DNA of 64,000 nucleotides from Rhodococcus rhodochrous (GTDB taxonomy: Bacteria; Actinomycetota; Actinomycetes; Mycobacteriales; Mycobacteriaceae), in the NCBI RefSeq assembly GCF_014854695.1, contig NZ_CP027557.1:558001-622000 (forward strand), given 5' to 3'. Each line of letters begins with the position of its first letter. The first letter of the stretch is position 1. The notes under the pieces were generated by a model that saw only the letters and a list, made by a program, of their open reading frames with translations, was not told the origin of the DNA and made no database searches. Of this stretch, positions 1 through 64,000 are shown piece after piece. Made by a program: the position numbers and the translations under genes.

Positions 1-593
1 GTCGACAGGGTGCTGGCGACGATCTCGGTGAGTTCGTCGGGGCGGATGTCGAGCGTGCCGTCGAGCCAGCCGCGGACGAGCTCGACGGCACCGGCCATGA
101 CGACCACCGCGCACAGTTCGGCCTGCCGGGAGTCGAGGCGGGTGCCCACCGCGTCGCTCTGCTTGGCGAGTTCGTCGGCGGCGGACCGGATGAACGCGCT
201 CTTCCGCTCGGCGAGCGGGGGCGCGTCGGAGATGAGGAAGCGACCCTGCTGGGGGTTGCGTTCGACGGCGCCGACGATCGCTCCCACCGCGGCGCGCGCC
301 TTGGCGTGCAGCTCGTCGGGGGCCGCCGCGATGGCGTCGACGGCGCGTTCGAGCAGGGTCGCGCCGAGCTCGTCGTAGGCGGTGGTGACGAGGTCGGTCA
401 TGTCGGTGAAACTCTCGTAGAAGAAGCGCGGGCCGACTCCCGCAGTGGCCGCGACCTTCCGTACCGTCGCCGCCGACCAGCCCTCGTCGGCGACGACGTC
501 GATCACCGCGTTCTGGAGACGCTTGCGGCGTTCGGCGCGCCGGTCGGCCGGGGCGACGCCGCGATACGCGCGGGTGGCTTCGGGCTCGGACAC
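1..593 (-). CDS. TetR-family transcriptional regulator (3' end outside window)
   Basis: The minus-strand frame opens at a GTG (593) and reads VSEPEATRAYRGVAP, followed by a TetR-type helix-turn-helix (sequence around AATVRKVAATAGVGPRFFYE, about residues 38-57) and an all-helical ligand-domain region. It runs off the left edge at base 1 with no stop, so about 197 residues are visible and the last few are missing. It is divergent from the DUF2236 gene at 713, with 119 bases between them that carry a palindrome at 628-648, so it probably controls that gene and itself. The ligand cannot be told from the sequence. The start is inferred from the beginning of homology-like sequence, and an upstream start is possible. 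Confidence 0.8.
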   Translation of the reverse strand, partial: MSEPEATRAYRGVAPADRRAERRKRLQNAVIDVVADEGWSAATVRKVAATAGVGPRFFYESFTDMTDLVTTAYDELGATLLERAVDAIAAAPDELHAKARAAVGAIVGAVERNPQQGRFLISDAPPLAERKSAFIRSAADELAKQSDAVGTRLDSRQAELCAVVVMAGAVELVRGWLDGTLDIRPDELTEIVASTLS

Positions 594-627
594 ATCGTCG
601 AGTGTGGCACAACACCACCGACCTTCA

Positions 628-648
628 GGAATCGATCAATTCCGGAAT
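628..648. promoter_or_regulatory. Palindromic candidate TetR operator
   Basis: Between the divergent TetR and DUF2236 genes, GGAAT at 628-632 and ATTCC at 639-643 form an inverted repeat. The stretch 639-648 (ATTCCGGAAT) is a perfect 10-bp palindrome, and another GGAATCC follows at 667-673. This layout suits an autoregulatory TetR operator, but binding is inferred. Confidence 0.35.
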
Positions 649-712
649 CAAGTGTTTACTAATTGTGGAATCCTTGTCATAGTCGATCCCCGAATCCGGA
701 CGAGGAGGAAAC

Positions 713-2011
713 GTGACGATCGATGCCCCGTCGACTGCCCACCTGCACGACCGAACCGATCGACTCGCACCGAAGCCGATCCTGCGAGAGGGCGGCCCGC
801 GTCTGGCGATGTCGTTGCTCGCCGGCGACTCGGTGCGACCGACCCGGGCCCAGGCCCGGGCGTTCGCCAAGTTCGCGCACACCTGCGATCCCGTGGCCGA
901 CGATCTGGTCGCCGCGATGCGCCGCGACCGGCTCCGCATCCGCACACAGTTCGAGCAGGCACTCGAACACGGCATCGAGACCGTGGACGATCCCGCACCC
1001 GAGGTGGCAGCGTTCATCGCCACCCTCGACGACGTGCCGTTCTGGGTCGACTACGACAAGCTCGATCTCGCTGCGCGGGCAATCGCACGGATGCCGATGA
1101 GCACCCTCATGGCGTTCACCACCGCCATCGCCTTCCCGGCCAGCTACGTCTCCCCGCGCGTCAACGACGTGCTGTTGCGCGGCGGCGACCTCGCGAAACG
1201 CGCCGCGGGTCGGATCGTCGAGACGGTCTCGTGGTCGATGGACTGCACGGCGCCCGGCGGAATGGAGCGCTTCGGAGCGGGGACGAAGAACACCGCCCGT
1301 GTCCGCGTCGTGCACGCCTACATCCGTGCCGGGATCGATCGGGTCGACGACTGGAACACCGACACGCACGGCCGGCCCGTGAACCAGTTGCACTACTGCG
1401 TGACGATGATCCCGATCGCCGGGGTGGCCCTCGCCGTCATGGCGGCCGGGCACTGGTACTCGCGACGTGAGCGCGACGCGATCGTCCACCTCTACCGCTA
1501 CGTCGCCCACACCATGGGCGTGACGGCGGAACTGCAGGTCACGTCCTTCGACGAGCTCCTGCGTCTGATCTGGCTGGCGGTCTGGTCGGAGGTCGACCCC
1601 GACGACTCGTCCGCCGCTCTCACCGAGGCCGCGCTGAAGGCCGTTCCCCGCATCTACGGGGTCGACGGCCCCGGCGCGGCGAACCGCATCAGGAGCTGGG
1701 CGCACTACCACTTCCACGCCGACCTGGCCCGCCTGTCGCTGGGCTCCGGATACGCCGACGCCGTGGGCGTTCCGCGACTGAGCCCGATGGCGGCGCTGTA
1801 TCCGGTGTGGTTCGCGCGCAACCTCCTACGCGACCGCCTGAGTGTCCTGGTGCCCGGTGGTGCCGGACGCGCCGCCCGGCGGGGTCACGCCGAGCGCATG
1901 CGGGAGATCGCCGAGGTGAAGCGGCGGCTCGAAGTACGGCCCTACGAACGGGACGGAGCCGTGCAGTCGATCCGCGAACGCGACCGCGAACTCCGGGCGC
2001 GATCGGCCTGA
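713..2011 (+). CDS. DUF2236 / MpaB-family oxygenase-like protein
   Basis: This 432-residue protein belongs to the DUF2236 family, which includes the fungal MpaB oxygenase and the latex-clearing protein Lcp, both haem b oxygenases. The family signature is visible around residues 195-212 (ARVRVVHAYIRAGI), with conserved His and Arg, and the central part is helix-rich. There is no signal peptide. The GTG start at 713 follows an excellent Shine-Dalgarno (GAGGAGG, 702-708). The gene is divergent from a TetR regulator, a common arrangement for this family in Rhodococcus and Mycobacterium. The substrate is unknown; cleavage of a hydrophobic chain is a family-based guess only. Confidence 0.75.
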   Translation: MTIDAPSTAHLHDRTDRLAPKPILREGGPRLAMSLLAGDSVRPTRAQARAFAKFAHTCDPVADDLVAAMRRDRLRIRTQFEQALEHGIETVDDPAPEVAAFIATLDDVPFWVDYDKLDLAARAIARMPMSTLMAFTTAIAFPASYVSPRVNDVLLRGGDLAKRAAGRIVETVSWSMDCTAPGGMERFGAGTKNTARVRVVHAYIRAGIDRVDDWNTDTHGRPVNQLHYCVTMIPIAGVALAVMAAGHWYSRRERDAIVHLYRYVAHTMGVTAELQVTSFDELLRLIWLAVWSEVDPDDSSAALTEAALKAVPRIYGVDGPGAANRIRSWAHYHFHADLARLSLGSGYADAVGVPRLSPMAALYPVWFARNLLRDRLSVLVPGGAGRAARRGHAERMREIAEVKRRLEVRPYERDGAVQSIRERDRELRARSA

Positions 2012-2087
2012 TCCGGACATCGGGAACGCTCTGGCGCGAACAGCCCTCGCCACCATCGCGACTCTGCAAGTGTGGTTCGTGAAGGAA

Positions 2088-2117
2088 CTGTCGCATGCAG
2101 AGCTGTCGCACGCAGAG
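2088..2117 (+). repeat. 15-bp direct repeat before osmC-like gene
   Basis: Two tandem units, CTGTCGCATGCAGAG and CTGTCGCACGCAGAG, differ at one base and end immediately before the Shine-Dalgarno AAGGAGAGG of the OsmC gene. They could be a regulator site or a neutral slippage duplication in the leader. Confidence 0.8.
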
Positions 2118-2128
2118 AAGGAGAGGTC

Positions 2129-2569
2129 ATGCCCACTCGTACCGCACGGACCGCATGGAACGGGGATCTGCAGAAGGGCTCCGGTCAGGTGGAGCTCACC
2201 AGCTCGGGCCGTGGCACGTTCGACGTGTCGTTCCCGAAACGCTCGGCGGAGAACGCGGACGGCACCACCAGCCCCGAGGAGCTCGTCGCCGCCGCGCATT
2301 CGTCGTGCTACGCGATGCAGTTGTCCGCACTGATCGCGGAGGCGGGCGGCACACCGCAGAGCCTCGAGGTCACCGCCGACGTCTCGCTGGGGCCCGACCC
2401 GGCGGGCGGATTCCGGCTCACCGGAATCGAACTGAAGGTGCGGGGTGAGGTCGACGGCCTCGACGCCGACGGCTTCGTCAAGGCCGCAGAGGACGCGAAG
2501 GCGGGATGTCCCGTGAGCAAGGCACTCACCGGCGTCGAGATCTCCCTGGACGCCGCCCTCGAGAGCTGA
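2129..2569 (+). CDS. OsmC/Ohr-family peroxiredoxin
   Basis: This 146-residue OsmC-family protein carries the two redox cysteines of thiol-dependent (organic) hydroperoxide reductases: one in HSSCYAM and one in KAGCPVSKAL. Such proteins reduce organic hydroperoxides in the cytoplasm. The ATG at 2129 is preferred over an upstream GTG at 2072 because it follows AAGGAGAGG at 2118-2126 and because the upstream extension is only the translated direct repeat. The gene stands alone, on the same strand as its neighbours. The OsmC rather than the Ohr branch is favoured by the TTSPEELVAAAHSSC layout, but I cannot separate the branches firmly. Confidence 0.88.
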   Translation: MPTRTARTAWNGDLQKGSGQVELTSSGRGTFDVSFPKRSAENADGTTSPEELVAAAHSSCYAMQLSALIAEAGGTPQSLEVTADVSLGPDPAGGFRLTGIELKVRGEVDGLDADGFVKAAEDAKAGCPVSKALTGVEISLDAALES

Positions 2570-2630
2570 CCGGGTTCATGGACCGATCGGCCCGGGAACA
2601 GAGCACGTCAGGGCCGGGTTGTACCCGAAT

Positions 2631-3317
2631 ATGAGCATGCCCGACGTACTTCTCCCCACAGCCCACATCGAGATCTGGTCCGACATCGCCTGCCCCTGGT
2701 GCTACATCGGCAAGCGGCGCTTCGCGGAGGCGCTCGAGTCCTTCGACGACCGCGACCGGATCGAGGTCACCTGGAGGTCGTACCAGCTCTCGCCCGACAC
2801 ACCGGTCGGGCGACGGGTCCCCGAGATCGAGGCGCTCGTCGCGATGAAGGGGATGCCGGCCGAGCAGGTCCGGCAGATGTTCGCCCAGGTCTCGGACACC
2901 GCTGCCGACGTGGGACTCGAGATCGACTTCGACAACGTCGTCGCCGCCAACACCTTCGATGCGCATCGGCTCGCGCATCTGGCCGGCGACAAGCGCGACG
3001 AGGTCCTCGAGGCGTTGTTCCGTGCGCATTTCGTCGACGGCGAGGTGGTCGACGATGTGGATGTCCTCGTGAAGGTCGCCACCGAGGTCGGGCTCGATCC
3101 GGAGTCGACGCGCGCAGCCCTCGACGGCGACGATCCCGCCGGTGAGGCCGCGGCCGACGCCGTGACCGCCGATCTCTTCGACGCACGACGGATCGGCATG
3201 CAGGGGGTGCCGTTCTTCGTGGCCAACCGCGCCGTCGCAGTGTCGGGTGCGCAGCCGGTGGACGTCTTCCGTCAGTTCCTGCGCAAGGCCGTCGACGATG
3301 TGACGGTCAAGCTGTGA
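2631..3317 (+). CDS. DsbA-family oxidoreductase, FrnE-like
   Basis: This 228-residue thioredoxin-fold protein has a CPWC active site at about residues 21-24 (SDIACPWCYIGKRRF) and the all-alpha insertion typical of FrnE/2-hydroxychromene-2-carboxylate isomerase-like DsbA proteins. A cis-Pro region is visible near the C-terminus (GVPFFV). No signal peptide is present, so it is a cytoplasmic thiol-disulfide oxidoreductase rather than a periplasmic folding catalyst. ATG 2631 and ATG 2637 are both possible starts. Its last 11 bases overlap the convergent DUF1990 gene. Confidence 0.85.
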   Translation: MSMPDVLLPTAHIEIWSDIACPWCYIGKRRFAEALESFDDRDRIEVTWRSYQLSPDTPVGRRVPEIEALVAMKGMPAEQVRQMFAQVSDTAADVGLEIDFDNVVAANTFDAHRLAHLAGDKRDEVLEALFRAHFVDGEVVDDVDVLVKVATEVGLDPESTRAALDGDDPAGEAAADAVTADLFDARRIGMQGVPFFVANRAVAVSGAQPVDVFRQFLRKAVDDVTVKL

Positions 3318-3837
3318 GTGCCGCGAGATAACGTCGCGCGATCTGCTGCTGGAGCAGGTGCCCGACGGGACCGGCCACCTTCGTATACCAGCGGGCGGGG
3401 CGGGAGAACGCGAGCACCGTGCCCCGCACCCGCCCGTCCGCGGTGCGCTCGACGACGAAGGTCTCCTCGCCGCATTCGGGATGGCCCGGGAGTGTGCCGT
3501 AGGTGAACCCGCGTACGTCCGGGGTGTCGACGATGTCGATCACGCGGCACCGCGCCGACGCGCGCACCGGACCGAGACCGAAGCCGAGATCCACTTCGAC
3601 GCCGGGTACTGCGAGGGGCGTACCGGCCGGGATCCGCATGCCCGCGCCGCGATGCATGTCCCACGAGAACAACCGGGCAGCGGCGACCTCGAACACGGTG
3701 TCGCCGCTGCCCAGTTCGCTCTCGACCTTCAGGTGCCGATAACCGGAGGGGAGCGGTGCCTCGCCGCGGAAGGCACGCAGGCTCGCTCCCACCTCCGGAT
3801 AGGTGAACTCACGCCCGGACCCGCCGGACGCGGACAT
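3307..3837 (-). CDS. DUF1990 family protein
   Basis: This 176-residue protein matches the DUF1990 family, recognisable from the N-terminal FTYPEVGAS, a central segment with GFGLGPVRASARCRV, and the C-terminal FSRPARWYTKVAGPVG. The family has a START-like fold and unknown function, and it is common in actinomycetes and plants. The start ATG at 3837 lies 1 base past the mhuD stop (3839), so the two genes are a tight pair read from the mhuD promoter. An open frame extends upstream of 3837, but only as antisense read through mhuD. No role in haem use can be claimed beyond adjacency. Confidence 0.8.
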   Translation of the reverse strand: MSASGGSGREFTYPEVGASLRAFRGEAPLPSGYRHLKVESELGSGDTVFEVAAARLFSWDMHRGAGMRIPAGTPLAVPGVEVDLGFGLGPVRASARCRVIDIVDTPDVRGFTYGTLPGHPECGEETFVVERTADGRVRGTVLAFSRPARWYTKVAGPVGHLLQQQIARRYLAALTA

Positions 3838-3838
3838 C

Positions 3839-4144
3839 TCAGGACTTCTTGACGTCGAGGACGACCTCGAACTCGAGGAGCGAGGCGCCGGTCGCGACGG
3901 GCTTCTTCGCCTCACCCGCGTGGGCGGCACGTGCGTCGCCGTCGCGCCACGCGGCGAAGTCCTCCTCGGACTCCCACTGCGTCACCACGAAGTACCGGTT
4001 CTCGCCGGCGGTGGGACGGAGCAGCTGGAAACCCAGGAAGCCGGGGGAGTTGTCGACGGTGTGCGCCCGATTGGCGAATCGCTTCTCCAGCTCGGGGCCG
4101 GCGCCTTCGGGAACTTCGATTGCGTTGATCTTCACGACTGCCAT
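3839..4144 (-). CDS. mhuD: MhuD-type haem-degrading monooxygenase
   Basis: This 101-residue ABM-fold protein closely resembles mycobacterial MhuD (Rv3592). It has the start MAVVKINAIEVP, the segment NSPGFLGFQLLRP, and the residues MhuD uses to bind and oxidise haem: Asn7, Trp66 and His75 fall at exactly those positions. MhuD splits cytosolic haem to mycobilin and iron without releasing CO. The position near an alpha/beta hydrolase, mutY and canB repeats the Mycobacterium tuberculosis Rv3588c-Rv3592 neighbourhood. A TAGGCT hexamer ends 7 nt before the ATG and no Shine-Dalgarno is visible, so the mRNA is probably leaderless. Confidence 0.92.
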   Translation of the reverse strand: MAVVKINAIEVPEGAGPELEKRFANRAHTVDNSPGFLGFQLLRPTAGENRYFVVTQWESEEDFAAWRDGDARAAHAGEAKKPVATGASLLEFEVVLDVKKS

Positions 4145-4177
4145 GCGCGAGAGCCTACTCCGCTAACTTGGTCGATT
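4145..4177. promoter_or_regulatory. Back-to-back leaderless promoters (mhuD / hydrolase)
   Basis: Only 33 bases separate the two divergent start codons. TAGGCT (minus strand, 4152-4157) lies 7 nt from the mhuD ATG, and TAACTT (plus strand, 4164-4169) lies 8 nt from the hydrolase GTG. Both fit the actinobacterial -10 TANNNT with transcription starting at the start codon. No Shine-Dalgarno fits in either direction. Confidence 0.55.
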
Positions 4178-4936
4178 GTGTTGCACGACGAGGGCGGAAC
4201 CGGACGACCCATCCTGCTGTTGCACGGCCTCATGGGCAGCGCCCGCACGTGGCGTCGTCACGTGCCGTGGTTACGCGGGCACGGGCACGTGTACACCTTC
4301 GACGCCGCCGGTCACGGCCGTCCCGCTCCCGACGAACTCACCACCGAAGCGTTCGTCGCCGATCTCACAACCCACCTCACTGAGATCACCGAACCACTCG
4401 TCGTGATCGGGCATTCGATGGGCGCTCTGCACGCGTGGTGCTTCGCCGCCGCCCATCCCGAGCGGGTCACTGCGCTGGTGCTCGAGGACATGGCGCCCGA
4501 CTTCCGGGGACGCACGGCCGCGAACTGGGCGGCGATGATCACGCAGTGGCCGCAGCCGTTCCCCACCGAGGACGCGGTGTTCGATTTCTTCGGGCCCGTC
4601 GCGGGTCGCTACTTCCTCGACTCGTTCGTCCGCCGCGACGACGGCTGGTATCTGCACGGCGACGTCGAGACCTTCCGCGACATCTCGGAAGAGTGGGGGT
4701 CGCGGCACTTCTGGGACGAGTGGAACTCGATCCGCGTGCCCGCGCTGCTGCTCGAAGGCGAGTTCACCATCACCCCCGAGGGACAGATGCGACGGATGGC
4801 GACGCGACCCGGCACCGACCACGTCCTCGTCGACGGCGCCGGGCATCTCGTGCACGACGACCGGCCCGACGAGTTCCGCACCGCCGTGGAACACTTCCTC
4901 ACCGCGCACGCACTGTCGGCGAGCCGACTCGGGTAG
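4178..4936 (+). CDS. Alpha/beta hydrolase (Rv3591c-type)
   Basis: This 252-residue alpha/beta hydrolase has an oxyanion-hole HG dipeptide (LLLHGLMGSART, about residues 14-20), a nucleophile elbow GHSMGAL, an acid region near LLLEGEFT and a catalytic His in GAGHLVHDDRP. Its partner-gene position next to mhuD, mutY and canB matches mycobacterial Rv3591c, whose substrate is unknown. The GTG at 4178 is chosen because sequence similarity begins there and a TANNNT hexamer lies 8 nt upstream; a longer open frame upstream is antisense to mhuD. The last 9 codons and the stop lie inside a 26-bp tandem repeat. Confidence 0.85.
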   Translation: MLHDEGGTGRPILLLHGLMGSARTWRRHVPWLRGHGHVYTFDAAGHGRPAPDELTTEAFVADLTTHLTEITEPLVVIGHSMGALHAWCFAAAHPERVTALVLEDMAPDFRGRTAANWAAMITQWPQPFPTEDAVFDFFGPVAGRYFLDSFVRRDDGWYLHGDVETFRDISEEWGSRHFWDEWNSIRVPALLLEGEFTITPEGQMRRMATRPGTDHVLVDGAGHLVHDDRPDEFRTAVEHFLTAHALSASRLG

Positions 4937-4985
4937 CACTGTCGGCGAGCCGACTCGAGTAGCACTGCCGGTAAGCCGACTCTAG
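4908..4985. repeat. 26-bp palindromic tandem repeat, 3 copies, at convergent gene ends
   Basis: Three 26-bp units (4908-4933, 4934-4959, 4960-4985) carry the palindrome GTCGGCGAGCCGAC; the third copy is diverged to GCCGGTAAGCCGAC. The first unit codes for the hydrolase C-terminus, the second begins at its TAG stop (4934) and the third begins at another TAG (4960) and contains the mutY stop. The small hairpins may serve as a bidirectional transcription terminator for the two convergent genes. Confidence 0.85.
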
Positions 4986-5866
4986 GAGGTCGAGCCCTCG
5001 CCGGCGAGTGCGAAGCGGCCGTCGTCGGTCTGCTCCACGAGACCGTCCACGAGCAGCGAATGCAGGGCGCGGTCGCGCTGGCCCGGATCCGTGGTCCACA
5101 CGCTGTCGAGAACGGGTCGCTCCACAGGGACGCTGCTCTCGCGCAGTACCGCCATCAATCGGCCTCGCACCTGCCGGTCGGTGCCGGCGAACTTCTGCAC
5201 CTTCCGGGGCGGTCCGTCGTGGGCGGGTCGCCCGGCCTGCACCCACGCGCACTCGGGCAGCGGGCAGCGCCCGCAGTCGGGTGTGCGGGCGGTGCACACG
5301 GTCGCGCCGAGTTCCATCAGTGCCGCGGAGAAGGTCGCCGCACGCGCACGCTGACGCGGAAGGATCGCCTCGACATCGGCGAGATCCCGCGTGGTCGAGG
5401 GGTTTCCGGGTTCCGCCCGGCCGTGGACGGCGCGGGCGACGACACGACGCACGTTCGTGTCCACCACCGGCACACGCTGCCCGTGCGCGAAACACGCCAC
5501 CGCTCGCGCGGTGTATGCGCCGACGCCGGGCAGAGTCAGCAGGACGTCGACGTCCTCGGGAACCCGATCCTCATGCTCGGCGGCGAGTACGCCGGCGCAC
5601 TCGTGCAGGCGCAGCGCGCGGCGCGGATAGCCGAGCTTGCCCCACGCCCGCAACACCTCGGCCCGACTCGAGACGGCCATGGCGGACGGCACGGGCCAGC
5701 GCTGCACCCACTCCTCCCAGATCGGGGCGACCCGGGCCACCGGCGTCTGCTGCAGCATGACCTCGGACATGAGGATCTGCCAGCCCGTCACCCCGTCGTG
5801 GCGCCACGGCAGGTCGCGCGCCTGGGCGGCATACCAGCGCAGCAACGACGGCGCATCCACGGACAT
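4982..5866 (-). CDS. mutY: A/G-specific adenine glycosylase
   Basis: This 294-residue HhH-GPD DNA glycosylase removes adenine mispaired with 8-oxoguanine. It shows LMSEVMLQQTPV (catalytic Glu), the helix-hairpin-helix LPGVGAYTARAV followed by VVDTNVRRV (catalytic Asp), and a four-Cys iron-sulfur loop spaced C-x6-C-x2-C-x4-C (VCTARTPDCGRCPLPEC). It is shorter than the 350-residue E. coli protein because the C-terminal NUDIX-like domain is mostly absent, as is usual in actinomycetes. The ATG at 5866 follows GGAGGAG. An open frame continues far upstream through canB on the opposite strand, but that is shadow. Confidence 0.93.
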   Translation of the reverse strand: MSVDAPSLLRWYAAQARDLPWRHDGVTGWQILMSEVMLQQTPVARVAPIWEEWVQRWPVPSAMAVSSRAEVLRAWGKLGYPRRALRLHECAGVLAAEHEDRVPEDVDVLLTLPGVGAYTARAVACFAHGQRVPVVDTNVRRVVARAVHGRAEPGNPSTTRDLADVEAILPRQRARAATFSAALMELGATVCTARTPDCGRCPLPECAWVQAGRPAHDGPPRKVQKFAGTDRQVRGRLMAVLRESSVPVERPVLDSVWTTDPGQRDRALHSLLVDGLVEQTDDGRFALAGEGSTS

Positions 5867-5959
5867 CTCGGGTCTCCTCCGGTCACAGGGTCGGGTGTCG
5901 GGTTCCATCGAGAAGATGTCGAACGAAATCGGACATGGGTGCAGGTGAATAATGTACGC

Positions 5960-6589
5960 ATGCCGAACTCCAATCCCATCTCCGCCTGGAAAGCCCTGAC
6001 CGAGGGTAATCATCGTTTCGTCAGCGGCACCCCGCTGCACCCGAGCCAGGGAATCGACCGTCGCGCCGAGCTCGTCAACGGTCAGCATCCCACCGCCGTG
6101 CTGTTCGGCTGCGGAGACTCCCGCGTCGCCGCAGAGATCATCTTCGACCAGGGGCTCGGCGACATGTTCGTGGTCCGCACCGCGGGTCACGTCATCGACA
6201 GCTCCGTGCTCGGCTCCATCGAGTATGCCGTCGACATCCTCGACGTTCCGCTCATCGTCATCCTCGGCCACGACAGCTGCGGTGCCGTGGCGGCGACCAT
6301 CGATGCCCTCGACAAGGGCACTGTGCCGGGTGGGCACATCCGCAGTCTCGTCGAGCGTGTCGCTCCGTCGATCCTCATGGGCCGGGCCGAGGGGCTGTCC
6401 ACCGTCGACGAGCTCGAGGGTCGCCACGTGGTCGAGACGGGCAAGCTGCTCACGGATCGTTCCCGCATCATCGCAGAGCGCATCGCCGACGGCCGCTGCG
6501 CCATCGTGGGCGTCACCTACAAGCTCGAGGACGGCAAGGTGAGTCTGCGCGGCCACTTCGGCGACATCGGTGAGGTCTCCGACAACTGA
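5960..6589 (+). CDS. canB: Beta-class carbonic anhydrase
   Basis: This 209-residue beta-carbonic anhydrase interconverts CO2 and bicarbonate. The zinc ligands Cys51, His104 and Cys107 and the Asp53-Arg55 dyad are all present (GCGDSR and GHDSCGAV). It is very similar to mycobacterial CanB (Rv3588c), including the start MPNSNP. It is divergent from mutY (93 bases). The ATG at 5960 is chosen on this similarity; a GTG at 5945 in frame would add five residues. The 100-base gap downstream has stacked GGTCACA/TGTGACC palindromes. Confidence 0.94.
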   Translation: MPNSNPISAWKALTEGNHRFVSGTPLHPSQGIDRRAELVNGQHPTAVLFGCGDSRVAAEIIFDQGLGDMFVVRTAGHVIDSSVLGSIEYAVDILDVPLIVILGHDSCGAVAATIDALDKGTVPGGHIRSLVERVAPSILMGRAEGLSTVDELEGRHVVETGKLLTDRSRIIAERIADGRCAIVGVTYKLEDGKVSLRGHFGDIGEVSDN

Positions 6590-6606
6590 AGACGTGTGCA
6601 CCTGCC

Positions 6607-6634
6607 GGTCACAACGATGTGACCGCAGGTCACA
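6607..6634. promoter_or_regulatory. Alternating GGTCACA/TGTGACC palindromes
   Basis: GGTCACA (6607-6613), TGTGACC (6618-6624) and GGTCACA (6628-6634) form two overlapping inverted repeats with 4- and 3-base spacers, centred about 70 bases before the next start codon. The half-sites recall CRP/GlxR (TGTGA-N6-TCACA), but the spacing here is N7, so the regulator is uncertain. A role as the canB terminator is also possible. Confidence 0.4.
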
Positions 6635-6663
6635 GCGACACGCCGACGGCGGTGTAGCCGTGC

Positions 6664-6691
6664 GCCCCCCGCGGCACATACCGTGGGGGGC
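6664..6691 (+). promoter_or_regulatory. GC-rich hairpin and -10-like hexamer abutting a GTG start
   Basis: GCCCCCCGCGG (6664-6674) pairs with CCGTGGGGGGC (6681-6691), with one G-T wobble, around the loop CACATA. The stem ends at the base before GTG 6692. TACCGT (6679-6684) sits 7 nt before that GTG, consistent with a leaderless promoter, in which case the hairpin exists only in DNA or in read-through RNA. Confidence 0.45.
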
Positions 6692-7435
6692 GTGCTTGAA
6701 CCGACCGGTCCTCTGCCCCCCGAGATCTACTGGCGACGACGCATTCTCGCGATCGGAGTCTCGGTGGTCGTGCTGGCTCTGGTCATCTGGCTCGTAGTGG
6801 CGCTGACCGGCGGCGAGGACCCCGATCAGAATCCCGAACCCGCAGCAGCGGAGGTGACGACCTCCGCCACCACGACGGCGGCCGATGCGTCCGCCGACGC
6901 GGCATCCGCGAGCACCACCCGGAGCGGTGAATCCTCGGGTTCGTCCGGATCGGGTGGAGCGGAGGGATCGGCCTCGGACGACGCGGACGAGGACGACACG
7001 TCCACGTCCGCCACCACCTCCGCTGCTCCGGTTCCGCCGGGGCAGTGCTCCGATCAGTCGCTCGCCGTGCGGGTGACGGCGGACGAGCCGAACTACCGGA
7101 TCGGCTCCGAACCCGATTTCACGATCGTCATCACCAACATCGGCACATCGCAGTGCGAACGCGACCTCGGTGCGGGCCTGCAGCAGGTGCTCGTCTACAG
7201 CCTCGACGGCAACGAGCGGCTCTGGGCCAACACCGACTGCTTCCCCGAATCGACCGCCGACATCCGGTCGCTCGCTCCGGGCGACCAGGCGGCCTATTCC
7301 GTCAAGTGGTCGGCGACGACCTCCGAGCCCGGCTGCCAGGCGCCGCGCGAACCGGTCGGCCCCGGCGCATACACCGTGGTCGGGCAGCTCGGCGGCCTGC
7401 GCAGCGTGCCCGAGCCGTTCAACATCACGCCCTGA
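6692..7435 (+). CDS. Membrane-anchored extracytoplasmic protein (Rv3587c-like)
   Basis: This 247-residue protein starts with a short cytoplasmic tail (LEPTGPLPPEIYWRRR), followed by one transmembrane helix (about residues 18-42), a 70-residue Ser/Thr/Ala/Asp-rich linker, and a C-terminal globular domain (from about residue 112) with four Cys that could form disulfides. The topology is N-in with the domain outside. Position between canB and disA matches Mycobacterium Rv3587c, a conserved membrane protein of unknown role. The GTG at 6692 is chosen because TACCGT lies 7 nt upstream; GTG 6683 in frame lies inside a hairpin. The function is unknown. Confidence 0.75.
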   Translation: MLEPTGPLPPEIYWRRRILAIGVSVVVLALVIWLVVALTGGEDPDQNPEPAAAEVTTSATTTAADASADAASASTTRSGESSGSSGSGGAEGSASDDADEDDTSTSATTSAAPVPPGQCSDQSLAVRVTADEPNYRIGSEPDFTIVITNIGTSQCERDLGAGLQQVLVYSLDGNERLWANTDCFPESTADIRSLAPGDQAAYSVKWSATTSEPGCQAPREPVGPGAYTVVGQLGGLRSVPEPFNITP

Positions 7436-7458
7436 TCTGCTGCTCGTCCGAGCGCTGT

Positions 7459-8541
7459 TCAGTCGTAGTGGTTGATCGCGGCTTCGGCGAGGCGCGACAG
7501 TCCCTCGCGGATGTACCGGGCCCACAGGGCGCCGACCCCGTCGACCGCCTGGAGATCGGCAGCGGTGGCCGCGAGCAGGCCCTGCAGCGTGCCGAACGCA
7601 CCCACGAGCCGGTTGATCTGCCGGGTCTGCAGGCGCGGCACCCGATGGAGCACGCGATAGCCGCGCGGGCTCATCGAGGTGTCGAGGGCCTCGATGGTGC
7701 CCGAATAGCCGAAGGCGCGGGCAAGGCTGGTCAGATCGAGCAGGTCGACGTCGGTCAGGTGTGCGAGACGCTCGAGAGCCTGCTCGACCTCCTGCTGGGT
7801 GGGGACGTGCTCGCCCGCAAGGTAGTCGCGCACGATGAGCTGCCGGGCGAGCTGGTTGTCGCCGACGAGTTCTTCGAGCTGGAGGGCCAGCTGGCGACCG
7901 TCGGTCCCGAGTTCGAGCACGTCCTGCTCGATCTCCACGGACAGGCGGTGCATCATCTCGAGCCGCTGCGCCACGGTGAGCGCATCGCGCAGCGTGACGA
8001 TGTCCTCGATCTCGACCACGGACAACTGCCGGGTCACCTCGTCGAGGCGGGCCTTGTAGCGCTCGAGTGTCGCGACGGCCTGGTTGGCCCGCGACAGGAT
8101 GGTCGCGGAGTCGTTGATGACGTGGCGGCGACCGTCGACGTACACGCTGACGATGCTCATCGACTGGCTGACCGAGACCACCGGATATCCGGTCTGGATC
8201 GCGGTACGTTCCGCGGCGCGGTGCCGGGTACCGGACTCCACGGTGGGAATGCTCGGATCGGGGACGAGCTGCACGTTGGCACGCACGATGCGCGAACCGT
8301 CGGTGGACACGACCACGGCGCCGTCCATCTTCGACAGCTCCCGGAGCCGGGTGGGGGCGAACTCGACGTCGAGTTCGAAGCCCCCGTCGCACAGCTCGGC
8401 GACCGTGTCGTCGAAACCGAGGACGATCAGGCCGCCCGTCCGGCCACGGAGGATACGTTCGAGACCGTCGCGTAATGCGGTGCCGGGCGCCAGACGAGCG
8501 ATGGTGTCGCTCAGCGTCGATGCCGGCGCCGACTCGGTCAT
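7459..8541 (-). CDS. disA: Diadenylate cyclase / DNA integrity scanning protein DisA
   Basis: This 360-residue DisA makes cyclic di-AMP from two ATP and couples its output to DNA damage. The N-terminal DAC domain carries DGA (residues 73-75) and GTRHR (104-108), the two nucleotide-binding motifs. A helical spine follows (about 150-290) and a C-terminal HhH DNA-binding domain ends the protein. In Mycobacterium disA adjoins radA, whose product inhibits it; here a thioesterase and a broken dinB lie between them. The ATG at 8541 agrees with the usual length of about 355-360. Confidence 0.95.
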
Positions 8542-8620
8542 CTGGACTTCCTTCCCCTGTGCGGTCTGCGGTCGTCGTCACAATGCGCGGACTCCCTGAT
8601 CGGCGCCCCGACCGCGCAAC

Positions 8621-8626
8621 TACATT
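8621..8626 (+). promoter_or_regulatory. Leaderless -10 element
   Basis: TACATT matches TANNNT and lies 8 nt before ATG 8635, with no Shine-Dalgarno between. It supports ATG 8635 over the in-frame TTG 8629. Confidence 0.45.
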
Positions 8627-8634
8627 ACTTGCTC

Positions 8635-9198
8635 ATGCGCAGCACCTGGACTCTGCCCGACGACCTCGTCGTTCCCGATCTGCCGGAAGATCATCCCGGC
8701 CCGGGTGCGCCGGTACCGCAGCACTGGAACAAGTGCTTCGGGTGTGGTGACGACCAGCCCCACGGTCTCGCGATGGAGTTCACCGTCGGCGAGGGTCTCG
8801 AGGTGCTCGGCCGTCTCGACGTCGCCACGCGCTACCAGGGCGGACCGGGATTCATCCACGGCGGCATCCTCATGACGGCCTTCGACGAGGTACAGGGAAT
8901 GGCGTGCAACGCCGCCCTGCGGACCGCCGTCGTCACCGGGCACTTCGAGACGGACTTCGCTCGTCCCATCCCGCTGGGTTCGGTGCTCGAGTTCCGCGCC
9001 CGTGTCGACGGCACGGTGCGGCGCAAGGTCTACACCAGCGCGGAGGCACGCATCGTCGACGGTCCGCTGGCCGACCCGGACGTCGTGGTGGCGTCGTCGG
9101 TCGGGCTGTTCGTCGTCGTCGGACACGAGCACTTCGCGAAGGGTCGCGACTACGCCGACGGCATCCCGCAGAGCGAGCACGACATCTCCGCTGTCTGA
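8635..9198 (+). CDS. PaaI-type hotdog-fold thioesterase
   Basis: This 187-residue protein has the hotdog core GFIHGGILMTAFDEVQG (about residues 69-85) typical of PaaI/ACOT13-like acyl-CoA thioesterases, with the Asp/Glu on the central helix expected for catalysis. An N-terminal extension bears a CFGCG motif that recurs in actinobacterial members. It lies alone on the plus strand between disA and dinB. The acyl substrate cannot be read from sequence. Confidence 0.82.
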   Translation: MRSTWTLPDDLVVPDLPEDHPGPGAPVPQHWNKCFGCGDDQPHGLAMEFTVGEGLEVLGRLDVATRYQGGPGFIHGGILMTAFDEVQGMACNAALRTAVVTGHFETDFARPIPLGSVLEFRARVDGTVRRKVYTSAEARIVDGPLADPDVVVASSVGLFVVVGHEHFAKGRDYADGIPQSEHDISAV

Positions 9199-9213
9199 GA
9201 TCTCTGTCGGTCA

Positions 9214-9241
9214 AGCTTTCTTGTTCAGGCTTTGTTGTTCA
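9214..9241 (-). repeat. 14-bp tandem repeat starting at the dinB stop codon
   Basis: On the minus strand two units, TGAACAACAAAGCC and TGAACAAGAAAGCT, follow each other and a third TGA comes next. The first unit begins with the dinB stop codon. It is one of five stop-anchored arrays in this window. Confidence 0.8.
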
Positions 9242-10494
9242 GGCCTCAGGGGCGTCGGGGAGCAACGGAACACCCGGCCGGTGGTCGCGTCCGAGCAATG
9301 CCGCGGACGTGACCGCGCCCGCGCCGTAGCGGGAGTGCAGATCGTCCAGGACGGCATCGAGGGCATGCCGGGCGACGGCGCGGTGCTGCGTTCGCATGTC
9401 TCCGGTACCGTCCCCGGCGGCCTCGACCGGCTCGTCGAACGGCAGCTCGAGTTGTTCGACGCCTTCGCCGACGAGATTCGTCACCGCGATCCCGATGAGG
9501 GTGAGGCCGCGCTCGGCGATGAGCGGCCGGGTCTGCTCGAGCAGGTCGCGCGCCGCCGCCGACAGCAGATCGGTGCGTGCGGTGGCCCCGGGCAGCGTGT
9601 GCGAGCGGGTCGCGCGGTTGTAGTCGGCGAAGCGCATCCGCAGGACCACCGTGCGGCCGAGGCGTCCGGCCCGGCGCATCCGCCGGCCCACGCGGTCGAC
9701 GAGCAGTTGCAGCGTCTCGCCGACCGACTCGACGCTGTGCGGCCCGCGGCCGAGCGCGTGCTGCGCGCCCATCGAACTGCGCCGCCGATGCCGGACCGGA
9801 CGCGGATCGTGGCCGATCGCGAGCGCGTGCAGGTGGCGTCCCGCCGCGCGTCCGAGGAGCGAGACGAGATCGGACTCGGAGTGGGCGGCGACATCGGCCA
9901 CGGTTCGTAGACCGTGTGCGTGCAACTTCGCCGCCGTCACCGTGCCGACGCCCCACAACCGCTCCACCGGCAACGGATGGAGGAACTCGAGTTCGGCGTG
10001 CGGAGGAACGAGGAGCATGCCGTCGGGCTTGGCCACCCCGCTCGCGACCTTGGCGAGGAACTTGGTGCGTGCGACCCCGACGGTGATCGGCAGCCCCACC
10101 TCCTCGGCGACCGTGCAGCGCAGACGTGCGGCGATATCGACGGGTCTGCCGGCGATGCGCCCGAGACCGGAGACGTCGAGGAACGCCTCGTCGATGGAGA
10201 TCCCCTCCACGATGGGTGTGGTGCGATCGAAGATCGCGAACACGTCGCGGGACGCCTGCGCATAGGCCTCCATGCGGGGAGGCACCGAGATCAGTCCCGG
10301 GCACAGGGCGTGGGCGGCCCGGCCCGACATCGCGGTGACGATGCCGTGGGCCTTGGCCTCGTAGCTCGCCGCGAGCACGACGCCCCACCCACTACGATCG
10401 GTTTACCGCGCAACCACGGATCGTCGCGCTGCTCCACCGACGCGTAGAACGCGTCGAGATCGGCATGCAGCACCGTCGCATCGGACACGAACAC
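9239..10494 (-). pseudogene. dinB: DNA polymerase IV gene with a one-base frameshift
   Basis: A Y-family polymerase is split between two frames. The N-terminal part starts at ATG 10494 and reads [13 protein letters not shown] (first metal-binding Asp) up to RGKPIVVGG. From the next residue the homologous sequence ([17 protein letters not shown], then SIDEAFLDVSGLGR with the catalytic Asp-Glu) continues in another frame to a stop at 9239. The break falls at GGGTGGGG on the minus strand (CCCC at 10383-10386), and one extra G would restore a full-length DinB of about 418 residues. This may be a true inactivating mutation or a homopolymer sequencing error. All motifs downstream are intact, so any decay is recent. 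Confidence 0.85.
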
Positions 10495-10526
10495 ATGTTC
10501 GCACCGACCACCGACATCTCGGCAGG

Positions 10527-11918
10527 TCAGCGCGTGAGCGTCGACAGTGCCTGCGCCACGTTGGACACCTCGAACTTCTTCATGCCCTTCGGCACTCCCT
10601 CGACATCGCGCGGGACCACCCCGCGGTCGAAGCCGAGCCGGTTCGCCTCCGCGAGCCGACGACCCGCACCGACGACACGACGGACCTCCCCGGCGAGACC
10701 GACCTCGCCGAGCAACACGGTGCCGGCCGGGACGGGCTGGTCGCGCACGGCCGAGGCGACTGCGAGCGCGAGCGCGAGGTCGGCGGACGGATCGGTGATC
10801 CGCATACCGCCGACGGTGGAGGCGTAGACGTCGCAGTTGCCGAGCCGGCCGAGCCCGCAGCGACGCTCGAGCACCGCGAGCACCATCGCCACCCGCGCCG
10901 AGTCGAGACCGCTCACGGCGCGTCGCGGTGACGGATTGTGCGTGGGCACCACGAGCGCCTGGACCTCACCGAGGAGCGGGCGTTTGCCGTCCATCGTGAC
11001 CGTGACGGCGGTGCCGGGCACGGCCTCGTCGCGGTGCTGCAGGAACAATCCCGACGGGTCGCTGACGCCGACGATCCCGTCCTCGGCGAGTTCGAAGCAG
11101 CCCACCTCGTCGGCGGCCCCGAACCGGTTCTTCACCCCGCGCACCATGCGCAGCGTGGAGTGCTTGTCGCCTTCGAAGTGCAGCACCACGTCGACGAGGT
11201 GCTCGAGGGAACGCGGACCGGCGACCGCGCCGTCCTTGGTGACGTGGCCGATGAGCAGCACCGGGATGCCGCTGGACTTCGCGAGGGAGGTCAGGGCGCT
11301 GGTGACCGCGCGGACCTGCGTGACACCGCCGGTGACGCCGTCGACGTCGGCGGCGAGCATCGTCTGGACGGAGTCGACGACCAGCAGCGTGGGTTCGACC
11401 TGCTCGACGTGTCCGAAGATCGTCGCGAGGTCGTTCTCGGCGGCGAGGTAGACCCGGTCGTGCACGGCGCCGGTGCGGTCGGCGCGCAAACGCACCTGAC
11501 CGGCCGACTCCTCGCCGGTGACGTAGAGCGCGCGATCGGCTTCGCCACGCAACGCCCAGCGGTGCACCACCTCGAGGAGCAGTGTGGACTTGCCGACACC
11601 GGGTTCGCCGGCGAGCAGGACGACCGAACCAGGGACGACACCGCCACCGAGGACGCGGTCGAGCTCGGGGATGCCCGTGGGCTTCGCGTGGGTGGACTTG
11701 CCGTCGATCTGCGACAGCGGGATGGCCGGGGTGCTCGGTAGTACGGCGGCGGCACCGGCGCGGGCGAGCGAGGTACCCGACCGCGAGGCGACCGCGACCG
11801 GCTGGACGGGTGCTTCGTCCATCGACCCCCACGTTCCGCATTCGGGACAGCGCCCGACCCACTTCGCGACGGTGTGCGAGCAGTCGGAACAGCGGTAGAG
11901 GGTCTTGGTCTTTGCCAC
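10527..11918 (-). CDS. radA: DNA repair protein RadA
   Basis: This 463-residue RadA/Sms is a DnaB-like branch-migration helicase in recombination. In order it has a C4 zinc finger (CSDC, then CPEC, residues 10-30), a Walker [10 protein letters not shown], the RadA-specific KNRFG motif and a C-terminal Lon-like domain (STVGGMRI region). The GTG start at 11918 ([10 protein letters not shown]) is supported by the zinc finger lying at the usual distance; a longer open frame upstream enters a terminator hairpin. RadA of mycobacteria binds and inhibits DisA, whose gene lies 2 kb away on the same strand. Confidence 0.94.
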
Positions 11919-11961
11919 GGCCGGAGGATAGACGGTCGCACCGACATCGGAGCGGATGCGA

Positions 11962-11996
11962 AAGGGCCCGGCCGAGCTGTGCTCGACCGGGCCCTT
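11962..11996 (-). terminator. Hairpin terminator after the lpqE-like gene
   Basis: AAGGGCCCGGCCGAGC (11962-11977) pairs with GCTCGACCGGGCCCTT (11981-11996) with one mismatch and a three-base loop. It lies just beyond the stop of the minus-strand lipoprotein gene and before the radA start, so it probably ends the lipoprotein transcript. Confidence 0.75.
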
Positions 11997-12009
11997 CTGC
12001 AGGAAAGTC

Positions 12010-12642
12010 CTAGTGTGCTTCGCCCACGATCGGCGAGAGCTCCGACTCGTCGCGGGGGAGCTCCGGGCCGGCATCGATCGGCACGGACAGGGTCACGTCG
12101 CCGGCCTCGGCGAACGTGAAGGTCACGGGGATGGTCAGGCCCGGGCGGACACCCTCGGAGAGGTTCACGAGCTCGACGTTGTTGACGACTTCTGCCGGAG
12201 CCGGGGAAGGGGTCTCCTCGGTGCTGTTCGGACGCGGCGACTCGTCGACCTCCTCGACGAGGGCGGCGTTCTCCTCGGAGACACCGGCGACCACGGAGGA
12301 CTGCGGCGGAATCTCGAGGCGGGCACCGGTGACCGAGGCTGCGAAATCGGTGGAGATACCGGTGAGCTGATCGCCGACGTACGGGTCGAGGTTGACGATC
12401 GTGAAGCCGAGCTGGGCGGTGCCGCCGGGCTCGATGCTGTACTCCTCGGAGTCCGGGTAGATCACGTGCACGTTGCGCAGCGCGAGACTGCCGGCGTCCA
12501 CGTTGGAACCGTTGATGGCCGCGACCTGGGTCGAGGTCTGGGTGATCTGACCGGCGCTGCACGCGGACATCGTGAGCGCCGCTCCCGCGGCAAGGGCGAG
12601 AGCGGTCACGACTCGGCGAGTCGGCGCTTTGAGAGCAGTCAC
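12010..12642 (-). CDS. lpqE: LpqE-like lipoprotein
   Basis: This 210-residue secreted lipoprotein has a basic N-terminus, a hydrophobic stretch and a lipobox ending at Cys28 (LTMSAC). The mature part is beta-rich with an acidic Pro/Ser-rich insertion ([16 protein letters not shown]). Its position between radA and carD matches LpqE (Rv3584) of Mycobacterium, a copper-regulated lipoprotein in that genus. GTG 12642 is chosen because GGAGG lies 8 nt upstream. Its exact role at the cell envelope is unknown. Confidence 0.82.
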
Positions 12643-12857
12643 GGGTTCCTCCACTCGAGTAAGGCTCGCAATCCACTAGGCAGAGTAGTAGTTCCCGTGT
12701 GCGCTGTGTACGTCGGGGCCGAATGTCGTGCGGATTCGCGCGCGGAAGACAAGATCGACAGGCGCCGACGGGCGGGTGTGTCGGAGGTCACCCGATACAC
12801 GGAAGGAACTGCCTGTCAAGCCCTACGCTCAGTGCTCGGTGCCCCTGACCTGCACCG

Positions 12858-13407
<550 letters not shown>

Positions 13408-13432
13408 CGCGCGAGACATCGGCAAACTGCAC

Positions 13433-14140
13433 ATGAGCGATCGCAACGGGCCGGTCGTCGGAATCATTCCGGCGGCCGGCCGCGGTGTTCGCCTGGGAGA
13501 ACCACTGCCCAAGGCGTTCGTGGAACTGGACGGCCGCACGATGCTCGACCGCTCGGTCGAGGCGATGCTCTCTTCGGCGGTCATCGATCGAGTGGTGATC
13601 GTGGCGCCACCCGAACTGGCGGCCACGCCCGCGGACCGCCTCGTCGGCGGGTCGTTCGCCGACCGGGTCACCGTGGTGGCGGGCGGAGCCGAGCGTGCCG
13701 ACTCGGTGCGCGCCGGTCTCGCCGCGGCATCGGGAGCGCGTTTCGTGCTCGTCCACGACGCCGCGCGTGCGCTGACCCCGGCCGATCTGTTCGTCCGGGT
13801 CGTCGACGCGTTGCGGGCCGGCAGCGACGCGGTGATCCCCGTCCTGCCTGTCGTCGACACCATCAAGAGTGTCGACGCCGGCGGGACCGTCACGGGCACT
13901 CCCGACCGGTCGACCCTCCGCGCGGTGCAGACGCCGCAGGGATTCGACGTCGAATTGCTCGAGCGGGCCAACCGCGACGCCGCCGACGCGACCGACGACG
14001 CGGGACTCGTCGAGCGGCTGGGGGAGCGGATCACCACCGTCGTCGGAGACCCTCTCGCTTTCAAGATCACCACCCCGCTGGACCTGGTGTTGGCACGAAC
14101 CGTGCTCGCGTCCGGCGTCCGCACCGAGAAGGAGATGTGA
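13433..14140 (+). CDS. ispD: 2-C-methyl-D-erythritol 4-phosphate cytidylyltransferase
   Basis: This 235-residue enzyme transfers CMP to MEP, the third step of the non-mevalonate isoprenoid pathway. The nucleotide-binding start [12 protein letters not shown] with PLPKAF (catalytic Lys), the central [10 protein letters not shown] and the C-terminal DDAGLVE are in place. Its stop overlaps the ispF start by four bases (GTGA), so the two are translationally coupled. No strong Shine-Dalgarno precedes ATG 13433; translation may follow from carD. Confidence 0.94.
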
Positions 14141-14622
14141 GCATCGTGCGTGTCGGCATCGGAACGGACGTGCATCCCGTGGAGGCCGGACGGCCGTGCT
14201 GGATGGCCGGTCTGCTGTTCGAGGACGCCGACGGGTGCGCGGGTCACTCCGACGGGGACGTCGCTGCGCACGCGCTGTGCGATGCGGTGCTCTCGGCCGC
14301 CGGTCTCGGCGACCTCGGATCGGTCTTCGGCACGGGCCGACCCGAGATGGCCGGCGCGTCCGGTGTCGCCATGCTCGGCGAGGTACGTCGACTGCTCGAC
14401 GACGCCGGCTGGGTGGTGGGCAATGCGGCTGTCCAGGTGATCGGGAACCGCCCGAAGATCGGGCCGCGGCGCGAGGAGGCGCAGGCGGTGCTGTCCGAGG
14501 CGCTCGGCGGTCCGGTCTCCGTGTCGGCGACCACCACGGACGGACTCGGGCTCACCGGTCGGGGAGAAGGTGTGGCCGCGGTTGCGACCGCACTGGTCCT
14601 GGCCCAGCAGGACGAGCGGTAG
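14137..14622 (+). CDS. ispF: 2-C-methyl-D-erythritol 2,4-cyclodiphosphate synthase
   Basis: This 161-residue enzyme cyclises CDP-ME 2-phosphate in the MEP pathway. It has GIGTDVHPV (zinc-binding Asp and His), [15 protein letters not shown] and the C-terminal [14 protein letters not shown]. The GTG start overlaps the ispD stop, and AGGAGA precedes it inside ispD. Fused IspDF forms exist elsewhere; here the genes are separate but overlapping. Confidence 0.95.
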
Positions 14623-14625
14623 GAT
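14620..14625 (+). promoter_or_regulatory. Possible leaderless -10 for cysS over the ispF stop
   Basis: TAGGAT includes the ispF stop codon and lies 8 nt before the cysS GTG at 14634, with no Shine-Dalgarno between. cysS may thus have its own leaderless transcript in addition to operon read-through. Confidence 0.4.
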
Positions 14626-14633
14626 CGACGGTC

Positions 14634-16027
<1,394 letters not shown>

Positions 16028-16028
<1 letters not shown>

Positions 16029-16996
16029 TGGCAGGCAATTCTCAGCGTCGCGGCGCTATTCGTAAGGGCGGCACGAAGAAGGGTCAGGTCGTCGGGTCCG
16101 GCGGACAGCGGCGACGCGGGCTCGAAGCGCGTGGCGCCACCCCCAAGGCCGAGGACCGGCCCTACCACCCCGCCGCACGGCGCGCCCGGGCCGCGGCCAA
16201 GGCCGCCGACCCGCGCGGCGGCGGTCGTCGTCCCGCGGCCGGTCGCAAGGCCGAGGACGGGCCCGAGATGGTGCTCGGCCGCAACCCGGTCGTCGAGTGC
16301 CTGCGTGCCGGTGTGCCCGCGACCGCTCTGTACGTCGCCCTCGGCGCCGAGGCCGACGAGCGGCTCAAGGAAGCCGTGCAGCGCTCGGCCGAGATGGGCA
16401 TCTCGATCCTCGAGGTCTCGCGTTCCGAGCTCGACCGGATGTCGTCGAACGGGATGCACCAGGGCATCGGTCTGCAGGTGCCGCCGTACCGCTACGCGCA
16501 CCCCGACGACCTGCTCGCGCGCGCCGCGGAGAACCACGAGCGTCCGCTGCTCGTGGCTCTCGACAACATCTCCGATCCGCGTAATCTCGGCGCGGTGATC
16601 CGCTCGGTCGCGGCCTTCGGCGGGCACGGTGTGGTCATCCCGCAGCGCCGCTCCGCGTCGGTGACTGCCGTGGCGTGGCGCACGAGCGCCGGCGCCGCAG
16701 CGCGACTGCCCGTCGCGCGTGCCACCAACCTCACCCGCACGCTCAAGGACTGGCAGTCCCGCGGTGTCCGCGTCGTCGGTCTCGATGCCGGTGGCGACAC
16801 CAGCCTCGACGATTTCGACGGTACCGATCCCGTCGTCGTAGTCGTGGGGTCGGAGGGCAAGGGGCTCTCACGCCTGGTGCGGGAGACCTGCGACGCTGTT
16901 CTCTCCATTCCGATGGCCGGAGACGTCGAGTCGCTCAACGCCTCCGTCGCGGCGGGCGTGGTGCTCGCCGACATCGCGCGGCAGCGCCGCGTTTGA
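16028..16996 (+). CDS. rlmB: 23S rRNA (guanosine-2'-O)-methyltransferase RlmB
   Basis: This 322-residue SpoU-family methyltransferase modifies the ribose of G2251 (E. coli numbering) in the 23S peptidyl-transferase loop. The three SpoU motifs are seen: [27 protein letters not shown] and [17 protein letters not shown]. An 80-residue basic, disordered N-terminal tail precedes the substrate-binding domain, as in mycobacterial Rv3579c. ATG 16028 overlaps the cysS stop (TGATG). The stop at 16994 is the first base of a 26-bp tandem repeat. Confidence 0.92.
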
Positions 16997-17045
16997 CAAG
17001 ACTGCACCGCAGTCGGGTCTGACAAGACTGCACCGCAGTCGGGCC
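16994..17045 (+). repeat. 26-bp tandem repeat with hairpins, starting at the rlmB stop
   Basis: Two 26-bp units (16994-17019, 17020-17045) differ at one base. Each begins with TGA and carries GACTGC-ACC-GCAGTC, a six-base stem with three-base loop; another TGA follows at 17046. The first unit starts exactly at the rlmB stop codon. A weak terminator role is plausible. Confidence 0.85.
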
Positions 17046-17080
17046 TGATCGAGTCGGTCCGATTCGCGGTCGCGAGGGCC

Positions 17081-17086
17081 TAGTCT
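17081..17086 (+). promoter_or_regulatory. Leaderless -10 element
   Basis: TAGTCT ends 6 nt before the GTG at 17093, with no Shine-Dalgarno, which supports that start and a leaderless mRNA. Confidence 0.45.
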
Positions 17087-17092
17087 GTCCTC

Positions 17093-18136
17093 GTGGTCGC
17101 ATCCCTGCCGTTCCGTACGAAGGTGTTCGCCTTCCTCGAACGCTTCGCCAACAAGTCCATCGCCGACGCCTCCGTCGACGAGATCCCGGCACGTCGTGCT
17201 GCACGCGCGAAGCTGCTGTCGTCCCCGGTCGGCCGGTTGATCTCGGGCCGGACGCATCCCGGCGTGCGGATCGAGGACCGATGGGTCGATCTCGAGCACG
17301 AGGTGATCGACGATCTCGCCACCGAGGGCTCCCCGGTCCGGACCCGTCTGCGGATCTACCGGCCCTCGGCGCGGACGAACGGTCCGCTGCCGATCGTGCT
17401 TCTGTTCCACGGCGGCGGGTGGGTGCTCGGCAATCCGGAGCAGAACGAGTGGTGGGCGAGCCACACCGCGGCGCGGACCCCGAGCGTCGTGGTGTCGGTG
17501 GACTACCGGCTCGCCCCCGAACACCCCTATCCGGCAGCGGTCCTGGACTGCTGGGCGGCGTTCCGGTGGGTCCTCGCACACGCTGCGGAACTCGGCGGTG
17601 ATCCGTCGCGCGTCGTGGTCGCCGGCGACAGTGCCGGAGGTAACCTCGCTGCGGTCGTCGCCGATGTGGCCGGACGCTCGGGTGGTCCGTTGCCGGTCGG
17701 CCAGGTGCTGATCTATCCGGCGACGGAGATGGAGGAGGAGTTCCCGTCGGAGCGGCAGTTCGCGAACGCTCCCGTGCTCACCTCCCGCGGTATGCGGGCG
17801 TTCGTGCGTCTGTATCTGGCCGGCGCCGATCCGTATGCGCCGACCGCGGCTCCGCTGCGCGGCACGCTCGCCGGTGCCGCAGTACCGGCCCTCGTCCAGA
17901 TCGCGGGGCACGACCCGTTGCGCGACAACGCCGTTCGATACGCCGAAGCATTGCGGGCCAAGGGCGGCGACGTCACGGAGATCGATTATCCCGACACCGT
18001 GCACGGCTATCTCAGCCTGCCCGGCATCTCGCCACCCGCGCCACGGGCACTCGACGAGGCGATCACCTTCGTACGGCGGGTGACGGCCGCCGACCCGACC
18101 GACGAGGACGACGCATCCGTGCGGTCGCGCGCTTGA
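17093..18136 (+). CDS. HSL-family alpha/beta hydrolase (esterase/lipase)
   Basis: This 347-residue hormone-sensitive-lipase-family esterase has the oxyanion motif HGGGWVLG (about residues 104-111), the YRLAPEHPYPA segment, the nucleophile GDSAGGN and the His of DTVHGYL. It resembles the LipF/LipH/LipI-type mycobacterial carboxylesterases that act on short to medium acyl esters. No signal peptide is seen, so it is probably cytoplasmic or membrane-associated. It lies downstream of rlmB but appears to have its own leaderless promoter. Confidence 0.87.
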   Translation: MVASLPFRTKVFAFLERFANKSIADASVDEIPARRAARAKLLSSPVGRLISGRTHPGVRIEDRWVDLEHEVIDDLATEGSPVRTRLRIYRPSARTNGPLPIVLLFHGGGWVLGNPEQNEWWASHTAARTPSVVVSVDYRLAPEHPYPAAVLDCWAAFRWVLAHAAELGGDPSRVVVAGDSAGGNLAAVVADVAGRSGGPLPVGQVLIYPATEMEEEFPSERQFANAPVLTSRGMRAFVRLYLAGADPYAPTAAPLRGTLAGAAVPALVQIAGHDPLRDNAVRYAEALRAKGGDVTEIDYPDTVHGYLSLPGISPPAPRALDEAITFVRRVTAADPTDEDDASVRSRA

Positions 18137-18167
18137 CGGTCACCCGGCTGCGGTCACCTCGCAACGA

Positions 18168-19040
18168 TCAGCGCACCGGCACGAACCGCACCCGCTGTCC
18201 GGGACGCAGTTGCGCCGCGACCGGCTGATCGGCGGCGACCGCCACCGCGGCCACCGGATAGCCGCCCGTGACGGGATGGTCGACGAGGAACAGCACCGGA
18301 TGCCCGTCCGGCGGTATCTGCAGCGAGCCGGGAACCATGCCCTCGCTGGGCATCTCCTCGTGCCGTGCCCGGTGCAGTCGGCCGGGACCGTGGAACCTGA
18401 TGCCCACCCGGTCGAGTTCCGGTGTCACCGTCCATGTCTCGTGGAACAGCGCCCGCAGTGATCCGGGCGTGAACCAGTCGTCGCGCGGACCGGGTCGTAC
18501 CCGGATCTCCACGGGGTCGTCCATCGGCGGCGGCGGTGGGAACTGCTCCTCGTCGGGCAGGTGACCCGACATCGCCCCGACGAGCAGACTGTCGCGGGCG
18601 CGAACGGGTGACGGTCCGGTGTGCGACAGGGTGTCGGTGGATCTGCTGCCGAGCACCTCCGGCACGTCGATGCCGCCGCGTACCGCGAGGTAGGTCCGCA
18701 GGCCTTCGTTCGGGATGCCGATCCGCAGCACGTCGTCGTTGCGGAGGGTGATGCGCGCCCAGTCGCCGACCGGCCGGTCGCACACGGTCACGTCGGCGCG
18801 GGCGCCGGTCACGGCCACGATCGTCTCGCCGACGCTGCGGACGGCGAGACCACCGCCGGTCACCTCGAGTGTCGCCGCGTCCGGTTGGTTCCCCACGAGC
18901 CGGTTCGCGGCGTCGTGTGCGCGCCGGTCGGCGGCACCGGACCGGGTGAGGCCCGAGGAGCCGTAACCGGGACGTCCGCGATCCTGGACCGTCGTGAGCA
19001 TTCCGCCGGAGAGCACCTCGAACCACGCCACGATGTTCAT
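18168..19040 (-). CDS. pxpC: 5-oxoprolinase subunit C (biotin-dependent carboxyltransferase family)
   Basis: This 290-residue protein is a KipA/PxpC-type subunit. With PxpA and PxpB it forms the ATP-dependent 5-oxoprolinase that opens the pyroglutamate ring. Family marks are LTTVQDRGRPGYG near the N-terminus, YLAVRGGIDVPEVLGSRSTDT, and DHPVTGGYPVAAVA at the end. An in-frame GTG at 19046 would add MR. Unlike the usual contiguous order, it is separated from pxpB by mgtE on the other strand. Confidence 0.88.
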   Translation of the reverse strand: MNIVAWFEVLSGGMLTTVQDRGRPGYGSSGLTRSGAADRRAHDAANRLVGNQPDAATLEVTGGGLAVRSVGETIVAVTGARADVTVCDRPVGDWARITLRNDDVLRIGIPNEGLRTYLAVRGGIDVPEVLGSRSTDTLSHTGPSPVRARDSLLVGAMSGHLPDEEQFPPPPPMDDPVEIRVRPGPRDDWFTPGSLRALFHETWTVTPELDRVGIRFHGPGRLHRARHEEMPSEGMVPGSLQIPPDGHPVLFLVDHPVTGGYPVAAVAVAADQPVAAQLRPGQRVRFVPVR

Positions 19041-19127
19041 TCTCACTCACCGGCTTCGATCGCACGGCCGGACTCCGGCCGAACGATCGCGTTAGGTTGA
19101 AGATCATCGAGGACGGAGGTGACGATC

Positions 19128-20480
19128 ATGGATGAAGCAGACGTCCGGGCGGCGACGACGCGGCTGGTCGAGAAGGCCGTGGAGGCCGACGACCTTCCGG
19201 CAGCGCACGACGCCGTCGCGGAGCTGAGCGTCGAACAGGTCGTCGACGTGCTCGAACGGCTCGGCCGGACGGACCGCGCGGTGCTCTACCGGCTGCTGCC
19301 CAAGGACCGGGCGATCGACGTCTTCGAACAGCTCGACCCGAGCATGCAGAGCGAACTGCTCTGCGGGCTGCGCGACGACCAGGTGGCCGCGATCTTCGCC
19401 GACCTCGAACCCGACGACCGGGTGGAGCTGCTCGACGAACTGCCCGCCACGGTCGCATCGACCCTCATGCGCGGCCTGCCGCCCGCCGACCGCGAGGCGA
19501 CCGCCGCGATCCTCGGCTATCCGCAGCGGGCGATCGGCCGGCGGATGAGCCCGGCCTTCGTGTCGTTGCGGCAGGACATGACCGTGGAGCAGGCGATGGA
19601 CGTCGTGCGTCGTCGGCTCGACGACGCGGAGACGGTGTACACGCTGCCGGTGGTGGACGACGGTCGTGTGCTCGTCGGAGTGGTCGGTCTGCGCGAGCTG
19701 ATGAGTGCGGCGCCGGGAACAGCGCTCGCCGACATCATGAGCGAGCCCTACTGGGCGCGCGTGACCGACGACGCCGAGGAGTCCGCGCGCCGCTGCGCCG
19801 AACTCAAACTGCTGGCGTTGATCGTCGTCGACAGCGAGACCAGGTTGGTGGGCATCCTGACCGTCGACGACGCCCTGCGGATCCTCGAGGCCGCCGACAG
19901 CGAGGACCAGGCGCGCATCGGCGGTACCGAGCCGCTGCGCCGCCCCTATCTCGCGACACCCGTCGGGCAGTTGGTGCGCTCGCGGGTGGTGTGGTTGCTG
20001 GTCCTGGCCCTCGGCGCGACCCTCACGGTTCAGGTCCTCGAAGTGTTCGAGTCGACCCTCGATCAGGTGGTCACCCTGGCCCTGTTCGTGCCGCTGATCA
20101 TCGGCACCGGGGGCAACACCGGAAACCAGGCCGCCACCACGGTCACCCGTGCATTGGCGCTCGATGACGTGACGCCACGCGACATCGGCGGGGTGATCGC
20201 CCGCGAGCTCCGGGTGGGGCTGTCCCTCGGTGTCCTGCTGGGCTCGGTCGCGTTCGTCCTGACGTCCCTGGTCTACGACTCGTCGGTGGGTGCGGTGATC
20301 GGGCTGACGCTGGTGAGCATCTGCACTCTCGCCGCCACGGTCGGTGGTGCGATGCCGTTGGTGGCCAAATCGATTCGCGCCGACCCTGCAGTCTTCTCCA
20401 ATCCGTTCATCACGACCTTCGTGGACGCGACCGGCCTGGTGATCTACTTCCTCGTCGCGAAGGCCGTGCTCGGTATCTGA
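19128..20480 (+). CDS. mgtE: Magnesium transporter MgtE
   Basis: This 450-residue MgtE channel has a superhelical N domain (about 1-120), two CBS domains that sense cytosolic magnesium (about 125-255), a plug helix and five C-terminal transmembrane helices. The pore signature GTGGNTGNQAATTVTRAL is present. ATG 19128 is chosen over GTG 19119 because GGAGG (19115-19119) stands 8 nt ahead of it. It splits the pxp genes and is divergent from pxpC with 87 bases between. Confidence 0.92.
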   Translation: MDEADVRAATTRLVEKAVEADDLPAAHDAVAELSVEQVVDVLERLGRTDRAVLYRLLPKDRAIDVFEQLDPSMQSELLCGLRDDQVAAIFADLEPDDRVELLDELPATVASTLMRGLPPADREATAAILGYPQRAIGRRMSPAFVSLRQDMTVEQAMDVVRRRLDDAETVYTLPVVDDGRVLVGVVGLRELMSAAPGTALADIMSEPYWARVTDDAEESARRCAELKLLALIVVDSETRLVGILTVDDALRILEAADSEDQARIGGTEPLRRPYLATPVGQLVRSRVVWLLVLALGATLTVQVLEVFESTLDQVVTLALFVPLIIGTGGNTGNQAATTVTRALALDDVTPRDIGGVIARELRVGLSLGVLLGSVAFVLTSLVYDSSVGAVIGLTLVSICTLAATVGGAMPLVAKSIRADPAVFSNPFITTFVDATGLVIYFLVAKAVLGI

Positions 20481-20510
20481 GCGCAACGGCGCAGTGGATC
20501 CGAGGACGGA

Positions 20511-21119
20511 TCAGATCGCGACGAAGCGCACCGTACACCCCGGCCGCAGCAGCGCCGCAGGGGTCCGATCCGGTTGCCACAGCGGGGCATCGGAGGTTCC
20601 GATGAGCTGCCATCCTCCGGGCGACTTCCGCGGGTAGACGCCCGAAAATTCGCCCGCCAGTCCCACGGCGCCGGACGGGACGGAGGTGCGCGGCGAACTA
20701 CGGCGCGGCACGTGCAATCGCGAATCCCCGCCGGTGAGATACGCGAAGCCGGGCGCGAACCCGCCGAAGGCGACCGTCCAGAGGGTTCCGGTGTGGGCGG
20801 CGATCACGCCGTCCGCACCGAGGCCCGTCAACTCGCCGACCTCCTCGAGATCGGCCCCGTCGTACCGGACTTCGAGCGTCACCTCCTCGACGTCGACCTC
20901 GTCCCCGGACGCCGGTGGGGTGGTGGTGACCCATTTGTGCACGACCTGCAGGCCGGTCTCCGACGGATCGAAGCGCACCAGCAGTGTCCGCGCCGCCGGC
21001 ACGAGATCGACGACGCCACGCGGCCGCTCGCGGTCGAGTGCCCGGAAGTGGGCGAGAACCTCGTCGAGGGAATCGAATTCGGCGAGCAGTGCGCTGTCTC
21101 CGGCACAAAGGATTCTCAT
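20511..21119 (-). CDS. pxpB: 5-oxoprolinase subunit B
   Basis: This 202-residue KipI/PxpB-family protein carries the cyclophilin-like core with [11 protein letters not shown] and the C-terminal [20 protein letters not shown]. It is the partner of PxpC in the 5-oxoprolinase complex. ATG 21119 begins [12 protein letters not shown], the usual start; the frame is open further upstream but lacks similarity. It follows pxpA after 25 bases and is co-transcribed with it. Confidence 0.9.
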
Positions 21120-21144
21120 CGGTGGACCCCGCGGTGTCGGGCGT

Positions 21145-21903
21145 TCACACGAACGCCCGGATGTCGATCTTCTCGGCGTCGAGGCGACGGCGCACGGCGA
21201 CGGCCATAGTTGTGGCGTCGGGGGAGTCGCCGTGGATGCACACCGACTGCGCGTTAACGCGTACGTCGCTGCCGTCGACCGCGGTGACCACCCCCTCGGT
21301 GACCATGCGCAGGACCCGCTCGGCGACCTCGTCCGGATCGTGCAGTACCGCACCGGCTTCGCGCCGGGAGACGAGCGTGCCCTCGGGGGTGTAGGCGCGG
21401 TCGGCGAACGCCTCGGTGACCACCCTCAGCCCGGCCCGTTCGGCCTCCTCGAGGAAGACGGAGTCGGGTAGTCCGAGGACGGGCAGCGAGGCGTCGTAGG
21501 CGCGCACCGCATCCACGACCGCGCGGGCCTGTTCGCGGTGATGGGCGATCGCGTTGTACAGCGCGCCGTGGGGTTTGACGTAGCTCACCGACGAACCGGC
21601 CGCCCGGGCGAGACCGTCGAGCGCGCCGATCTGGTAGATGATCTCGGCGGTGAGATCCGCCGACGGCACCTCGATGAACCGGCGGCCGAAACCGCCGATG
21701 TCGTTGTAGCCGACCTGGGCGCCGATTCGTACCGCGCGCTTCGCTGCGCCGTGGCAGGTGCTCAGCAGTGTCGCCGGGTCGCCGGCGTGGAATCCGCACG
21801 CCACGTTGGCGCTGGTGACGATGTCGAGCATGGTCTCGTCGTCGCCGAGGCGCCACCGGCCGTAGCTCTCACCGAGGTCGCTGTTGAGGTCGATGCGGGT
21901 CAC
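21145..21903 (-). CDS. pxpA: 5-oxoprolinase subunit A (LamB/YcsF family)
   Basis: This 252-residue LamB/YcsF-family TIM-barrel-like protein starts [12 protein letters not shown] and has [12 protein letters not shown] and the [10 protein letters not shown] motif. With PxpB and PxpC it hydrolyses 5-oxoproline to glutamate using ATP. The GTG at 21903 is preceded at 6 nt by TAGACT (minus strand) and no Shine-Dalgarno, pointing to a leaderless transcript running into pxpB. Confidence 0.92.
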
Positions 21904-21909
21904 GACCCG

Positions 21910-21915
21910 AGTCTA
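21910..21915 (-). promoter_or_regulatory. Leaderless -10 element of pxpA
   Basis: On the minus strand TAGACT lies 6 nt before GTG 21903, matching TANNNT with no ribosome-binding site between. Confidence 0.45.
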
Positions 21916-21922
21916 TGCCCGC

Positions 21923-23524
21923 TCAGAAGACCGTTCCGACGTCACGGACGACGATGTCGTCGAGGGCGCGTTCGACGACCGCGGCGATCGTCATCGACGG
22001 GTTGCACGCGGCGGTGTTGCCCGGCATGAGGGCGCCGTCGAGCACGTACAGCCCGCGCTGGCCGAAGACCCGGCCCTCGAGATCGCACACCGTGCCCATG
22101 CTCGCGCCGCCGAGCGGGTGCCAGGTCGACGGGACGATCGAGTTGGTGTCGGTCAGGATGCTGCGTTCGCCGGCGATGCGGCGCACTGTGGGGTCGATGT
22201 GGCCCGTCTGCAACACCGAGTCTCCTTCGTGTGGCCAGCGCAGGACGGCGTCGTCGCGAGCGGCGTCGTAGACGAAGTGCCCGCGACCCTCACTGACGCC
22301 GTAGCCCACCAGTACGGTGCTGCGCATGTCGATCCCGTAGAAGCCGGGAATGGAGGCCTGGATGACGGTGTACGCGGAGTCCGGGTCGTCCCAGTTCTTG
22401 CTGCCGTAGACGACCGGACCGCCCTGCACCGCGCCGAACTCCTCCTCGAGGTTCGTCCAGAGGTAGATGCGGTCGGCGTTCGAACCCCAGCCCTGTCCGA
22501 CGCCGTCGGGCAGGTCGGAGATCAGATCCTTCGCGGCGGCCTTCATCAGCAGCCGGGTGGTGTTCATGGTGCCCGCGGACAGCACCAGCGCGTCGGTGGT
22601 GAGGATCTTGTTCTCGACGACGGCACCGGAGGTGTCGATGTGATTCACGTGCACCGTCCACCGGCCGTCCTCGGCACGTTCGATGTCGGTGACCTCGTGC
22701 TGCGTCGCGACGGTGACCAGACCGGTGGCCTCGGCCTCCGCGATGTAGGTGACGTCGACGGAGTGCTTGCCGCCGTTGTTGACACCCATCGCGCCCGAAC
22801 CGTCGGTGTAGGCCGGGGCCATCTCGCCGCGGAGTTCGGCGAGCGCGTAGCCCCAGTCGATCGGCATCGGGATCTTGTCGATCGGGAAACCCGCCTTCCG
22901 CGCACGGTCGGCGAAGATGCGCGAGGTCGCGTAGTTGGGGCTGGCGACGAGTTCGTCCGGTGCCACGGCCAGGCGCAGCATCTGCGCGACGCGCGGGTAG
23001 TGGACGCGGTCCATGCGTGCCCAGTCGAGTTCGTTCGGGAAGTGGGCGTTGAACACCGCTTCGTCGGGTTGCAGCGTCATGCCCTGGTAGACGAGCGACC
23101 CGCCGCCGACACCGGCGGCGCACAGGGCCGTCATGTTCTCTCCCACGCACGCCTCGACCAGACCGGTGTAGGGCTCGAAGGCGAGGTGGCGACCGAACAC
23201 CTCGGGGTTCGACCGGTGCCACAGGAACCGCTTGTCGGGGTTGTCGACGCGGGGGAAGGTGTTCGCGTTCGGCCCGGTGGGCCACCGGATGCCGCGCTCG
23301 AGCATGTGCACGCGCACGCCGGCCTGGGCCAGGCGCAGGGCGGTCACACCACCGCCGAAACCGGTGCCGATGACGACCACCCGGTGTTCCTCGTGGGTGA
23401 GCGGCACGTTGTTCACGCGGGCGGGGATGCCGGGCACCGCGTGGGCACCGGCGGTGCCGGTGAGGGCGAGTCCGGCGGCCGCGGCCGCTCCGGTCAGGAA
23501 GGAACGACGCGTGACGTGCTGCAC
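21923..23524 (-). CDS. choE: Secreted class I cholesterol oxidase (GMC family)
   Basis: This 533-residue FAD enzyme oxidises and isomerises cholesterol to cholest-4-en-3-one with H2O2 release. A Tat signal (TRRSFLTG then a hydrophobic run, about residues 5-29) indicates export. The FAD-binding GTGFGGGVTALRLAQAG, the central VGGGSLVYQGM, and the C-terminal WHPLGGASMG and NPSMTIAAVVER (active-site His and Asn) are in place. It resembles the ChoE/ChoD-type enzymes of Rhodococcus and Streptomyces. It lies 7 kb from the KstR region and no KstR box is seen before it. GTG 23524 is the likely start. Confidence 0.88.
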   Translation of the reverse strand: MQHVTRRSFLTGAAAAAGLALTGTAGAHAVPGIPARVNNVPLTHEEHRVVVIGTGFGGGVTALRLAQAGVRVHMLERGIRWPTGPNANTFPRVDNPDKRFLWHRSNPEVFGRHLAFEPYTGLVEACVGENMTALCAAGVGGGSLVYQGMTLQPDEAVFNAHFPNELDWARMDRVHYPRVAQMLRLAVAPDELVASPNYATSRIFADRARKAGFPIDKIPMPIDWGYALAELRGEMAPAYTDGSGAMGVNNGGKHSVDVTYIAEAEATGLVTVATQHEVTDIERAEDGRWTVHVNHIDTSGAVVENKILTTDALVLSAGTMNTTRLLMKAAAKDLISDLPDGVGQGWGSNADRIYLWTNLEEEFGAVQGGPVVYGSKNWDDPDSAYTVIQASIPGFYGIDMRSTVLVGYGVSEGRGHFVYDAARDDAVLRWPHEGDSVLQTGHIDPTVRRIAGERSILTDTNSIVPSTWHPLGGASMGTVCDLEGRVFGQRGLYVLDGALMPGNTAACNPSMTIAAVVERALDDIVVRDVGTVF

Positions 23525-23626
23525 TCTCTACCCCCGATGTCTGTGACGTCCCGTTACCGGAACAACCTCGGGAAACTAGGCGGACATCGAGGAGCGCGTC
23601 AAGATCACGTCCCGATGGGCCGTGGG

Positions 23627-24511
23627 TCAGGCAGTTGCGGCGACCCGCCCGGAACCACGCCGGTTGCGGGCGGTGCCGATCGCGCGGCAGATCATGTAGA
23701 TGGCGAACGCGATCGTCGTGATGAACGCCGAAACCGGCACGCCCGGCGCCAGTGCGAGCAGGATGCCGCCGACCGCCGAGATCTCCGCGAAGACCACAGA
23801 CAGCACTGTGGCGGCGAGCGGCCCGCTGACCACCCGGGCCGCCGCGGCGGCCGGGGTGATGAGCAGTGCCATCACCAGCAGCGCGCCGACGATCTGCACA
23901 CCGAGTGCGGCGGTGACACCGACGAGCACCGCGAACACGATCGACAATGCGCGCACCGGGACGCCGCGTGCAGCCGCGACCTCCGGGTCGGTGCTGGCGA
24001 ACAGCAGCGGACGGTAGATCACCAGCAGCGTGAGGATCACGACGGCAGCGCACGCGGCGAGCAGGACGATGCCGGTACCGCCGGGTGCCACGATCTGACC
24101 GGTGAGCAGCGAGAAGGCGGCACCGGTGCGTCCGTCGTAGGCCCACAGCAGCAGGACGGCGAGGCCGAGACCGAAGGCCATCACCACGCCGATGACGGAG
24201 TCGCGTTCGCGGGCACGTGTCCCCAGGACCCCGAAGAGGATCGCGGCGATCACGGCGCCCGCGACCGCACCGATTCCGACGGAGACCCCGATGATGAGCG
24301 CCGCCGCGGCACCGGTGAGCGACAGTTCGGAGGTGCCGTGGACGGAGAACGCCATCTGACGGCTGATGATCAGCGGGCCGATCACGCCGGCGAGCAGACC
24401 GAGGATCGCACCGGCGACGAGCGCCTGCTGCACGAAGTCGTACTGCAGGAGTTCGACGGTGGTCTCCACGTCGAACATCCGCCCGAGGGCGTCGGTGAAC
24501 TTGCTGCTCAT
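23627..24511 (-). CDS. znuB: Zinc ABC transporter permease
   Basis: This 294-residue permease has about eight hydrophobic helices and the family signature around GVPVRALSIVFAVLVG, as in ZnuB/MntB-type high-affinity metal importers. It overlaps znuC by four bases (24508-24511) and is the last gene of a znuA-znuC-znuB unit. Zinc rather than manganese is inferred from the His-rich partners. Confidence 0.87.
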   Translation of the reverse strand: MSSKFTDALGRMFDVETTVELLQYDFVQQALVAGAILGLLAGVIGPLIISRQMAFSVHGTSELSLTGAAAALIIGVSVGIGAVAGAVIAAILFGVLGTRARERDSVIGVVMAFGLGLAVLLLWAYDGRTGAAFSLLTGQIVAPGGTGIVLLAACAAVVILTLLVIYRPLLFASTDPEVAAARGVPVRALSIVFAVLVGVTAALGVQIVGALLVMALLITPAAAAARVVSGPLAATVLSVVFAEISAVGGILLALAPGVPVSAFITTIAFAIYMICRAIGTARNRRGSGRVAATA

Positions 24512-25371
24512 TCGTGATCCTCGTGATCGTGGTGGACGCCTTCCCCGGGGCGCAGTCCGCCGGCGCTGCCGAGTGCGTCGATGGCGTCGCCGGTGCCGAC
24601 GACCACCAGGCGGCCGCGCATCTCGAGCACCTCGACGTCGGTGCGGTAGAGCTCGGAGAGCACCTGCGAGGTCATCACCTCGGCGGGGGTGCCGATGCGG
24701 AACTGGCCGTCGACGAGGTACAGCACGCGATCCACCAGCGGCAGGATCGGATTGATCTCGTGGGTGACGAACAGGACGGAGGTGTCGTGGTCGCGGCGGC
24801 GCCGGTCGATGAGCGCCGACACCAGGTGCTGGTTGGCGAGATCGAGACTGAGCAGAGGCTCGTCGCACAGGAGTACGCGCGGATCTCCCACGAGCGCCTG
24901 CGCGATGCGCAGCCGCTGCTGCTCACCACCGGAGAGCGTGCCGATCGGGGCTCCGGCATAGGTCTCTGCGCCGACCTGGGTGATCGCGTCGTCGACCGCG
25001 ACGCGGCGCTTCCGGCGCGTGCGCAGGCCGGTGCCCCAGCGATGTCCGTCCATGCCGAGGCCCACGAGATCGCGTCCCCGCAGCGGGACGCCCTCGTCGA
25101 GGGACTTCTGCTGCGGCACGTATCCGACGTGCGAGTTCCCGGTCCGGACGGGCTGCCCGGCGATCGTCGCGGTTCCGGAGGTGAGCGGGAGTTGACCGAG
25201 CAGCACCTTGAGCAGCGACGTCTTTCCGGCACCGTTCGGTCCGAGCACCGCCAGGAACTCGCCGGGTTCGACGACGAGGTCGAGTGCGTCCCAGAGGACC
25301 CGATCGCCGAATGCCAGCCGGGCATCGCGGAGTTCGACGGTGGGCGTGCGGTCGGATGGAGGAGGTGTCAC
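24508..25371 (-). CDS. znuC: Zinc ABC transporter ATP-binding protein
   Basis: This 287-residue ATPase has Walker A GPNGAGKTS, a Q-loop, the signature LSGGEQQRLRIAQAL, Walker B VLLCDEPLLSLD and a switch His (FVTHEINP). The C-terminus is rich in His and Glu (GVHHDHEDHE), which may bind zinc. GTG 25371 gives the expected length; the frame stays open upstream into the znuA 3' end. Confidence 0.88.
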   Translation of the reverse strand: MTPPPSDRTPTVELRDARLAFGDRVLWDALDLVVEPGEFLAVLGPNGAGKTSLLKVLLGQLPLTSGTATIAGQPVRTGNSHVGYVPQQKSLDEGVPLRGRDLVGLGMDGHRWGTGLRTRRKRRVAVDDAITQVGAETYAGAPIGTLSGGEQQRLRIAQALVGDPRVLLCDEPLLSLDLANQHLVSALIDRRRRDHDTSVLFVTHEINPILPLVDRVLYLVDGQFRIGTPAEVMTSQVLSELYRTDVEVLEMRGRLVVVGTGDAIDALGSAGGLRPGEGVHHDHEDHE

Positions 25372-25397
25372 CGGGGTCCGTGTTCTCGATCGGATGG

Positions 25398-26468
25398 TCA
25401 GGAGGCGGTCTCGAGCGCGGCGGCGAGGGTCTCGGCGGTCCGGGCCTGCCACTGAATGTAGTCGACACCTTCGGGCAGGGTTTCGAAAACCTCGACCACG
25501 GGGACGCCCGACGACTCTGCTGCCGTGCGCATCTCGCGGCTGATCCGGTCCTCGGTCTGCGGGTTGTAGAGCAGGACGCGAACCTGCTTGTCGACCAACA
25601 ACTGCCGTGTGGCTGCGATCGCCGCCGGGGACGGATCGGTGCCGTTCTCGATGGCGTCGGTGAAGTCCGGGGGAGTGACGTCGTCGAGCGTCGCGGCCGA
25701 GACGAGGTAGTGGCCGATGGTCTCGGTCTGGGCGACGGGTGCGTCGCCGTGCGTGTCGGCGAGCTTGTCGACGACATCCGCGACGTAGTGCAGGTTCTCG
25801 TGGAAGGCCGCGGCGTTGGCTTCGTAGACGGCGGCACCGTCCGGGTCGAGTTCGGCGAGCTGTTCGGCGACGGCGTGCGCGACGGCGTCGGCGGTCGCGA
25901 GGTCGTACCAGACGTGCTCGTTGATGCCGCCGTGGTCGTGACCCTCGTGCGAGTGCCCGTCGCCGGCGACATCGGCGTCGGACACCTCACCGCTCTCGTG
26001 TGAGTGGTCCTCGGAAACGGTTGTCTCCGAGCCGCTCTCGATGGCGTCGTCGGTGCCGTCCTCGTCGCCGTGATCGTGTCCGGCGTGCAGGTCCGAGTAC
26101 GCGCCGGATTCGAACAGGGCGAAGGCCTCCACGACCGCAGGCTTGTCCCCGGTGGCGCCGAGGATGTCGTCGACGAAGTGGTCGTAGCCACCGCCGTTGT
26201 AGACGACGAGCGAGGCGTCGGAGATCGCCGCGGCGTCGAGGGGGCTGGCCTCGTAGGAGTGCGGGTCGGCGCTCGGTTCGGTGATGAGCGAGCGGACCTC
26301 GATGCGATCTCCGGCCACGGCCTGCGCGATCGACCCCCACACGTTCGTGGAGGCGACGACGCTGATCTCGTCGTCGTCGGCGCCGGAGGTATCGGTGCCG
26401 CACGCGGCGAGGGCGGTCGCGCAGGCTACGGCGGCGGCTGCGAGGGCCGTGCGGGAGGACAGTCGCAC
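25398..26468 (-). CDS. znuA: Zinc-binding lipoprotein, ABC substrate-binding
   Basis: This 356-residue cluster A-I solute-binding lipoprotein has a lipobox ending at Cys23 (ALAAC). Metal-site motifs include DPHSYEASP and the His in NEHVWYDL. A long insertion holds clusters HAGHDHGDEDG, EDHSHESG and GHSHEGHDHGG, the zinc-chaperoning loop typical of ZnuA. It feeds zinc to ZnuB/ZnuC. It heads the operon; a 13-bp palindrome lies upstream in its promoter region. Confidence 0.92.
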   Translation of the reverse strand: MRLSSRTALAAAAVACATALAACGTDTSGADDDEISVVASTNVWGSIAQAVAGDRIEVRSLITEPSADPHSYEASPLDAAAISDASLVVYNGGGYDHFVDDILGATGDKPAVVEAFALFESGAYSDLHAGHDHGDEDGTDDAIESGSETTVSEDHSHESGEVSDADVAGDGHSHEGHDHGGINEHVWYDLATADAVAHAVAEQLAELDPDGAAVYEANAAAFHENLHYVADVVDKLADTHGDAPVAQTETIGHYLVSAATLDDVTPPDFTDAIENGTDPSPAAIAATRQLLVDKQVRVLLYNPQTEDRISREMRTAAESSGVPVVEVFETLPEGVDYIQWQARTAETLAAALETAS

Positions 26469-26543
26469 AGTTCTTCTCCTGAGGATCGGCGGTCTTCGAC
26501 GAACGGGGTCCGGAACGACCGAGCGACCGACCCAAACGTTATT

Positions 26544-26556
26544 GGTAACCGTTACC
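26544..26556. promoter_or_regulatory. Palindrome GGTAACCGTTACC between znuA and lacI-type gene
   Basis: A perfect six-base inverted repeat around one central base lies 76 bases before the znuA start and 82 before the divergent LacI gene. It could be the operator of the LacI regulator or of a metal regulator. It does not look like the AT-rich Zur box of mycobacteria. The rest of this 169-base gap holds no gene. Confidence 0.4.
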
Positions 26557-26637
26557 GTTCCACTTTAGCGGACGACGCGGAGCCCTCCTACCATCCCTGG
26601 GTGGTCGTGACTACGGACACAGGACTACGGTCCTCTC

Positions 26638-27744
26638 ATGTCCAGGTCTCGTCAGCCGCGCCGACAGGCGACCCTGGCGTCGATTGCCGCCGAGTTGAAG
26701 ATCTCCCGCACCACGGTCTCGAACGCGTACAACCGCCCCGACCAGTTGTCCGCCGAGCTACGCGAACGTGTCCTCGAAGTCGCCAAACGACGCGGATATG
26801 CCGGCCCGGATCCGATGGCGCGGTCGCTGCGCACCCGCAAGGCAGGAGCCGTGGGGGTCCTGCTCACCGAAGCGTTGAGCTATTCCTTCCGGGATCCCGC
26901 CGCCATGAGTTTCCTGTCGGGACTGTCCGAGGCCTGCGAAGCGGCCGGACAGGGACTGCTGCTCATCCCCGCCGGACCGGGCCGGACCGACGACGAGGCC
27001 GCACAGGTCGTGCACCGCTCGTCCGTCGACGGGTTCGTCGTCTACTCGGTCCCCGCCGAGGACCCCTACCTCGCGGCCGTGCTCGAACGGCACCTCCCGG
27101 TCGTCGCGTGCGACCAGCCGCGCGGTCTCGAGAACACCCCGGTGGTGGGCATCGACGACCGGCGGGCGATGCGCGATCTCGCCGCCCACCTCATCGAACT
27201 CGGCCACCGACAGATCGGCATGTTGTCGATGCGCCTCGGCCGCGAACGGCACGACGGGGTCGTCGACCTGTCGACCCTCGAATCCGGCGCCTTCCACGTG
27301 CAGCGCGAACGCATCCGCGGCGTCCAGGACGCCATGAGCGCCGCAGGTCTGGCCCCCGGATCGCTCACCGTCGTCGAGCGCTACACCCACACCGCGGAGG
27401 ACGGCCTGTCCGCCGCGGCGCAGATCATGCGCGTCAACCCGCGGATCACCGCGCTCGTGTGCACCACCGACGTGCTCGCGCTCGGCGCTCTCGCCTGGGC
27501 CAATCAGATGGGCCTCGACGTGCCCGGGCACCTGTCGATCACCGGTTTCGACGGCATCGACGAAGCGATCCGCGAAGGTCTCACGACCGTGCGGCAACCG
27601 CAGAAGGACAAGGGGCGGCGCGCCGGCGAACTGCTCCTCGCCGCCCCCTCGCACTCCGGTGTGCCCGCGCTCGAGACCCTGGGGACCCAGCTGTGGTTCG
27701 GTGCCAGCTCGGGTCGGGTCGAGAGCGAGTGGTACGCCGAGTGA
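26638..27744 (+). CDS. LacI-family transcriptional regulator
   Basis: This 368-residue LacI/GalR regulator has an N-terminal helix-turn-helix (ATLASIAAELKISRTTVSNA, about residues 10-29), a hinge helix and a periplasmic-binding-protein-like effector domain (FVVYSVPAEDP; VDDRRAM-like VVGIDDRRAM; TGFDGIDEAI). It resembles the actinobacterial branch whose effectors are sugars or unknown. It is divergent from znuA and convergent with the trehalose-phosphatase/GH15 fusion, so a trehalose-related signal is possible but unproven. Confidence 0.85.
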   Translation: MSRSRQPRRQATLASIAAELKISRTTVSNAYNRPDQLSAELRERVLEVAKRRGYAGPDPMARSLRTRKAGAVGVLLTEALSYSFRDPAAMSFLSGLSEACEAAGQGLLLIPAGPGRTDDEAAQVVHRSSVDGFVVYSVPAEDPYLAAVLERHLPVVACDQPRGLENTPVVGIDDRRAMRDLAAHLIELGHRQIGMLSMRLGRERHDGVVDLSTLESGAFHVQRERIRGVQDAMSAAGLAPGSLTVVERYTHTAEDGLSAAAQIMRVNPRITALVCTTDVLALGALAWANQMGLDVPGHLSITGFDGIDEAIREGLTTVRQPQKDKGRRAGELLLAAPSHSGVPALETLGTQLWFGASSGRVESEWYAE

Positions 27745-27771
27745 CCGAGCGGTCCCGGCTGGGACCGTAGC

Positions 27772-30357
27772 TCAGCGGTCCCGGTCGCCCATGGCCTTCG
27801 CGCCCGACAGCAGCTGCGCACAGCGCAGCAGACCGATGTGGCTGTACGCCTGCGGGTGGTTGCCCAGCGCACGCTCCGCGACAGGGTCGTACTCCTCGCT
27901 GAGCAGGCCGGTCGGTCCGGCCGCCGCGACCAGCTGCGCGAACAGTGCTTCGGCGTCGTTGCGCTGCCCGACCAGCAGGTAGGCCGCGACCAGCCACGCC
28001 GCGCACAGGTGGAAGCCACCTTCGGCGCCCGGCAGGCCGTCGTCGCTGTGGTAGCGGTAGACGGTCGCGCCGCTGCGCAACTCCCGTTCGGTGGCCTGCA
28101 CGGTCGCCCGGAACCGCTCGTCCTGCGGGTCGACGAGTCCGGTGAGGCCGATGAACAGGGTGGCCGCGTCGAGATCGGTGCCGTCGTAGGCCGAGGTGAA
28201 CGACTGGACCTCGTCGTTCCAGCCCTTCTCGGTGACCTCCTCGGCGATCTCGTCGCGCAGCGCCGCCCAGCCCTCGCCGGCGGTCCGGCCGAACTTCTCG
28301 GCGAGCGTCAGCGCGCGGTCGACGGTCAGCCACCCCATGACCTTCGAGTACACGTGGTGACGGGGCGCGTGGCGGATTTCCCAGATGCCGTGGTCCGGCT
28401 CGAACCAGCGCCGTTCGACCGCGGTGACCATCGAGCAGACGAGTTCCCAGTCGCGGTCCGTGAGAGCCCGGTCGTGGGGCACGCCGAGTGCCTCGCGGCT
28501 GTGCGCGAGATCGGAGATCAGGTCGACGATCGGGCCGAAGACGTCGAGCTGCACCTGCTGGTTCGCCGCGTTGCCGACCCGCACGGGCCGCGAACCGGCG
28601 TATCCGGGAAGAGAGTCGATCACGGCCTCGGGCGGGAGCGGTCCGCCGGCGAGCGTGTACAGCGGGTGCAGGCGTTCGGGGCCGGGCACCGTCTCGAGGA
28701 CGCGGTGGACCCAGTCGAGATAGTTCTCGGCCTCCTCGAGCGATCCGACCCGCACGAGCGCCTGCGCCGTGAGCGCGGCGTCGCGCAGCCAGCAGTAGCG
28801 GTAGTCCCAGTTGCGGACACCGCCGATCTCCTCGGGGAGCGAGGTGGTCGCTGCGGCGAGGATCGATCCCGTCGGTCCGTGGACCAGTCCGCGCAGGGTG
28901 AGCGCCGAACGCTTCATGAGATCGGGCTTGAGCGGCGGCAGCTCGAGGCGGGACGCCCACGTGTGCCAGTAGGCCTCGGACTGTGCCCGGCGCTCGACCT
29001 CCGGCGCAGGGTGCTCGTCGAGATCATCAGTACCACAACGGAGTTCGAGGACGATGTCGTTCTCGGTGGGATCGACCACGGCGTGGGCCGTCTGGTGCAC
29101 CCCGTCGGTCGTGATGTCCCACCGCACACCGGGGGAGCGAAGGACGTAGGGCTCGTTGAAGCCCATCACGCGGATGCCGTCGTCCTCGACCTCGAGGGTG
29201 ACCTGGCCCTGCCCGAACTCCGGTCGCGGCGCGAAGGTCACCACCGCGCTCGCGCGCCCGGTGATCACGCGGGTCAGGTCGGTGCGACCGGCCTCGACAT
29301 CGTGCGGGAGGTAGTCGATCACCGCGAGCGACGCCCACCGGGTCACCACCGTCATCGTCGAGTCGACGTAGCGCTGGCTGAGAGGCAGTGCCTGGCGGGT
29401 CGGACCGATGGTGAAATGACCCGCGGCGTCGCCGCCGAGGAGATGGGCGAACACCGCCGCGGAATCGGGTTCGGGGTGGCACAGCCAGGTGATCGTGCCG
29501 TCGGGGGTCACGAGCGCCTTCGAGCGGGGACTCGCGAGCATCGTCAGACGTTCGATCGGCGCGACATGGGCACCGGACAGCCACGTGCGACGTTCCTCGA
29601 GCAGGAACGCGAGCGCGGCGATGACCTCTTCGCTGGTGCGGACGCGGTACTCGGCGGCGGTGTCGCCGTCGCCGATCTTCACGCCGACGTCCGGGCCCTG
29701 CAGTGAGCGGAAGGCCTTCTCGTCGGTCACGTCGTCGCCGAAGAAGACCGCTGCGGTGGCAGCTTCCTGGTGCCGGATGACATCGAGTGCCTTGCCCTTG
29801 TCGGTGGGCACCACGGACAACTCGATCACGGCCTTGCCCTCGGTGACCTGCACGCCCGGCCGGAGTGCGAGGTCGTTCCGTACGAGGTCGAGGGCCTGCT
29901 CGGCATCGGCGGGAGCGGCGTTGCGCACGTGCAGCGCGGCGCTCGCGGGCTTGGCCTCCACCCGCACGCCGTCGAACCGGGATGCCACCGAGTGCAGTCC
30001 CTCGACGATCGTGGCGAGGAGGTCCCTGGCGTCGGGATCGATCTCGTGCACGAATCCGATGTCGAACTCGGAGCCGTGGCTGCCGACGAGTTTGACCTCG
30101 ACCGGCAAACGCGACAGAGCGGCGAGATCCTTGAGAGCGCGTCCCGAGATGACGGCAGCGGCCGTCGACGGCAGAGCGGCGAGGCCCCGCAGCGCCCGCA
30201 CCGCATCGTCGTGCGGGTAGGCCTTCTCGGGGTCGCTCACGATAGGGGAGATGGTGCCGTCGTAGTCGGTCGTCACGAGCAGACGGGGCGTCCGCGCGAC
30301 AGCCACCAGAGCACGTCGAAGGTCAATCGGAAGATCGTGGGCACTCACCTGATCCAC
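27772..30357 (-). CDS. otsB: Trehalose-6-phosphate phosphatase / GH15 fusion
   Basis: This 861-residue two-domain protein has an N-terminal HAD phosphatase (DYDGTISP at about residues 31-38, ending with GDDVTDEKAF), as in OtsB, followed from about residue 260 by a complete GH15 glucoamylase/trehalase-like domain (GGVRNWDYRYCWLRDA with the general acid region, and GLLSEEYDP with HPQAYSHIGLL). OtsB turns trehalose 6-phosphate into trehalose; GH15 members of actinomycetes include trehalases. One chain may thus make and consume trehalose, or the GH15 part may act on another alpha-glucoside. GTG 30357 is used; GTG 30345 with TAACGT 7 nt upstream is a good alternative. Confidence 0.87.
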   Translation of the reverse strand: MDQVSAHDLPIDLRRALVAVARTPRLLVTTDYDGTISPIVSDPEKAYPHDDAVRALRGLAALPSTAAAVISGRALKDLAALSRLPVEVKLVGSHGSEFDIGFVHEIDPDARDLLATIVEGLHSVASRFDGVRVEAKPASAALHVRNAAPADAEQALDLVRNDLALRPGVQVTEGKAVIELSVVPTDKGKALDVIRHQEAATAAVFFGDDVTDEKAFRSLQGPDVGVKIGDGDTAAEYRVRTSEEVIAALAFLLEERRTWLSGAHVAPIERLTMLASPRSKALVTPDGTITWLCHPEPDSAAVFAHLLGGDAAGHFTIGPTRQALPLSQRYVDSTMTVVTRWASLAVIDYLPHDVEAGRTDLTRVITGRASAVVTFAPRPEFGQGQVTLEVEDDGIRVMGFNEPYVLRSPGVRWDITTDGVHQTAHAVVDPTENDIVLELRCGTDDLDEHPAPEVERRAQSEAYWHTWASRLELPPLKPDLMKRSALTLRGLVHGPTGSILAAATTSLPEEIGGVRNWDYRYCWLRDAALTAQALVRVGSLEEAENYLDWVHRVLETVPGPERLHPLYTLAGGPLPPEAVIDSLPGYAGSRPVRVGNAANQQVQLDVFGPIVDLISDLAHSREALGVPHDRALTDRDWELVCSMVTAVERRWFEPDHGIWEIRHAPRHHVYSKVMGWLTVDRALTLAEKFGRTAGEGWAALRDEIAEEVTEKGWNDEVQSFTSAYDGTDLDAATLFIGLTGLVDPQDERFRATVQATERELRSGATVYRYHSDDGLPGAEGGFHLCAAWLVAAYLLVGQRNDAEALFAQLVAAAGPTGLLSEEYDPVAERALGNHPQAYSHIGLLRCAQLLSGAKAMGDRDR

Positions 30358-30443
30358 GTTAGGTCAGAGTGGGGCACGAATCCGACCCGGTGTGCATTCC
30401 GACCACGTGTTTCCGGTTACAGGACGCGGCGGATCGGACGTCA

Positions 30444-30489
30444 GGCTTGCGGCGCGAGCGCCGTCATGCTTGCGGCGCGAGCGCCGTCA
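30444..30489 (-). repeat. 23-bp palindromic tandem repeat starting at the kstR stop
   Basis: On the minus strand two 23-bp units begin with TGA and carry CGGCGCTCGCGCCG, a six-base stem; the first TGA is the kstR stop codon and a third TGA follows at 30441-30443. The units differ at the last base only. They may act as a terminator. Confidence 0.85.
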
Positions 30490-31146
30490 TGCTTCCGACG
30501 CGACCGTCTTCGGTGCTCGTGAGCCGTCGCCGAGCAGCAGATCCACGGTCAGTTCGAGCCGGCGGGCGACATCCGTGGCCGACGAACGGCGCGTGAGCCA
30601 GGCGACGAGATTCGACAGCCACACGTCGCTGATGACGCGCGCGATGGCGAGCTCTTCCTCGGTGGGTTCGCCGTCGTTCATGGCCCGCGCGAACAACCGG
30701 TCCATGAGGGTGCCCACCTGGTCGACCTCGGCGGCGGCGGAGGCGTCGGCAAACATGAACGCCCGCGTCATGGCCTCGGTGAGCAGGGGATCGCGCTGCA
30801 TGGCCTTGGTGATCAGACTCAGGATGAGGTGCATGCGCTCGAGGGGGCTGTGGCCGGGTGGGATCCGGCCCTTGCCCTCGATGCGGGCGAATTCACGGCC
30901 GAGGGCGGAGACCAGCAGGTGGACCTTGGACGGGAAGTACCGGTAGAGGGTGCCGACCGCGACGTCCGCGCGTTCTGCCACCGCCCGCATCTGCACGGCC
31001 TCGTAACCACCCTTGGACGCGAGCGCCAGGGTGGCGTCGAGAATCCGCTTGCGCCGTTCCTTCTGGGCATTGGAACTGAGATCGTCCTCGGTGAGGGCGG
31101 TCAGAGTTCCGTGTCCGTTGGCACGGGAGCGGGACGGGGTGGCCAT
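30487..31146 (-). CDS. kstR: Cholesterol catabolism repressor KstR
   Basis: This 219-residue TetR repressor is nearly identical in its DNA-binding part to mycobacterial KstR (Rv3574): KERRKRILDATLALASKGGYE and VAVGTLYRYFPSKVHLL are visible in the first 75 residues, with the later VSDVWLSNL-type and LLTEAMTRAF segments also conserved. KstR represses sterol uptake and degradation genes and is released by 3-oxo-cholestenoyl-CoA. It is divergent from fadE34 across a KstR box, as in mycobacteria. An N-terminal extension (about 20 residues, MATPSRSRANGHG) is longer than in Mycobacterium. Confidence 0.94.
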   Translation of the reverse strand: MATPSRSRANGHGTLTALTEDDLSSNAQKERRKRILDATLALASKGGYEAVQMRAVAERADVAVGTLYRYFPSKVHLLVSALGREFARIEGKGRIPPGHSPLERMHLILSLITKAMQRDPLLTEAMTRAFMFADASAAAEVDQVGTLMDRLFARAMNDGEPTEEELAIARVISDVWLSNLVAWLTRRSSATDVARRLELTVDLLLGDGSRAPKTVASEA

Positions 31147-31165
31147 AGATTCGTTTCCTCACGCC

Positions 31166-31202
31166 TTGACTCTGAATCGGTGTCATATTAGAACACGTTC
31201 TA
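31166..31202. promoter_or_regulatory. KstR operator with divergent kstR / fadE34 promoters
   Basis: TAGAACACGTTCTA (31189-31202) is a perfect match to the KstR motif TnnAACnnGTTnnA. For fadE34, TTGACT (31166-31171), a 17-base spacer and TAGAAC (31189-31194) put the -10 inside the box. For kstR, TAATAT on the minus strand (31185-31190) overlaps its edge. Both directions would be blocked by bound KstR. Confidence 0.85.
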
Positions 31203-31235
31203 GCAATGATGTCATTCGGAAGGGCGGAAACCGCT

Positions 31236-33383
31236 GTGAGTATCGCCACGACCGAGGAGCAGCGGGCCGTCCAGGCGTCTGTCCAGGCCTGGTCACGTGC
31301 CGTAGATCCCATGTCGACGATACGTCGCGCAGGCGACGCGACGTGGCGCGACGGCTGGTCCTCCCTCGCAGAACTCGGAATCTTCGGCGTCGCCGCCCCG
31401 GAGGAGGCGGGCGGTCTCGGCGCGACCACCGTGGACCTGGCCGTCATGCTCGAGCAGGCCGCCTGCGAACTCGCGCCGGGCCCGGTCCTGACGACCGCCG
31501 TGGCGGCCCTCGTGTTCGGCCGTGCCGGTGAGACCGTCGCCAAGACGACGGAGCGGCTCGCCGAGGGCGAGGTCCCCACCGCGCTCGCTCTCGACTCGGC
31601 CGTGACCGCGGAGTCGGCGGGTGACGGATTCCTGCTGCGCGGTGAGGCCGGACCGGCCGTGGGTGCCGAAGCCGGAATCGCCGTGCTCGTGCGTGTCGAC
31701 GGCGAGGGTGATCCGGCCGTCGAGAGCTGGGCGCTCGTCGAGGCCGACGATCCGGGTCTGCACATCGAACCGCTCGAGACCATCGACGCCTCCCGTGCGG
31801 TGGCCCGCGTCCGCATCGACGGCGCGACGGTCTCGACCGATCGGATCGCGACCGTCCCGGCCGGCTTCGTGCGCGACCTCACTGCCGGCCTCGCCGCCGC
31901 GGAGCTGGCCGGTCTCGCCGGTTGGGCGCTGAACACCGCCGTCGAGTATGCGAAGATCCGCGAGCAGTTCGGGAAACCGATCGGTTCGTTCCAGGCCGTC
32001 AAGCACATCTGCGCCGAAATGCTCTGCCGCACCGAGAAGATCCGGGCGGTGGCCTGGGATGCGGCGGTCACCGTCGACGCGCAGCCCGACGAACTGCCGA
32101 TCGCGGCGGCCGCCGCCGCGGCGGTCGCACTCGACGCAGCGGTGCAGACCGCGAAGGATGCGATCCAGGTGCTCGGTGGCATCGGGTTCACGTGGGAACA
32201 CGACGCGCACTTCTATCTTCGCCGCGCGGTCGCCACCCGCCAGGTGCTCGGCGGTTCCACCGCGTGGCGGTCGCGGCTGACGACCCTGGTCCGCGACGGC
32301 GCGCGCCGTCACCTCGGTATCGACCTGTCCGATCGCGAGGAGGAGCGCGTACGGATCCGTGCGGAGGTCGAGAAGATCACCGCTGCACCCGAATCCGAGC
32401 GCCGTGTCGCTCTCGCCGAGTCGGGTCTGCTCGCGCCGCACTGGCCGCCGCCCTACGGTCGCGGAGCCGGTGCCGCCGAACAGCTCGTCGTCCAGGAGGA
32501 GCTCGCCGCCGTCGGTATCGAACGTCCCGACCTCGTGATCGGCTGGTGGGCGGTTCCGACCGTCCTCGAACACGGAACACCCGAGCAGATCGAGCGTTTC
32601 GTCATGCCCACCCTGCGCGGCGACGTGGTCTGGTGTCAGCTGTTCTCCGAACCCGGTGCCGGCTCGGACCTGGCGGCACTGCGCACGAGTGCCGAGAAGG
32701 TCGACGGCGGATGGGTGTTGCGCGGGCAGAAGGTGTGGACCTCGCTCGCGCAGCAGGCGGACTGGGCGATCTGCCTGGCCCGCACCGACCGCGACGTCCC
32801 CAAGCACAAGGGCATCACGTACTTCCTCGTCGACATGAAGTCGGCGGGCATCACGATCTCGCCGCTGCGTGAGATCACCGGCGACGCGCTGTTCAACGAG
32901 GTCTTCCTCGATTCGGTCTTCGTGCCGGACGACTGCGTGGTCGGCAATCTCGGCGACGGCTGGAAGCTGGCCCGCACGACCCTCGCCAACGAACGCGTCG
33001 CGATGGGCGGCAAGTCGTCGCTGGGGCCGCGCATCGAGGAACTGCTGGAGCTGTCGACCCCCGGTGATCCTGTCGCCGAGGACCGCATCGCGACGCAGAT
33101 CGGGGAGGCGACGGTCGGTTCGCTCCTGGATCTGCGGGCAACCCTCGCGCAGCTCGAAGGTCAGGATCCGGGCGCCGCGTCCAGCGTTCGCAAGCTCATC
33201 GGTGTGCGGCAGCGGCAGGACACCGCCGAGCTCGCCATGGATCTCGCGGGCGAGGCCGGCTGGGTGGAAGGTCCGCTCACCCGGGAGTTCCTCAACACCC
33301 GCTGTCTGACGATCGCCGGCGGAACCGAGCAGATCCTGCTCACCGTGGCGGCCGAGCGGCTCCTGGGCTTGCCGCGCGACTGA
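31236..33383 (+). CDS. fadE34: Two-domain acyl-CoA dehydrogenase FadE34 (ChsE3)
   Basis: This 715-residue flavoprotein is two fused acyl-CoA dehydrogenase domains (about 1-360 and 370-715). The second domain has the FAD/substrate motif FSEPGAGSDLAALRT; the first has YAKIREQFGKPIGSFQAVKH. It corresponds to mycobacterial FadE34/ChsE3, which desaturates the C24 steroid side-chain CoA ester in the second beta-oxidation cycle. GTG 31236 is chosen because GGAAGGGCGG precedes it and because ATG 31206 would lie only 3 bases past the KstR box. Gene order kstR-fadE34 is the same as in mycobacteria. Confidence 0.9.
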   Translation: MSIATTEEQRAVQASVQAWSRAVDPMSTIRRAGDATWRDGWSSLAELGIFGVAAPEEAGGLGATTVDLAVMLEQAACELAPGPVLTTAVAALVFGRAGETVAKTTERLAEGEVPTALALDSAVTAESAGDGFLLRGEAGPAVGAEAGIAVLVRVDGEGDPAVESWALVEADDPGLHIEPLETIDASRAVARVRIDGATVSTDRIATVPAGFVRDLTAGLAAAELAGLAGWALNTAVEYAKIREQFGKPIGSFQAVKHICAEMLCRTEKIRAVAWDAAVTVDAQPDELPIAAAAAAAVALDAAVQTAKDAIQVLGGIGFTWEHDAHFYLRRAVATRQVLGGSTAWRSRLTTLVRDGARRHLGIDLSDREEERVRIRAEVEKITAAPESERRVALAESGLLAPHWPPPYGRGAGAAEQLVVQEELAAVGIERPDLVIGWWAVPTVLEHGTPEQIERFVMPTLRGDVVWCQLFSEPGAGSDLAALRTSAEKVDGGWVLRGQKVWTSLAQQADWAICLARTDRDVPKHKGITYFLVDMKSAGITISPLREITGDALFNEVFLDSVFVPDDCVVGNLGDGWKLARTTLANERVAMGGKSSLGPRIEELLELSTPGDPVAEDRIATQIGEATVGSLLDLRATLAQLEGQDPGAASSVRKLIGVRQRQDTAELAMDLAGEAGWVEGPLTREFLNTRCLTIAGGTEQILLTVAAERLLGLPRD

Positions 33384-33419
33384 GCGGTCCTTCCGCGTGG
33401 CGCCCCGTAGTGCTACAAC

Positions 33420-33433
33420 TAGAACACGTTCTA
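33420..33433. promoter_or_regulatory. KstR operator before the fadE28 operon
   Basis: TAGAACACGTTCTA, identical to the box at kstR, lies 17 bases before the fadE28 start and 36 bases after the fadE34 stop. It implies a separate KstR-controlled promoter for the side-chain operon. Confidence 0.88.
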
Positions 33434-33450
33434 TTCGAAGGTGGGTGACG

Positions 33451-34494
33451 GTGGACTTCGCACGTGACGAGACACAGGAGGAGATCGCCGGTGTGGCGGC
33501 CGGTCTCCTGAAACGCGGCCTCACCGACGACGCGTTGTGGGCCGCGCTGGCCGACGCCGACCTGCTCTCGCTCGCCCTGCCGGAGCGTCTCGGCGGATCG
33601 GGCCTCGGATTCGGAGAAGTCGCCACCGTGCTCACCGAGATCGGACGCGGAGCCGCGCAGACTCCGGCGCTCGCCACCCTCGGCCTGGGCGTCCTGCCGA
33701 TCCTCGCGCTCGCCTCCGAACAGCAGCAGGACGACCTGCTCGCCGGCGTCGCCGAAGGGGCCGTGCTCACCGCCGCGCTCGGCGAACCGGGGCGTGCCTT
33801 CCCGGAGCGGCCGGCCGCCACGGCGGTCGCCACCGACGGGGGCCACGCGGTCACCGGTTCGTTCGTCGCCGTGCCCTACGCCGATCGGGCACGCGTGGTG
33901 CTGCTGCCCACCGACGCGGGGGTGGTCGCGGTGGCTCCCGACGCCGCGGGTGTGAGCCTGCGTCCGAGCCCCACCTCGACCGGCTCTCCCGAGTTCTCGG
34001 TGCGCGCCGACGGCGCCGTGGGTGTCCTGCTCGCCGGATCCGGCGCCGACGCCGTGGTGACGCTCCACCGGATCGCGCTCGCCGCCGTGGCGGCCTTCGC
34101 CGACGGACTGCTCTCCGGGGCGACCGAACTCACCGCGAAGCACGTCAGCGAGCGGCATCAGTTCGGCAAGCCGCTCGCGACCTTCCAGGCCGTCGCGCAG
34201 CAGATCGCCGACGTCTACGTCACCGCCCGCACCCTGCACGTCGCGGCGCTGTCGTCGGTCTGGCGCCTGGCCGAAGGTCTCGACGCCGCGGACGATCTCG
34301 ACGTCACCGCCTACTGGATCGCCGCCGAACTGCCACCGGCGATGCGGGTGCTGCACCATCTGCACGGCGGCGTCGGGGTGGACGAGACCTATCCGCTGCA
34401 CAAGTACTCGTCGACCGCCAAGGACCTCGCCCGGTTGCTCGGCGGCGCTTCGTACCGACTCGACCTCGTGGGGGCCCGGTGTTCATCGATCTGA
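33451..34494 (+). CDS. fadE28: Acyl-CoA dehydrogenase subunit FadE28 (ChsE1)
   Basis: This 347-residue acyl-CoA-dehydrogenase-like protein corresponds to ChsE1. It pairs with the next gene product, ChsE2, as an alpha2-beta2 enzyme that desaturates the 3-carbon side chain of 3-oxo-4-pregnene-20-carboxyl-CoA. RHQFGKPLATFQAVAQQIAD and the C-terminal HHLHGGVGVDETYPLH are visible. The start is GTG 33451 or 33445; the former has AAGGTGGG upstream. The gene that precedes it in mycobacteria, cyp125, is not in this window. Confidence 0.87.
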   Translation: MDFARDETQEEIAGVAAGLLKRGLTDDALWAALADADLLSLALPERLGGSGLGFGEVATVLTEIGRGAAQTPALATLGLGVLPILALASEQQQDDLLAGVAEGAVLTAALGEPGRAFPERPAATAVATDGGHAVTGSFVAVPYADRARVVLLPTDAGVVAVAPDAAGVSLRPSPTSTGSPEFSVRADGAVGVLLAGSGADAVVTLHRIALAAVAAFADGLLSGATELTAKHVSERHQFGKPLATFQAVAQQIADVYVTARTLHVAALSSVWRLAEGLDAADDLDVTAYWIAAELPPAMRVLHHLHGGVGVDETYPLHKYSSTAKDLARLLGGASYRLDLVGARCSSI

Positions 34495-35630
34495 CCGACG
34501 ACCAGCGCGCCCTGCAGGCCGAACTGCGGCGCTACTTCGGCAGCCTCGTCTCACCCGAGGAGGCCGCGATCATGCGCACGGAGCGGCACGGCCCCACCTA
34601 CCGCGAGGTCGTGCGTCGCATGGGCAAAGACGGTTGGCTCGGCGTCGGCTGGCCCGTCGAGTTCGGCGGCCGCGGCTTCGGCGACGTGGAACAGCAGATC
34701 TTCGCCAACGAGGCCGTCCGCGCCGACGTGCCGTTGCCGAGCGTCACCCTGCAGACCGTCGGCCCGACCCTGCAGGTCTACGGCACCGACGAGCAGAAGC
34801 GGAAGTTCCTGCCTGCCATCCTCGCCGGTGAGGTGCACTTCGCGATCGGCTACTCCGAACCCGAGGCCGGTACCGACCTCGCGGCTCTGCGCACCACGGC
34901 GGTCCGCGACGGCGACCACTACATCGTCAACGGGCAGAAGATCTTCACCACCGGGGGACACGACGCCGACTACATCTGGCTCGCCGTCCGCACCGGCCCC
35001 GCCGAGTCGCGTCACCGCGGCATCTCCGTGCTCATCGTCGACACCAAGGATCCCGGCTTCAGCTGGACCCCGATCATCACGTGCGACGGTGCCCACCACG
35101 TCAACGCCACCTACTACAGCGACGTGCGCGTTCCCGTCGAGATGCTCGTCGGCGAGGAGAACAAGGGGTGGAAGCTCATCACCACCCAGCTCAACCACGA
35201 ACGCGTCATGCTCGGCCCGGCCGGTCGCGTCGCCGGCATCTACGACCGGCTCGTCGAGTGGGTCCGCGCCCACGAACTCCAGGACCGTCCCGAGGTGCGA
35301 CGCGCACTCGGCGAGATCCACGCGACCTGGCGACTCAACGAACTGCTCAACTGGCAGGTCGCGGCGAGCAGCAACGACGCCGTGGACATCGCCGACGCCT
35401 CGGCGACCAAGGTGTTCGCCACCGAGCGGATCCAGCGCGTCGGTCGCCTAGCCGAGGAAATCGTCGGTGCCTTCGGTGATCCGGCCGACGACGACACCGC
35501 CGATCTGCTCCGCTGGCTCGACATGATGGCCAAACGCAATGTCGTCATCACCTTCGGTGGTGGCGTCAACGAGGTGATGCGCGAACTGATCGCCACCGCC
35601 GGTCTGGGCATGCCGCGGGTACCTCGGTGA
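34479..35630 (+). CDS. fadE29: Acyl-CoA dehydrogenase subunit FadE29 (ChsE2)
   Basis: This 383-residue acyl-CoA dehydrogenase has YSEPEAGTDLAALRTTAV and the C-terminal FGGGVNEVMRELIA. It is the second subunit of the ChsE1-ChsE2 heterotetramer for the last side-chain cycle. Its GTG start (34479) overlaps the fadE28 stop by 16 bases, a sign of coupled synthesis of the two subunits, and its own stop overlaps chsH2 by four. Confidence 0.9.
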   Translation: MFIDLTDDQRALQAELRRYFGSLVSPEEAAIMRTERHGPTYREVVRRMGKDGWLGVGWPVEFGGRGFGDVEQQIFANEAVRADVPLPSVTLQTVGPTLQVYGTDEQKRKFLPAILAGEVHFAIGYSEPEAGTDLAALRTTAVRDGDHYIVNGQKIFTTGGHDADYIWLAVRTGPAESRHRGISVLIVDTKDPGFSWTPIITCDGAHHVNATYYSDVRVPVEMLVGEENKGWKLITTQLNHERVMLGPAGRVAGIYDRLVEWVRAHELQDRPEVRRALGEIHATWRLNELLNWQVAASSNDAVDIADASATKVFATERIQRVGRLAEEIVGAFGDPADDDTADLLRWLDMMAKRNVVITFGGGVNEVMRELIATAGLGMPRVPR

Positions 35631-35680
35631 CACAGGAGAATTCGGTGATGCAGGAGAATGCGGTGACACGACATTCGGGG
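35627..35680 (+). repeat. 18-bp tandem duplication carrying start codon and Shine-Dalgarno
   Basis: Units at 35627, 35645 and (degenerate) 35663 each begin with GTG; the first two contain CAGGAGAA, so each copy supplies a start codon and a ribosome-binding site for the next. In translation they give TQENSV and MQENAV at the ChsH2 N-terminus. Confidence 0.75.
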
Positions 35681-36697
35681 ACACGAGATGTTCCGGGGAA
35701 GACCCCCGAGGAGATCCTGCAGGCTGCCGAGAAGGTACGCGGCGACGGCCCGTCCGCGCCGCGACCCGGGCGCGATCCGGTGAACATGCCGATGATCCGC
35801 AACTGGCTCGAGGCGATCGGCGACGACAACCCGATCTACACCGACGAAACCGCGGCGATCGCGGCCGGTCACGGCGGTCTCGTGGCCCCGCCCGCGATGG
35901 CGCAGGTGTGGACGATGCGCGGCCTCGGCGCCGAACGCGAGAAGGACGACCCGCTCGGCCGGATGACGCAGATCCTCGACGACGCCGGCTACACCTCGGT
36001 GGTCGCCACCAACTGCGACCAGATCTACCACCGCTACCTGCGCCACGGCGAGCAGGTGACGATCGAATCCACCCTCGAGGACGTCGTCGGCCCGAAGCGG
36101 ACCGGGCTCGGGGAGGGCTGGTTCTTCACCACCCGCAACCTGTGGAAGGTCGGCGACGAAGTCGTCGCCGAGATGCTCTTCCGCATCCTGAAGTTCGCGC
36201 CGCCGTCGAAGGACGAGAGCGCAGAGACGCCGCAGGACCGGCCCGCCTCCACGGTTCCCGACGATCTCGACCCCACCCGGATGCTCCGCCCGTCCGTCTC
36301 CCGCGACACGCAGTTCTTCTGGGACGGTGTGGCCGCCCACGAACTGCGCATCCAGCGACGCCCCGACGGCACCCTGCAGCACCCACCCGTCCCGGCGCTC
36401 TGGCTCGACAAGTCGGAGACCACCGACTACGTCGTATCCTCCGGTCGCGGAACGGTGTTCAGCTTCGTCGTCCACCACGCACCCGAGGTGCCGGGGCGGC
36501 AGGTGCCCTTCGTCGTCGCACTCGTCGAACTCGACGAGGGTGTCCGGATGCTCGGTGAACTCCGCGACGTCGAACCCGGGCAGGTACGCATCGGGATGCC
36601 GGTCGAGGTCGCCTTCCTCGATTTCCCCGGCGACGACGAGACCGGCGGGCAGCCGTGGACCCTGTACGCCTGGAAGCCGATCGAGGAGGACGTGTGA
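35627..36697 (+). CDS. chsH2: Steroid enoyl-CoA hydratase subunit ChsH2 (MaoC + DUF35)
   Basis: This 356-residue protein has an N-terminal MaoC-like hotdog domain (about 25-190) and a C-terminal DUF35 OB-fold domain (about 215-356). In mycobacteria ChsH2 joins ChsH1 as a heterotetrameric hydratase acting on the unsaturated C22 steroid CoA ester, and its DUF35 part docks the Ltp2 aldolase. The first GTG (35627) overlaps the fadE29 stop; ATG 35648 and GTG 35663 are real alternatives because the N-terminus is a tandem repeat with an internal Shine-Dalgarno. Confidence 0.9.
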   Translation: MTQENSVMQENAVTRHSGTRDVPGKTPEEILQAAEKVRGDGPSAPRPGRDPVNMPMIRNWLEAIGDDNPIYTDETAAIAAGHGGLVAPPAMAQVWTMRGLGAEREKDDPLGRMTQILDDAGYTSVVATNCDQIYHRYLRHGEQVTIESTLEDVVGPKRTGLGEGWFFTTRNLWKVGDEVVAEMLFRILKFAPPSKDESAETPQDRPASTVPDDLDPTRMLRPSVSRDTQFFWDGVAAHELRIQRRPDGTLQHPPVPALWLDKSETTDYVVSSGRGTVFSFVVHHAPEVPGRQVPFVVALVELDEGVRMLGELRDVEPGQVRIGMPVEVAFLDFPGDDETGGQPWTLYAWKPIEEDV

Positions 36698-37098
36698 GCA
36701 CCCCGACCGTCACGACGGGCGAGAGCCTGCCCTCCCTCGAGATCCACGCCGATCCCACCTTCATCGTGTCGACGGCCTTGGCCACACGCGACTTCCAGGA
36801 CGTGCACCACGACCGCGACAAGGCGCAGCAGCGCGGATCGAAGGACATCTTCGTCAACATCCTCACCGACACCGGACTCGTGCAGCGCTACGTCACCGAC
36901 TGGGCCGGCCCCCGCGCGGTGGTGAAGTCGATCTCGCTGAGACTGGGTGTGCCCTGGTACGCCTACGACACCCTGACCCTCTCGGGCACCGTTGCGTCCG
37001 TCGAGGGCGGACTGGTCACCGTCGACATCACCGGTACCAACAGTCTGGGCAAGCACATCACGGCCACAGCCACTTTCGTGATCGGAGGCACCGCATGA
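36694..37098 (+). CDS. chsH1: Steroid enoyl-CoA hydratase subunit ChsH1
   Basis: This 134-residue MaoC-like subunit holds the catalytic hydratase motif (TRDFQDVHHDRDKAQQRG, with Asp and His, about residues 33-50). It completes the ChsH1-ChsH2 hydratase. Its GTG overlaps the chsH2 stop and its stop overlaps the ltp2 ATG, keeping the whole operon translationally coupled. Confidence 0.92.
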   Translation: MSTPTVTTGESLPSLEIHADPTFIVSTALATRDFQDVHHDRDKAQQRGSKDIFVNILTDTGLVQRYVTDWAGPRAVVKSISLRLGVPWYAYDTLTLSGTVASVEGGLVTVDITGTNSLGKHITATATFVIGGTA

Positions 37099-38264
37099 GC
37101 GGCCTGTCGGGTGCAGCGGCGATCGTCGGCATCGGCGCGACCGACTTCTCGAAGGACTCCGGCCGCAGCGAACTCCGTCTCGCGGCCGAGGCGGTGCGCG
37201 CCGCCCTCGACGACGCGGGACTGACCCCGGCCGACGTCGACGGTCTGGTCTCGTTCACGATGGACACCAACACCGAAGTGGCCGTGGCCCGTTCGATGGG
37301 GATACCTCATCTGAAGTTCTTCTCCCGCATCCACTACGGCGGCGGTGCGGCGTGCGCGACGGTGCAGCAGGCGGCGATGGCCGTCGCGACCGGCGTGGCC
37401 GACGTGGTGGTCGCGTACCGGGCATTCAACGAGCGGTCCGGCGCGCGGTACGGACAGGTCAACACCGCCCTTGCCGCGCAGGTGAATTCGTCGGGCACCG
37501 ACAACGCGTTCTCCTACCCGCACGGGCTGAGCACACCGGCCTCGTTCGTCGCGATGGTCGCGCAACGCTACATGCACGTCTCCGGGGCGACGAGCGCCGA
37601 CTTCGGCGCCGTGGCGGTCGCCGATCGGGCCCACGCCGCGACCAACCCGAAGGCGTTCTTCCACGGTAAGCCGATCACGCTCGAGGACCACCAGAACTCG
37701 CGATGGATCGCCGAGCCGCTGCACCTGCTCGACTGTTGCCAGGAATCGGACGGCGGCGTCGCCATCGTCGTCACCAGCGCCGAGCGGGCGAAGGACCTGA
37801 AGCAGACCCCGGCGGTGATCGCGGCCGCGGCGCAGGGGAGCGGCCCCGACCAGTACATCATGACCAGCTACTACCGCGACGGGCTCACGGGCCTGCCGGA
37901 GATGGGGATCGTCGGCGACCAACTGTGGGAGCAGGCGGGCATCGGACCGCAGGACATCGCCACGGCGGTGCTCTACGACCACTTCACCCCGTACGTGCTC
38001 ATGCAGCTCGAAGAACTCGGATTCTGCGAACGCGGAGAGGCCAAGGACTTCGTCGCCGACGGCATCCAGGTGGGTGGGCGGCTGCCGATCAACACCCACG
38101 GCGGTCAGCTCGGCGAGGCCTACATCCACGGCATGAACGGCATCGCCGAGGGCGTCCGGCAGATCCGCGGCACGGCCGTCAACCAGGTCGACGACGTCGG
38201 CCACGTCCTGGTCACGGCAGGAACAGGAGTTCCGACCTCGGGTCTGGTGCTGTCGCGGTCCTGA
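37095..38264 (+). CDS. ltp2: Steroid side-chain aldolase Ltp2
   Basis: This 389-residue thiolase-superfamily protein has the SCP-x thiolase fold (AAIVGIGATDFSKDSGR; C-terminal NTHGGQLGEAYIHGMNG) and corresponds to Ltp2. Ltp2 performs the retro-aldol split of 17-hydroxy-3-oxo-4-pregnene-20-carboxyl-CoA into androstenedione and propionyl-CoA, bound to the DUF35 domain of ChsH2. The usual thiolase nucleophile Cys is replaced in this subfamily. It is the last gene of the fadE28-ltp2 operon. Confidence 0.92.
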   Translation: MSGLSGAAAIVGIGATDFSKDSGRSELRLAAEAVRAALDDAGLTPADVDGLVSFTMDTNTEVAVARSMGIPHLKFFSRIHYGGGAACATVQQAAMAVATGVADVVVAYRAFNERSGARYGQVNTALAAQVNSSGTDNAFSYPHGLSTPASFVAMVAQRYMHVSGATSADFGAVAVADRAHAATNPKAFFHGKPITLEDHQNSRWIAEPLHLLDCCQESDGGVAIVVTSAERAKDLKQTPAVIAAAAQGSGPDQYIMTSYYRDGLTGLPEMGIVGDQLWEQAGIGPQDIATAVLYDHFTPYVLMQLEELGFCERGEAKDFVADGIQVGGRLPINTHGGQLGEAYIHGMNGIAEGVRQIRGTAVNQVDDVGHVLVTAGTGVPTSGLVLSRS

Positions 38265-38342
38265 CGCCGTTTCCCTCCCACCGACGGGCGGGCGTGCCTA
38301 CGATGAGGGCTCACATTCCGGTGGGACCTTGTGGGAGGACCC

Positions 38343-39749
38343 GTGTCGGTCACGGACGGGCATGTCGTGCATCCGACCCGCGAACAGCGGGTCCAGAACG
38401 GTCTCGCCGCTCGGAGGGTCACTCCCGTCGAGTCGCTCGCCGAACTCGGGAAGTCGTCCCGGGATCCGATCGTCCTGCTCGAGAGTCAGGCGCAGACCCG
38501 CGTTCCGCAGCTCGTCCCGGTGCGTTACGGCCGCATGGCGACATCGGCGTTCGCGTTCTACCGCGGCGCCGCGCTCGTGATGGCCGACGACCTGTCGCGC
38601 ACACCGAACAGCGGTCTGCACACGCAACTGTGCGGCGACGCCCACGCGAGCAATTTCGGTCTGTTCGCTACCCCGGAACGCAGAACGGCCTTCGACGTCA
38701 ACGACTTCGACGAGACCTATCCGGGACCGTTCGAATGGGACGTCAAGCGTCTGGTCGCGAGCCTCGAGATCGCCGGTCGCGACAACGGGTTCACCGCGAA
38801 GGAACGCCGGAAGATCACCCGCGCATGTGCGTCGGAGTACCGCGAGACCATCTGCAGACAGGCGCAACTCGGGAACATGGCGGTGCGCTACGCGCATCTC
38901 GATCCCACCACCGAGATGGCGGAGCTCGGCGACAAGCTGACCACCCGGATGGAGAAGCGCACCCGCAAGGCGCTCGAAAAGGCCTCACGGCGCGACAGTC
39001 TCCAGGCGCTGGAGAAACTCACCACCGTCGTCGACGGCCGCCGCCGGATCATCAGCGACCCGCCGCTCATCGTGCCCGTCGAAGAGGTCTTCGCCGACCT
39101 CGACGCCGAAGCGATCTACGACGAACTGCACGACCGTGTCCGCTCGTACCGGGCGACGCTGCAGTGGGACCGCCGGGTCCTCCTCGAACAGTTCGAACTG
39201 GTCCAGGCCGCGCGGAAGGTCGTCGGAGTGGGCAGCGTCGGCACGCGGGCGTGGATCCTCCTGCTGCGGGGTGCGGACGACGACGATCCGCTGTTCCTCC
39301 AGGCGAAGGAGGCCCAGCGGTCGGTGCTGTCGTACTACGTCGACGGTCCGACCTTCCGGAACGAGGGCGAACGCGTCGTCAACGGTCAGCGGCTGATGCA
39401 GTCCGCGAGCGACATCTTCCTCGGCTGGCAGCAGGGTGCCGGAGCCGACGGCGTGAACCGGGACTTCTACATACGCCAACTCCGCGACGGCAAGGGTTCG
39501 GCGGTGATCGAGGAGATGGTGCCCAAGGGCATGAAACTCTACGGCCGACTCTGCGGCCGGGTCCTCGCCTGTGCCCACGCCCGGGCCGGCGACCGGATCG
39601 CGCTGGCTGCCTATCTCGGTACGGACGAGGAGTTCGACGAGGCGCTCTCGTCGTTCGCGGTGTCCTACGCCGACCGCAACGAACGCGACCTGCAGGCGCT
39701 GCACGAGGCCGTCGAACAGGGACGAGTGAAGGTCCGGACCGGACTCTGA
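38343..39749 (+). CDS. DUF2252 family protein
   Basis: This 468-residue protein belongs to DUF2252, which has a kinase-like fold: LCGDAHASNFGLF and FDVNDFDETYPGPFEWDVKRL (about residues 98-140) are the family signature, and the first recalls aminoglycoside-phosphotransferase catalytic loops. The biochemical activity of the family is not known. GTG 38343 follows GGGAGGA; an in-frame GTG at 38331 would overlap that site. No KstR box precedes it, so it is probably outside the sterol regulon despite its position. Confidence 0.8.
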   Translation: MSVTDGHVVHPTREQRVQNGLAARRVTPVESLAELGKSSRDPIVLLESQAQTRVPQLVPVRYGRMATSAFAFYRGAALVMADDLSRTPNSGLHTQLCGDAHASNFGLFATPERRTAFDVNDFDETYPGPFEWDVKRLVASLEIAGRDNGFTAKERRKITRACASEYRETICRQAQLGNMAVRYAHLDPTTEMAELGDKLTTRMEKRTRKALEKASRRDSLQALEKLTTVVDGRRRIISDPPLIVPVEEVFADLDAEAIYDELHDRVRSYRATLQWDRRVLLEQFELVQAARKVVGVGSVGTRAWILLLRGADDDDPLFLQAKEAQRSVLSYYVDGPTFRNEGERVVNGQRLMQSASDIFLGWQQGAGADGVNRDFYIRQLRDGKGSAVIEEMVPKGMKLYGRLCGRVLACAHARAGDRIALAAYLGTDEEFDEALSSFAVSYADRNERDLQALHEAVEQGRVKVRTGL

Positions 39750-39853
39750 TCCCCCTTCGTGTCCCGGACACGTCCGCTGTCCGGGACTCACTCACCTGTC
39801 CTCTCTCCCGGCGCGGTACAAGGGAGGCGATCACGCGCCGACGGAAGGACGTC

Positions 39854-40690
39854 ATGATGGGTTTCGAGGGCAGGGTCGCATTCGTGACGGGAGCGGCGCG
39901 AGGCCAAGGACGCTCGCACGCCGTCGCATTCGCCGAAGCGGGGGCCGACGTGGTCGTCTGCGACCGGTGCTCCGACTCACCGGTGGTGGGATATCCGCTG
40001 GCGACCGAGGAGGACCTGGCGGAGACGGTGCGACTCGTCGAGGCGACCGGTCGCCGGGTCGTCTCGGCGACACTCGACACCGCCGACCGTCCGGCGATGG
40101 ACGCTCTGGTCGCCCGTGCCCACGCCGAACTCGGGCGGATCGACATCGCGGTCGCCAATGCCGGGGTGTCGGTGGCGGCACCGGTGCACCGGATGCCGCA
40201 ACAGATGTGGGACGAAGCGATCTCGTCCAATCTCACCGGGGTGTTCAACACCGTCGCCGCGGTCGCGCCCGGGATGATCGAGCGCGGCTACGGACGCATC
40301 GTCACGGTGTCGTCGATGCTCGGCCGAGCGGGCAACACCAACATGGCCGCATATGCGGCGTCGAAATGGGGCGTCATCGGCCTGACGAAGAGCGCGGCCC
40401 TGGACCTCGCGCAGAACGGCATCACCGTCAACGCCGTCGCCCCGGGCAACATCTCCACGCCGATGATCCACAACGACGCGCTCTACGGGATGTTGCGGCC
40501 CGACCTCGAAGAGCCGACCGCCGACGATGTGGCCCCGGTGTTCGCCTCCCTGCACGCACAACCGGTGCCGTGGCTCGACCCGGCCGAGATCACCCGTGCG
40601 GTCCTGTTCTTCGCCGACGAGGCGTCCGCACACATCTCCGGCACCGTGTTGCCGATCGATGCCGGCAACGCCGCCCGGGTGACGGGCTGA
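39854..40690 (+). CDS. Mycofactocin-type short-chain dehydrogenase
   Basis: This 278-residue SDR has the cofactor motif TGAARGQGRSHAVAFAEAG and the catalytic SSM...YAASK triad. The stretch YPLATEEDLAETVRLVE and the insertions match the mycofactocin-coupled SDR subfamily, in which NAD is held tightly and reoxidised through mycofactocin. Substrates of relatives are alcohols such as carveol or hydroxysteroids; which applies here is unknown. ATG 39854 follows GGAAGGA. The mycofactocin biosynthetic genes are not in the window. Confidence 0.85.
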   Translation: MMGFEGRVAFVTGAARGQGRSHAVAFAEAGADVVVCDRCSDSPVVGYPLATEEDLAETVRLVEATGRRVVSATLDTADRPAMDALVARAHAELGRIDIAVANAGVSVAAPVHRMPQQMWDEAISSNLTGVFNTVAAVAPGMIERGYGRIVTVSSMLGRAGNTNMAAYAASKWGVIGLTKSAALDLAQNGITVNAVAPGNISTPMIHNDALYGMLRPDLEEPTADDVAPVFASLHAQPVPWLDPAEITRAVLFFADEASAHISGTVLPIDAGNAARVTG

Positions 40691-40783
40691 GCGATCCGCC
40701 TGACGGAGCGATGAGAAAACCTGTCGAACCGTGTCGGTCTCTTCGTGCACACTGTGCTCACCACCACAGTCAGGGAGAAACTC

Positions 40784-41761
40784 ATGGCCGACGCCATAGT
40801 TGCAGAAGGACTGATCAAGACATACGGGCAGGTCAGAGCGCTCGACGGGGTCGATCTGCGGGTGCCGGAGGGGACGGTCACCGCGCTGCTCGGTCCCAAC
40901 GGCGCCGGTAAGACCACCACGGTGCGGGTGCTGACGACACTGCTCGTCCCCGACGCCGGTCGCGCCGAAGTGGCGGGATACGACGTCCTCACCGAGGCGC
41001 GGGAGCTCCGTTCCCGGATCGGAGCGTCGGGGCAGTACGCGGCGGTCGACGAATATCTCACGGGGTTCGAGAACCTCGAGATGGTCGGCCGGCTGTACCA
41101 CCTCGGCGTCAAACGGAGTCGCCTCCGCGCCCGCGAGCTCCTCGAACAGTTCGACCTCGAGGAAGCGGGCGATCGCCCGGTGAAGGGTTATTCGGGCGGT
41201 ATGCGACGCCGCCTCGACCTCGCCGGTGCGCTCGTCGCCGATCCTCCGGTGTTGTTCCTCGACGAACCCACGACGGGTCTCGATCCGCGGGCGCGCCTCG
41301 GGTTGTGGGACGTCATCGACACCCTCGTACAGCGCGGCACGACGCTGTTGCTGACGACGCAGTACATGGACGAGGCCGAACGCCTCGCCGACGACATCGT
41401 CGTGATCGATCGGGGCGCGGTCATCGCCCGCGGCACGGCCGACGAGCTCAAGAGCCGCGTCGGTGGCGAACGTATCGAACTCGCCGTGACCGACGCCGAC
41501 CAGCGAGACCGAGCGGTCCGTGAGCTCGAATCGGTGGCGGCTGGGGAGATCAGGGTCGAGCGCAGCACCGGTCGTATCACCGTGCCGGTCAGCGGCGACT
41601 CGGGCGGCGGAACCGACGGGCTCGTGGCGGCGCTGGGGAAGCTGTCGGCCGCGGGCATCCGGGTCTCCGACGTTGCTCTGCGGAAACCGACCCTCGACGA
41701 CGTGTTCCTCACGCTCACCGGTCGCGGGACGGACGAGAAGGTCGAGGAGGCGGTGTCGTGA
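40784..41761 (+). CDS. DrrA-type ABC transporter ATP-binding protein
   Basis: This 325-residue ATPase has Walker A GPNGAGKTTT, signature YSGGMRRRLDLAGAL, Walker B VLFLDEPTTGLD, and the C-terminal extension of daunorubicin-resistance (DrrA) type exporters. It overlaps the permease gene by four bases. The cargo is unknown; relatives export drugs and lipids. Confidence 0.88.
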   Translation: MADAIVAEGLIKTYGQVRALDGVDLRVPEGTVTALLGPNGAGKTTTVRVLTTLLVPDAGRAEVAGYDVLTEARELRSRIGASGQYAAVDEYLTGFENLEMVGRLYHLGVKRSRLRARELLEQFDLEEAGDRPVKGYSGGMRRRLDLAGALVADPPVLFLDEPTTGLDPRARLGLWDVIDTLVQRGTTLLLTTQYMDEAERLADDIVVIDRGAVIARGTADELKSRVGGERIELAVTDADQRDRAVRELESVAAGEIRVERSTGRITVPVSGDSGGGTDGLVAALGKLSAAGIRVSDVALRKPTLDDVFLTLTGRGTDEKVEEAVS

Positions 41762-42561
41762 ACACACTCGAGATGGTCGCATCCGACGGCCTGACCATCG
41801 CCAAGCGCAACATGATCAAGATCAAGCGTGTGCCGGATCTGTTGGTCTTCACGACGTTGTCGCCGATCATGTTCGTGCTGTTGTTCGCCTACGTCTTCGG
41901 CAGTGCGATCGACGTCCCCGGCATCTCGTACCGGGAGTTCCTCATCGCAGGTATCTTCACCCAGACGGTCATCTTCGGGTCCACCTGGACGGGCCTCGGG
42001 ATGGTCGAAGATCTGCAGAAGGGCATCATCGACCGGTTCCGATCGCTGCCGATGGCCCCGTCCGCGGTACTCATCGGCCGTACCAGCACCGACGTGCTGA
42101 TCAACGTGCTCAGCCTCGTGGTGATGTCGTTGACCGGTCTCCTCGTGGGGTGGCGGATCAACACCTCGCTGGGCGAGGCGCTCGCCGGCTACCTGTTGCT
42201 GCTGCTGTTCGCCTACGCTCTGTCGTGGGTGATGGCCGTGATCGGCATGTGGATCCGCACACCGGAGGTCTTCAACAACGCGAGTTTCATGGTGATCTTC
42301 CCGCTGTCGTTCATCGCCAACACGTTCGTCGACCCGTCGTCGATGCCGACGGTGCTGCGCGTCATCGCCGAGTGGAATCCCATCTCGGCGGTCACGCAGG
42401 CGGTCCGCGAACTGTTCGGCAACACCAATCCCATGGTGCCGCCGCCCGACGTGTGGCCCCTGCAGAATCCGGTCCTCGCGTCGCTGATGTGGACAGCGTT
42501 GATGCTGATCGTGTTCGTGCCGTTCGCGATCCGCAGGTACCAGAAGGCCGTCAGCCGCTGA
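41758..42561 (+). CDS. DrrB-type ABC transporter permease
   Basis: This 267-residue ABC-2 permease has six hydrophobic helices and the ABC-2 signature around FRSLPMAPSAVLIGR and FANTFVDP-like FIANTFVDPSSMP. With the preceding ATPase it forms a half-size exporter. The GTG start lies four bases before the end of the ATPase gene. Confidence 0.88.
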   Translation: MNTLEMVASDGLTIAKRNMIKIKRVPDLLVFTTLSPIMFVLLFAYVFGSAIDVPGISYREFLIAGIFTQTVIFGSTWTGLGMVEDLQKGIIDRFRSLPMAPSAVLIGRTSTDVLINVLSLVVMSLTGLLVGWRINTSLGEALAGYLLLLLFAYALSWVMAVIGMWIRTPEVFNNASFMVIFPLSFIANTFVDPSSMPTVLRVIAEWNPISAVTQAVRELFGNTNPMVPPPDVWPLQNPVLASLMWTALMLIVFVPFAIRRYQKAVSR

Positions 42562-42588
42562 CGGTCGGCGTCCGGCCGGCGGGCGGGT

Positions 42589-43203
42589 TCATCCCGGGTA
42601 GGGCGCGTACTGGCGCTGACGCAACAGTGTCGCCAGGTGCACGGCGTTGCGGGCGACGGATTCGGTGGTCGAGCGCACCGCTTCGGGGATCTCGTCGAGA
42701 TCCTTGAAGTCGGTGCCCGACATCGCCTCGCCGTTCCAGTAGGTCGAGCCCTGCGCGGGGATCGAGAAACCGATGTCGTTGAGACTCTGGAACAGGTCGG
42801 CGACGATCTTGTGCGCGCCGTCCTCGTTGCCGACGACTGCGGCGATCCCGACCTTGCCCACCATGCGTGGACGGTTCTCGTCATCGGTGTTCGACAGTTC
42901 GGCATCGAGCCGCTCGAGGACACGTTGGGCGACGCTCGACATGTGTCCCACCCAGGTCGGTGTGGCGACGAGCAGGATGTCGGCCGAGACGATGCGCTCG
43001 ACGATCTCCGGCCACTGATCCCCGTCGCCCATGTCGGCTTCGACACCGGGCTTGACGTCGAAGTCGACGACTCGGACGGTTTCGACGCTGACGTCGTGCT
43101 TCGACAGTGCGTCGAACACGTGCGCCACCATCTTGTCGGTGCTGGACTCGGCGGGGGACGGCTTGAGCGTGCAGTTCAGGGCCACGGCGTGCAGTGCTGT
43201 CAT
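42589..43203 (-). CDS. Flavodoxin-fold NADPH-dependent FMN reductase-like protein
   Basis: This 204-residue protein has the flavodoxin-like fold of the NADPH-dependent FMN reductase/WrbA group: NCTLKPSPAESSTDKM (phosphate loop) at residues 10-24 and ADILLVATPTWVGHMSS (isoalloxazine-binding loop) in the middle. A role as NAD(P)H:quinone or flavin reductase is probable. It lies downstream of the secreted hydrolase across an 18-bp repeat array. Confidence 0.8.
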   Translation of the reverse strand: MTALHAVALNCTLKPSPAESSTDKMVAHVFDALSKHDVSVETVRVVDFDVKPGVEADMGDGDQWPEIVERIVSADILLVATPTWVGHMSSVAQRVLERLDAELSNTDDENRPRMVGKVGIAAVVGNEDGAHKIVADLFQSLNDIGFSIPAQGSTYWNGEAMSGTDFKDLDEIPEAVRSTTESVARNAVHLATLLRQRQYAPYPG

Positions 43204-43220
43204 GCGCCCGGGATACCCGA

Positions 43221-43292
43221 GTTACACCACGACAATCAGCTGCAGCACGACAATCAGCTGCAGCACGACAATCACCTACAGCACGACAGTCA
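43221..43292 (-). repeat. 18-bp tandem repeat, 4 copies, each beginning with TGA
   Basis: On the minus strand four units (43275-43292, 43257-43274, 43239-43256, 43221-43238) share TGAYTGTCGTG; the middle two are identical. The first TGA is the stop codon of the upstream hydrolase gene. Because 18 is a multiple of three, the stop recurs in frame four times. The array fills the gap to the next gene. Confidence 0.9.
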
Positions 43293-44348
43293 GCGACCGC
43301 GTGCGGCCGCCCAGCCGTCGATCGCCGTCGAGAACTCGAACGAGGTGGGCAGCAGCGCCATCTGGTCGGCCGGACCGGGCTGCAACGGGCCGAGCTCCTC
43401 GAGGCTGTGGTTCGCGGTGGTGAAGTGCTCGAACTGCAGGTCGGTGTGGGTGAGGGCGTCCCGCAGCGGCTCGACCTGCGCACAGCTGATGTTCAGATCC
43501 TTGTCGGAGCAGGTGAGCAGCACCGGGGTGTCGGCTGCCAGCTCCGCGGCAAGCACGGCCGGGTCGAGCTGGTCGGACTCGAAGAGGAACTTCGCGTTCG
43601 CGGGGTTCATGCCGAACTGCGCGAGGATCGGGTGCAGATCGGTGGGGAAGGCCCCGGTCGTCCGCAGCGACTCGACGGCACGCGACAGGTCGGCCCGGAC
43701 CGCCTCGCCGTCGGGGCCGAGCTGCCCGGAATCCACCACGGCATTCAGCTGGACGGTCAGCAGGTCCAGGTAGCGCATCGGCAGCGGAGCGAGAAGTGCG
43801 AAGCCGCTTCCGATACTGCGATCGGCGAGTGCGAGGGCGGTCAGTGCACCCTCGCTGTGTCCGAGGACGAGAATCTCCTCGGGGGAGACTCCGGTGCGTT
43901 CGGCGAGCAGACGCACCGCCGCCTCGGCGTGGTCGACCTGCTCGGTGAAGCCGTACTCGCCGATGGTCTCGACCGTGTAGGACCCGAGACCCGTCTCACC
44001 GGCCCCGATCTTGTCGAAGCGCAGGCTCGCGATGCCGTGGGCGGCGAGTGCGTCCGCGGTGCGCACCAGGGTGTCGGACGCGAAGCCGGGCTGGTTGCCG
44101 TTGCGATCGGTGGGGCCGCTGCCCGGGAGCAGCAGTGCGGCGGCGACCGCGGCTCCGTCCGGGTTGCGGAGGCTGCCGTGGAAGGTGGTGCCGTCGGCCT
44201 CGAAGGTCACCGGGGCGTCGGTGCCGTTCGACACGGCGACCGAACCCGTGTCGGGAAGGGCCACCGCGGTTCCCGCGAGTGTCACACCTCCCGCGAGAAC
44301 CAGCACGGGCACAGCAGCAGCACCGATCCACCTTCGCATGTTCCGCAT
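43290..44348 (-). CDS. Secreted alpha/beta hydrolase
   Basis: This 352-residue protein has a signal peptide (RRWIGAAAVPVLVLAGG... up to about residue 30) and an alpha/beta-hydrolase domain with LLPGSGPTDRNGN, the nucleophile GHSEGAL, and a late TTANHSLEE that may hold the catalytic His. Two Cys (LLTCSDKDLNISC) may form a disulfide. The start ATG 44348 has TAGGGT 7 nt upstream and no Shine-Dalgarno. It follows the class II cholesterol oxidase by 61 bases, so esterase activity on steroid esters is a possible but unsupported guess. Confidence 0.82.
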   Translation of the reverse strand: MRNMRRWIGAAAVPVLVLAGGVTLAGTAVALPDTGSVAVSNGTDAPVTFEADGTTFHGSLRNPDGAAVAAALLLPGSGPTDRNGNQPGFASDTLVRTADALAAHGIASLRFDKIGAGETGLGSYTVETIGEYGFTEQVDHAEAAVRLLAERTGVSPEEILVLGHSEGALTALALADRSIGSGFALLAPLPMRYLDLLTVQLNAVVDSGQLGPDGEAVRADLSRAVESLRTTGAFPTDLHPILAQFGMNPANAKFLFESDQLDPAVLAAELAADTPVLLTCSDKDLNISCAQVEPLRDALTHTDLQFEHFTTANHSLEELGPLQPGPADQMALLPTSFEFSTAIDGWAAARGR

Positions 44349-44409
44349 GGTGCGAACCCTAGCAAAGGACTGCGCTGTGCCCGTGGTGAGCGAGGACGCC
44401 CGTGGGAGA

Positions 44410-46155
44410 TCAGGGGAGCAGGGTGTCGATGAAGGTGTTGCTGAACACCCGATGCGGATCGAGACGGTTGTAGACCGCGCGAGCCGAATCCCAGTTCTCG
44501 TCCGACGGAACACCTTCCCGGTAGGTGTCGGGCAGGCCTTGCGTCAGGATCTGCTCGTCGGTGTACGGCAGGTCGGGACCGAACGCCCAGCCCTTCGACC
44601 ATTCCGGCCGGAAGGTCGAGTCGCTTCCGTTGTACCGCTGCCGCATCCACTGCTCCATCTCCCGGTAGAAGGCGAACATGCCGGGAGTTCCCGGGACACC
44701 GAGAACGTTGAGCCAGATGGCGGTGTCCCAGTCCGGGTGGTCGGGACGCGGACGGGTCGACGCGATCGTCGGCGGTCCGGCCGACGGGACGAGGACGTCC
44801 TCCGGCCGATCCAGTCCGCAGCAACGGATTTCGACCGGACCGTTGAGAGGGAACTGTCCCAGGCTGCGGTAGTGCTCGATGCGCTCGGAGAACCAGTGCG
44901 CGAAGTCGTGGATCACGTTGGCGATGTTGGCGCGGTTCGTGAGCACCGCACCGCCACCCTCGGTCAGTCGCAGGGTGGTCGCCTTGATGTAGAACTGCAG
45001 ATCCTTCGACCAGCCCCAGATGTCGGACGATCCCGTCGCCGCGAGACCGGCCACGGTCACGCCGTAGTAGGTCTGCCCGAAAGCCGGTGCGATCGACGTG
45101 TTCCCGGCCGTGATCTGCCCCAGCAGGTCGGTGATCGGTTCGGGCACGTTGTCGGAGAACGGGTAGTTGTACGGTCCGGTCACCTCGCGCGAGGTGGGCG
45201 GTTTCTCCGGTGCGAGCGACCACACCTTCATCCACGGACGTTCCGTGAACGGATACCAGATCGCCTCGGCCCGCCCCGCCGAATCGACGAACGACTCGAA
45301 GGTCCGTCCCGGCGCGCCGGCGGGTGAGAACAGTTCCTGCCAGGTGATGTCGGTGAAGGACTGGCAGCGCATGCGGTAGTTCGGCCCGGCCTGCAGTGTG
45401 ACGGACGTGATGAACGTCCGGCCGAGATGCGTGAGCAGCGGGGTGATCTCGGGATCGGCGCGGGTGAAGGTGCGCAGCGCGTAGGCACTGCCGTCCCACA
45501 CGACGGCCGTCAGTTCGGTCACGAGATTGCTCAGCGAACCGAAGGTGTGCCCGGGAAGGGTGGATTCGCCGTTCGCGGGCAGCGCGGCACCGTGCGCGTT
45601 GACGGCGAGTGCTCCGGCGATCGACAACACGCCGGGCGCAGGAAGATTCGCGAGACCGAGACCGTGGTTCTGCAGTGCCGTGGTGATGGCGTCGAGTGTC
45701 GCGCCGGGACCTGCCGTGACGGTCGCGGGGGAGCCGCCGGGGTTCACCTGGACCCCGTTGAGGTGAAGCATGGTGTCGGCGAGGATCACCCGGTCGACGG
45801 GTGCACCGTTGACGATCGTCAGCGGTGTCCAGCCGTGCATGGCCCCGCGCGGGCGGATGGTGTATCCGTTCTCGTGCGCCCAGTTCACCAGGCGCACCAC
45901 GTCGTCGGGGGTGCGAGGCGCGCAGGTCCAGATGGCGTCCAGCATGATCTCTTTCGACCAGTTCTGGTATGCCTGCTGGTAGAGGTCGATGCCGGCGGGG
46001 AACGCCGGAGGAGTGGGGAGCGTCGAGGCCGCGGACCCGGAAGGGACGGCGTGCACCGGGGTCCACCCACCGAGGGCGGAGACCGCCAGCGCGCCGGCGC
46101 CGGCCGCGAGGAAGCCGCGCCGCGACAGGCGCGGCGACGAATCACGAAGTGTCAT
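44410..46155 (-). CDS. Secreted class II cholesterol oxidase (covalent FAD)
   Basis: This 581-residue FAD enzyme is very similar throughout to the Brevibacterium sterolicum class II cholesterol oxidase of the vanillyl-alcohol oxidase family. A Tat signal (LSRRGFLAAGAGALAV) exports it. RPRGAMHGWTPL contains the His (His107 of the precursor) that links FAD covalently, and PVEIRCCGLD and WNVLG-like NVLGVPGTPGMF carry active-site residues. It oxidises and isomerises 3-hydroxysteroids. It is the third gene of the kstD-chsH3-like unit (34-base gap), and so probably KstR-controlled. Confidence 0.92.
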   Translation of the reverse strand: MTLRDSSPRLSRRGFLAAGAGALAVSALGGWTPVHAVPSGSAASTLPTPPAFPAGIDLYQQAYQNWSKEIMLDAIWTCAPRTPDDVVRLVNWAHENGYTIRPRGAMHGWTPLTIVNGAPVDRVILADTMLHLNGVQVNPGGSPATVTAGPGATLDAITTALQNHGLGLANLPAPGVLSIAGALAVNAHGAALPANGESTLPGHTFGSLSNLVTELTAVVWDGSAYALRTFTRADPEITPLLTHLGRTFITSVTLQAGPNYRMRCQSFTDITWQELFSPAGAPGRTFESFVDSAGRAEAIWYPFTERPWMKVWSLAPEKPPTSREVTGPYNYPFSDNVPEPITDLLGQITAGNTSIAPAFGQTYYGVTVAGLAATGSSDIWGWSKDLQFYIKATTLRLTEGGGAVLTNRANIANVIHDFAHWFSERIEHYRSLGQFPLNGPVEIRCCGLDRPEDVLVPSAGPPTIASTRPRPDHPDWDTAIWLNVLGVPGTPGMFAFYREMEQWMRQRYNGSDSTFRPEWSKGWAFGPDLPYTDEQILTQGLPDTYREGVPSDENWDSARAVYNRLDPHRVFSNTFIDTLLP

Positions 46156-46189
46156 ATTCGAATGTCGCTCTTTCGGGAGGGCGTGGCGA

Positions 46190-47050
46190 TCACGCCACGG
46201 TGAGTACCACGTCGGCCAGGGCAGGGGCGAGGTCGCGTTCGACGACGGAGGCGGTCACGAGCTTGCGGTCGCCGTCGTTCCACACGCGCACTCGGAGGGT
46301 CTCGCCGGGGAAGACCACGCCGGCGAACCGGGCGCGGAATCCCTTCACGCGCGAAGCGTCCGCGTCGAGCAGGCCGTCGGTCACCGCCTTGCACACGATG
46401 CCGTAGGTGCACAGCCCGTGCAGGATCGGCGCCGGGAAGCCCGCCGCGGATGCGAACTCGGGATCGGAATGGAGGGGATTGCGGTCGCCGCACAGCCGGT
46501 ACAGCAGCGCCTGCTGCGGGAGGGTCGGCACGTCGAACTCGGCGTCCGGCTCACGATCGGGGTACTCCACCGACTCCGACGGACCACGCTCACCGCCGAA
46601 ACCGCCCTCACCGCGGGCGAAGATCGACGACCGTGCGGTCCACAGGGGATTGCCGTCGAGATCCTCGGTCACCGATTCCTGCACGACGACCGCGGCCTTG
46701 CCCTTGTCCCACACCTCGGCGATACGGGTGATCGTGCGGCCCTTGCCCGAAGCGGGGATGGGCGCGTGCACGGTCACCTCCTGACTGCCGTGGACGACCT
46801 TGGCGAGATCGATCTCGATCCCGGGGAACGAGACCTTCGGCGGCTCGACCTGGTGGAAGGTCGCGGCGACAGTCGCGAAGGTGGGGAGTACCTGAGGGTC
46901 CTTGTCCCGGAGGTAACGCAGTTCGCCCGCGTCGGTGGGGTGGGACCCGGCGCCGATGCCGAGGTTGTAGAGCTGGACATCGGTGCTGCTCCACTCGAAC
47001 TCCTGGGCGGGCAGTTCGGCTCCGACGGCAACCGAGGGATCGATGGGCAC
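46190..47050 (-). CDS. MaoC-type steroid enoyl-CoA hydratase (ChsH3-like)
   Basis: This 286-residue double-hotdog MaoC hydratase has the hydratase-2 motif YRLCGDRNPLHSDPEFA (about residues 195-211) and GLCTYGI. It matches in length and position (next to kstD) the mycobacterial Rv3538-type enzyme proposed as ChsH3, acting on steroid side-chain enoyl-CoAs. GTG 47050 follows AAAGGAAG. It begins 40 bases after the kstD stop and ends 34 bases before the cholesterol oxidase. Confidence 0.85.
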   Translation of the reverse strand: MPIDPSVAVGAELPAQEFEWSSTDVQLYNLGIGAGSHPTDAGELRYLRDKDPQVLPTFATVAATFHQVEPPKVSFPGIEIDLAKVVHGSQEVTVHAPIPASGKGRTITRIAEVWDKGKAAVVVQESVTEDLDGNPLWTARSSIFARGEGGFGGERGPSESVEYPDREPDAEFDVPTLPQQALLYRLCGDRNPLHSDPEFASAAGFPAPILHGLCTYGIVCKAVTDGLLDADASRVKGFRARFAGVVFPGETLRVRVWNDGDRKLVTASVVERDLAPALADVVLTVA

Positions 47051-47090
47051 GGGCGCTTCCTTTCTACGACACGAACGCGGGTCGATCGGG

Positions 47091-48803
47091 TCACACGGTG
47101 TCGGCGGATTCTCGCAGTTCCTCGGCACGTTCGTCACGCGTGCGGTCCAGGATGTCGAGGGCCGCCAGATAACCGAAGGTCATCGCCGGTCCGATGGTGG
47201 CGCCGGGCCCGGCGTAGGTGTGACCCATGACCGGGGAACTGGCGTTGCCGGCCGCGTACAGGCCGTCGATCACGCTGCCGTCCTCGCGCACCACTCGGCC
47301 GTGGACGTCGGTGACGAGCCCGCCCTTGGTGCCGAGATCGCCCGGGACCACCGTGAACGCGTAGAACGGGGCCTTGTCGACCACGCCGAGGCTCGGATTC
47401 GGCTTGTTGCGCGGATCTCCGTAGTAGTGGTCGTAGTGGGATTCGCCGCGGCCGAAGTCCTCGTCCTTGCCGGCACGCGCGAAGCCGTTGAAGCGTTGCA
47501 CCGTCTCGGTGAGGGCATCGGCCGGTACCCCGATCTTCTCGGCGAGTTCGGCGACGGAACCGGCCTTGACGAGCACTCCGGCCTCGAGCCACCGGCGAGG
47601 GAAGGGGGTGCGGGGGGTGATTCCGGCGAAGGTGTAGCGGTCGCGGTAGCGCTGATCGAGGATCAGCCAGCTGGGGATGTTCTCGCCCGGTCCCTCACCG
47701 CGTCCGTGCTCGCCGCCGTACATCGCGTGCGTCGCCTCGACGTAGGGCGCCGACTCGTTGACGAAGCGCTTGCCCGCCGCGTTGACCATCAGGCACCCGG
47801 GAAGGCTGCGCTCCGACAACGCGAACCACGGGCCGCCGGTGAGCGTGAAGGACGGACCCCACCAGGCGTCGTCCATGAAATCGACTGCGGCGCCGAGCTT
47901 CTGTCCGGCGCGGATGCCGTCGCCGGTGTTGGCCTTCGCACCGACGGTCCACTCGGTGCCGATCGGCTGACGCTGGTACTGTGCCCGCATCTCGGCGTTG
48001 TGCTCGAAACCGCCGCTCGCGAGGATCACGCCCTTGCGGGCACGGATGACGCGTTTCTCGCCGTTCGCGACCACCTCGACGCCGCGCACGACGCCGTCCT
48101 CGACGACGAGATCGGTGAGCGCCGTCTCCAGCAGCAGGGGTACACCGGCGTCGCGCAGACCGATCCGCAACCCGGCCATGAGAGCCTGGCCTCGGACGAG
48201 CAGGTGCTTCTTGGTGATGTTCGCCCAGACGAAACGGGCGCCGACCCGCATGGCGCGAACAGGTCCGCGCGGGTTCCGCATGAGCAGGTTCAGCCACTTG
48301 TAGTCGGCCTGGGTGATGACGAAGTTCTTGGGAGCGCGCGCGTAGTCGGGTTCGAGGAGAGCGAGATCCTCACCGAGACGGCGACCGTCGAACGGTGTCG
48401 GTTCCACCGAACGGCCACCGGGACGCCCGCCGGGCGCCTCGGGGTAGTAATCGGAATAGCCCGGCACCCACTGCAGTTCGAGTGCGCTGTTCTTCAGGAC
48501 GAAGGAGAGCATCTCCGGTCCGCGATCGATGTAGGTGTCGATCTTCTCGGCGGGCACGTCGTCGCCGATGATGCTGTGGAGGTACTTCCGGGCTTCTTCG
48601 GGGGTGTCGTCCACCCCGGCGGCCTTCAGTGCCTCGTTGTTGGGGATCCACACACCGCCGCCCGATCGGGCGCTCGACCCGCCGTAGCGCGGCGCCTTCT
48701 CGATCAGGACCACGTCGGCGCCCTTGCGGGCTGCGGTGATGGCGGCGGTCATTCCGCCGGCACCGCTGCCGACGACAACGATGTCGTACTCCTGCTTCGT
48801 CAT
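47091..48803 (-). CDS. kstD: 3-ketosteroid delta1-dehydrogenase
   Basis: This 570-residue flavoprotein introduces the C1-C2 double bond in ring A of 3-ketosteroids, leading with KshA to ring B opening. The N-terminal FAD motif VVVGSGAGGMTAAITAARKG and the active-site segment PYVEATHAMYGG, plus C-terminal YAAGNASSPVMGHTYAGPGATIGPAM, are typical. The ATG at 48803 lies 9 nt from the -10 TATAAC, inside the KstR box region, and there is no Shine-Dalgarno, so the mRNA is probably leaderless. It heads the kstD-chsH3-cholesterol oxidase unit. Confidence 0.93.
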   Translation of the reverse strand: MTKQEYDIVVVGSGAGGMTAAITAARKGADVVLIEKAPRYGGSSARSGGGVWIPNNEALKAAGVDDTPEEARKYLHSIIGDDVPAEKIDTYIDRGPEMLSFVLKNSALELQWVPGYSDYYPEAPGGRPGGRSVEPTPFDGRRLGEDLALLEPDYARAPKNFVITQADYKWLNLLMRNPRGPVRAMRVGARFVWANITKKHLLVRGQALMAGLRIGLRDAGVPLLLETALTDLVVEDGVVRGVEVVANGEKRVIRARKGVILASGGFEHNAEMRAQYQRQPIGTEWTVGAKANTGDGIRAGQKLGAAVDFMDDAWWGPSFTLTGGPWFALSERSLPGCLMVNAAGKRFVNESAPYVEATHAMYGGEHGRGEGPGENIPSWLILDQRYRDRYTFAGITPRTPFPRRWLEAGVLVKAGSVAELAEKIGVPADALTETVQRFNGFARAGKDEDFGRGESHYDHYYGDPRNKPNPSLGVVDKAPFYAFTVVPGDLGTKGGLVTDVHGRVVREDGSVIDGLYAAGNASSPVMGHTYAGPGATIGPAMTFGYLAALDILDRTRDERAEELRESADTV

Positions 48804-48818
48804 GTAGAACACGTTATA
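48804..48818 (-). promoter_or_regulatory. KstR operator over the kstD -10 and start region
   Basis: TAGAACACGTTATA (48805-48818) fits TnnAACnnGTTnnA. Read on the minus strand, TATAAC (48813-48818) is a near-perfect -10, 9 nt before the kstD ATG. The box therefore spans from the -10 to two bases before the start codon, so bound KstR would cover both the promoter and the transcription start. Confidence 0.85.
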
Positions 48819-48922
48819 GAAATGGCGGTGCCGAGTCCATCCCCGAATGCGAAGAGTCCTGGACGTGAAGCGAAGACGCAGTGACGTCGGGACTGGAACG
48901 CGATATCGCCGGCCGACGACGA

Positions 48923-48957
48923 GCGACGGCACCGTCCGATGGGGACGGTGCCGTCGC
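48923..48957 (-). terminator. Hairpin terminator after the kshA unit
   Basis: GCGACGGCACCGTCC (48923-48937) pairs perfectly with GGACGGTGCCGTCGC (48943-48957) around a five-base loop. It lies 25 bases past the stop of the minus-strand Cys protein gene. The remaining gap to kstD holds only the KstR box. Confidence 0.8.
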
Positions 48958-48981
48958 GGGGTCGATCGGGGTCGGAATCGG

Positions 48982-49344
48982 TCAGGTGGGCGATCCGTCC
49001 GATACGGGAAGGGTGCCGTCGAGCACGGCCCGGTCGATGCTCTCCCGAAGCTGCGGACACCCCTCGCGCGGTGTGATGGACGAGCCTCGGAGCGAGGCGG
49101 TCTCGCGGAAGGTCGGGCACACGGTGTCCGGATCGTCCTGCCACTGCACGCTCGTGTGCGACAGGCTGTTCTTGCGCACCAGCACGCAGGTGCCGCACTC
49201 GCGGCACTGCACCTCGTGCTGACCCGAATCCAAATAGTTGATCTTGTCGATCGCGGTCTGGGCGGCGACGGCCTCGGCCCGCTCGGGCCATTGGGAGAAG
49301 TCCGGGGACTTCGCCCAGCTGCTCCGCCGGGTCGAGGCACTCAT
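48982..49344 (-). CDS. Conserved small four-cysteine protein beside kshA
   Basis: This 120-residue protein has no domain I can name. The middle has CRECGTCVLVRKNS, with three Cys in a metal-finger-like spacing (C-x2-C-x2-C), and two further Cys follow (DTVCPTF and EGCPQL). The position directly after kshA, two bases past its stop, matches the hypothetical protein next to kshA in mycobacteria (Rv3527). ATG 49344 follows GGAGG; GTG 49350 is an alternative. Co-transcription with kshA suggests a role in 3-ketosteroid 9-alpha-hydroxylation, perhaps metal or iron-sulfur related, but this is inference. Confidence 0.7.
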   Translation of the reverse strand: MSASTRRSSWAKSPDFSQWPERAEAVAAQTAIDKINYLDSGQHEVQCRECGTCVLVRKNSLSHTSVQWQDDPDTVCPTFRETASLRGSSITPREGCPQLRESIDRAVLDGTLPVSDGSPT

Positions 49345-49346
49345 CG

Positions 49347-50495
49347 TCACACCTCCGCTTCCTGCTTGCCTTGTTCTTCCTCGCGCTTCTTGCGCTCGAG
49401 ATTCTCGGCGACCTCCTTCTCCCAGGCCTCGTTGGCCTTGGCGGTGTCGACCTCGAACTCGAAGCGGCCCGTCATCTTCTCCGTCACGTCGGCGACGTCG
49501 ACGTAGAACTGCTCGTACCAGCGACGGAGCTGGTAGACCGGACCGTCCTCATCGCACAGCAGGGGATTCTCGATCTTTGTCTTGTTCTTCCAGATCTCGA
49601 CGTCCTGCAGGAAGCCCTCGCCGACACCCTCGGTGAGCTTGGCGGCCAGCACGTCGGACTGCTCGGGTGACATGCCCTGAGGCTTCTTGACGATGATGCC
49701 GTACTGCAGCATGAACGAATCGTGCGTGATCGGGTAGTGGCAGTTGATCAGCACGGATTCGGTCCGGTATCCGCCGTAGTCGTTCTTCAGCGGATTGATC
49801 ATGTAGGAGGGGCCGTAGTAGGCCGCGTACGACTCGAGCGTCGACTCCAGTCCGTACTGCGTCGCCATGCCCTTGTCCGGCCGGCCGCGGGTGTTGAGGT
49901 ACTGCTCGGCGATGTGCCCCTCGAAGACGTTCTTGAAGAACGTGGGGAAGGCGTAGTGGATGTAGAAGAAGTGCGCCATGTCGACGACGTTGTCGATGAT
50001 CTCGCGACAGTTGGAACCTTCGATCCGGATCTGGTTCCAGGTCCAGTCCGTCCACTCGTCCGAGCCGTACTGCTCGATCTCGGGGATGGTGACCTCCGCA
50101 GGCGGAGTGTTTCCCTCGGGGTCGTTCCACACGAACAGTTGGCCGTGCTTCTCCATCGTGATCCACGAACGGGTGCGGGCCAGCGGGGGAACGCGCTTGG
50201 CGTACGGGATGTCCGTGCACTTGCCGTTGCCACCCCAGCGCCAGTCGTGGAACGGGCACGCAACCGAATCGCCCTTGATCTCGCCCTGTGACAGGTCGCC
50301 GCCCATGTGGCGGCAGTACGCGTCGAGCACCTTCAGGTCGCCGTTGCTGTCGGCCCACACCACGAGTTTCGTGCCGAAGGCCTCGACGGCATGAGGCTTG
50401 CCGTCCTTGAACGTGCGACTGAGGCCGAGGCAGTGCCAGCCTCGCGCGAAACGCGTCCGGACCTCTCCGACGTCGATCTCGCGAATCTGTGCCAT
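49347..50495 (-). CDS. kshA: 3-ketosteroid 9-alpha-monooxygenase oxygenase subunit
   Basis: This 382-residue Rieske oxygenase hydroxylates C9 of 3-ketosteroids. The Rieske cluster is bound by Cys61-x-His63 and Cys80-x2-His83, and the mononuclear iron site lies in VVDMAHFFYIH (Asp172, His175, His180). A charged coiled-coil tail ends the chain (NLERKKREEEQGKQ). The reductase KshB is not encoded in the window. A KstR box lies 31 bases upstream, and GGAAGGAAG precedes ATG 50495. Confidence 0.95.
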   Translation of the reverse strand: MAQIREIDVGEVRTRFARGWHCLGLSRTFKDGKPHAVEAFGTKLVVWADSNGDLKVLDAYCRHMGGDLSQGEIKGDSVACPFHDWRWGGNGKCTDIPYAKRVPPLARTRSWITMEKHGQLFVWNDPEGNTPPAEVTIPEIEQYGSDEWTDWTWNQIRIEGSNCREIIDNVVDMAHFFYIHYAFPTFFKNVFEGHIAEQYLNTRGRPDKGMATQYGLESTLESYAAYYGPSYMINPLKNDYGGYRTESVLINCHYPITHDSFMLQYGIIVKKPQGMSPEQSDVLAAKLTEGVGEGFLQDVEIWKNKTKIENPLLCDEDGPVYQLRRWYEQFYVDVADVTEKMTGRFEFEVDTAKANEAWEKEVAENLERKKREEEQGKQEAEV

Positions 50496-50525
50496 GTCCG
50501 CTCACTTCCTTCCGGAAATCTCTTC

Positions 50526-50539
50526 TAGAACACGTTATA
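50526..50539 (-). promoter_or_regulatory. KstR operator at kshA
   Basis: TAGAACACGTTATA is the same 14-mer as at kstD. On the minus strand TATAAC gives a strong -10 about 38 bases before the kshA ATG, leaving a short leader with a Shine-Dalgarno. Confidence 0.85.
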
Positions 50540-50617
50540 GAATTCGCGTCGCGAGGGGAAGGGTTCGGGGACTTTGGTCCCGCCATAGGGATTGTCTACC
50601 TGCGAGTGTGCCGAGTC

Positions 50618-50646
50618 TCGACACGAATAAGAACATGTTCTAGTCT
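50618..50646 (+). promoter_or_regulatory. hsaADCB promoter with degenerate KstR operator
   Basis: TCGACA (50618-50623), a 17-base spacer and TAGTCT (50641-50646) form a plausible promoter. AAGAACATGTTCTA (50629-50642) lies in the spacer and matches the KstR motif except at the first T. It stands 44 bases before the hsaA start. Confidence 0.75.
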
Positions 50647-50686
50647 CGGTACAAGCGATCAATTCCTGAACAGACGGGAGCGTCCA

Positions 50687-53645
<2,959 letters not shown>

Positions 53646-53646
<1 letters not shown>

Positions 53647-54233
53647 TGACCGCGCCGGAGGCCGGAGAGAACGGTGCGATCGACCCGCGGGCCTTCCGCA
53701 CCGTGCTCGGGCAGTTCTGCACCGGCGTCACCGTCATCACCACCACCGAGGACGACGGGACGCCTGTGGGATTCGCGTGCCAGTCGTTCGCGGCGTTGTC
53801 GCTCGACCCGCCGCTCGTACTGTTCTGCCCCACGAAGCAGTCACGGTCGTGGGCGGCCATCGAACGAGCGGGCCGCTTCTGCGTCAACGTCCTCGCCGAG
53901 GAACAGCAGGAGACCTGCGCGCGGTTCGGTTCCCGCGAACCCGACAAGTTCGCCGGACTCGACTGGACGCCGTCCCCGTTGGGCTCCCCCGTCCTGACGG
54001 GCTCTCTCGCGCACATCGAGTGCACGGTCGAGACGGTGCACGACGGAGGAGACCACTGGGTGGTGTTCGGTCGCGTCTCGTCGCTGAGCGAGGTGCGCGA
54101 CGAGAAGGAACGCCCGCTGCTCTTCTACCGCGGGCAGTACACCGGGATCGAACCGGAGAAGACGACTCCGGCGCCCTGGCGCGACGATCTCGAAGCGTTC
54201 CTCACCTCCGTCACGGAGGACACCTGGCTGTAG
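53646..54233 (+). CDS. hsaB: 3-HSA hydroxylase flavin reductase subunit
   Basis: This 195-residue HpaC/flavin-reductase-like protein supplies reduced FMN to HsaA. FRTVLGQFCTGVTVITT and VGFACQSFAALSLDPPLVLFCP (about residues 17-60) and the C-terminal LLFYRGQY are family marks. ATG 53646 overlaps the hsaC stop (TAATG), with the ORF otherwise open upstream. A strong hairpin follows the gene. Confidence 0.93.
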
Positions 54234-54258
54234 ATCGCAGACTGTAAGTACCGCACGA

Positions 54259-54301
54259 CGAAGCCGGGACGACCACATCGAATGTGGTCGTCCCGGCTTC
54301 G
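54259..54301. terminator. Strong bidirectional terminator between hsaB and the PRC-barrel gene
   Basis: A perfect 20-bp stem (54259-54278 with 54282-54301) closes on the three-base loop CGA. It separates the convergent hsaB and PRC-barrel genes, 26 bases after the hsaB stop. Confidence 0.92.
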
Positions 54302-54309
54302 GGTGTGGA

Positions 54310-55248
54310 TCAGGAGCGATCGGCGTCGGTCGCGTCGTCCGGTGACTCCTCGTAGTACTCCGTGGTCACGACCCGACGCACCAGGCGCGGCTTGCGCGGC
54401 TGGTCGGTGTCCCCGCCGCCTGCCGTATCCGTCTTCGCGTCAGCCGTGCTCGTGTCGGTGCCGGCCGACTGCGGCGGCGTGAAGTGCGCCGGTCCCGTCG
54501 GTCCCGGACCGACGATCTCCTGCCCGCTGCCGCTGCCGCTGCCGCCGTCGCCGCGGGGAGCCGCGTGGCGGGCCGTGTCCGCCGCCGAGTCCGCGGTCCC
54601 GGACGGTGTCGACGGCGTCGACGCGGTATGCCCGGGCATCGAGTGTTCGAGCGGTTCGTCCCGCTGGCCCTCGCTCGGCCGGTAGTTGCCGGCGATCTCC
54701 TCACGCGCGACGTCGGGCGGTGTCGGTGAATGCCCGGTTCCCGCGGGTGTGGTGGTGCCGTACGTCTCGCCGGTGTGCGGTGTCCCGGTACCTCCCGGTC
54801 CGCCGGCCGCGCCACCGACGAGGCCTCCACCGGCTGTGCTCCGCTCGTCGAGGCCGCTCCGGTCGTCGGTGAACCCGTGTCGGTCGTCGTTGAATCCGCC
54901 CCGATCGCCGGTGGATCCACCCCCTGCAGGGGTGTCCCCGAACCGGCGGTAGTAGCGGTACAGCTCGTCCTCCTCGAGCGGGGTCAGCTCACCGTTCTCG
55001 TCGATGTTCGGGGCGCCGGTGATGGTGTCCTTGTCGAAGGGCAGGCGCACTCCGGTGCTGTCGAGTTCGGCTTCGTCGATGGGGGCGAAGTGCCGGCGCG
55101 TTCCGAACAGACCCGTGACGACCGTGATCCAGGCGGGTCGGCCCGTGTCGTTGTCCAGGTACACCTCTCCCACGCGTCCGAGCTTGTCGCCGTCCGGTCC
55201 GTACGCGGTGGCGCGAGCGAGGGTGTCGATGTCGTCGTTGCTGATCAT
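54310..55248 (-). CDS. PRC-barrel domain protein with disordered tail
   Basis: This 312-residue protein has an N-terminal PRC-barrel/photosystem-H-chain-like domain (about residues 1-105: YGPDGDKLGRVGEVYLD, GLFGTRRHFAPI, LPFDKDTI). The remaining 200 residues are low-complexity Gly/Thr/Asp/Pro/Ser with acidic and polar repeats, then RRVVTTEYYEES near the end. Such stress-linked proteins are common in actinomycetes (YsnF-related group) and have no proven activity. ATG 55248 follows GAGGA; an upstream frame exists but has no similarity. Confidence 0.8.
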   Translation of the reverse strand: MISNDDIDTLARATAYGPDGDKLGRVGEVYLDNDTGRPAWITVVTGLFGTRRHFAPIDEAELDSTGVRLPFDKDTITGAPNIDENGELTPLEEDELYRYYRRFGDTPAGGGSTGDRGGFNDDRHGFTDDRSGLDERSTAGGGLVGGAAGGPGGTGTPHTGETYGTTTPAGTGHSPTPPDVAREEIAGNYRPSEGQRDEPLEHSMPGHTASTPSTPSGTADSAADTARHAAPRGDGGSGSGSGQEIVGPGPTGPAHFTPPQSAGTDTSTADAKTDTAGGGDTDQPRKPRLVRRVVTTEYYEESPDDATDADRS

Positions 55249-55365
55249 GATGTCCTCATCCGTGGGCGATGCGGCTTCCTGCAGTGCGGATGCCCTCCGA
55301 TGAGAGTGACGAAACACTGCCGTTACACCGCTCGCCGTTGCGTCGACCATCCCCGCGTGTTATCC

Positions 55366-55379
55366 ATATTGTCAACAAT
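55366..55379. promoter_or_regulatory. GntR-type inverted repeat at the aminotransferase promoter
   Basis: ATTGTCAACAAT (55368-55379), five-base arms and a two-base centre, followed by CC, is the same sequence as at 59663-59674. Upstream CATATT may be a -10 for the aminotransferase. Arms ATTGT/ACAAT suit FCD-type GntR regulators. A small hairpin CGAGGG/CCCTCG (55393-55410) lies in the leader. Confidence 0.6.
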
Positions 55380-55429
55380 CCGACAACCGGCACGAGGGTT
55401 CGCGCCCTCGGCTGTTCGGAGGGATCGTC

Positions 55430-56671
55430 ATGACCCGTCTTTCACCCCGCCTGCTGCAGGCAACGCCCGTCACCGTCGACCACGCCGAGGGCTGTTACAT
55501 CCACGGCACCGACGGACGTCGGTATCTCGACTTCACCGCCGGCATCGGCGTCACGAGTACCGGCCACTGTCACCCGCACGTCGTCGAGGCCGCCCGCCGG
55601 CAGATCGGCTCCCTCATCCACGGGCAGTACACGACCGTGATGCACCGGCCCCTGCTCGAACTCACCGAACGCCTGGGCACGGTGCTCCCCGAAGGGCTCG
55701 ACTCACTGTTCTTCGCCAACTCGGGCAGCGAGGCCGTCGAGGCGGCGCTGCGTCTGGCCCGGCAGGCGACAGGACGACCCGGAATCGTCGTCTTCCACGG
55801 CGGTTTCCACGGCCGGACCGTCGCCGCCGCCACGATGACGACCTCGGGAACCCGCTTCTCCGCAGGGTTCTCGCCGCTCATGGGCGGTGTACACGTCGCT
55901 CCCTTCCCCACGGCCTATCGCTACGGTTGGTCGGAGGAGGAATCGACCGATTTCGCCCTGCAGGAACTGGATTACCTGTTCGCGACTCTCGTGGCGCCGG
56001 ACGAGATCGCGGCCTTCGTCGTCGAACCGGTCCTGGGCGAGGGCGGTTACGTCCCCGGCAACACCAGGTTCTTCCAGGGATTGCGGCAGCGGGCCGACGA
56101 ACACGGCATCCTGCTCGTCTTCGACGAGATCCAGACCGGATTCGGGAGGACGGGAAAGTTCTTCGGCCATCAGCACTTCGACGTGCGGCCCGACATCATC
56201 ACCATCGCCAAGGGCCTCGCGAGCGGTTTCCCGCTGTCGGGTATCGCCGCCTCCGAGGAGCTCATGGAACGCGCCCGTCCGGGATCGCAGGGCGGCACGT
56301 ACGGGGCGAATGCGGTCTCGTGCGCGGCGGCCGTGGCCACTCTCGACGTGATCGAGAAGGAGGGGCTCGTCGACAACGCCGCCGTGCGTGGACGTGAACT
56401 GCTCTCCGGCGCACGGGAGAACACGACCGACGCCATCGGCGACGTGCGCGGCCTCGGTCTCATGGTGGGCCTCGAGTTCACCACGGACGGAGCACCCGAC
56501 CGGGAACGGGCGACCGCAGCGCAACAACTCGCCGCGCAGAAGGGGCTGCTGCTGTTGACCTGCGGTGCACACATGAACGTGGTGCGCATGATCCCGCCGT
56601 TGATCGTCACCGCCCAGCAGATCGAGGATGCGCTCGGGATCTGGTCCGAGGTCCTCGCCGAGGTCCGATAA
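55430..56671 (+). CDS. Class III (PLP) aminotransferase
   Basis: This 413-residue PLP enzyme of the omega-amino-acid/GABA/ornithine aminotransferase class has SGSEAVEAALRLAR, GGFHGRT, the cofactor Asp232 in VFDEIQTGFGRTG and the Schiff-base Lys261 in IITIAKGLASGFPLSG. It should move an amino group from an omega-amino acid or amine to a 2-oxo acid; the substrate is unknown. ATG 55430 has a GGAGGGATCGTC leader. DUF3830 follows after 22 bases, in one transcript ending at 57205-57237. Confidence 0.88.
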   Translation: MTRLSPRLLQATPVTVDHAEGCYIHGTDGRRYLDFTAGIGVTSTGHCHPHVVEAARRQIGSLIHGQYTTVMHRPLLELTERLGTVLPEGLDSLFFANSGSEAVEAALRLARQATGRPGIVVFHGGFHGRTVAAATMTTSGTRFSAGFSPLMGGVHVAPFPTAYRYGWSEEESTDFALQELDYLFATLVAPDEIAAFVVEPVLGEGGYVPGNTRFFQGLRQRADEHGILLVFDEIQTGFGRTGKFFGHQHFDVRPDIITIAKGLASGFPLSGIAASEELMERARPGSQGGTYGANAVSCAAAVATLDVIEKEGLVDNAAVRGRELLSGARENTTDAIGDVRGLGLMVGLEFTTDGAPDRERATAAQQLAAQKGLLLLTCGAHMNVVRMIPPLIVTAQQIEDALGIWSEVLAEVR

Positions 56672-56693
56672 TCCGTCGAACGAGGGAGTCCGC

Positions 56694-57188
56694 GTGGCCC
56701 GATACATCACGATCACTCTCGACAAACGCGACATCACGTGCAGAGCACGGCTTCTCGACGACGAGGCGCCGCTCACCTGCGCGGCGGTGTGGGACGCCCT
56801 GCCGCAGAGCGGCTCGGCGTTCCATGCCAAGTACGCCCGCAACGAGCTCTACACCCTCGTCCCGAGGATCACCGCGGCACCGCACCGGGAGAACCCGACG
56901 GTGACGCCGATCCCGGGGGATGTGTGCCTGTTCGACTTCGAACCGTGGGAGATCGGTAATTCCGCATACGGTTACGAACCCGGATCGCAGGCCCACGCGC
57001 AGCAGGGAGCAACCGACCTCGCGTTGTTCTACGGCCGGAACAATCTGCTGCTCAACGGCGACGTGGGGTGGGTGCCGGGCAACGTCTTCGCGACCATCGA
57101 GGAGGGACTGCCCGAACTCGCCGTCGCGTGCAACGACCTGTGGATCCAGGGGGTCGTGGGGGAGACGTTGAGCTTCGCACGGGCATAG
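56694..57188 (+). CDS. DUF3830 (cyclophilin-like) protein
   Basis: This 164-residue protein belongs to DUF3830, which has a cyclophilin-like barrel and no assigned function. GDVCLFDFEPWEIG, AYGYEPG and ALFYGRNNLLLNGDVGWVPGNVFATI are its markers. It recurs next to amidases, racemase-like enzymes and transporters in amide or amino-acid catabolic loci. GTG 56694 follows GAGGGAG and gives a start (ARYITITLDKRD) typical of the family. Confidence 0.82.
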   Translation: MARYITITLDKRDITCRARLLDDEAPLTCAAVWDALPQSGSAFHAKYARNELYTLVPRITAAPHRENPTVTPIPGDVCLFDFEPWEIGNSAYGYEPGSQAHAQQGATDLALFYGRNNLLLNGDVGWVPGNVFATIEEGLPELAVACNDLWIQGVVGETLSFARA

Positions 57189-57204
57189 ACGGCCACTGCA
57201 CGGG

Positions 57205-57237
57205 AAACGGCACCGCGTACTTCGCGCGGTGCCGTTT
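57205..57237. terminator. Bidirectional terminator between DUF3830 and amidase genes
   Basis: AAACGGCACCGCG (57205-57217) pairs perfectly with CGCGGTGCCGTTT (57225-57237) around a seven-base loop, with A and T runs on both sides. It ends both converging transcripts. Confidence 0.92.
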
Positions 57238-57257
57238 CTCTTGGTGCTCCTCCTGTC

Positions 57258-58628
57258 TCAGCTCAATGCGTACTCGGCGAATCGCGCGACGGCGAGCAGC
57301 AGGTCGTCCGAGTGCCGCGGCCCGACTATCTGCAGACCCACGGGCAGACCCGCCGAAGTGGTGCCCACAGGAATGCTGATGGCCGGCTGCTGCGTGAGAT
57401 TGAAGGGATAGGTGAACGGGGTCCACTGCGGCCACGAGGTCAGCGACGAACCCGACGGCACGTCGTGACCGGCCTCGAAGGCGGGGATCGGCATCGTCGG
57501 CGTGATCAGCACGTTGTACTTCTGGTGGAAGATCCCCATCGTGATGCCGACGGCCGCCGCGACCGCGCGGGCCTCGAGATAGTCCACGGCACCGAGTTGT
57601 TCGCCGTGGGACCACACGCGTCCGAGGCCGGGATCCACCTTGTCCCGCGTGCCCTCGGGGAAGGTCTTCAACATCGTGGCCGCGCCTGCCGCCCAGAGGT
57701 TCTCGAAGGCCTCGAGCGGGTCGGTGAAACCGGGATCGGCGGCGGTCACCCGCAGTCCGGCCTCGTCGAGGACGCGGACCGCCCGGTCGACGATCTTACC
57801 GACCTCGGGGTCCACGTCGACGTAGCCGAGGGTCTTGGAGTAGGCGACGTCCATCCCCACCACCTCGCGGTTGAGGCCGCCGCGGAAGGTCGTCAGGGGC
57901 GGCGCCAGGGCCGTCGGGTCCCGGGGATCGGGCAGCGCGAGGATGTCGGTGAGCAGCGCCGCGTCCTCGACCGTCCGGGTGATCGGCCCGGCGTGCGCGA
58001 GCGGCCCGAACGGGCTGGCGGGAAAGATCGGGATCCGGCCGTGGGTGGGCTTGAATCCGACGACGCCGCAGAACGATGCGGGGATGCGGATGCTGCCCCC
58101 ACCGTCGGTGCCGACGGAGCACGGACCGAAGCCGGCCGCGACCGCCGCCGCGCTGCCACCGGACGAGCCACCGGCGGTCTTCGTCGTATCGGCGGGATTC
58201 GTGGTCACCCCGTACAGGGCCGAATCGGTCACCGCCTTCCACGCGATCTCCGGAGTGGTGGTCTTGCCCAGCAACACCATTCCGTCCTCGCGCAACCGGG
58301 CCGCGACCGGGCTGTCGACGTTCCAGTCCTGGTTCTCGTCGATGGCCTGCGAACCCCGCAGGGTCGGCCATCCGTCGGTGAGGAAGACGTCCTTGATCGA
58401 GATGGGGACCCCGTCGAGCAGGCCCTTCGAATAGCCGGTCCGCCACCGCTCCTCGGACCTGCGCGCCTGGTCGAGTGCCTTCTCCTCGTCGACGAGGCAG
58501 AACGAGTTGATCTCGCGATCGTGCGCCGAGATCCGATCGAGCACGGCCCGCGTCACCTCGACGGGAGACAACTCGCCCGAGGAGAACGCCGACACGAGTT
58601 CGACGGCGGTCATGTCTGTGGGCTCCAT
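57258..58628 (-). CDS. Amidase-signature hydrolase
   Basis: This 456-residue amidase-signature enzyme has the Ser-cisSer-Lys triad: Lys79 (VPISIKDV), Ser155 (AGGSSGGSAA) and Ser179 (TDGGGSIRIPA). It hydrolyses a C-N amide bond; the substrate is unknown. It follows the D-2-hydroxyacid dehydrogenase after 32 bases on the same strand, so both come from the promoter at 59642-59670. ATG 58628 has GGAGGCACG before it. Confidence 0.9.
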   Translation of the reverse strand: MEPTDMTAVELVSAFSSGELSPVEVTRAVLDRISAHDREINSFCLVDEEKALDQARRSEERWRTGYSKGLLDGVPISIKDVFLTDGWPTLRGSQAIDENQDWNVDSPVAARLREDGMVLLGKTTTPEIAWKAVTDSALYGVTTNPADTTKTAGGSSGGSAAAVAAGFGPCSVGTDGGGSIRIPASFCGVVGFKPTHGRIPIFPASPFGPLAHAGPITRTVEDAALLTDILALPDPRDPTALAPPLTTFRGGLNREVVGMDVAYSKTLGYVDVDPEVGKIVDRAVRVLDEAGLRVTAADPGFTDPLEAFENLWAAGAATMLKTFPEGTRDKVDPGLGRVWSHGEQLGAVDYLEARAVAAAVGITMGIFHQKYNVLITPTMPIPAFEAGHDVPSGSSLTSWPQWTPFTYPFNLTQQPAISIPVGTTSAGLPVGLQIVGPRHSDDLLLAVARFAEYALS

Positions 58629-58660
58629 CGTGCCTCCTTCTCGTCGGACGATGCCGACTC

Positions 58661-59635
58661 TCACGCGCCGGGCACGTAACCCAGCTTCTTGTCCACCACG
58701 TTCCGAAGCGGTTCGCCACTGCGGTGACGGCGGAAGTTGTCGACGAAGACGTCCACCAGCGCGTCGCGCCAGCCGACGAAATCTCCCGAATTGTGCGGGG
58801 TGATCGAGACGTTCGGCATGTCCCAGAGCGGATTGCCCTCGGGGAGCGGTTCGACGTCGAGCACGTCGAGCGCGGCACCGGCGATCGTGCCCGACCGCAG
58901 AGCCTCGACCAGGTCGTCGGTGCGCACGAGTTCGCCACGCCCGACGTTGACGAAGCGTGCCTGCGGCTTCATCGCGGCGAACATCCGGGCGTCGAACAGG
59001 TGCCGGGTCTGATCCGTGAGAGGTGCGGCCACGATGACGAAATCGACGTCGGCGAGAGCGGCCGGAAGGTCGGCGGTCGCGGTGACGGTGCCGAAATCGG
59101 GGTCGTCGTCGCGAGAACGCCGGCCCGAGCCCTGGACCGTCATCCCCACGGCGGAGAGCAGGCGCGCGATCGCGCGACCGATCGGACCGGTGCCGACGAC
59201 GAGCACGGAGCGACCTGCGATGCGTTCGGACTCCCGGTGCTTCCAGATGTGCTCGTGCTGGAGCCGCAGCGATTCGGGGATGTCCTTGGCGAAGGAGAGT
59301 ATCTGGGCGAGCACGTATTCGGCGATCGCCCCGTCGAAGACTCCGCGGGAGTTGGTGACGACCACATCGCTGTCGCGCAGCTCGGGGAACATGAGGGCGT
59401 CGACCCCGGCCGCGGCGACATGGATCCACTTCAGGGACGCTGCGGCGTGCCAGGCTGCGGGCAGCGCGTCGGTGAGGAAGTCGTATGCGAAGAGGATGTC
59501 GGCGCCGTCGAGCGCGTCGGCCAGGCCGGAGGCGTCGGTGTAGCGCACCGTGGCGTGTTCGGCCACCGGGGCCATCCACGCACGATCCGGCACGGCTTCG
59601 GCATGAAGCACTGCAACGACCGGCTGGGCATCCAC
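58661..59635 (-). CDS. D-isomer-specific 2-hydroxyacid dehydrogenase
   Basis: This 324-residue NAD(P) enzyme has the Rossmann motif VVGTGPIGRAIARLL in the middle and the catalytic Arg, Glu and His in FVNVGRGELV, LDVEPLPEGNPLW and TPHNSG. It interconverts a 2-oxo acid and a D-2-hydroxy acid. It starts with GTG 59635 (VDAQPVVAVLHAE), 6 nt after a -10 of a near-consensus promoter, with no Shine-Dalgarno (leaderless). A frame upstream is open but begins beyond the promoter. Confidence 0.88.
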   Translation of the reverse strand: MDAQPVVAVLHAEAVPDRAWMAPVAEHATVRYTDASGLADALDGADILFAYDFLTDALPAAWHAAASLKWIHVAAAGVDALMFPELRDSDVVVTNSRGVFDGAIAEYVLAQILSFAKDIPESLRLQHEHIWKHRESERIAGRSVLVVGTGPIGRAIARLLSAVGMTVQGSGRRSRDDDPDFGTVTATADLPAALADVDFVIVAAPLTDQTRHLFDARMFAAMKPQARFVNVGRGELVRTDDLVEALRSGTIAGAALDVLDVEPLPEGNPLWDMPNVSITPHNSGDFVGWRDALVDVFVDNFRRHRSGEPLRNVVDKKLGYVPGA

Positions 59636-59641
59636 GTTGAC

Positions 59642-59674
59642 ACCGTATGAGCGCCTCGTATTATTGTCAACAAT
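59642..59674 (-). promoter_or_regulatory. Near-consensus leaderless promoter overlapped by GntR-type operator
   Basis: On the minus strand TTGACA (59665-59670), a 17-base spacer and TACGGT (59642-59647) end 6 nt before the dehydrogenase GTG. The inverted repeat ATTGTCAACAAT (59663-59674) covers the -35. It also lies 41 bases before the divergent racemase start (59716), so one site can control both directions. Confidence 0.7.
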
Positions 59675-59715
59675 CCTCAAGGCTGAGGGAACTCTTGACG
59701 AAGCCGAGGGACCGT

Positions 59716-60456
59716 ATGGAACTGAACATTCCCGAATTCGAAGGTCCTCTGGCTCAGCGGGGCATCGGTGTGATCGCACCTTTCGATCTCGCCCTGGAAC
59801 GAGAACTGTGGCGATGGGCGCCGCTCGAGGTCACCCTGCACCTCGCTCGAACCCCCTACGAGCCGGTGCCGGTCAGCCGTGCCATGGCCGAGCTGGTGTC
59901 CGACCGACGGCACCTGATGGTCGCGACCCGCGACGTGCTGTCGGTGGAGCCGGAAGTTGTTGCCTATCTGTGTACCTCGGGCAGTTTCGTCAACGGGGTG
60001 GCCTACGAGAAGACCCTGTGCGACGCGATCTGCGAAGCGGGCGCATCGTGCGCGGTCACGACCTCCGGAGCGCTGCTCGAAGCCCTCCACACACTCGACC
60101 TCACCCGCATCTCGGTGATCACCCCCTACGACCGGGAACTCACGGACCTGCTGCACGACTTCCTGCAGGAGGCCGGAACCGAGGTCGTCCGGTCGTCACA
60201 TCTCGGGCTCGGCGGCGGCATCTGGAAGGTCAACTACCGCACCATCGCCGAACACATCATCGGGGCCGATACCCCGGACGCACAGGCGATCTTCGTCAGT
60301 TGCACCAACCTGCCGACCTACGACCTGATCGCGCCACTCGAACGGGAACTCGGCAAGCCGGTCCTCACGGCCAACCAGCTCACCATCTGGGCGTGCCTGG
60401 GACGGATGAAGCTGCCCATGACCGGGCCGGGGAAGTGGTTGAGAGGAGTGTTCTGA
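59716..60456 (+). CDS. Asp/Glu racemase-superfamily protein, two-Cys (maleate isomerase-like)
   Basis: This 246-residue protein belongs to the aspartate/glutamate racemase superfamily, nearest in layout to maleate isomerase and related decarboxylases. Both catalytic Cys are present: Cys86 in YLCTSGSFVNG and Cys196 in VSCTNLPTYD. It could isomerise, racemise or decarboxylate a small dicarboxylate or malonate derivative. ATG 59716 follows GAGGGA; earlier in-frame codons cover the operator. A paralogue with altered active site begins at the next base after its stop. Confidence 0.85.
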   Translation: MELNIPEFEGPLAQRGIGVIAPFDLALERELWRWAPLEVTLHLARTPYEPVPVSRAMAELVSDRRHLMVATRDVLSVEPEVVAYLCTSGSFVNGVAYEKTLCDAICEAGASCAVTTSGALLEALHTLDLTRISVITPYDRELTDLLHDFLQEAGTEVVRSSHLGLGGGIWKVNYRTIAEHIIGADTPDAQAIFVSCTNLPTYDLIAPLERELGKPVLTANQLTIWACLGRMKLPMTGPGKWLRGVF

Positions 60457-61197
60457 ATGCATCGTGACCGTCCGACCGTCGGGATCGTCTATCCGGATCA
60501 TGCCGCCGAGGACGACTACCCGTTCGCCGCCGAACTCCTGGGGGTGAACCTGCCCGTCGCCCACATCTACGGCACCGATCTGCACGCCGTTCCCGAACTC
60601 CTCGACCTCGGCGGCCCGGCCAAGCTCGCCGGGGGAGCGGCGCAGTTCGCGGACGAGTCCCTCGACGCCCTCGTGTGGGCGTGCACGTCGGGCAGCTTCG
60701 TGTACGGGCCCGAGGGGGCACGCACCCAGGTCGAGCAGCTCTCCCGGGACGCGGGAGATGTGCCCACGACGAGCACGAGCATCGCGTTCGTCGCCGCACT
60801 GCAGGCGCTCGGCATCACCCGGGTGGCCGTGGCGGCGAGCTATCCGCGGGACGTCGCCGAACTGTTCGTCGCCTTCCTCGCGGACGCCGGTGTCGACGTC
60901 GTCTCGCTCGCCGATGCCGGCATCGACACCGCCGCCGAGGTCGGAACCCTGACCGACGAGGCCGTCCTCGAATTCGCGAGGACCAACGATCATCCCGACG
61001 CGCAAGCGGTCCTGGTCCCCGACACCGCGATGCACACGCTGCGGATCATGCGGGAGCTCGAGAAGGAGACCGGTAAGCCGGTCCTGACCGCCAACCAGGT
61101 CACCGTGTGGCACGGCCTGGAACTCGCCGGATATACAGTGGAATGCCCGGAGCTGGGCTCACTGTTCGAGGAGGATACCGATCATGGTGCTCGGTGA
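60457..61197 (+). CDS. Asp/Glu racemase-superfamily paralogue lacking the second Cys
   Basis: This 246-residue paralogue of the preceding protein keeps Cys76 (WACTSGSFVYG) but has Asp189 in place of the second Cys (VPDTAMHT against VSCTNLPT). Both proteins share TGKPVLTANQ-type C-terminal segments, so they arose by tandem duplication. Single-Cys members of the superfamily include arylmalonate decarboxylase, but there the second Cys is kept and the first is lost, the reverse of this case. ATG 60457 abuts the upstream stop. It may be an altered enzyme or a partner subunit. Confidence 0.83.
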   Translation: MHRDRPTVGIVYPDHAAEDDYPFAAELLGVNLPVAHIYGTDLHAVPELLDLGGPAKLAGGAAQFADESLDALVWACTSGSFVYGPEGARTQVEQLSRDAGDVPTTSTSIAFVAALQALGITRVAVAASYPRDVAELFVAFLADAGVDVVSLADAGIDTAAEVGTLTDEAVLEFARTNDHPDAQAVLVPDTAMHTLRIMRELEKETGKPVLTANQVTVWHGLELAGYTVECPELGSLFEEDTDHGAR

Positions 61198-61879
61198 TCT
61201 GGAAGATCTACGTCCTGTCACCCGGCCGTCCACGGCCGAGCTCATCGCCGAACAGATCCGGTCGGCCATCGTCCGGGGTGCGCTCGGTCCCGGGGAGCAG
61301 CTGGGGGAGGCCGAACTCGCGGCGCACTTCCAGGTCTCCCGGGGCCCGCTGCGAGAAGCCATGCAGCGGTTGCTGTCCGAAGGTCTGCTCTACAGCATCC
61401 GCAACCGGGGCATCTTCGTCACCGAGCTCACCTTCGACGACGTCGTCGACATCTACCGCAGCCGCTGGGTCATCGAGGGCGGTGCCCTCGACCTGGTGCT
61501 GGACGGCCGTCGCGAACAGACGTGGAAGGCCCTCGAACCGGCGATCGAGGAGATGCGCACCGCCGCCGAACGCGAGGACGCCACCGGTGTCTCGGACGGC
61601 GACCGACGTTTCCACGAGATCCTCGTGGCCAGTGCCGGCAGTCCGCGGCTCGTGCGGGCGGCCCGCACGCTGCTCGTCGAGACGCGGATGTGCCTCGGCG
61701 CGTTGCAGACCACCTATCCCGACCTGCACGTGCAGGTGGACGAGCACGTCGTGTTGCGGGAGGCGATCCGCACCGCCGACCGGGAGGAGGTGCGGCGTCT
61801 GCTCGACGAGCACCTGCACGACACGGTCACCCGGCTCCGCGAGCGTCAGAACGTCGACGGCGTGATCGCGTCCGGCTGA
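61184..61879 (+). CDS. GntR-family regulator, FCD (FadR-like) type
   Basis: This 231-residue regulator has an N-terminal winged helix (AEQIRSAIVRGALGPGEQLG; VSRGPLREAMQRLLSEGL) and a helical FCD ligand domain (YRSRWVIEGGALDLV; RFHEILVASAGSPRL), which usually binds a carboxylate with a metal. It overlaps the second racemase by 14 bases and is thus in the same transcript. It is the natural candidate to bind the two ATTGTCAACAAT sites flanking the locus. Confidence 0.87.
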   Translation: MVLGDLEDLRPVTRPSTAELIAEQIRSAIVRGALGPGEQLGEAELAAHFQVSRGPLREAMQRLLSEGLLYSIRNRGIFVTELTFDDVVDIYRSRWVIEGGALDLVLDGRREQTWKALEPAIEEMRTAAEREDATGVSDGDRRFHEILVASAGSPRLVRAARTLLVETRMCLGALQTTYPDLHVQVDEHVVLREAIRTADREEVRRLLDEHLHDTVTRLRERQNVDGVIASG

Positions 61880-61885
61880 TACCGC

Positions 61886-62506
61886 TCAGCCGGGCGGGGT
61901 GAACGACGACAGGGCCGTTGCGCCGATGTAGTCGGCGGCGTCCTCCACCGACAACCGTCCTGCCGCGACTTCGGTTGCGGCACAATGAACCAGGCTGTGC
62001 AGGACCGACGCCAGCCAGGACGACGACAGGTCGGTGCGGAACGTCCCTTCGGCGCGACCGCGCTCGATGAGGGCGGTCGCGCGGGCGAGCAGGCCGTCGT
62101 GTGCGGCGCGGACGTCCTCGGCGGGGAGTGCTTGTTCGGCGGCCGCGAGCAGTGCCCCCGCGTCGGCGGTCAGCGACCACGAACCCGCGATGAGGCGGTG
62201 CAGGGCGTCGCGGGGGTCGCCCGTGAGGTCGATCCGGTCCACGGTCTCCTCCGCCTCGGCGAGCGCGCGCTGCACCACGGCGGTGACGAGTTCTGCGCGA
62301 GTGGGGAAGTGGCCGTAGAGCGTGACACGCCCGACGCCGGCGGCCTTGGCGATCTCCCCGATGCTCGCGTCGGGATCACGGCTCAGTGCGACGCGCCCGG
62401 CGTCGAGGATCGCCTCGATGTTCCGCTCGGCATCCGCACGTTTCCTGGCACGGGGGGATTCCGGGCGGGGGGATTCGGGACGGGGGGATGCGTCGTGGGC
62501 GGTCAC
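61886..62506 (-). CDS. TetR-family transcriptional regulator
   Basis: This 206-residue TetR regulator has its helix-turn-helix at about residues 45-66 (ASIGEIAKAAGVGRVTLYGH). The N-terminus contains the tripled SPRPE/SPRPE/SPRAR, the translation of a 15-bp repeat at 62451-62495. GTG 62506 follows GAGGAGGA. It is divergent from a small membrane protein, with two inverted repeats between, and converges with the GntR gene (6-base gap). Confidence 0.85.
   Translation of the reverse strand: MTAHDASPRPESPRPESPRARKRADAERNIEAILDAGRVALSRDPDASIGEIAKAAGVGRVTLYGHFPTRAELVTAVVQRALAEAEETVDRIDLTGDPRDALHRLIAGSWSLTADAGALLAAAEQALPAEDVRAAHDGLLARATALIERGRAEGTFRTDLSSSWLASVLHSLVHCAATEVAAGRLSVEDAADYIGATALSSFTPPG
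62451..62495 (-). repeat. 15-bp in-frame tandem repeat in the TetR N-terminus
   Basis: Three 15-bp units beginning CGGGGGGAT on the plus strand (62451-62465, 62466-62480, 62481-62495; the last is diverged) encode SPRPE, SPRPE and a variant. The unit length keeps the frame. Confidence 0.75.
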
Positions 62507-62522
62507 GGATCCTCCTCTTGTC

Positions 62523-62572
62523 GAACACTGATGTTCAGGTTACGCTGATCGCCAACTCGAACATCACTGTTC
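62523..62572. promoter_or_regulatory. Two GAACA-N4-TGTTC inverted repeats (TetR operator)
   Basis: GAACACTGATGTTC (62523-62536) and GAACATCACTGTTC (62559-62572) share five-base arms and four-base spacers, 36 bases apart, between the TetR gene and the divergent membrane protein. Paired, evenly placed sites are typical of TetR operators. Confidence 0.7.
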
Positions 62573-62589
62573 AACTTAGGCGGATCCTC

Positions 62590-63213
62590 ATGACGAGCTC
62601 CGACATCACCACCCTCCCCGTCGATCGACCTGCGACCGGTATCGACCCGAAGGCGCTGCTACGAGGGGTGCTGTGCCGGTGGCCGAGCCTCGTCGCAGTC
62701 GCCCTCGCCGCGTTCATCCTTGCGGACGGGGGCACCGACTTCCCTGCGATCCTCACCGGCGCGGCGCTCGTCTATCTCGGTGCGGCCGTACTGGGACGTC
62801 GCAGCGCGGCCTGGCCGTTGTTCCTCGGCGCCGTCGCGCTGATCGGCATCGGCAAGGTCGCCGTCGTCGCGTTCGGAGTGGCGGTCGAGGTCGCCGTCGT
62901 GATGGTCGCTCTCGGTGCCGCCGGCGCCGTCTACGGACTCGCGCGCACCCCGGCCGGTCGGGCGATGCTCGTCGGGCCGTCGGCCGTGGCCATGCTCGGT
63001 TTCGGTGCCGTCGCGGTGGCTGCGGTGACGGTCACCCCCGTCCCGGCGGGTGTGATCGTCGGGCTCGGACTGCTCGGTCACGCCGCCTGGGACTACGTCC
63101 ACTTCCGCCGGAACACCGTGGTCGCCCGCTCGCTCGCGGAGTTCTGCGGTGTGCTCGACACCCTGCTCGGTGTCGCGGTGATCGTCCTCGCCGTCTCGGG
63201 CGCGCTCTCCTGA
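62590..63213 (+). CDS. Small polytopic membrane protein
   Basis: This 207-residue protein has about six hydrophobic helices from residue 35 on (LVAVALAAFILADGG; ILTGAALVYLGAAVLG; VAVEVAVVMVALGAAGAVYG) and little polar sequence. I do not recognise its family. The motif HAAWDYVHFRRNTVV near the C-terminus is the most distinctive loop. Divergence from a TetR gene across paired inverted repeats suggests it is the regulator's target, perhaps an efflux or membrane-stress protein. Confidence 0.7.
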   Translation: MTSSDITTLPVDRPATGIDPKALLRGVLCRWPSLVAVALAAFILADGGTDFPAILTGAALVYLGAAVLGRRSAAWPLFLGAVALIGIGKVAVVAFGVAVEVAVVMVALGAAGAVYGLARTPAGRAMLVGPSAVAMLGFGAVAVAAVTVTPVPAGVIVGLGLLGHAAWDYVHFRRNTVVARSLAEFCGVLDTLLGVAVIVLAVSGALS

Positions 63214-63226
63214 GTCCTGGGGATCG

Positions 63227-63964
63227 TCAGACGACGGTCGCGTCGCCGAAGGTCATCCGCAGATCGGGGATCGACGACGAGGCCAGTGCGCGTCGCGGCA
63301 GACCGAGCGACCGCAGTTCGTCGGCGATCGGATGCGTCCCCAACCGCAGGGTCGCGCCGCCGAGCCGGGTGCGCACGCCGCTCGGATTCATCTCCCAGGT
63401 CGTGCAGCGGGTGACGTCGTCGATGTGCGAGTAGGCGGCGAGCGAGGCCGCGAGACCCTTGCCCGGAACCGGAAGTCCGGGCGCCACGGTCAGTTCGGCG
63501 ATCAGCGCTCCGTCGGCGGAGACCGAACCACGTTTGGTGCTGCTGTCGTGGTCGGCGTCGAAGTCGGCGAGGGTCTTCGGGAAACCCCAGATGCCGCGTC
63601 CCGCCGCGAGAGTGAAGTCGCCGTCGACGGGCAGGTGGTGGATGAGCGCACCGGCCTGCCCGCCGACCAGGCTCCGCCAGTCGTCGACGATGCCGTCGCC
63701 GCGGTTGCGGTGGTTGCGGACGAGGAAGCACACCCCGAACTCGTTGTACGGGCCGAGATCCCCGTCGACGTAGTCCACGAAGACGATCGTGCAGATCCCG
63801 TGGCCCGGCCGGTACTGCAGGATCTCGAGCCCGGTGTGGGCGACGAGTTCCTGCGCGGGGCGCACGGGAACCGAGAACATCCCCATGAACGCCGTGGCCG
63901 TTCGGACCTGCACGGGCATCGTGACCGGTTTGCCCAGCACCAGATGCGTCGTCGTCTCGCTCAT
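63227..63964 (-). CDS. Acetoacetate decarboxylase-family protein
   Basis: This 245-residue ADC-family protein has the Schiff-base Lys at Lys130 (IWGFPKTLADFD) and the family region YNEFGVCFLVRN. True acetoacetate decarboxylases turn acetoacetate into acetone and CO2; many relatives act on other beta-keto acids or as aldolases/dehydratases. The active-site Lys is present, so an enzyme is likely, but the substrate is open. ATG 63964 follows GGAAGGCAGCG. The 36 bases to the right edge show no gene. Confidence 0.82.
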   Translation of the reverse strand: MSETTTHLVLGKPVTMPVQVRTATAFMGMFSVPVRPAQELVAHTGLEILQYRPGHGICTIVFVDYVDGDLGPYNEFGVCFLVRNHRNRGDGIVDDWRSLVGGQAGALIHHLPVDGDFTLAAGRGIWGFPKTLADFDADHDSSTKRGSVSADGALIAELTVAPGLPVPGKGLAASLAAYSHIDDVTRCTTWEMNPSGVRTRLGGATLRLGTHPIADELRSLGLPRRALASSSIPDLRMTFGDATVV

Positions 63965-64000
63965 CGCTGCCTTCCGGAAGTCGGACGTGCGTACCCCGAC

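Follow-up and report, generated by a model that had tools for sequence, protein, structure and literature searches.

A GntR/FCD-controlled gene cluster of Rhodococcus rhodochrous and related actinobacteria with a probable role in ectoine and 5-hydroxyectoine use

Introduction

In Rhodococcus rhodochrous, a single GntR regulator is encoded together with six enzymes or enzyme-like proteins, which raises the question of what compound such a locus serves. An earlier note on this DNA left the substrate unnamed; ectoine or 5-hydroxyectoine can now be proposed, from gene context in relatives. The locus is probably a cluster for consuming this salt-stress protectant, with a regulator and enzymes that differ from the known pathway, and it occurs in many related actinobacteria. 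Passages of a 2018 review (PMC5924519) place ectoine consumers in Proteobacteria only, and the EutD-free actinobacterial cluster, if our reading is true, would enlarge the set of likely ectoine consumers.

Layout of the locus

The gene content is as the earlier note had described it, with seven genes in three transcription units, six for enzymes or enzyme-like proteins and one for a GntR/FCD regulator, and all positions were borne out. The features lie as follows in the window (the whole 64-kb stretch of DNA that was analysed).

55368-55379, no strand: operator 1, ATTGTCAACAAT, 50 bp upstream of the AT start
55430-56671, plus strand: class III aminotransferase (AT), GABA-aminotransferase-like (Pfam PF00202, 399 bits)
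56694-57188, plus strand: DUF3830 protein, GTG start (Pfam PF12903, 202 bits)
57202-57240, no strand: hairpin between the converging units (fold calculation)
57258-58628, minus strand: amidase-signature hydrolase (AMI; NCBIfam NF004815, 749.8 bits, cut-off 506)
58661-~59635, minus strand: NAD-type D-2-hydroxyacid dehydrogenase (DH; Pfam PF02826, 179.5 bits)
59637-59664, plus strand: promoter-like TTGACA-16-TATTAT, running into operator 2
59663-59674, no strand: operator 2, ATTGTCAACAAT, between the divergent DH and R1 genes
59716-60456, plus strand: R1, EutA/maleate-isomerase-like (Pfam Amdase, 84.9 bits)
60457-61197, plus strand: R2, EutA-like paralogue of R1 (TIGR02990, 113.4 bits, cut-off 318)
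61184-61879, plus strand: GntR/FCD regulator (Pfam FCD domain 74 bits, GntR winged helix 62.3 bits, both above cut-offs)

The region noted earlier begins at 55366, 2 bases upstream of operator 1, and at its other end the R2 and GntR genes share 14 bases. R1 more likely starts at the ATG at 59716 than at 59647, the start listed for its ORF, because an ORF from 59647 would enclose the operator; DH has a probable GTG start, judged from comparison with relatives. The promoter-like element shows 11 of 12 consensus matches (1 found, 0.5 expected). The hairpin that had been taken to end the two converging units is a strong fold (-37.7 kcal/mol, z -5.7 for 65 nt folded, equalled in 0 of 200 shuffles), but no T-run follows it and a terminator-pattern scan lists none there. 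The statement that no transporter is encoded holds for the locus itself, and the R. rhodochrous genome carries an EhuBCDA-like operon at another place.

Operator and regulon

One palindrome, ATTGTCAACAAT, stands at both promoters as claimed (55368 and 59663). In the window, ATTGTCAACAATCC occurs at these two positions only, with up to 2 mismatches allowed (2 found, 0.03 expected; two or more in 0 of 100 shuffles), and ATTGTCRACAAT is found at only three places in the 6.09-Mb R. rhodochrous genome. The third operator lies 88 bp upstream of a gene for an FAD-dependent D-2-hydroxyacid-dehydrogenase-like protein (FADox), with the gene for an SSADH-type dehydrogenase (SSADH) directly downstream (both genes C1:2678947-2683424; SSADH C1:2678947-2680377).

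Among related loci, which are often closely related to one another, the operator (at most 1 mismatch) is present upstream of AT in 87 of 89 and upstream of R1 in 80 of 91, against about 3% of random stretches drawn from these loci, a background in which some stretches overlap real sites. All 11 R1 upstream regions that lack the operator belong to distant loci, which counts against our main reading. By context, the operator links AT-DUF3830, AMI-DH, R1-R2-GntR and the distant FADox-SSADH pair. The earlier proposal is supported as to a dedicated regulon with a single FCD-GntR and a single operator; the pathway is not confined to the window, since FADox and SSADH sit elsewhere behind the same operator.

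Spread among relatives

Gene co-occurrence in other genera, the test that the earlier note had set itself, came out in its favor: all seven genes are present in 64 of the 80 loci with the closest DUF3830 relatives, and in 52 of the 61 where at least 18.9 kb of sequence was covered. In loci L139-L141 the operator, GntR, AT, SSADH and FADox are all missing from the stretch examined. Within the family, DUF3830 is patchily distributed (57 of 201 genomes; 11 of 15 in the genus); the 6 weaker matches (G050, G108, G153, G163, G173 and G193) were excluded from the DoeA and EctD presence counts. Another 47 genomes have an exact operator and no DUF3830 match, of which 29 were tested for DoeA/EutD. Actinobacteria with the EutD-free cluster include Rhodococcus, Nocardia and Janibacter, among others.

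Links to ectoine genes

Physical or regulatory links to ectoine-specific genes are found in relatives (ectABCD, an extra ectD, EhuB, DoeA-like) and not in the R. rhodochrous genome, where ectABC, ectD and ehuBCDA lie elsewhere, none with the operator. In genome G187 (locus L159), ectABCD immediately precedes DUF3830, with ectD ending at 9677 and DUF3830 starting at 9705. In Rhodococcus tibetensis (L003), ectD lies 35 bases past GntR (413.2 bits, cut-off 336.5), and the order R1-R2-GntR-ectD recurs in L203 and L204; L003 and G145 may represent one species. Overall, 14 of 114 EctD places have an exact operator no more than 4 kb away, where 0.15 would be expected; these 14 come from three genera, 10 of them from one genus, with 3 of these 10 EctD matches below cut-off.

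An EhuB match above cut-off ends 180-250 bp from DUF3830 in each of three genomes belonging to one genus; in a fourth genome such a match sits at the cluster edge. Related clusters exchange their transporters, which are ProP-like (385-470 bits, cut-off 544), BCCT, Ehu or amino-acid permease. The distance check covered 42 of the 51 strong DUF3830 places, and 36 of these lay within 12 kb of an exact operator; the EctC distances to the operator were taken at 12 hand-picked places and do not amount to a count. That DUF3830 and EctC occur together is uninformative, since EctC is present in 174 of the 201 family genomes.

Ectoine as the substrate class is well supported by this context in relatives, not in the R. 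rhodochrous genome itself, and the substrate is very probably an ectoine-type compound. We somewhat favor the reading that the locus encodes the upper steps of ectoine/5-hydroxyectoine use within a regulon under GntR(FCD) control.

DoeA-type sister clusters

A DoeA/EutD homologue is present in 26 of 80 genomes tested, which were chosen for the operator or DUF3830, and lies within 8 kb of the operator in all 26; these proteins score 407-432 bits against a cut-off of 613. The sister clusters have the same operator, AT, SSADH, DH, a GntR 37-46% identical, the DoeA-like protein and mostly FADox (not found in L196 and L210), and in them DoeA, a class I/II aminotransferase and an M20 deacylase replace the DUF3830 module. 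Ten genomes carry both modules, which counts against a simple replacement. SSADH pairs with two non-homologous dehydrogenases, either FADox or a tartrate-dehydrogenase-family enzyme, the latter directly downstream of SSADH on the same strand in all 47 loci that have it. Most clusters, whether with DUF3830 or with DoeA, have DH, and many have FADox or the tartrate-type enzyme.

Individual proteins

The best solved relatives of AT are PuuE and GabT, and AT scores under the cut-off of each of the best 25 of 69 NCBIfam matches. For DUF3830, a profile search of solved structures yielded only 3kop, an "uncharacterized protein", with two further matches at noise level; the word DUF3830 was not found in any paper by a literature search, and the plasmid collection held no match at E 1e-5. 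K79, S155 and S179 of AMI, which we take to be a Lys-Ser-Ser triad, are conserved in at least 95% of 129 aligned sequences. The R235, E264 and H283 residues of DH, presumably the catalytic Arg/Glu/His, are conserved in at least 95% of 105, and with the NAD-binding domain PF02826 they place it among the D-2-hydroxyacid dehydrogenases.

EutA (TIGR02990) is the best NCBIfam match for both R1 and R2, at 98.7 and 113.4 bits under a cut-off of 318, and the two racemase-like proteins score 75 and 93.3 bits for arylmalonate decarboxylase (cut-off 225). Both cysteines of R1 are conserved throughout its alignment (99 of 99 sequences). In R2, the first is kept in 96 of 100 sequences, and all 100 have PDTA, with its Asp, where the second cysteine would stand. 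FADox (461.6 bits, cut-off 1350) resembles D-2-hydroxyglutarate, D-lactate and glycolate enzymes, and the R. rhodochrous SSADH is 58.9% identical to that of L003.

Proposed pathway and its alternatives

The amide removal, amino-group transfer and 2-oxo/D-hydroxy-acid step claimed earlier fit a putative pathway for ectoine-type compounds, in which the substituted malonate once considered is not needed. GntR would occupy the operator over the promoter until released by a pathway intermediate. DUF3830 and the R1/R2 pair would act first, on the tetrahydropyrimidine ring, the ring step being given to DUF3830 by exclusion: R2 (Cys/Asp) or R1 (Cys/Cys) may abstract the C4 proton, the 5-hydroxyl would leave, and ring opening would give 2-oxo-4-acetamidobutyrate and ammonia. 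DH could then form (R)-2-hydroxy-4-acetamidobutyrate, from which AMI would take off acetate, leaving the GABA-like (R)-4-amino-2-hydroxybutyrate for AT to convert to D-malic semialdehyde, and SSADH would yield D-malate as the endpoint in place of aspartate. In the last step, D-malate would be turned into oxaloacetate by FADox or, in Nocardia, into pyruvate by a decarboxylating dehydrogenase of the tartrate/D-malate type. In the sister clusters, DoeA, the class I/II aminotransferase and the M20 deacylase may reach the same 2-oxo intermediate from ectoine.

In this model, DUF3830, the two EutA-like proteins and the amidase would form a different entry module from that of DoeA, possibly one for hydroxyectoine. 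Whether 5-hydroxyectoine is the direct substrate of this module seems to us evenly balanced, and the D-malate route is a serious possibility short of probable. Our most specific version is tentative and rather unlikely to hold in full: DUF3830, R1 and R2 would form a new tetrahydropyrimidine-opening system converting 5-hydroxyectoine to 2-oxo-4-acetamidobutyrate in one stage, an undescribed D-malate route common to the DoeA-type sister clusters would replace the diaminobutyrate-aspartate route, and some strains would first hydroxylate ectoine with the operon EctD. The EutD-free cluster as read here would provide the first function for DUF3830 and a role for the Cys/Asp EutA paralogue, and bear on how hydroxyectoine loses its hydroxyl. 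The operator lends itself to a simple reporter assay, and the outcome would be useful for engineering actinobacteria that make ectoine without consuming it.

The DUF3830 module might instead work on ectoine itself as a DoeA substitute, not specifically on 5-hydroxyectoine, a reading with a substantial but less than even chance. Of the 51 strong DUF3830 genomes tested, 41 are without a EutD/DoeA-like protein (E 1e-70). Hydroxylation beforehand is not a general rule, since EctD is missing from 6 of 11 strong DUF3830 genomes outside the family and five genomes of genus g34 have EctD without DUF3830. However, EctD is present in all 41 DUF3830-only genomes versus 1 of 16 DoeA-only genomes, that one below cut-off, a contrast in which whole genera move together and presence was scored at E<=1e-60, which takes in 108 genomes, and not at the cut-off, which takes in 97; ectD is part of the operon in L003, L203 and L204 and adjoins DUF3830 in L159; and Ruegeria pomeroyi, according to a passage of PMC8739950, needs EutABC to use hydroxyectoine.

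The same substrate class could also be handled by classical chemistry, which we consider rather doubtful: ectoine would be opened to N-acetyl-diaminobutyrate, deacetylated by the amidase and carried by AT and SSADH to aspartate like Atf/Ssd, with R1/R2 acting as EutA and DH and FADox in a side reaction. Passages of PMC13188858 and PMC8739950 describe such a route for eutDE-ssd-atf; the SSADH proteins of L003 and L146 are 46.6% and 49.6% identical to R. johnstonii Ssd, and AT is 31.8% identical to the Atf of that species. Against this, the solved structures closest to AT are GABA aminotransferases, and the widespread DH and FADox/tartrate-type enzyme are left needing a role.

It is improbable that the hydroxyl is retained and that the route ends in a tartrate-type acid instead of D-malate. 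The Nocardia enzyme is above the tartrate dehydrogenase cut-off (492 versus 470.4 bits), a name that fits a product retaining the 3-hydroxyl equally well and so counts against our main reading, but the FAD enzyme in the same role elsewhere resembles enzymes of other D-hydroxy acids and glycolate, and the DoeA clusters of ectD-less genomes would give no 3-hydroxyl. An unrelated amide or cyclic imino substrate, with the ect, ehu and DoeA links as neighbourhood accidents, would agree with the unlinked R. rhodochrous genome and with amidase, AMDase-like and DUF3830 names that suit many compounds, but is very improbable given such links in several lineages and the constant nearness of DoeA-like genes to the operator. 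The tartrate-dehydrogenase-type gene had suggested pantothenate breakdown (by amidase, beta-alanine aminotransferase and a dimethylmalate-type dehydrogenase), a candidate dropped after the ect, ehu and DoeA links emerged, and arylmalonate/maleate metabolism was rejected with R1 and R2 far under the decarboxylase cut-off and the links pointing elsewhere.

Comparison with known systems

The cluster is not a canonical Eut/Doe cluster, since the R. rhodochrous genome is without EutD (TIGR02993, EutD/DoeA, no match at E<=1e-70) and the locus regulator is GntR/FCD and not EnuR (MocR/GabR). With EutABCDE/DoeABCD of Proteobacteria (Sinorhizobium, Ruegeria, Halomonas), it shares, at family level, a class III aminotransferase (AT, at the locus) and an SSADH-type dehydrogenase (behind the same operator), a EutA-superfamily protein, a GntR-superfamily regulator and, in some relatives, an Ehu-type transporter. 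It differs in having DUF3830, the amidase, the D-2-hydroxyacid dehydrogenase, the R1/R2 pair and the FCD regulator instead; when ten proteins of the locus were scanned, EutB, EutC, EutE/DoeB, EnuR and AsnC were not among the Pfam and NCBIfam matches listed.

A 2026 survey (PMC13188858), which extended the range of ectoine consumers beyond Proteobacteria, found its clusters through EutD and EutB homologues, so a EutD-less cluster would probably be missed there. The putative Gram-positive ectoine clusters of this survey are likewise proposed in Actinomycetota, have no EnuR in Bacillota and exchange MFS, BCCT, Ueh or Ehu transporters between species, whereas the Bacillales version has a PucR regulator and abgB-thrA-adh genes. 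The Tsukamurella doeBDAC cluster (PMC7192451) also comprises ectoine catabolism genes in an actinobacterium, but has DoeA and DoeB as its basis. A DoeA-like protein occurs in the sister clusters, not in the R. rhodochrous genome.

R1 and R2 belong with the maleate isomerase/arylmalonate decarboxylase superfamily by Pfam and solved relatives, R1 keeping both cysteines, whereas R2 departs from it by its invariant Asp and both fall under the arylmalonate decarboxylase cut-off. Among the plasmid matches listed for R2, the one of highest identity (H28, 40.4% over 74%) lies outside any ectoine cluster, and most are annotated EutA or unannotated.

Relation to known ectoine catabolism

In function, the gene cluster probably resembles ectoine catabolic systems. 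An ectoine-type substrate class is likely, based on several genomic links in relatives, with the direct substrate and the individual enzyme steps put forward as hypotheses. Ectoine catabolism is described in PMC5924519, PMC13188858, PMC8739950, PMC7192451, and PMC5719810, which cover the EutABCDE/DoeABCD systems, the diaminobutyrate-aspartate route, and regulation by EnuR and an AsnC protein, with the roles of EutABC being uncertain. A figure legend of PMC5924519 includes a hydroxyacid dehydrogenase of undefined role, hdhD, in some clusters. Actinomycetota clusters are proposed via EutD and EutB and termed provisional in PMC13188858, whose main text names none of Rhodococcus, Nocardia, and Streptomyces, and PMC5719810, in its accessible part, treats only ectoine synthesis in Brevibacterium. 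The literature searched, outside which lie most subscription journals and all preprints, holds no mention of DUF3830, and none of the papers listed by the searches appears to describe this cluster. The window's cluster is not a canonical Eut/Doe cluster, since the tests of the hydrolase, the EutA cut-off, and the regulator came out negative.

Composition and conservation of the cluster

The seven genes proposed in the earlier note, with their strands and families, were all borne out by Pfam and NCBIfam scans: a class III aminotransferase, DUF3830, an amidase, a D-2-hydroxyacid dehydrogenase, the EutA-like pair R1 and R2, and a GntR/FCD regulator. The scans covered 10 proteins, these seven and three upstream, which are HsaD, HsaC, and HsaB of steroid-ring degradation, each above its NCBIfam cut-off, and belong to a different system. 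Several Rhodococcus relatives likewise have hsaB close to the cluster, so that this neighbourhood is common to them. Features within and beside the cluster are as follows (window positions).

51865-54233, hsaD, hsaC, and hsaB genes, directly upstream of the cluster
54310-55350, open reading frame of 346 aa, in the position of the divergent succinate-semialdehyde dehydrogenase (SSADH) gene of relatives
55368-55379, palindrome ATTGTCAACAAT, before the aminotransferase gene
57202-57240, hairpin, -37.7 kcal/mol and z -5.7 by folding, with no T-run in the terminator-pattern scan
59663-59674, second copy of the palindrome, between the divergent dehydrogenase and R1 genes

At least 576 DUF3830 relatives were confirmed, taking one genome per species, and every record among the best 80, which were used here, is named Rhodococcus, Nocardia, or Janibacter. 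Scoring R1 as present when two R-type matches were found, the complete seven-gene set occurs in 64 of these 80 stretches and in 52 of the 61 that are at least 18.9 kb long. Of the nine longer stretches that are incomplete, some have the amidase farther off behind inserted genes, and others show no amidase half within the stretch. The SSADH gene lies divergently beside the aminotransferase gene in 60 of the 76 loci where this position is visible, and no SSADH gene is found there in the window. Homologues of the 346-residue reading frame occupy the equivalent position in L002, L006, L012, L171, and L172, none of which has SSADH beside the aminotransferase. Most of the genes also stay clustered in actinobacteria that are more distant, though in varying order and on varying strands, and this speaks for function and against mere inheritance of gene order. 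The distribution is patchy, with DUF3830 in 57/201 family genomes and 33/296 genomes of the phylum sample.

Predicted operator and regulon

The palindrome is a candidate GntR site, and a promoter-like match, TTGACA-16-TATTAT, ends within the copy at 59663-59674. With at most one mismatch, it is found upstream of 87/89 aminotransferase and 80/91 R1 genes, many of these loci being close relatives, compared to about 3% of random stretches from the same loci, partly through overlap with real sites. The 11 R1 upstream regions without it all come from distant loci, some of which carry the site elsewhere in the cluster. In the window's genome, ATTGTCRACAAT occurs at three places, the two locus sites and C1:2683512, which precedes by 88 bp the gene of an FAD-linked dehydrogenase of 1001 residues (FADox), itself followed by an SSADH gene. 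The SSADH absent from the locus thus probably belongs to the regulon; it is 58.9% identical to the SSADH of the Rhodococcus tibetensis locus L003. The best NCBIfam match of FADox is the D-2-hydroxyglutarate dehydrogenase YdiJ, at 461.6 bits and below the cut-off of 1350. The FADox family is found within the cluster, adjoining SSADH, in L163, L167, L173, and L175. In 47 loci of the best 80, all from Nocardia records, a different enzyme is present; its gene immediately follows that of SSADH, in the same orientation, in 47/47, and the one scanned scored 492 bits, exceeding the tartrate dehydrogenase cut-off of 470.4.

Physical links to ectoine genes

In genome G187, ectA, ectB, ectC, and ectD stand directly upstream of DUF3830, with 27 bases between the end of ectD and DUF3830. 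In L003, an ectoine hydroxylase gene (413.2 bits, above the cut-off of 336.5) follows GntR after 35 bases. The order R1-R2-GntR-ectD recurs in L203 (genome G023) and L204 (genome G195). G145, which may belong to the species of L003, matches it in the distance between operator and ectD. The GATTGTCAACAAT scan of 201 family genomes gave 144 places in 90 genomes. For 14 of the 114 EctD places, such a site is no more than 4 kb away, where 0.15 were expected. These 14 fall into genera g4 (ten, three of them matches below the EctD cut-off), g24 (three), and g29 (one). In the g4 loci L192 and L193, the operator separates the dehydrogenase and ectD from the aminotransferase, FADox, and SSADH.

EhuB, above its cut-off, adjoins DUF3830 in three genomes of genus g34 and stands at the cluster edge in G421. 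It is present in 24/296 genomes and in 11/15 with a strong DUF3830 match, by a hand count over lineages that are not independent. Transporter genes at other loci are of the BCCT or amino-acid permease type, or ProP-like, the last by a best match that stays below the cut-off.

The window's genome also holds an EhuB-EhuC-EhuD-EhuA-like ABC transporter operon (L186:6360-9555; EhuB 209.5 bits, cut-off 190.9), with no operator within the 14 kb examined. Beside its ectABC genes lies another D-2-hydroxyacid dehydrogenase-like gene (L187:6203-7174), downstream of ectC and in the same orientation, its product being 33% identical to the window's dehydrogenase. A Glu/Leu/Phe/Val-dehydrogenase-like gene accompanies DUF3830, ectD, or amidase-dehydrogenase clusters of several lineages (L142, L144, L145, L146, L192, L193, and L206).

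Two proposed entry modules

The operator also occurs at sister clusters, in genomes that lack DUF3830. Those of L197 and L198 contain the aminotransferase, FADox, SSADH, GntR, a DoeA-like protein, a class I/II aminotransferase, an M20 deacylase, a ProP-like transporter, and the D-2-hydroxyacid dehydrogenase. Most of these genes are present in the stretches examined of L194, L196, L201/L202, and L210, with no FADox in those of L196 and L210, and in L194 and L196 ectB and ectC lie 5-7 kb from an operator. Against TIGR02993, the DoeA-like proteins remain below the cut-off of 613, at 407-432 bits, and they are 42-45% identical to Rhodococcus johnstonii DoeA. Among 80 genomes picked for DUF3830 or the operator, 26 have a DoeA-like protein, in all 26 within 8 kb of an operator.

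The modules were compared in 51 genomes with strong DUF3830 matches (six weaker ones being dropped) and 29 operator-only genomes. Of the former, 41, including the window's genome, have no DoeA-like protein at E 1e-70 and 10 have both modules; of the latter, 16 have DoeA and 13 neither. EctD is present in all 41 DUF3830-only genomes and in one of the 16 DoeA-only genomes, by a match below cut-off (Fisher's test, 7e-13, but whole genera move together), as well as in 4/10 genomes with both modules and 9/13 with neither. Outside the family the association fails: among 11 strong DUF3830 genomes, five have EctD and six do not, and EctD is also present in five g34 genomes that lack DUF3830. EctC was not found in those six genomes either, so the compound would have to be imported.

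A single stretch, L138, combines the DoeA-like protein, class I/II aminotransferase, M20 deacylase, DUF3830, aminotransferase, dehydrogenase, and operator sites, with no amidase, R1, or R2. Operator-linked clusters with the amidase, dehydrogenase, and GntR occur in L208, which also has R1 and R2, and L206, with no DUF3830 within the stretch examined, indicating that the modules can be split further. Of the control genomes, Haloferax volcanii gave matches for DUF3830 and, below cut-off, EutD, and Deinobacterium chartae one for DUF3830; the two may thus co-occur outside actinobacteria.

Proposed pathway

Both kinds of cluster mostly share a lower part, composed of the D-2-hydroxyacid dehydrogenase, the aminotransferase, SSADH, and a FAD- or NAD-dependent dehydrogenase of the D-2-hydroxyacid or tartrate type. 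We infer a hypothetical route, in which the alpha-amino group would be lost to give a 2-oxo acid, which would be reduced to a D-hydroxy acid. Loss of the acetyl group would yield a GABA-like amine, to be transaminated and oxidised to D-malate, which would then be oxidised in turn. The shared enzymes would make sense on such a route. The FAD and tartrate-type dehydrogenase families may accept D-malate. In DoeA clusters, the 2-oxo acid might come from the class I/II aminotransferase, with deacetylation by the M20 enzyme. In DUF3830 clusters, the hydroxylated ring may dehydrate and lose ammonia, which would yield that 2-oxo acid with no need of a second aminotransferase, and deacetylation would fall to the amidase. 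In the alignments, R1 keeps both superfamily cysteines in 99/99 sequences, and R2 has the first cysteine in 96/100 and an aspartate at the second site in 100/100.
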